Shown here: positions 1 through 16,524 of the stretch, piece by piece
How the letters are laid out: the number at the start of each line of letters is the position of its first letter
Position numbering within the stretch: position 1 is the first letter of the stretch
Assembly (NCBI GenBank): GCA_005777515.1
Contig: SXMA01000131.1
Span: 1-16,524 of the forward strand
DNA from: Actinomycetota bacterium
GTDB lineage: Bacteria; Actinomycetota; Actinomycetes; Nanopelagicales; Nanopelagicaceae
Length of the DNA stretch: 16,524 nt
Direction of reading: 5' to 3'
Notes under the pieces: generated by a model
Seen by the model: the letters and a program-made list of their open reading frames with translations, nothing else
Told to the model about the DNA's origin: nothing
Database searches by the model: none
Made by a program: the position numbers and the translations under genes

Positions 1-1154
1 TCATCTGGGACTTTATTAAGAAGCAGTTGATCTTGCCTTATCTTGATATCAATTTGGAGTATTACGATCTAGGTATCCAGCACCGTGATGCCACAGATGA
101 TCAAGTAACCATTGATAGCGCCAAGGCCATCCAGAAGCATGGAGTTGGCGTTAAGTGCGCCACCATCACCCCTGATGAGGCGAGAGTAAAAGAGTTCTCG
201 CTCAAGAAAATGTGGAAATCACCAAACGGAACAATTCGAAACATCCTAGGTGGAGTAATTTTCCGTGAGCCAATTATTATCAAGAATGTCCCAAGGCTAG
301 TACCGCATTGGAGTAAACCAATTGTTATTGGCCGCCATGCCTATGGAGATCAATACCGCGCAACAGATTTTAAAGTTCCAGGCCCTGGAAAGCTCACTGT
401 AACTTTCAAACCAGAAGATGGCTCTGCACCAATGGAGTTCAACGTTTTTGATTTCCCATCATCAGGTGTTGCTATGGCGATGTATAACCTTGATGATTCG
501 ATTCGTGATTTTGCCAGAGCTTCATTTAATTATGGAATCGCTCGAAAGTATCCAGTTTTTCTCTCGACTAAGAACACCATTTTGAAAGCCTACGATGGGC
601 GATTCAAGGATATCTTTGCTGAAGTTTTTGAAAAAGAGTTTAAGGCAGAGTTCGATAAATTAGGTCTGGAATATGATCATCGTCTAATTGATGACATGGT
701 TGCAACCTCTCTTCGCTGGGAGGGTGGCTATATCTGGGCTTGCAAGAATTATGATGGCGATGTTCAGTCAGATACCGTTGCGCAAGGCTATGGCTCACTT
801 GGACTTATGACCTCAGTTCTTATGTCACCAGATGGCAGAACTGTTGAGGCAGAAGCTGCTCACGGCACAGTTACTCGCCATTATCGCGATCATCAAGCTG
901 GCAAGCCCACCTCAACTAATCCAATTGCATCGATCTTTGCTTGGACTCAAGGACTGCAACACCGCGCAAAGCTTGATAACACTCCAGAGCTAGGCAAGTT
1001 TGCTAGTTCACTCGAGAGAGTTTGTATTGAAACAGTTGAGAGTGGAAAGATGACTAAAGATCTCGCACTCTTGATTGGTAACGATGCCCCTTGGTTAAAC
1101 ACTCAGGAATTCCTGGCAGCAATTGATGAGAATCTGCAGAAGGAAATGAAGTAG
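1..1154 (+). CDS. icd: NADP-dependent isocitrate dehydrogenase, homodimeric type (5'-truncated)
   Basis: This TCA-cycle enzyme oxidatively decarboxylates isocitrate to 2-oxoglutarate with NADP+. The gene enters from the left edge: the frame is open from base 3 and reads IWDFIKKQL, which aligns about 25 residues into mycobacterial dimeric Icd. The real start therefore lies outside the window, and the TTG at 27 is internal. The 383 visible residues keep the family landmarks: SPNGTIRN substrate loop, [13 protein letters not shown] around the catalytic Arg/Tyr, [12 protein letters not shown] with the catalytic Lys, RLIDDMVA and [11 protein letters not shown] with the metal-binding Asp residues, and [11 protein letters not shown] at the NADP site. 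It ends at TAG 1152-1154, 15 bases before a terminator hairpin, and converges on the ABC ATPase gene. The family call is essentially certain. Only the missing N-terminus of about 24 residues is unseen. Confidence 0.96.
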
Positions 1155-1169
1155 GAGAAATTAGGAAAT

Positions 1170-1199
1170 AAAAAAGCCCCCGGTTATGGGGGCTTTTTT
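1170..1199. terminator. Bidirectional intrinsic terminator between icd and the ABC ATPase gene
   Basis: The arms GCCCCC (1176-1181) and GGGGGC (1188-1193) form a GC-rich stem with a 6-base loop. The flanking A6 (1170-1175) and T6 (1194-1199) can extend the stem and give a U-tract on either strand. It sits between two convergent genes, so it can stop transcripts from both sides. Confidence 0.93.
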
Positions 1200-1211
1200 A
1201 ATGCGTTTTAA

Positions 1212-2294
1212 CTACTTAATGCGCTTGCCATCTGTAGTGCTAAATAGATGGACAGCCTCGGCCTTAGCTGTAACTGTGACAGTTTGTCCTGGCTTTGGAG
1301 GGTTCTTTGGGTCCCAACGAAGAATTATTTGAGCTCCTTCATCGCTAGCGTTAGCAAACTTCACATTTGAATCAGCTGGCTTGCCATAAACGAATGCATC
1401 AGCGCCAAGCTCTTCAACAACTTCAACAACAACATCAAAGCCCTTGCTTGATGAGCTAAATCCCTCTGGGCGGATGCCAACAGTGACTGAAGCGCCTGCA
1501 GATGATGGAACATCTACATCTAGGTTGCCAAGCTTGGCCTTGCCGCCAGATACTGGAACCGTTAGTAGGTTCATAGCAGGTGAGCCAATAAAGCCTGCAA
1601 CGAAAGCATTTGCTGGGTTGTCATATAGATTTCTTGGTGTATCTACTTGCTGCAAGAGTCCATCTTTAAGAACTGCTACGCGATCACCCATCGTCATAGC
1701 CTCTACCTGGTCATGTGTGACATAGACAGTAGTGATTCCAAGGCGGCGCTGTAGCGCTGCGATCTGGGTACGAGTTGCAACACGAAGTTTTGCATCTAAG
1801 TTTGAAAGAGGTTCATCCATTAAGAAGACCTGAGGTTCGCGAACAATCGCGCGACCCATAGCAACTCTCTGGCGCTGGCCACCTGATAACGCCTTTGGCT
1901 TACGCTCTAGGTATGGCTCAAGATCTAATAGTTTGGCTGCATCTAAAACGCGGCGTTCACGTTCTTCTTTAGCAACGCCAGCAATTTTTAGAGCAAATCC
2001 CATATTTTCAGCAACTGTCATATGGGGATAGAGCGCATATGACTGGAAGACCATTGCGATATCGCGGTCTTTAGGAGCGACATTTGTCACTTCGCGATCT
2101 CCGATATAAATAGCGCCGTTATCAATTTCTTCTAATCCGGCAAGCATTCGAAGTGATGTTGACTTTCCACATCCTGAAGGTCCTACTAAAACCAAAAACT
2201 CACCATCATTGACGGTGAGATTTAATTTATCGACTGCAGGAGCGCTTGTTCCAGGATAGATGCGTGATGCATCTTTAAATACAACTGATGCCAT
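1212..2294 (-). CDS. Sugar ABC importer ATP-binding protein, MsiK/UgpC/MalK family
   Basis: This cytoplasmic ATPase subunit energises a carbohydrate-type ABC importer. The 360 residues hold an N-terminal nucleotide-binding domain with Walker [10 protein letters not shown] (38-46), Q-loop Gln84, signature LSGGQ (136-140), Walker B VFLMDE (156-161) and switch His194. A C-terminal OB/TOBE regulatory region (about 240-360) is typical of the CUT1 subfamily, and the length is normal for it. No permease or binding-protein gene lies beside it. In actinobacteria such stand-alone ATPases (MsiK in Streptomyces) serve several sugar importers, and that is inferred here. The ATG at 2294 gives the standard N-terminus; a purine-rich GGAGAAGG stretch lies upstream but rather far away. 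The leader is long and rich in hairpins (see 2318-2389). The exact sugar cannot be told from the sequence. Confidence 0.93.
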
Positions 2295-2317
2295 TACTTT
2301 TTTCTCTCTTCCTTCTC

Positions 2318-2389
2318 CGGGCAGGTACGTGCCCGACGATCCGTTGGATGAAGCAAGTCCACTTTCGTGGCTGGGCGAAGGGTAGCGCC
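2318..2389 (-). other. Four consecutive small stem-loops in the leader of the ABC ATPase gene
   Basis: Four non-overlapping inverted repeats follow one another. CGGGCA/TGCCCG pairs 2318-2323 with 2330-2335. ATCC/GGAT pairs 2339-2342 with 2346-2349. CCAC/GTGG pairs 2359-2362 with 2367-2370 over a TTTC loop. GGCG/CGCC pairs 2374-2377 with 2386-2389. The stretch is visibly more GC-rich than the surrounding genes. None is followed by a U-tract on either strand, so they are not ordinary terminators. They fit a structured 5' leader of the ATPase mRNA or a small RNA; I recognise no known RNA family. Confidence 0.45.
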
Positions 2390-2446
2390 GAGTTGAGCGT
2401 GGGGAAAGGGGTAGCCAGGCGTGATTTAGGCTCGAAGGCGGTAGGT

Positions 2447-2456
2447 CTTATACCCT
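2447..2456. promoter_or_regulatory. Possible overlapping divergent -10 elements (ABC ATPase / CNNM gene)
   Basis: The AT patch CTTATACCCT lies in an otherwise GC-rich spacer. On the plus strand TACCCT (2451-2456) fits the actinobacterial TANNNT -10 motif. It would place transcription start at about 2463-2466, on the ATG of the CNNM gene, giving a leaderless message. On the minus strand TATAAG (2452-2447) is also a good -10 and would give the ATPase gene a leader of roughly 145 bases. I see no convincing -35 for either direction. Confidence 0.4.
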
Positions 2457-2465
2457 AGAGCCCTA

Positions 2466-3791
2466 ATGGACCCTGGTGGTGCTAACCCTTTTACCCTTCA
2501 AGACCTAGCTTTAGATATCTCGGTCGTAGCCTTCTTTATCGCCCTAGGGGCGCTCTTTGTCGCTGCTGAAATTGCCCTGATCTCACTTAGGGAGGGTCAA
2601 CTAAAGGCCCTTGCGGAAAAGAGTAAACGAGGGGCAAAGGTCGCCGATCTGGCCTCACACCCAAATCGCTTTCTAGCGGCAGTCCAAGTTGGAGTGACCT
2701 TTAGTGGATTTCTCTCAGCAGCCTTTGGCGCAGATCGCCTGGGAGATTATTTGATTCCTGCACTTGAAGATGCCGGATTGAGCAATTCAATAAGTGAAGC
2801 CATTTCTTTAGTCGGCTTAACACTTGTTATTGCCTACTTCTCGCTAGTTTTTGGTGAGTTAGTACCAAAGCGAGTAGCGCTTCACTCAAGTGAAAAGATT
2901 GCACTCTTTGTCGTCACTCCGGTATCTGTCACTGCTGGCTTATTTCGTCCTTTGATCTGGCTACTCTCACACTCATCTGACCTAGTCTTAAAGTTATTTG
3001 GAATTGATCCAAAGGCATCTCGTGAAGATATCTCTGAGGAAGAGCTTGTGGATCTTGTCACTGGCCATAAAGCGCTAACAGAGGAAGAGCGCGATATTGT
3101 TGAAGAGGTCTTCAATGCAAGTGAGCGTCTAGTTCATGAGGTGATGATTCCAAGAACTGAAGTTGATTTCCTTGATGCCAATTTACTAGTCAGTGATGCC
3201 ATTTTGATGGCAGTTGAGAAGGCTCACTCTCGATATCCAGTGGTTCGGGGAAGTAATGATGAAGTCATCGGCTTTATCCATGTGAGAGATCTTCTTGATC
3301 CTGAGCATTCAGGAAAAGGTACAGCTATTATGAATTTGGTGCGTAGCATTATGTTCTTGCCTGGAACTAAAGGAGTTCTGCCTGCGCTATCTGAGATGCG
3401 CGCTGCTCGTCAGCAAATTGCGATAGTTCTCGATGAATATGGCGGAACTGATGGAATTGTTACTTTAGAGGACTTGGTTGAGACCTTAATCGGCGATATT
3501 CATGATGAATATGATGGCCATGAGGTTGAAGTCTCAAACCAGAGCCGCACCGGTGACTATGAAATTGATGCTCTGATTTCACTTGAGGACTTAGCTGAAC
3601 AGACTGGGATTGAAATCCCAGAGGGTCCCTATGAAACTCTAAGCGGCTATGTGATGCATGAATTGGGAAGAATCCCGCAACTGCATGATGTCATCCATCT
3701 AGCCGGGATGAGGCTGACAGTCTTGAGTTTAGAGGGCAAGCGCGTTGGGACTGTCTTAATCTCAAAATTACATACTCGAGATAAAAATTGA
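2466..3791 (+). CDS. CNNM/CorC/HlyC-family transporter or regulator (DUF21 - CBS pair - CorC_HlyC)
   Basis: This is an inner-membrane protein of the hemolysin/CorC/CNNM family, whose studied members act in magnesium and cobalt export. The 441 residues show the standard order. A DUF21/CNNM membrane domain (about 10-195) has hydrophobic segments near 18-41, 70-88, 112-136 and 144-168 and the FGELVPKR motif. A CBS pair (about 215-330) contains MIPRTEVDFLDA, IGFIHVRDLL and VLDEYGGTDGIVTLEDLVE. A C-terminal CorC_HlyC domain runs from about 345 to 436. ATG 2466 has no Shine-Dalgarno sequence, but a TANNNT -10 ends 9 bases upstream, which suggests leaderless translation. It is the first gene of a plus-strand group with trpS 12 bases downstream. 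The ion transported is not defined by the sequence, and old 'hemolysin' labels should not be taken literally. Confidence 0.92.
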   Translation: MDPGGANPFTLQDLALDISVVAFFIALGALFVAAEIALISLREGQLKALAEKSKRGAKVADLASHPNRFLAAVQVGVTFSGFLSAAFGADRLGDYLIPALEDAGLSNSISEAISLVGLTLVIAYFSLVFGELVPKRVALHSSEKIALFVVTPVSVTAGLFRPLIWLLSHSSDLVLKLFGIDPKASREDISEEELVDLVTGHKALTEEERDIVEEVFNASERLVHEVMIPRTEVDFLDANLLVSDAILMAVEKAHSRYPVVRGSNDEVIGFIHVRDLLDPEHSGKGTAIMNLVRSIMFLPGTKGVLPALSEMRAARQQIAIVLDEYGGTDGIVTLEDLVETLIGDIHDEYDGHEVEVSNQSRTGDYEIDALISLEDLAEQTGIEIPEGPYETLSGYVMHELGRIPQLHDVIHLAGMRLTVLSLEGKRVGTVLISKLHTRDKN

Positions 3792-3803
3792 GAAGATAGG
3801 GCC

Positions 3804-4814
3804 ATGAAGCGTGTCCTATCTGGGATTCAACCCACCGCAGATTCTTTTCACCTCGGTAATTACTTAGGCGCGGTCAAGCAATGGGTTGAGCTGCAGAGCG
3901 AGAATGATGCTTTTTATTGTGTTGTTGATCTTCACGCGCTAACAGTTGATACAGATCCACAAGTCTTAAGGAAGCGAACACTTCTTGCAGCGGCGCAGTT
4001 AATTGCCCTTGGCCTTGACCCAGATAAGTGCACGCTATTTATTCAATCTCATGTGCCAGAACATAACCAGCTTGGCTGGGTCCTTGAGTGCATGGCGGGA
4101 TTCGGTGAAGCAAACCGCATGACGCAATTTAAAGATAAGTCACAGAAGAGTGGGGCTGATAGAACCGTTGTTGGCTTATTCACCTATCCAATTCTTCAGG
4201 CAGCTGACATCATGCTCTATCAAGCAAATAGAGTGCCAGTGGGCGAAGATCAGAGACAACATATTGAACTAACTCGTGATCTAGGCCAGAGATTTAATTC
4301 AAGATATGGGCAGACCTTTACAATTCCTGAGGCGCACATCCTCAAATCTGCAGCAAAGATTAATGATCTCCAAGATCCAAATGCCAAGATGAGTAAGTCA
4401 TCTTCGTCAAACTCTGGAGTCATTGACATTTTGGATTCAGCAGAGGTTAATGCCAAGAAGATAAAGAGCGCGGTAACTGATGCTGGTAAAGAGATTAAGT
4501 TTGACGAGAAGGAGAAACCTGGGATATCAAACCTCTTAACTATCCATTCGGCCTTAAGTAATAGAGCTATCACTGATATTGAAAATGAGTTTGCCGGCAA
4601 AGGCTATGGCGACTTCAAGTCCGCTGTAGCTGAGGTAGTTACCTCATACTTTGCCCCAGTTAAGAGGCGCACCGAGGAGCTTTTATCCGATGAAGCTCAG
4701 CTATTAAAAATCTTGGAGCAGGGAAGACAGAAAGCCAGAGCTGTTGCTGCAGAGACTTTAGCTAAAACATATTCAGCTCTAGGGTTGGTGCCAAGCTCTT
4801 TTAAGGGCGAGTAA
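3804..4814 (+). CDS. trpS: Tryptophan-tRNA ligase
   Basis: This cytoplasmic class I aminoacyl-tRNA synthetase charges tRNA-Trp. Its 336 residues match the usual bacterial TrpRS length (about 330-340). The N-terminus [20 protein letters not shown] carries the HIGH-equivalent motif. The KMSKS loop is present as KMSKS at residues 195-199. Other family signatures include [15 protein letters not shown] and [17 protein letters not shown] 3804 fits the family start exactly, although the Shine-Dalgarno is weak (AGGG three bases before it). It lies 12 bases after the CNNM gene and 3 bases before the BMP-like gene, so the three are probably co-transcribed. Confidence 0.97.
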
Positions 4815-4817
4815 GCC

Positions 4818-5774
4818 ATGAAATCCAGGGCGCTGTTTATAGCGCTTACTATTTCATTATTTTCTCCATTCACACCAGCAATTGCTGCAGAGCCAAAAGT
4901 TGCCATCGCCTATGACATTGGATTTCTCGGAGATAACTCCTTTAATGATGCGGTTCACCTAGCACTTAAAGCTGCGAAGAAGAAGTATGGGCTAGTTGAG
5001 CCATTTGTTCGCGAGGTTCCGACAAATGGAACTGCAGTAGATCGCCTCACACGTCTGCGATTTTTAGCCAAAAGTGGCTACACACTAATAATTGCTGTTG
5101 GTCCGGGCTATAGACAGACAGTGGCAAGGGTTTCAAAGGAATATACCGAGACTCAGTTTGCAATTATTAACGACAAATCCATTGCACAATTAAATGTCTC
5201 AAATGTCTATTTTAGAGAAGACCATGGTGCCTATCTTGCAGGGGTAGCAGCAGCAAATCTCTCAAAGCGTAAATCAATTGCATTTATTGGAAGTGAACCT
5301 GAACTTCTTGAAAGCTTTACAAAAGGAGCAAGAGCTAATTTTCCAAAGGTAAAAATAAAGAATGTCTCCTATCCGGATTCTGCTGACTCTTTGCGAAGTC
5401 AATTAAATGGAGTAGATATTGCCTATTCAACTTGGGATGGAGACCCTTCAGTTGTAGCGGTTATAAGTGAGAGTTTTGCTGGAAAAATTAGATTGATTTC
5501 AGAGGTCCCGGATCAATATTTTGCTCAGATTCCACAGACAAAATCAATTGTTGTGGCAACGGTTTCAAAGCAGATGACTAAACCCATTTCGCAGTTAGTC
5601 TCAGCAGCACTTGAATCTCGGGCAATTATTGACGTTCTCGATGATGCTGAAGGAATTTATGGCCGTGAATACAACGCAACCAATGGGGGAGTTGGGATAA
5701 CCTTTAACATTGCAGTAAATAGCTCCCTACAGAGCCAAATCAAGCAAGCTCTTCTTCAACTAAAACAGGGATAA
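4818..5774 (+). CDS. Orphan BMP-family substrate-binding protein (PnrA/Med-like)
   Basis: This is a secreted ligand-binding protein of the BMP family (basic membrane protein, PF02608), whose characterised members bind purine nucleosides for ABC import. The 318 residues start with a signal peptide (MKSR, then a hydrophobic stretch ending near AIAA at about 24). The BMP opening follows, AIAYDIGFLGDNSFND. There is no cysteine at the signal end, so no lipobox is visible. It is shorter and more divergent than the transporter-linked paralogue at 12593-13624, and no permease or ATPase gene adjoins it. It starts 3 bases after trpS and is probably coupled to it. Its stop TAA (5772-5774) touches the stop of the convergent SDR gene with no spacer. 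It may be an alternative receptor for the nucleoside importer or may bind a different ligand. Confidence 0.85.
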   Translation: MKSRALFIALTISLFSPFTPAIAAEPKVAIAYDIGFLGDNSFNDAVHLALKAAKKKYGLVEPFVREVPTNGTAVDRLTRLRFLAKSGYTLIIAVGPGYRQTVARVSKEYTETQFAIINDKSIAQLNVSNVYFREDHGAYLAGVAAANLSKRKSIAFIGSEPELLESFTKGARANFPKVKIKNVSYPDSADSLRSQLNGVDIAYSTWDGDPSVVAVISESFAGKIRLISEVPDQYFAQIPQTKSIVVATVSKQMTKPISQLVSAALESRAIIDVLDDAEGIYGREYNATNGGVGITFNIAVNSSLQSQIKQALLQLKQG

Positions 5775-6461
5775 CTACCAGCCAGGGTGTGCGCTCTTTC
5801 CGCCGTCAAAATCAATAATGCTTCCAGATGCAAAATCAAAAGTCTCACTAGTTAGCGCAAGTGCTAGTGTGGCAACTTCTTCAGCGCTTCCAATGCGCCC
5901 TGCTGGCACTGTATTAGTCCAAGAGGAAAAACCATCCGGCCACCTGCTTTCTAACTTATCATCTCCAATAAGACCTAATCTGATTCCATTAATCCGCATG
6001 GGCGCAAGAGATAGAGCAAGTGATCGAGTAACAGACTCTAAAGCTGACTTTGAAGCGCCGTAGATTTCATGACCTGATTTGGAGTTTAATGCTTCGATTG
6101 ATGAAATATTAATGGCTAATGTAGCGCCTTTTGATTTGGCCGCGAGAATTATCTCAATTGGAGAGAGAAGATTTACTTGAAATATCTCTTGGGCTTTAGT
6201 TGATGAATAATGCTTGAGATCAAGGATTGATTGATCAGCAGCATTGTTGATAACGCAATCAATTGCGCCTATTTGTTCAACTAACTCAGTGCCACTTAAA
6301 GCTTTAGAAAGATCCTTCGTGATTACTTCAATACCATCAAGGCCTTTAGAAATATTTATCTGGCCTATTACCCTCCATCCTGCAGCGATAAAGGTTTTGC
6401 AAAGCGCGCTTCCAATGAGCCCGCTAGCACCGGTAATAAGAATAGATTTCTGCTTACTCAT
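5775..6461 (-). CDS. SDR-family NAD(P)-dependent oxidoreductase
   Basis: This is a classical short-chain dehydrogenase/reductase that would oxidise or reduce an alcohol/carbonyl pair using NAD(P)(H). With the start at 6461 it has 228 residues. The cofactor motif TGASGLIG is at 10-17, NNAA at 72-75, Asn97, Ser120/121, and the catalytic YxxxK is Tyr134/Lys138, so the catalytic set is complete. The C-terminal FASGSIIDFDGG is also typical. I chose ATG 6461 rather than the longer start at 6485. It begins right at the family N-terminus, has GGAG upstream, and overlaps the cupin stop by 8 bases (ATGAGTAA), a usual coupling arrangement. It is the last gene of the nucleoside operon. The substrate is unknown. 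Reduction of an aldehyde from the downstream aldolase is one possibility, not shown by the sequence. Confidence 0.88.
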   Translation of the reverse strand: MSKQKSILITGASGLIGSALCKTFIAAGWRVIGQINISKGLDGIEVITKDLSKALSGTELVEQIGAIDCVINNAADQSILDLKHYSSTKAQEIFQVNLLSPIEIILAAKSKGATLAINISSIEALNSKSGHEIYGASKSALESVTRSLALSLAPMRINGIRLGLIGDDKLESRWPDGFSSWTNTVPAGRIGSAEEVATLALALTSETFDFASGSIIDFDGGKSAHPGW

Positions 6462-6879
6462 GAAATAGCTCCGGTAGGTTGGCAATGTTTGGGAATTGAG
6501 AGATTAACTCATCTCTGCCAGCTAATTCCATAGTTGAAAATGCTGGAGCCAGAAAACAGCTCACCAGTGAATAAGACCCTAAAGACTCTGCTGCCATCCA
6601 GGTATTAGCTGGCACTTGGTAGGCAAGTTGTTGTCCATCTTGCTCGAGTCGATGGCTGACAAGTTGACCGTTTTCAATGCTGTGAAGCAGAAGGGGATCG
6701 CCAGATAAATGAAGCCAGAGCTCGGCTTGGGGCAGGCGATGCCAGGCTGAGAAATCGGGGGAGATCACCATGAAATAAATTGCATTGCTCAATTCATCTC
6801 GATAGATCGTTGAATATAAACCACCTTCACCTTCAAGGGGCTGCAAATCAAGTTTTTCTATCAATTCATCCTTGTTCAT
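6454..6879 (-). CDS. DUF985 / Cupin_5 family protein
   Basis: This 141-residue protein belongs to the Cupin_5 (DUF985, PF06172) family, which has no agreed biochemical role. The characteristic order is visible: an N-terminal LxP..EGG..Y..IYR region (12-27), AIYFMV (33-38), WHRL..AELW (46-55), SGDPLLLH (59-66), VPANTWMAA and LVSCFLAPAF. The usual HPEGG stretch is altered to LEGEGG. The start ATG 6879 has AAGGA at good spacing and overlaps the end of the deaminase gene by 14 bases. Its own stop overlaps the SDR start, so it is tightly coupled in the nucleoside operon. Cupins often bind small sugars or metals. It is not the acireductone dioxygenase MtnD, because the GxxxxHxHxxxxE motif is absent. 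Confidence 0.85.
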   Translation of the reverse strand: MNKDELIEKLDLQPLEGEGGLYSTIYRDELSNAIYFMVISPDFSAWHRLPQAELWLHLSGDPLLLHSIENGQLVSHRLEQDGQQLAYQVPANTWMAAESLGSYSLVSCFLAPAFSTMELAGRDELISQFPNIANLPELFHE

Positions 6880-8188
6880 AAAATTCCTTGTGCAAAGTCT
6901 TTACTACCACATCAACTTCTTTCGATAATTCAGAGAAGTCAATCAAGGTTGACTTGCCATCTGCTATTACTTGTTTCCCATCAACCCAAACATCGCTCAC
7001 ATCGCCGCGTCCTGCAGCAAAGACAAGTTGGGCAAATATGTCATGAAGCGGAATTAGATGAGCCTTGTTTAGATCTATTGAGATCAGATCTGCGCTCTTG
7101 CCAACTTCAATACTTCCAATTGAACTCTCAAGCCCTAAAGCTTTTGCTGCCTCAATTGTAGCCATGCGAAATATCGCACTTGCCCTTAAATTTTCTGGAC
7201 CATTGCTTTGGGCATATAGGTTGGCAGCCACTCGCATAACTGCCCACATATCTAGATCATTACTTGATGAGCAACCATCCGTTCCGAGTGCAACACATAT
7301 ATCGCTACTTTGATATTTCTTAATATCTGCAATCCCACTTCCCAATTTGAGGTTACTTCCAGGGCAATGGGCAACTGCAGCTCCTGCCTTCTCTAGTAAT
7401 TTAATGTCTTCATCTGATAAGTGAACGCCGTGTCCTAATAAGGTATGAGAATCTAAGATGCCAGTTTCTTGCAATATGGCAGTTGGAGACTTACCGAAAC
7501 GTTGAGCAACATCATCATTTTCTCCAAGATTTTCAGAGATATGGATACTTATCGAAGCTCCCATCTGCTTGGCTAGCTTTCCAATTTCAACTAGGTGATC
7601 AGGTGAGACCGTGTAGGTTGAATGTGGCATTAGATAGGCAGGAACAGCTGGCCCGCCAACATCTTGAAGTACTTGCTCCCATTTTTTGGCTATCTCTAAT
7701 CTGGCTTCCCAATCAAGGCCATCAAGACCGGTGAAATCAAAGAAGAGTGGGCCAGTTATGTGTCTAATTCCAGTACTTGCTGCGCCTTTATGGGCCGCAT
7801 CTGGATAGAGATACATATCAAGGGTGGTTGTGGTCCCTGCAAGAAGAGATTCCAGTGCGCCAAGTTGGGTTCCAAGGGCAACATTTTTTGGATTCATAAT
7901 TAACCCTTCGGCTGCCCAGACTCGCTCTAGAAATCCTTGAAGATTTACCCCTTCTGCCCAGCCGCGCAGCAATGACATCGCAAGATGGGTATGAGTATTG
8001 ATTAGTCCTGGAGCAATTAACTTACCTTTTGCATCGTAAGTCTTAGCACCTTTTAAACTGCCTGCGCTCTGAATTGTAACAATCTTCTTATCTTTAACTC
8101 CAATAGCGCAATCTTTAAGGACTGTATTTTTGCTATCAGATGTGACAATGTATGTTGCATTATCAATTACTAAATCAAAATTACTCAC
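6866..8188 (-). CDS. mtaD: 5'-methylthioadenosine / S-adenosylhomocysteine deaminase-type amidohydrolase
   Basis: This metal-dependent amidohydrolase of the ATZ/TRZ-MtaD group would deaminate the 6-amino group of MTA, SAH, 5'-deoxyadenosine or adenosine to the inosine form. The 440 residues carry the metal and catalytic set: HTH (His66, His68), HISE (His216, Glu219), LGHGVHLSDED (His253), HCPGSN (274-279) and GTDGCSSSNDLD with Asp304. The segment GLINTHTHLAMSLLRGWAEG closely matches MtaD enzymes. The start is GTG 8188, two bases after the stop of the phosphorylase gene and without a strong Shine-Dalgarno, so it probably relies on re-initiation. Placement next to a phosphorylase with 6-oxopurine features supports deamination before phosphorolysis. 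Guanine or other nucleobase-analogue deamination is a less likely alternative. Confidence 0.88.
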   Translation of the reverse strand: MSNFDLVIDNATYIVTSDSKNTVLKDCAIGVKDKKIVTIQSAGSLKGAKTYDAKGKLIAPGLINTHTHLAMSLLRGWAEGVNLQGFLERVWAAEGLIMNPKNVALGTQLGALESLLAGTTTTLDMYLYPDAAHKGAASTGIRHITGPLFFDFTGLDGLDWEARLEIAKKWEQVLQDVGGPAVPAYLMPHSTYTVSPDHLVEIGKLAKQMGASISIHISENLGENDDVAQRFGKSPTAILQETGILDSHTLLGHGVHLSDEDIKLLEKAGAAVAHCPGSNLKLGSGIADIKKYQSSDICVALGTDGCSSSNDLDMWAVMRVAANLYAQSNGPENLRASAIFRMATIEAAKALGLESSIGSIEVGKSADLISIDLNKAHLIPLHDIFAQLVFAAGRGDVSDVWVDGKQVIADGKSTLIDFSELSKEVDVVVKTLHKEFYEQG

Positions 8189-8190
8189 TT

Positions 8191-8931
8191 TTAAGCCAAA
8201 ACCTTTAGTGCGCCTTCAATAACTGTTAAAGCTTTTGATTTTCCTAGATCAAGGGCCTTATTTATCTCATCCATTGTTATCTCAGCCTCACTTAATCCTG
8301 CTGCAGGATTAACAACTAGCGCAATGCTGGCATAGGCGATTCCAAGTTCTCTTGCCAGACTCACTTCAGGACATCCTGTCATTCCAACAACCGTCGCGCC
8401 AGCAAGGGCTGATAGTCGAATCTCTGAAGGAGTTTCAAATCTAGGCCCATTAAATCCGGCATAGACTCCATTTTCATGAAGCAAAATTCCTGACTCCTTA
8501 GCGCTTCGGCGAAGTGCGCTCTGTATTTCTGCATCATATGGGCGAGTAAGGTCAACATGTTGAACACCAGGTTTTGATCCATCTGAGAAGGTGTGTTGTC
8601 TACCCGAGGTGAAGTCAATAAAGTCATCAATTAGGCAAAGATCTCCGGGGGATAGCTTTGGATCGATTCCGCCAACTACATTAATTGCAATTATCTGCTC
8701 AACACCCAAATCCTTCATAGCCTTGATATTGGCTCGATAATTAATTAAATGCGGCGGGATGCTATGGCCAACTCCATGGCGGGTTAGAAATATAAGGCGA
8801 GCGCCGTTCCATTCCCCACTTCTAATTTGAGCTTTTCCATAGCGGGTGTCCAACTCTCTAGATTCACCATCTTTTAGTGCGGGAAGGTCATAGAAGCCAG
8901 TGCCAGCAATTAATCCAATCGTTTTTGGCAT
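8191..8931 (-). CDS. mtnP: Methylthio-nucleoside phosphorylase (MTAP family, probably methylthioinosine type)
   Basis: This purine nucleoside phosphorylase-family enzyme (246 residues) would split MTA or MTI with phosphate to methylthioribose-1-phosphate plus the base. Landmarks are the GTG phosphate loop (10-12), TRHGVGHSIPPHLINYRAN (phosphate and ribose contacts, 50-68), GVYAGFNGPRFET (155-167), VVGMTGCPEVSLARE (182-195) and LVVNPAAG (205-212). Asn208 aligns with the Asp that contacts the 6-amino group in human MTAP (MATDYDCW region). Asn at this place is typical of 6-oxopurine enzymes such as PNP and the Pseudomonas methylthioinosine phosphorylase, so MTI/hypoxanthine specificity is inferred. 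The N-terminus MPKTIGLIAGTG fixes ATG 8931. It lies 4 bases after the ATPase stop with a poor Shine-Dalgarno, and two bases before the deaminase gene. Confidence 0.9.
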   Translation of the reverse strand: MPKTIGLIAGTGFYDLPALKDGESRELDTRYGKAQIRSGEWNGARLIFLTRHGVGHSIPPHLINYRANIKAMKDLGVEQIIAINVVGGIDPKLSPGDLCLIDDFIDFTSGRQHTFSDGSKPGVQHVDLTRPYDAEIQSALRRSAKESGILLHENGVYAGFNGPRFETPSEIRLSALAGATVVGMTGCPEVSLARELGIAYASIALVVNPAAGLSEAEITMDEINKALDLGKSKALTVIEGALKVLA

Positions 8932-8935
8932 CGAA

Positions 8936-10444
8936 TCAGGATGCCAGGCCAGCCATCAATCGGCCGATGGTATTTCTATCTGCCTCTTTGGAATTAAATA
9001 TGGCAACAATCTTTCCGTTAGAGATGACTGCAATTCTGTCAGCAAGGGAGAGAATTTCATCAAGCTCCGCAGATACTAAGAGAACGGCGGCTCCAGCGTC
9101 ACGAGCAGCGATCAATTGGTTATGGATAAATTCAATTGATCCCACATCAACGCCTCGAGTTGGTTGAGCGGCAACGACTACATCTAGTTGTTGGCTCAAC
9201 TCTCTTGCAACAACTACCTTCTGCTTATTTCCACCAGAAAGTGAGCTAGCAGAGAGATATGCATCCGGCGCCCTGATATCAAATTTCTCAACGAGGGCTT
9301 CACCATTGTTGGCAACTTCCTCTAAGTTTCTAATCCAACCTTTGGCAAATGGTGCCTGATCAAATCTATTTAAAACTAAGTTATCCGCGATTGAGTAAGA
9401 AGTAACTAAACCATGCTTCTCGCGGTCTTCAGGAATATGAGAAACTCCCGCCAGATGGGCAGCCCTCGGATTCAGGTTTGGGATCTCTTGACCTTTAACA
9501 ATTACTTCACCACTTAACCGCGAGCGCATACTGCAGATAGCTTCAACTAATTCTCGCTGACCATTTCCTTCAACGCCTGCAATACCAAGAATCTCTCCAG
9601 CATGAACTTCTAGCGATAAGTCTTTAACAGATTCGAGTTTTCGATCATCACTTACTCGAAGATTCTTTATCGACAGAAGGACATCTTTGGGTTTTGCTTG
9701 ACTCTTTTCGACGCGCAGAACAACTTCGCGGCCCACCATCATTTGGGCAAGTTTTGCTTCACTACTCTCCTTTGGGGTAGTAGTTCCCATCAACTTCCCA
9801 CCACGAAGAACCGCAATTCGGTCAGCAACTGCCATAACTTCACGCAGCTTATGAGTGATAAAGAGAATTCCAACCCCACGTTTGGCGAGATTTCTCAAAA
9901 CTTCAAGGAGTTCATCAGTTTCTTGGGGGGTCAACACTGCTGTTGGTTCATCAAGAATTAGTAACTTAACATCGCGCCTTAGGGCTTTAAGAATTTCAAC
10001 TCTTTGAGCCATACCAACCGGAAGATCTTCGATGATGGCATCAGGATCAACTTCAAGGCCATATTTCTCGGAGAGGGCTAAAGCCTCTTTTCTCGCCTGC
10101 TTGATATTTACCACACCGAACCGCTTTGGTTCATCCCCTAGAATCAGGTTTTCCGTAACGCTCATTACTGGAACTAATTGAAAATGCTGGTGCACCATTC
10201 CTACACCACTAGCAATTGCTGCAGCGGTATCACCACTTTCCATAACTGTGCCATTTATCTTTATCGTGCCAGCATCTGGCTTCACCAATCCAAAAACTGC
10301 TTTAACTAAAGTTGACTTACCAGCGCCATTTTCGCCAAGGAGAGCAAGAATCTCACCCTCTTTAACTGTTAGTGAGATATTTTCATTGGCAATCACTGAA
10401 CCAAAGCCCTTGCTTACACCTTCAACCTCAAGAAGAGTCCTCAT
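8936..10444 (-). CDS. Nucleoside ABC importer ATP-binding protein, double-domain (NupO/NupA-like)
   Basis: This cytoplasmic ATPase of 502 residues has two fused nucleotide-binding domains, as in RbsA and the nucleoside importers NupO/NupA. Domain 1 has Walker A GENGAGKST (37-45), Q-loop in VGMVHQHFQL, signature replaced by LPVGMAQR (141-148) and Walker B LLILDEPTAVLTP (161-173). Domain 2 has a degenerate Walker A, GVEGNGQREL, an intact LSGGNKQK signature, and VVVAAQPTRGVDVG in place of a canonical Walker B. This asymmetry is normal for the family. ATG 10444 has AAGGAG six bases upstream and overlaps the permease stop (ATGA). It is encoded between the two permeases and the phosphorylase. Nucleoside as substrate is inferred from family and neighbours. 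Confidence 0.94.
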   Translation of the reverse strand: MRTLLEVEGVSKGFGSVIANENISLTVKEGEILALLGENGAGKSTLVKAVFGLVKPDAGTIKINGTVMESGDTAAAIASGVGMVHQHFQLVPVMSVTENLILGDEPKRFGVVNIKQARKEALALSEKYGLEVDPDAIIEDLPVGMAQRVEILKALRRDVKLLILDEPTAVLTPQETDELLEVLRNLAKRGVGILFITHKLREVMAVADRIAVLRGGKLMGTTTPKESSEAKLAQMMVGREVVLRVEKSQAKPKDVLLSIKNLRVSDDRKLESVKDLSLEVHAGEILGIAGVEGNGQRELVEAICSMRSRLSGEVIVKGQEIPNLNPRAAHLAGVSHIPEDREKHGLVTSYSIADNLVLNRFDQAPFAKGWIRNLEEVANNGEALVEKFDIRAPDAYLSASSLSGGNKQKVVVARELSQQLDVVVAAQPTRGVDVGSIEFIHNQLIAARDAGAAVLLVSAELDEILSLADRIAVISNGKIVAIFNSKEADRNTIGRLMAGLAS

Positions 10445-11421
10445 GACTTCTCCTTCTCATAAGGAATACCTTCTGCAGCAGGTGGGCGAACTTTTCCAGC
10501 TGAGATTGCTAAAACAACAATTGTCAGAATATATGGAAGCATGTTTATGAATTGGGGAGGTATCTCTACTACTTCATCAATCATTAGCTGATTAGTTACG
10601 GCTTGGGTCAATCCAAAGAATAAGGCAGCGGCAAGTGCGCCTAGTGGATTCCATCTACCAAAGATCATGATGGCAAGAGCGGTAAAGCCTTTTCCGGCAG
10701 TGAATCCTCGCTCAAATATTCCAACCGCCTCAAGGGCAAGGTATGAGCCAGCAAGTCCACCAACAGCTCCTGCGACTGTGACATTTAAATAGCGAAGTCT
10801 TGTTACTGAAACTCCTGCAGTATCAGCACTTGAGGGGTGCTCTCCAACTGCTCTTGAGCGCAGACCCCATGAAGTTTTATAGAGCGCAAACCAGAGACCT
10901 AGAATAAAAAAGATTCCAAAGTAGGTAATCGGGCCGTGGAAAGATAGAACTGGGCCAAGGATGGGCCAAGCTCCAACTACCGGAAGGTCAATCGGGTCAA
11001 GAGTTGAGGGAATTGAATAATTCTGGCGATAGTAAAAGGATGTAATACCTGCAGCTAAAATATTTAAAATTACTCCAGCAATAATCTGATCCATTTTCCA
11101 ATTAACTGCCATCAGGGCTAAGAGCAGCCCCATCATTGCGCCAGTAAAGACCCCAACAAGCATTCCTTGCACGGTATTTTTCAAAATAGCGCCAGCAAAA
11201 AAAGCGGTGAAGGCCGAAATCAGCATGGTTCCTTCGATACCAATATTTACAACTCCAGTTCGCTCACACATAACTCCAACCATTGCGGCAAGTGCTAGGG
11301 GAAGTGCGAATTGAATTGCAGTGTATAAAACTGATGTAGCTACTAATCCATCTTTACTATAGAAATAGGTGAAAGCTGCAAGGAAGGCAAAGATCAAATA
11401 ATGACTAGTGCGTAGTTTCAT
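10441..11421 (-). CDS. Nucleoside ABC importer permease, NupQ/NupC-like
   Basis: This integral membrane permease of the BPD_transp_2 (branched-chain amino-acid/ribose/nucleoside) family has 326 residues and about eight or more hydrophobic segments. Family marks are CERTGVVNIGIEGTMLISAF and the cytoplasmic coupling region GFTALAIMIFGRWNPLGALA. I chose ATG 11421 rather than TTG 11433. It follows GGAG by six bases, and its A is shared with the preceding stop (TAATG), a coupling junction; the TTG lies on the ribosome-binding site itself. The stop overlaps the ATPase start (ATGA). It would pair with the permease encoded at 11421-12485 to form the channel. Confidence 0.93.
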   Translation of the reverse strand: MKLRTSHYLIFAFLAAFTYFYSKDGLVATSVLYTAIQFALPLALAAMVGVMCERTGVVNIGIEGTMLISAFTAFFAGAILKNTVQGMLVGVFTGAMMGLLLALMAVNWKMDQIIAGVILNILAAGITSFYYRQNYSIPSTLDPIDLPVVGAWPILGPVLSFHGPITYFGIFFILGLWFALYKTSWGLRSRAVGEHPSSADTAGVSVTRLRYLNVTVAGAVGGLAGSYLALEAVGIFERGFTAGKGFTALAIMIFGRWNPLGALAAALFFGLTQAVTNQLMIDEVVEIPPQFINMLPYILTIVVLAISAGKVRPPAAEGIPYEKEKS

Positions 11422-12485
11422 TAGTTGCTCCAACCACTAGTCATTGCCACATTCTCCTTGCGATTCTTAAAGAATCGAGCAAGAAGTGGAGCGGTGACAA
11501 AGAATAAAATCATGGCAAGAAGTAGATCTACCAACTCAGGGGCAACTCCTGCTTCAAACTGAACCGTAGAACCGCTTGCACGCATTCCGCCAATTAGAAT
11601 TGCAGCAGGGATAACGCCAAGTGGATTTGCTCTGCCAAGCAAGGCCACAGTAATTCCATCAAAGCCAAGCCCTGCGTTAAAGGCGGGCTCAAACCTTCCA
11701 ATAATGCTCAAAGTTTCAACTGCTCCAGCTACCCCTGCGACTGCTCCACCAATTAACATGCTTAACATGATGGTTTTCTTCACCGAGATTCCGGCATACC
11801 ATCCGGCATTTTTATTTCTTCCAATTGTTTCAATACTAAAACCAGTAGTGGTGTTTCTCATGATCCACCAGAGTATGATGGAGAGCCCAATAGCTAGAAA
11901 GAATCCTAGGGGCAGGCCTAACAAATCAGGCATTTGAGCCGAATCTTGAATCTTTGGAGTTCTAGTAAGTGGCTGATCTGGCTCTTTAAATGGATTACTA
12001 GTTAAGTAATCAGAGAGCGCAATAACAATGCTATTTAACATAATAGTTGTGATGACTTCATGAACTCCGCGGTAAGCCTTAAGCACTGCTGCAACTAAAG
12101 CAACTAGCGCTCCAAAGAATGCGCCAAAGATTAAAGCTAGTGGGATATGTACCAAAGCAGGCAGCCCAACAAAGGTATATCCAGCCCATGCAGAGGCAAG
12201 CGCTCCAGAGATTAATTGGCCTTGAGCTCCGATATTAAACAGACCCGCTCTAAGACAAATCGCTACTGCAAGGCCGCTGAGAATCAAAGGCGTGGCTTTG
12301 GCTAGCGTGATTGCGATTCCATCAAAGGATCCAAAAGCAGTGGTGAATAGAACTCTATAAGCTAAGAGTGGATTAATTCCTTGAATAAAAATTAAAATGC
12401 CGCCAAAGGCTAATGCAACAACAATTGATAACAGCGGAACTAATATTGGGCTGAAATCAAGTTTTCTGCTTTGCTTAGCATCCAC
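11421..12485 (-). CDS. Nucleoside ABC importer permease, NupP/NupB-like
   Basis: This is the other transmembrane subunit of the importer, about 354 residues, BPD_transp_2 family. It contains CLRAGLFNIGAQGQLISGAL, YRGVHEVITTIMLNSIVIAL and GFDGITVALLGRANPLGVIP, typical of the longer permease of nucleoside systems. I favour GTG 12485, which follows GGAG by six bases. A TTG at 12497 is in frame, would add four residues, and overlaps that ribosome-binding site, so the start is uncertain by four codons. It lies 107 bases after the binding-protein stop with a strong stem-loop in between, and it shares one base with the next permease start. Confidence 0.93.
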   Translation of the reverse strand: MDAKQSRKLDFSPILVPLLSIVVALAFGGILIFIQGINPLLAYRVLFTTAFGSFDGIAITLAKATPLILSGLAVAICLRAGLFNIGAQGQLISGALASAWAGYTFVGLPALVHIPLALIFGAFFGALVALVAAVLKAYRGVHEVITTIMLNSIVIALSDYLTSNPFKEPDQPLTRTPKIQDSAQMPDLLGLPLGFFLAIGLSIILWWIMRNTTTGFSIETIGRNKNAGWYAGISVKKTIMLSMLIGGAVAGVAGAVETLSIIGRFEPAFNAGLGFDGITVALLGRANPLGVIPAAILIGGMRASGSTVQFEAGVAPELVDLLLAMILFFVTAPLLARFFKNRKENVAMTSGWSN

Positions 12486-12531
12486 AAGCTTCTCCAATGA
12501 TTTTTGAATCTAAAACGTCTTTCCTTGATTC

Positions 12532-12570
12532 AAAGGGAGATACGCCCTTTTTAAAAGCGTATCTCCCTTT
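12532..12570 (-). terminator. 14-bp intercistronic stem-loop after the binding-protein gene (partial terminator or mRNA 3' stabiliser)
   Basis: AAAGGGAGATACGC (12532-12545) is perfectly complementary to GCGTATCTCCCTTT (12557-12570), with an 11-base loop. In the minus-strand transcript the stem ends with only UUU before GAATC, so a weak or partial terminator is more likely than a full stop. A processing or stabilising hairpin that keeps binding-protein mRNA in excess over permease mRNA is equally possible. Confidence 0.72.
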
Positions 12571-12592
12571 CTTTATAACCTTAACTTAAGTC

Positions 12593-13624
12593 TTAGAGCT
12601 TAACTCCGGTCTTAACGGTTCCGTTAAGAACCTTTGGAGTAATTGCCTTCAACTTAGCTTGATATGCAGCAGGAACTTTGCTTGAGAAGTCGTGTAGTGG
12701 AGCAAGTCCGACTTTTCCAAAGTAGTTTCCGCCCTTATCTGTTCCTTCAACAATGGATTTTACAACTGCAGCAACGCCCTTATCGATTAACTTCATCGCT
12801 GAAGTTACAAGGCAAGGACGAGCCTCAGGAAGTGTTCCCCATTGATCGCTATCAACGCCGATGCAATATGCACCTTTCTTCTTTGCAACGCGGAGTAGCG
12901 CACCGTTTCCGGTGTTTCCACCTGCGCCGAAGATGACGTCATAACCCTGGGAGAGAAGCTGCTGAGCAGTTGTTCCGCCCCATGCTGGGTCATTAAATGC
13001 GTTATCTGGAGCGTGGTAAATCAATTTAGTTGCTGGATACTTCTTGCCGAGTTCCTTAGCGGCATATGCAACGCCGTTACGGTATCCCTCTCCGAAGTAA
13101 CGAACTGGTGGAACAAGATCAGTTCCAAGAACTGCGCCAGTCTTACCAGTCTTTGTTAGATGTCCAGCTAGGTATCCTGCAAGGAATCCAGCCTTATCTT
13201 CTGGGAAAACTAGTCCAGTTAGATTTGGAACCGCAGCTCCTTGGAATTGATCTACTCCAATGAACTTAATTTTTGGATAATCAGCTGCAGCCTTAGTCAT
13301 GGCCTCTGCCATGAGGAAGCCAACGCCGATAATTACATTGTATTTCTTGCTAGCAAACTGGCCGATATTTGTGGCATAGTCTTTTGGATCTGTCGTTTCG
13401 ATGTATTTAGCGAAACCGCCATTAACATTTGCCGCAGCTTTGGCGCCTTCCCATGCAGATTGGTTAAATGATTTGTCATCAACTTTTCCAGTATCAGTTA
13501 CTAAACCGATGCAGAAAAGTTTTCCGGTACCGCAATCACTTTCCGATGCTGCCTTAGATGGTGCCGCAAAACCTAGAGCTGTAAGTGCAACTACAGCTAC
13601 TACAGATATCACGCGCTTGATCAT
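12593..13624 (-). CDS. BMP-family nucleoside-binding protein of the ABC importer
   Basis: This extracytoplasmic receptor would deliver nucleosides to the adjacent permeases. It has 343 residues: signal peptide MIKRVISVVAVVALTALGFA followed by a likely cleavage near SKA (about 25), then the BMP fold opening GLVTDTGKVDDKSFNQSAWE (40-59). ATG 13624 was chosen because AGAGGAG precedes it at good spacing and the signal peptide begins there. The frame stays open upstream to 13831, but that extension lacks a signal peptide and looks non-coding. No cysteine stands at the signal cleavage site, so it does not look like a lipoprotein. Cys31 and Cys38 could form a disulfide. It is the first gene of an eight-gene minus-strand operon. 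Purine nucleosides are the known ligands of PnrA/BmpA relatives; the exact ligand here is inferred. Confidence 0.92.
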   Translation of the reverse strand: MIKRVISVVAVVALTALGFAAPSKAASESDCGTGKLFCIGLVTDTGKVDDKSFNQSAWEGAKAAANVNGGFAKYIETTDPKDYATNIGQFASKKYNVIIGVGFLMAEAMTKAAADYPKIKFIGVDQFQGAAVPNLTGLVFPEDKAGFLAGYLAGHLTKTGKTGAVLGTDLVPPVRYFGEGYRNGVAYAAKELGKKYPATKLIYHAPDNAFNDPAWGGTTAQQLLSQGYDVIFGAGGNTGNGALLRVAKKKGAYCIGVDSDQWGTLPEARPCLVTSAMKLIDKGVAAVVKSIVEGTDKGGNYFGKVGLAPLHDFSSKVPAAYQAKLKAITPKVLNGTVKTGVKL

Positions 13625-13628
13625 GAAT

Positions 13629-13635
13629 CTCCTCT
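13629..13635 (-). promoter_or_regulatory. Strong ribosome-binding site fixing the binding-protein start
   Basis: On the minus strand AGAGGAG lies four bases before ATG 13624 (six before it if counted from the AGG core). This decides in favour of the start with a signal peptide over any upstream in-frame ATG. Confidence 0.85.
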
Positions 13636-13645
13636 CAAAGATGAT

Positions 13646-13688
13646 CTCTGGCATTGAGGTATGCCCGAGGGTAAATCGATCGATTACC
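13646..13688 (-). promoter_or_regulatory. Two adjacent hairpins in the 5' leader of the nucleoside importer operon
   Basis: Hairpin A pairs CTCTGGCAT (13646-13654) with ATGCCCGAG (13661-13669), with one mismatch and a 6-base loop. Hairpin B (13670-13688) is built on the 12-base palindrome AATCGATCGATT (13674-13685), flanked by GGTA and TACC with one unpaired A. They adjoin exactly and lie just upstream of the Shine-Dalgarno of the binding-protein gene. Hairpin B could instead be a protein operator, as it is nearly a perfect 18-base palindrome. No known riboswitch consensus is recognised. Confidence 0.5.
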
Positions 13689-13884
13689 AGTGGAGAAATA
13701 AGTTCATTTTTATGACTATTTCGGGGAGGCTCACTGATACGGGGAATCCTATCCATGCCAGAATTGAAGGAGAAATGCTGGCCTAATCCAATAAACCCGT
13801 GTTCCATCACATTTTCGTTACCTATTTTCACCTTTGACCATGACTCTGGTTCCCAAGTATCAACTCTGGCTTTAGACTGCTTGG
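13689..13884. promoter_or_regulatory. Divergent intergenic region between the importer operon and mtnA
   Basis: Both operons must be started from this stretch. For mtnA (+) there are two candidates. TAGACT (13873-13878) is a TANNNT -10 that would start transcription at about the GTG itself, leaderless. TTGACC (13834-13839) with an 18-base spacer to TATCAA (13858-13863) is a -35/-10 pair. For the minus operon, ATCCTA (13746-13751, minus-strand TAGGAT) is a possible -10 without a good -35. CGGGGA occurs twice, 18 bases apart (13722 and 13740). No tRNA or other RNA gene is seen. Confidence 0.4.
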
Positions 13885-14895
13885 GTGAGAACTATCGATT
13901 TTCTCAAACAGGGAGATGGGGCGATAACTCTGATTGATCAGCGCCTGCTTCCTCATGAGAGGAAAGTCCTCACAATAAAAACTCACGAAGAATTAATTGA
14001 AGCGATCCAAACTCTGGCTGTTCGTGGTGCCCCAGCCCTGGGAGTCGCCGGAGCGCTGGGGGTGGCCCTAATTGCCCTTCGCAGCCAGCAAGAGAGCTGG
14101 AGCCAAGAGCAGAGAGCTAGCGCAATTGCTGCCTTGAGAGCTGCTCGCCCAACAGCAGTCAATCTTGCTTGGGGAGTTGATCAAGTAACTCCGGAATTAG
14201 TTAACGGCCCTTCTGCTGTTTTGGAATCAGCTTTAGCTATTAGCCGCGCTGATGGCCTTGCAAATCGAGCGATGGGAAAGCTTGGGGCTACATACCTATT
14301 ACAGCAGTGTGGAATGAGAAAACTCAGGATCCTTACCCATTGCAATACCGGATCGCTAGCGACAAGTGATTGGGGAACAGCGCTTGGAGTAATTCGAGAG
14401 CTAAGTGATCAGGGATATATCCAGGAAGTATTTGCCGATGAAACTCGCCCCCTGCTTCAAGGCTCTCGCTTAACGGCCTGGGAGTTAAGCGAGGCTGGAA
14501 TTAACTATCGAATCCTTCCAGATGCAGCGGCAGCAAGCGCTCTTTTCTCAGGACTTATTGATGCAGTACTAATTGGTGCAGATCGCATCGCTAGAAATGG
14601 TGATAGCGCAAATAAAATTGGATCACTTGGTGTAGCAGTTGCTGCTAAAGAGCGTGGCATTCCATTTCTAGTAGTTGCTCCAGAGTCAACAATTGATAGA
14701 TCACTTGCTAGCGGAGCTGAGATAGAGATTGAATTTAGGGCAGATAGCGAGGTAACCCACTTTGCAGGAAAAGCTGTCGCACCAATTGGGGCTAAGAGTT
14801 ATAACCCCGCATTTGATGTGACTTTAGCTAGATATATCACCGCAATAGTTACTGAAAAGTGCGTCTATAACCTCGAAGCTGGGGATGAATTATGA
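13885..14895 (+). CDS. mtnA: S-methyl-5-thioribose-1-phosphate isomerase
   Basis: MtnA interconverts methylthioribose-1-phosphate and methylthioribulose-1-phosphate (aldose to ketose) in MTA salvage and in the DHAP shunt. Its 336 residues are close to the usual 340-350. Visible family motifs are VRGAPALGVAGALGV near the N-terminus, the catalytic Cys in LTHCNTGSLATSDWGTALG, and the catalytic Asp in VLIGADRIARNGDSANKIGS, followed by PFLVVAPESTID. GTG 13885 gives the standard MRTIDFL opening. There is no Shine-Dalgarno, and a TANNNT -10 ends 6 bases upstream, so leaderless translation is likely. It is the first gene of the plus-strand operon with the aldolase, cdd and deoA. A related activity on ribose-1-phosphate is conceivable. 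Eukaryotic eIF2B-like relatives are excluded by the Cys/Asp pair. Confidence 0.95.
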   Translation: MRTIDFLKQGDGAITLIDQRLLPHERKVLTIKTHEELIEAIQTLAVRGAPALGVAGALGVALIALRSQQESWSQEQRASAIAALRAARPTAVNLAWGVDQVTPELVNGPSAVLESALAISRADGLANRAMGKLGATYLLQQCGMRKLRILTHCNTGSLATSDWGTALGVIRELSDQGYIQEVFADETRPLLQGSRLTAWELSEAGINYRILPDAAAASALFSGLIDAVLIGADRIARNGDSANKIGSLGVAVAAKERGIPFLVVAPESTIDRSLASGAEIEIEFRADSEVTHFAGKAVAPIGAKSYNPAFDVTLARYITAIVTEKCVYNLEAGDEL

Positions 14896-14941
14896 ATGCA
14901 CTATGTCATTATGGCTTTGAGATAAAGACCAGAGGATAACG

Positions 14942-15592
14942 ATGGTCTCCGAGATAAATTCACTTAATTCAGAGAGCGAAATTGCCTCTCTTATCAAAAT
15001 CGGAAAAGCAGTAGTTGATAGGGGATTAGTTGTGGGCTCTGGAGGTAATCTCTCCATGTTATTAAAAGGTGGCAAAGAATTTTTAATAACGAGAACTGGT
15101 AGTGAACTTGATCAATTAGATCAGAGCAGCTTTGCTCTAATGGATCTTGATGGAAATATTGCTAAGGGATCAGCAAAGCCCTCATCAGAGTATCGCGTTC
15201 ATCTAGAGAGCTATCGAACTAGGAATGACATAAATACTTGTATTCATTTGCATCCTCAAGCAAGTATTTTTGCAGCAGCAATTGGTGAGGAGATACAGCT
15301 TGTGACTACCGATCATTTGTATTACTTGCGAAAAATTATCCGCATTCCTTGGATTGCGCCTGGGACTCAAGAGGTGGCAGAGGCAACCGCGAATGCCCTT
15401 AAAGATTGCAATGTTGTCATTCTTGAAAACCATGGCTGTGTAGTGGTTGCCGATAATCCTCGCCTTGCTTACTCGCGAGCCTTAAACCTTGAAGAGGCTG
15501 CTGAAATGACGATTCGTAGCGCCTTATTGAAAGTTAAGCCAAAGTTAGTCCCGCAAGAATTTGAGCAGTACCTTAAGCAGCAGGGGCTATGA
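14942..15592 (+). CDS. Class II (zinc) aldolase, FucA/Ald2-like
   Basis: This 216-residue protein belongs to the class II aldolase/adducin family. Metal and catalytic residues follow the fuculose-phosphate aldolase pattern: GGNLS (34-38), ITRTGS (49-54), PSSE with Glu83, HLHP with His102 and His104, and ENHG with His164. The Glu-to-His spacing of 19 and His-to-His spacing of 60 nearly equal E. coli FucA (Glu73, His92/94, His155). In the MtnB dehydratase the third His is much further away and the catalytic Glu lies after the HxH. Cleavage of methylthioribulose-1-phosphate or 5-deoxyribulose-1-phosphate to DHAP plus an aldehyde is inferred from the gene following mtnA by 46 bases. ATG 14942 has AGAGG upstream. 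Ribulose-1-phosphate or fuculose-1-phosphate are alternative substrates. Confidence 0.88.
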   Translation: MVSEINSLNSESEIASLIKIGKAVVDRGLVVGSGGNLSMLLKGGKEFLITRTGSELDQLDQSSFALMDLDGNIAKGSAKPSSEYRVHLESYRTRNDINTCIHLHPQASIFAAAIGEEIQLVTTDHLYYLRKIIRIPWIAPGTQEVAEATANALKDCNVVILENHGCVVVADNPRLAYSRALNLEEAAEMTIRSALLKVKPKLVPQEFEQYLKQQGL

Positions 15593-15607
15593 GTAGGAGA
15601 TGCAGAT

Positions 15608-16003
15608 ATGAATGTTGATTGGGAGCTATTAAAGAAAGAGGCGATTAGCGCTTCAAAGAAGGCTTATGCCCCATATTCAAATTTCCCTGTTGGAGCTGCC
15701 GGCTTAGTTAGTGATGGGCGAATAGTTAGTGGCTGCAATATAGAAAATGCTAGCTATGGCTTAACACTCTGCGCTGAATGTTCGATGATCTCCAATTTAC
15801 TGATGAGCGGCGGCAGAAAACTGATTGCCGTGGTCTGTGTTGATGGCAAGGGGGAACTTCTCTCGCCTTGTGGTCGTTGCCGCCAACTTTTATTTGAGCA
15901 TGGTGGAAATGAACTTCAACTCTTAACGCCATCTGGACCTCAAAACATGTCGGTGATTCTTCCTTGGGGTTTTGGCCCTGATGACTTAGAAAAGAAGAAT
16001 TAA
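15608..16003 (+). CDS. cdd: Cytidine deaminase
   Basis: Cytidine deaminase converts cytidine and deoxycytidine to uridine and deoxyuridine for pyrimidine salvage. The 131 residues are typical of the small tetrameric zinc enzyme. Substrate motif GCNIENASYG (42-51), CAE with zinc ligand Cys55 and proton shuttle Glu57, and PCGRCRQ with Cys88 and Cys91 are all present. The CAEC variant is frequent in actinobacteria. ATG 15608 has AGGAG eight bases upstream, and the gene begins 15 bases after the aldolase stop. It feeds uridine-type nucleosides to the phosphorylase encoded next. Confidence 0.96.
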   Translation: MNVDWELLKKEAISASKKAYAPYSNFPVGAAGLVSDGRIVSGCNIENASYGLTLCAECSMISNLLMSGGRKLIAVVCVDGKGELLSPCGRCRQLLFEHGGNELQLLTPSGPQNMSVILPWGFGPDDLEKKN

Positions 16004-16008
16004 GAATA

Positions 16009-16524
16009 ATGAGTGAAGCCTTTGATGCTATCGAGATTATTTCAGCAAAGCGTGATCGAAACGAGTTAAGCAATCTGCAGATTGACTGGATTGTTGATGC
16101 CTACACCCGTGGAGTGGTAGCAGATGAACAAGTCTCAGCCTTATTGATGGCGATTTTATTAAATGGAATGAATATGCGTGAAATTTCGCGTTGGACTGAT
16201 GCAATGATCAATAGCGGCGAGAGAATGAATTGGTCCAGTCTTGGAATTCCAACAGTTGATAAGCATTCAACAGGTGGCGTTGGAGATAAAATCACACTTC
16301 CACTTGCGCCACTAGTTGCTGCCTGTGGTGCTGCTGTTCCACAACTATCAGGTAGAGGTCTTGGCCATACTGGTGGAACGCTCGATAAAATGGAATCAAT
16401 TCCAGGCTGGCAAGCATCACTAAGTAATGAGCAGATGCTCAAAGTATTACAAGATGTAGGGGCGGTAATTTGCGCTGCAGGTGCCGGTTTAGCGCCAGCT
16501 GATAAGAAGCTTTATGCGCTGCGA
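16009..16524 (+). CDS. deoA: Thymidine phosphorylase / pyrimidine-nucleoside phosphorylase (3'-truncated)
   Basis: This enzyme phosphorolyses thymidine, deoxyuridine or uridine to the base and (deoxy)ribose-1-phosphate. The frame is open from ATG 16009 to the window end, giving 172 of roughly 430 residues. Diagnostic motifs are KHSTGGVGDK (85-94, phosphate site) and SGRGLGHTGGTLDKMESIPG (114-133, the family signature). It begins 5 bases after the cdd stop. The visible part cannot separate thymidine-specific DeoA from the broader pyrimidine phosphorylase. The ribose-phosphate product would join the same pool handled by the rest of this operon or by deoB/deoC elsewhere. Confidence 0.95.
   Translation, partial: MSEAFDAIEIISAKRDRNELSNLQIDWIVDAYTRGVVADEQVSALLMAILLNGMNMREISRWTDAMINSGERMNWSSLGIPTVDKHSTGGVGDKITLPLAPLVAACGAAVPQLSGRGLGHTGGTLDKMESIPGWQASLSNEQMLKVLQDVGAVICAAGAGLAPADKKLYALR

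Follow-up and report, generated by a model that had tools for sequence, protein, structure and literature searches.

Described routes for the breakdown of 5'-deoxynucleosides

Several described systems resemble the locus considered here. In the DHAP shunt of E. coli ATCC 25922, R. rubrum, and R. palustris, entry through MtnN and MtnK (a nucleosidase plus a kinase), or through MtnP, is followed by MtnA and the class II aldolase Ald2, with DHAP and an aldehyde as products; the E. coli operon also contains a putative transporter gene, according to the accessible part of that report (PMC12632272). Clusters for 5-deoxyribose salvage combine DrdK or a phosphorylase with DrdI and DrdA, and some are accompanied by predicted sugar transporters, with a deaminase step going unmentioned in the available portion of the source (PMC6079011). 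In the archaeon M. jannaschii, a 5'-deoxyadenosine deaminase, the phosphorylase MtiP, and the isomerase MJ0454 are known and an aldolase has been proposed, and the accessible text mentions neither operon nor importer (PMC6302742). The same text notes that deamination precedes phosphorolysis in P. aeruginosa, through an MTA deaminase and an MTI phosphorylase, and mentions no coupling to an aldolase. Finally, RhaEW, which joins a rhamnulose-1-phosphate aldolase to a lactaldehyde dehydrogenase, is reported, in the part of the source available, to lie always within rha loci (PMC3870299).

The divergent operons described below are best read as a variant of the published DHAP shunt with a different entry, and not a wholly new route, since the shunt has been published and a deaminase-first order with an aldolase has been proposed for Methanocaldococcus. 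An MtnA-type isomerase and an adjoining class II aldolase gene, with predicted release of DHAP and an aldehyde, are common to both. In contrast to the shunt, a deaminase and an MTI-type phosphorylase stand at the entry (the MTI phosphorylase model scores above its cut-off and the MTAP model below), and a four-gene BMP-type ABC importer and pyrimidine-nucleoside genes are joined on. Phosphorylase, MtnA-like isomerase, and FucA-like aldolase recall the 5-deoxyribose clusters, from which the deaminase sets the locus apart, while deamination, phosphorolysis of the inosine form, and MtnA-type isomerization are common to the archaeal route. A sequence-only reading had known of no description of this combination; given the M. 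jannaschii work (PMC6302742, in its accessible part), the idea that a deaminase-first route is undescribed finds no support. For this combination in these bacteria, a search of titles, the starts of abstracts, a few full texts, and few subscription journals found no literature, which is not proof of novelty.

Organization of the locus

The window, meaning the whole stretch of DNA analysed (16,524 nucleotides of contig SXMA01000131.1, family Nanopelagicaceae), holds the following features, with the genes of each strand given in the order of transcription:

12593..13624, minus strand: bmpA, a BMP/PnrA-type binding protein with a signal peptide (PF02608, Bmp, 150 bits); ATG start at 13624; opens the minus-strand operon
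11421..12497, minus strand: importer permease 1, read from its ORF; relatives keep its place, after bmpA and before permease 2
10441..11433, minus strand: importer permease 2, an ORF overlapping both neighbours; order conserved in relatives
8936..10444, minus strand: importer ATPase, an ORF that reads as an ABC ATPase; order conserved in relatives
8191..8931, minus strand: MTI-type 5'-deoxynucleoside phosphorylase (NF006599, 263 bits, cut-off 223)
6866..8188, minus strand: predicted MTA/5'-deoxyadenosine deaminase, an amidohydrolase (PF01979, Amidohydro_1, 221 bits)
6454..6879, minus strand: Cupin_5 (DUF985) protein (PF06172, 90 bits); overlaps the deaminase gene
5775..6461, minus strand: SDR oxidoreductase (PF13561, 90.5 bits); ATG start at 6461; closes the minus-strand operon
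13625..13884, no strand: putative divergent promoter region in the bmpA/mtnA gap, with conserved bases upstream of mtnA
13885..14895, plus strand: mtnA, 5-methylthioribose-1-phosphate/5-deoxyribose-1-phosphate isomerase (TIGR00512, 382 bits, cut-off 279)
14942..15592, plus strand: short class II (FucA-like) aldolase, predicted to act on 5-(methylthio)/5-deoxyribulose-1-phosphate (PF00596, Aldolase_II, 148 bits, cut-off 22.2)
15608..16003, plus strand: cytidine deaminase (NF004064, 177 bits, cut-off 74)
16009..16524, plus strand: pyrimidine/thymidine phosphorylase (NF004490, 297 bits, cut-off 269), truncated by the contig end at 16524

The genes previously noted at 6866..15592 are real and correctly placed, but those limits were too narrow: the minus-strand operon also takes in the Cupin_5 and SDR genes, and the plus-strand operon the cytidine deaminase and the pyrimidine phosphorylase. 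The Cupin_5 gene likely belongs to the same operon as the deaminase, and its four matches among solved structures are each named hypothetical or uncharacterised. The Bmp protein, whose closest structures are 7x0r (Lbp) and 2fqw (membrane lipoprotein tmpC), makes up a BMP/PnrA-type ABC importer with the two permeases and the ATPase, these last three being assigned by sequence reading and gene order. The family and structure queries for bmpA (queried from 13621) and the SDR began one codon off their start codons. At the Rfam gathering threshold nothing was found at the two operons; the sole match in the window is an msiK element, which lies upstream of a malK-like gene far from them.

Proposed pathway

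The operon pair probably serves nucleoside import and breakdown to sugar phosphate for growth, including nucleosides that arise as S-adenosylmethionine waste products. More specifically, it is read, at a probability of about 0.74, as a catabolic island for import, deamination, phosphorolysis, isomerization by MtnA, and cleavage to DHAP plus an aldehyde, a scheme whose substrates, direction of flow, and importer specificity are all predicted from the genes. Nucleosides would be taken up by the BMP-type importer, and the deaminase would convert 5'-methylthioadenosine and 5'-deoxyadenosine to their inosine forms, which the phosphorylase may then split into hypoxanthine and 5-(methylthio/deoxy)ribose-1-phosphate. 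Following isomerization by MtnA, the short class II aldolase would cleave the ketose-1-phosphate to DHAP and either methylthioacetaldehyde or acetaldehyde. Ordinary nucleosides would fall to the cytidine deaminase and the pyrimidine phosphorylase, whose genes share a strand with mtnA.

Conservation in relatives

The same gene order is kept in eight public genomes (L002-L009) as far as their contigs reach, with protein identities of 83-99% and a lowest value of 65% for one SDR (L008), so the layout is not due to chance. About 35 bases upstream of the GTG start of mtnA are nearly unchanged across nine sequences. Downstream of mtnA, these eight genomes carry the short aldolase in three cases, a RhaEW-like fusion in four, and a contig end in one. 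Close relatives also have DeoC, a mutase, and aldehyde dehydrogenases following the pyrimidine-nucleoside genes.

The window's own genome is a metagenome-assembled genome rated 68% complete, and an absence there alone therefore has little meaning; the same 121 family genomes were used in every search. MTIP, the MTI-type phosphorylase, occurs in 29 of them, namely all 28 genomes with MtnA plus G005. Importer genes form part of the MTIP locus in 27 of the 29 (all four genes in 25, with the window counted by hand), and the two loci without them lie on contigs of about 4 kb. The earlier proposal of a link to an importer, here one of BMP type, is supported, and nucleosides are its predicted ligands. 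Cupin_5 and SDR genes occur in the MTIP block of 21 and 25 of these genomes, respectively, and cdd lies at the locus in only 11.

Deaminase and phosphorylase

For the phosphorylase, the MTAP model reaches 255 bits, below its cut-off of 275. The protein carries the motif NPAAG in place of the TDYD of MTAP, an Asn motif as in MTIP and PNPs, and shares it with its closest structure, 3ozb, which we take to be the P. aeruginosa MTI phosphorylase. At a position where two aligned PNPs have His, it has Met; the Planktophila-type phosphorylase ortholog of L186 has His there, showing that this PNP-like position is not constant. The closest structure to the deaminase is 4f0r, named an MTA/SAH deaminase, and its best NCBIfam models, PRK09045 (373 bits) and the 5'-deoxyadenosine deaminase NF005557 (297 bits), both fall below cut-off.

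Deaminase orthologs were found in 29 of the 121 genomes, covering 26 of the 28 with MtnA; the other two are G032, where a contig end truncates the gene to a fragment, and G056, whose MTIP gene is itself at a contig end. Orthologs also occur in G033 and G107, which lack MtnA and MTIP. In G005, rated 99% complete, MTIP, deaminase, and a RuBisCO-like protein (RLP) are present, and MtnA and both aldolases were not found; its transketolase-RLP genes start at a contig end, where MtnA and an aldolase could be missing. The Asn motif, gene adjacency, and ortholog co-occurrence together argue for the predicted order in which deamination precedes phosphorolysis.

MtnA and the two aldolase types

MtnA, whose closest structure is 1t9k, occurs in 28 of the 121 genomes. 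The short aldolase (≥78% identity) was found in five, and an aldolase/dehydrogenase fusion with the architecture of RhaEW (≥65% identity) in at least 23; the fusion scores 531 bits against the RhaEW model TIGR02632 (cut-off 567.75) and, unlike RhaEW as reported, directly follows mtnA. Two fusion genomes, G056 and G076, carry fragments only. Among the matches listed, every MtnA genome has exactly one aldolase type (5 short and 23 fusion), with no overlap (Fisher p = 4e-28, ignoring shared descent). The set of MtnA, MTIP, and an aldolase is therefore not confined to one genome; a FucA-like partner had been correctly recognized in the window, but the fusion used by the majority had been missed. 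On the MtnA tree, three changes of aldolase type are needed, at least two of them forced by well-supported branches and at least two within one clade. The last enzyme of the pathway has been exchanged repeatedly among close relatives. Of the 56 MtnA rows in the tree, 44 carry the fusion, 4 the short aldolase, and 6 neither, with 2 more, L005 among them, lying at a contig edge. The six with neither are L044, L045, L056, and L057, which served as outgroup, together with L027 and L042. Rows below 300 aa, rows with identical last 300 residues, and the window's own MtnA were left out, and no single branch separated the outgroup rows from the others.

The short aldolase does not reach the cut-off for any of the 25 NCBIfam models listed. 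Its closest structure, 6btd, is a distant match (93 bits) and is the DrdA of the 5-deoxyribose pathway, as given in the accessible part of PMC6079011. A homologue search returned 345 matches, which gauge commonness and carry no genomic context. Relatives of 56% identity in G042, G049, and G114, genomes without MtnA, are encoded in a sugar cluster that also includes an FGGY kinase, so homology alone leaves the substrate unfixed.

It is conceivable, though unlikely, that MtnA and the aldolase act on ordinary ribose-1-phosphate, yielding DHAP and glycolaldehyde through ribulose-1-phosphate and bypassing phosphopentomutase. The cytidine deaminase and pyrimidine phosphorylase on the same strand would suit such a route, as would ribose metabolism by the methionine-salvage enzymes of B. 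subtilis, reportedly the subject of a 2013 title that PMC10986504 cites. Haloarchaeal guanosine degradation also includes a ribulose-1-phosphate aldolase, giving DHAP and, by glycolaldehyde reduction, ethylene glycol (PMC9700705, in its accessible part). However, MtnA and the two aldolases track MTIP in 28 of 28 genomes (aldolases among the matches listed), whereas many relatives lack cdd and deoA beside mtnA, and the DeoC and mutase of the ordinary route adjoin in relatives. Moreover, the haloarchaeal ribulose-1-phosphate aldolase model NF053831 gives only 73.5 bits (cut-off 300) on the window's aldolase, and the R15P isomerase model TIGR00511 150 bits (cut-off 314) on mtnA. A side activity on ribose-1-phosphate may nonetheless exist.

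Other pathways and the role of the locus

The two scores just given also speak against the non-carboxylating pentose bisphosphate pathway. Classical (universal) methionine salvage was rejected because MtnB (E≤1e-20) and ARD (MtnD, E≤1e-10) were each found in 0 of the 121 genomes, with positive controls such as B. subtilis detected; the predicted lack of mtnB and mtnD held up, and no complete mtn set appeared elsewhere. Across the family, 18 of the 121 genomes have an RLP, but none of the 15 belonging to the genus does, and the MTA-isoprenoid shunt (DeepYkr-type RLP) was therefore rejected for the genus. MtnK was likewise found in 0 of 15 and in 4 of 121.

Detoxification had been proposed alongside carbon harvest, and the locus could instead serve mainly detoxification and sulfur recovery from the cell's own MTA and 5'-deoxyadenosine, with the importer reserved for other nucleosides. 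The DHAP shunt, with similar enzymes, does salvage sulfur in Rhodospirillum and Rhodopseudomonas, as far as the available parts of the sources go (PMC10986504, PMC5893883); in E. coli, it is reported in the former as not detoxifying. LipA, a radical-SAM enzyme, is present in 114 of the 121 genomes, and MtnA accompanies it in just 26 of these; most relatives thus get by without MtnA, and the importer genes at nearly every MTIP locus also speak against this quite improbable alternative. Harvest fits better than obligatory detoxification in light of the LipA distribution, leaving the proposed detoxifying role weak or unsupported.

A broader scheme is possible, and is offered only tentatively: the ketose-1-phosphate made by MtnA might be split by three interchangeable modules, namely the short aldolase, the RhaEW-like fusion, and an RLP 1,3-isomerase with a split transketolase. 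This third module would provide aldolase-independent cleavage of 5-methylthio- or 5-deoxyribulose-1-phosphate. Feed could come from nucleosides, through importer, deaminase, and phosphorylase, or from free 5-deoxypentoses, through a sugar ABC importer and MtnK. In draft genomes G121 and G122, genes for a split transketolase and an RLP come after mtnA, with mtnK intervening in G122, and the matches listed include no fusion from either genome.

Implications for the family

If the reading of a nucleoside-harvesting island is true, some members of the family would feed on 5'-deoxynucleosides discarded by other cells. Their pathway would be modular, with more than one past exchange of the enzyme for the cleavage step. 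The RhaEW-like fusion would gain a testable function outside rhamnose loci, and the Cupin_5 (DUF985) and SDR proteins are indicated as possible members of the pathway. Finally, these genomes would allow different naturally occurring solutions to a single reaction to be compared.

Organization of the window and its closest relatives

The window spans the whole of contig C128 (16,524 bases), part of a MAG of 947 kb in 141 contigs with completeness rated at 68%. Its minus-strand operon runs bmpA, two permeases, an ATPase, phosphorylase, deaminase, Cupin_5 and SDR; 95 bases separate bmpA from the first permease, and every other junction is an overlap or a gap of at most a few bases. The plus-strand operon encodes mtnA, a class II aldolase, cytidine deaminase and pyrimidine phosphorylase before the contig end cuts it. 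The region marked out by the sequence-only reading captured this core correctly, but its limits fell two genes short on each side, omitting Cupin_5 and SDR at one end and the cytidine deaminase and pyrimidine phosphorylase at the other. Close public records include locus L004, from a Ca. Nanopelagicaceae MAG, with 89–98% protein identity. Genes of L002, L007, L021, L023, L035 and L041 also group with Nanopelagicaceae, and their record titles (Clavibacter, Bifidobacterium breve, Streptomycetaceae) are probably mislabelled. Three further features of the window are as follows:

2302–2361, minus strand: msiK cis-regulatory RNA (RF01747, 64.5 bits), upstream of a malK/msiK-like ABC ATPase gene at 1212–2294.
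4818–5774, plus strand: second BMP-type binding protein gene, adjoining trpS, with no adjacent permease or ATPase gene.
13850–13890: about 35 bases, nearly invariant in nine relatives, reaching the mtnA GTG, and a TAGACT box lying a few bases upstream.

From the invariant bases and the box, the mtnA transcript is possibly leaderless.

Phosphorylase and deaminase

The phosphorylase scores above the MTI phosphorylase cut-off and below that for MTAP (NCBIfam models), and its best solved relative, 3ozb, is labelled a methylthioadenosine phosphorylase, although we take it to be the MTI phosphorylase of P. aeruginosa. An Asn/Asp difference in the base-pocket motif sets 6-oxo versus 6-amino specificity; the motif reads NPAAG in the window protein, TNAAAG in two aligned PNPs and TDYD in the MTAP-like proteins of loci L055 and L058. 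The window protein carries Met where the two PNPs have a His that presumably contacts the 5'-OH, a position that varies among orthologs and is His in that of L186. For the deaminase, the best solved relative is 4f0r, named an MTA/SAH deaminase. Together these features favour a route in which deamination would precede phosphorolysis.

Co-occurrence across the family

All co-occurrence searches covered the same 121 genomes of one family, which we assign to Nanopelagicaceae. MtnA is present in 28 and the MTI-type phosphorylase (MTIP) in 29, namely all 28 MtnA genomes plus G005. Deaminase orthologs (E<=1e-90) likewise number 29, comprising 26 of the 28 MtnA genomes together with G005, G033 and G107; of the two MtnA genomes lacking one, G032 retains a fragment that a contig end interrupts, and in G056 MTIP sits at a contig end. 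The short aldolase of the window (>=78% identity) occurs in five genomes (G000, G041, G092, G116 and G053), and a RhaEW-like aldolase/dehydrogenase fusion (>=65% identity) in 23 among the matches listed, two of them as fragments. Among those matches, the two sets do not overlap and together account for all 28 MtnA genomes and no others.

Counting against this co-occurrence, G042, G049 and G114 lack MtnA but encode a relative (56%) of the short aldolase; its cluster also contains transporter genes and genes for a zinc-type dehydrogenase, an FGGY kinase and a hydroxyacid dehydrogenase. Aldolase relatives at 25–32% identity occur in ten further genomes. In G005, MTIP, deaminase and a RuBisCO-like protein (RLP) are present and MtnA and aldolase absent; its transketolase-RLP genes begin at a contig end. 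Neither MtnB nor ARD was found in any of the 121 genomes; MtnK occurs in 4 and RLP in 18 (none of the 15 in the genus).

Replacement of the aldolase beside mtnA

Eight of the 15 genus genomes encode MtnA, followed directly by the short aldolase in G000, G041, G092 and G116 (in G116 the arrangement is split over two contigs) and by the fusion in G029, G086, G098 and G110. With either aldolase type, the mtnA-aldolase pair in the genus lies between bmpA and cdd-deoA. G053, of a different genus, has mtnA and then the short form, with no cdd, and in loci L003 and L007 the fusion overlaps the end of mtnA. In the MtnA tree, a clade of nine close rows contains four short types, four fusions and one contig edge; the short type requires three changes, at least two of them forced by starred branches. 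The fusion matches models of bifunctional rhamnulose-1-phosphate aldolase/SDR at 531 bits, below the 567.75 cut-off, and has a single 67-residue stretch in common with the short aldolase (30% identity, E 6e-06). That one site can hold either of two distantly related enzymes sharing the aldolase domain is the strongest indication in this analysis that aldol cleavage would follow MtnA. Since Chloroflexus RhaEW is reported to convert L-rhamnulose-1-phosphate to DHAP and lactate (PMC3870299), the fusion may by analogy oxidise its own aldehyde product.

RLP and split transketolase genes of related genomes

Several family genomes carry split transketolase genes and RLP after mtnA and the fusion, some with a sugar-type ABC importer and MtnK as well; where the genome is Planktophila-type, RLP alone follows. 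The nearest solved structure to the RLP is 3qfw, and the metal site is KDDH in all copies listed. We identify 3qfw, by inference, with R. palustris RLP1, which PMC5893883 describes as a 5-methylthioribulose-1-phosphate 1,3-isomerase. In L027:1246-7406 (draft genome G121), mtnA overlaps a transketolase gene by four bases, with RLP, MTIP and deaminase following, and L042 (draft genome G122) has mtnA, mtnK, transketolase and RLP consecutively. Because these orders occur in G121 and G122, where a search for the fusion found none, a possible aldolase-independent branch through split transketolase and RLP is proposed from gene order. The row at L071:1-7862 (fusion, sugar-type ABC importer, MtnK, SnoaL-like protein, split transketolase, RLP), with similar rows in L019, L030, L041 and L047, is likely an entry for free 5-deoxypentoses. 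A more distant RLP (51–54%) occurs in G046, G023 and G035 (loci L168–L170), with no mtnA or transketolase within the stretch examined.

Cupin_5 and SDR

Among the 29 MTIP genomes, the block includes SDR in 25 and Cupin_5 in 21. Planktophila-type G028, G073, G085 and G091 have SDR without Cupin_5, contig ends truncate the blocks of G032, G046 and G056, and that of G053 has neither gene, which suggests that Cupin_5 is dispensable. Several actinobacterial lineages have Cupin_5 (DUF985) next to mtnA or MTIP:

Window, 6454–6879.
L044:15895-16392.
L059:3557-4063.

In Leucobacter, all nine loci place Cupin_5 with mtnA and importer genes, and in L059 (Acidimicrobiales) it adjoins mtnA, itself preceded by a 34% fusion. 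L081:4608-11269, from another actinobacterium, encodes in a row SDR, aldolase/SDR fusion, a uridine-phosphorylase-like protein, a GntR regulator, mtnA and an amidohydrolase. The association of Cupin_5 and SDR with the mtnA genes therefore reaches beyond the family.

Relation to known pathways and biological role

Published accounts already cover the DHAP shunt and 5-deoxyribose salvage (PMC10986504, PMC12632272, PMC6079011). Deamination before phosphorolysis is likewise described for P. aeruginosa and for M. jannaschii, where an aldolase is the suggested next enzyme (PMC6302742). Among the papers covered, the searches turned up no description of a bacterial operon joining deaminase-first entry to an importer, or of aldolase swapping beside mtnA.

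Once the window is counted, importer genes are part of the MTIP locus in 27 of the 29 genomes, with the full set of four in 25; cdd belongs to it in 11 and deoA in 10. In five loci of the genus (G041, G086, G092, G098 and G116), deoA is followed by two aldehyde-dehydrogenase genes, DeoC and a PGM/PMM-type mutase; G110 has a different gene at that position. The gene at L002:13407-14249 encodes 280 aa that match just the N-terminal half of the aldehyde dehydrogenase profile, and this protein is conserved next to DeoC and a full-length aldehyde dehydrogenase.

The radical-SAM enzyme LipA, whose reaction releases 5'-deoxyadenosine, is found in 114 of the 121 family genomes versus 28 for MtnA, and the module is therefore optional. 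The island is read as one of nucleoside catabolism with a 5'-deoxy branch.
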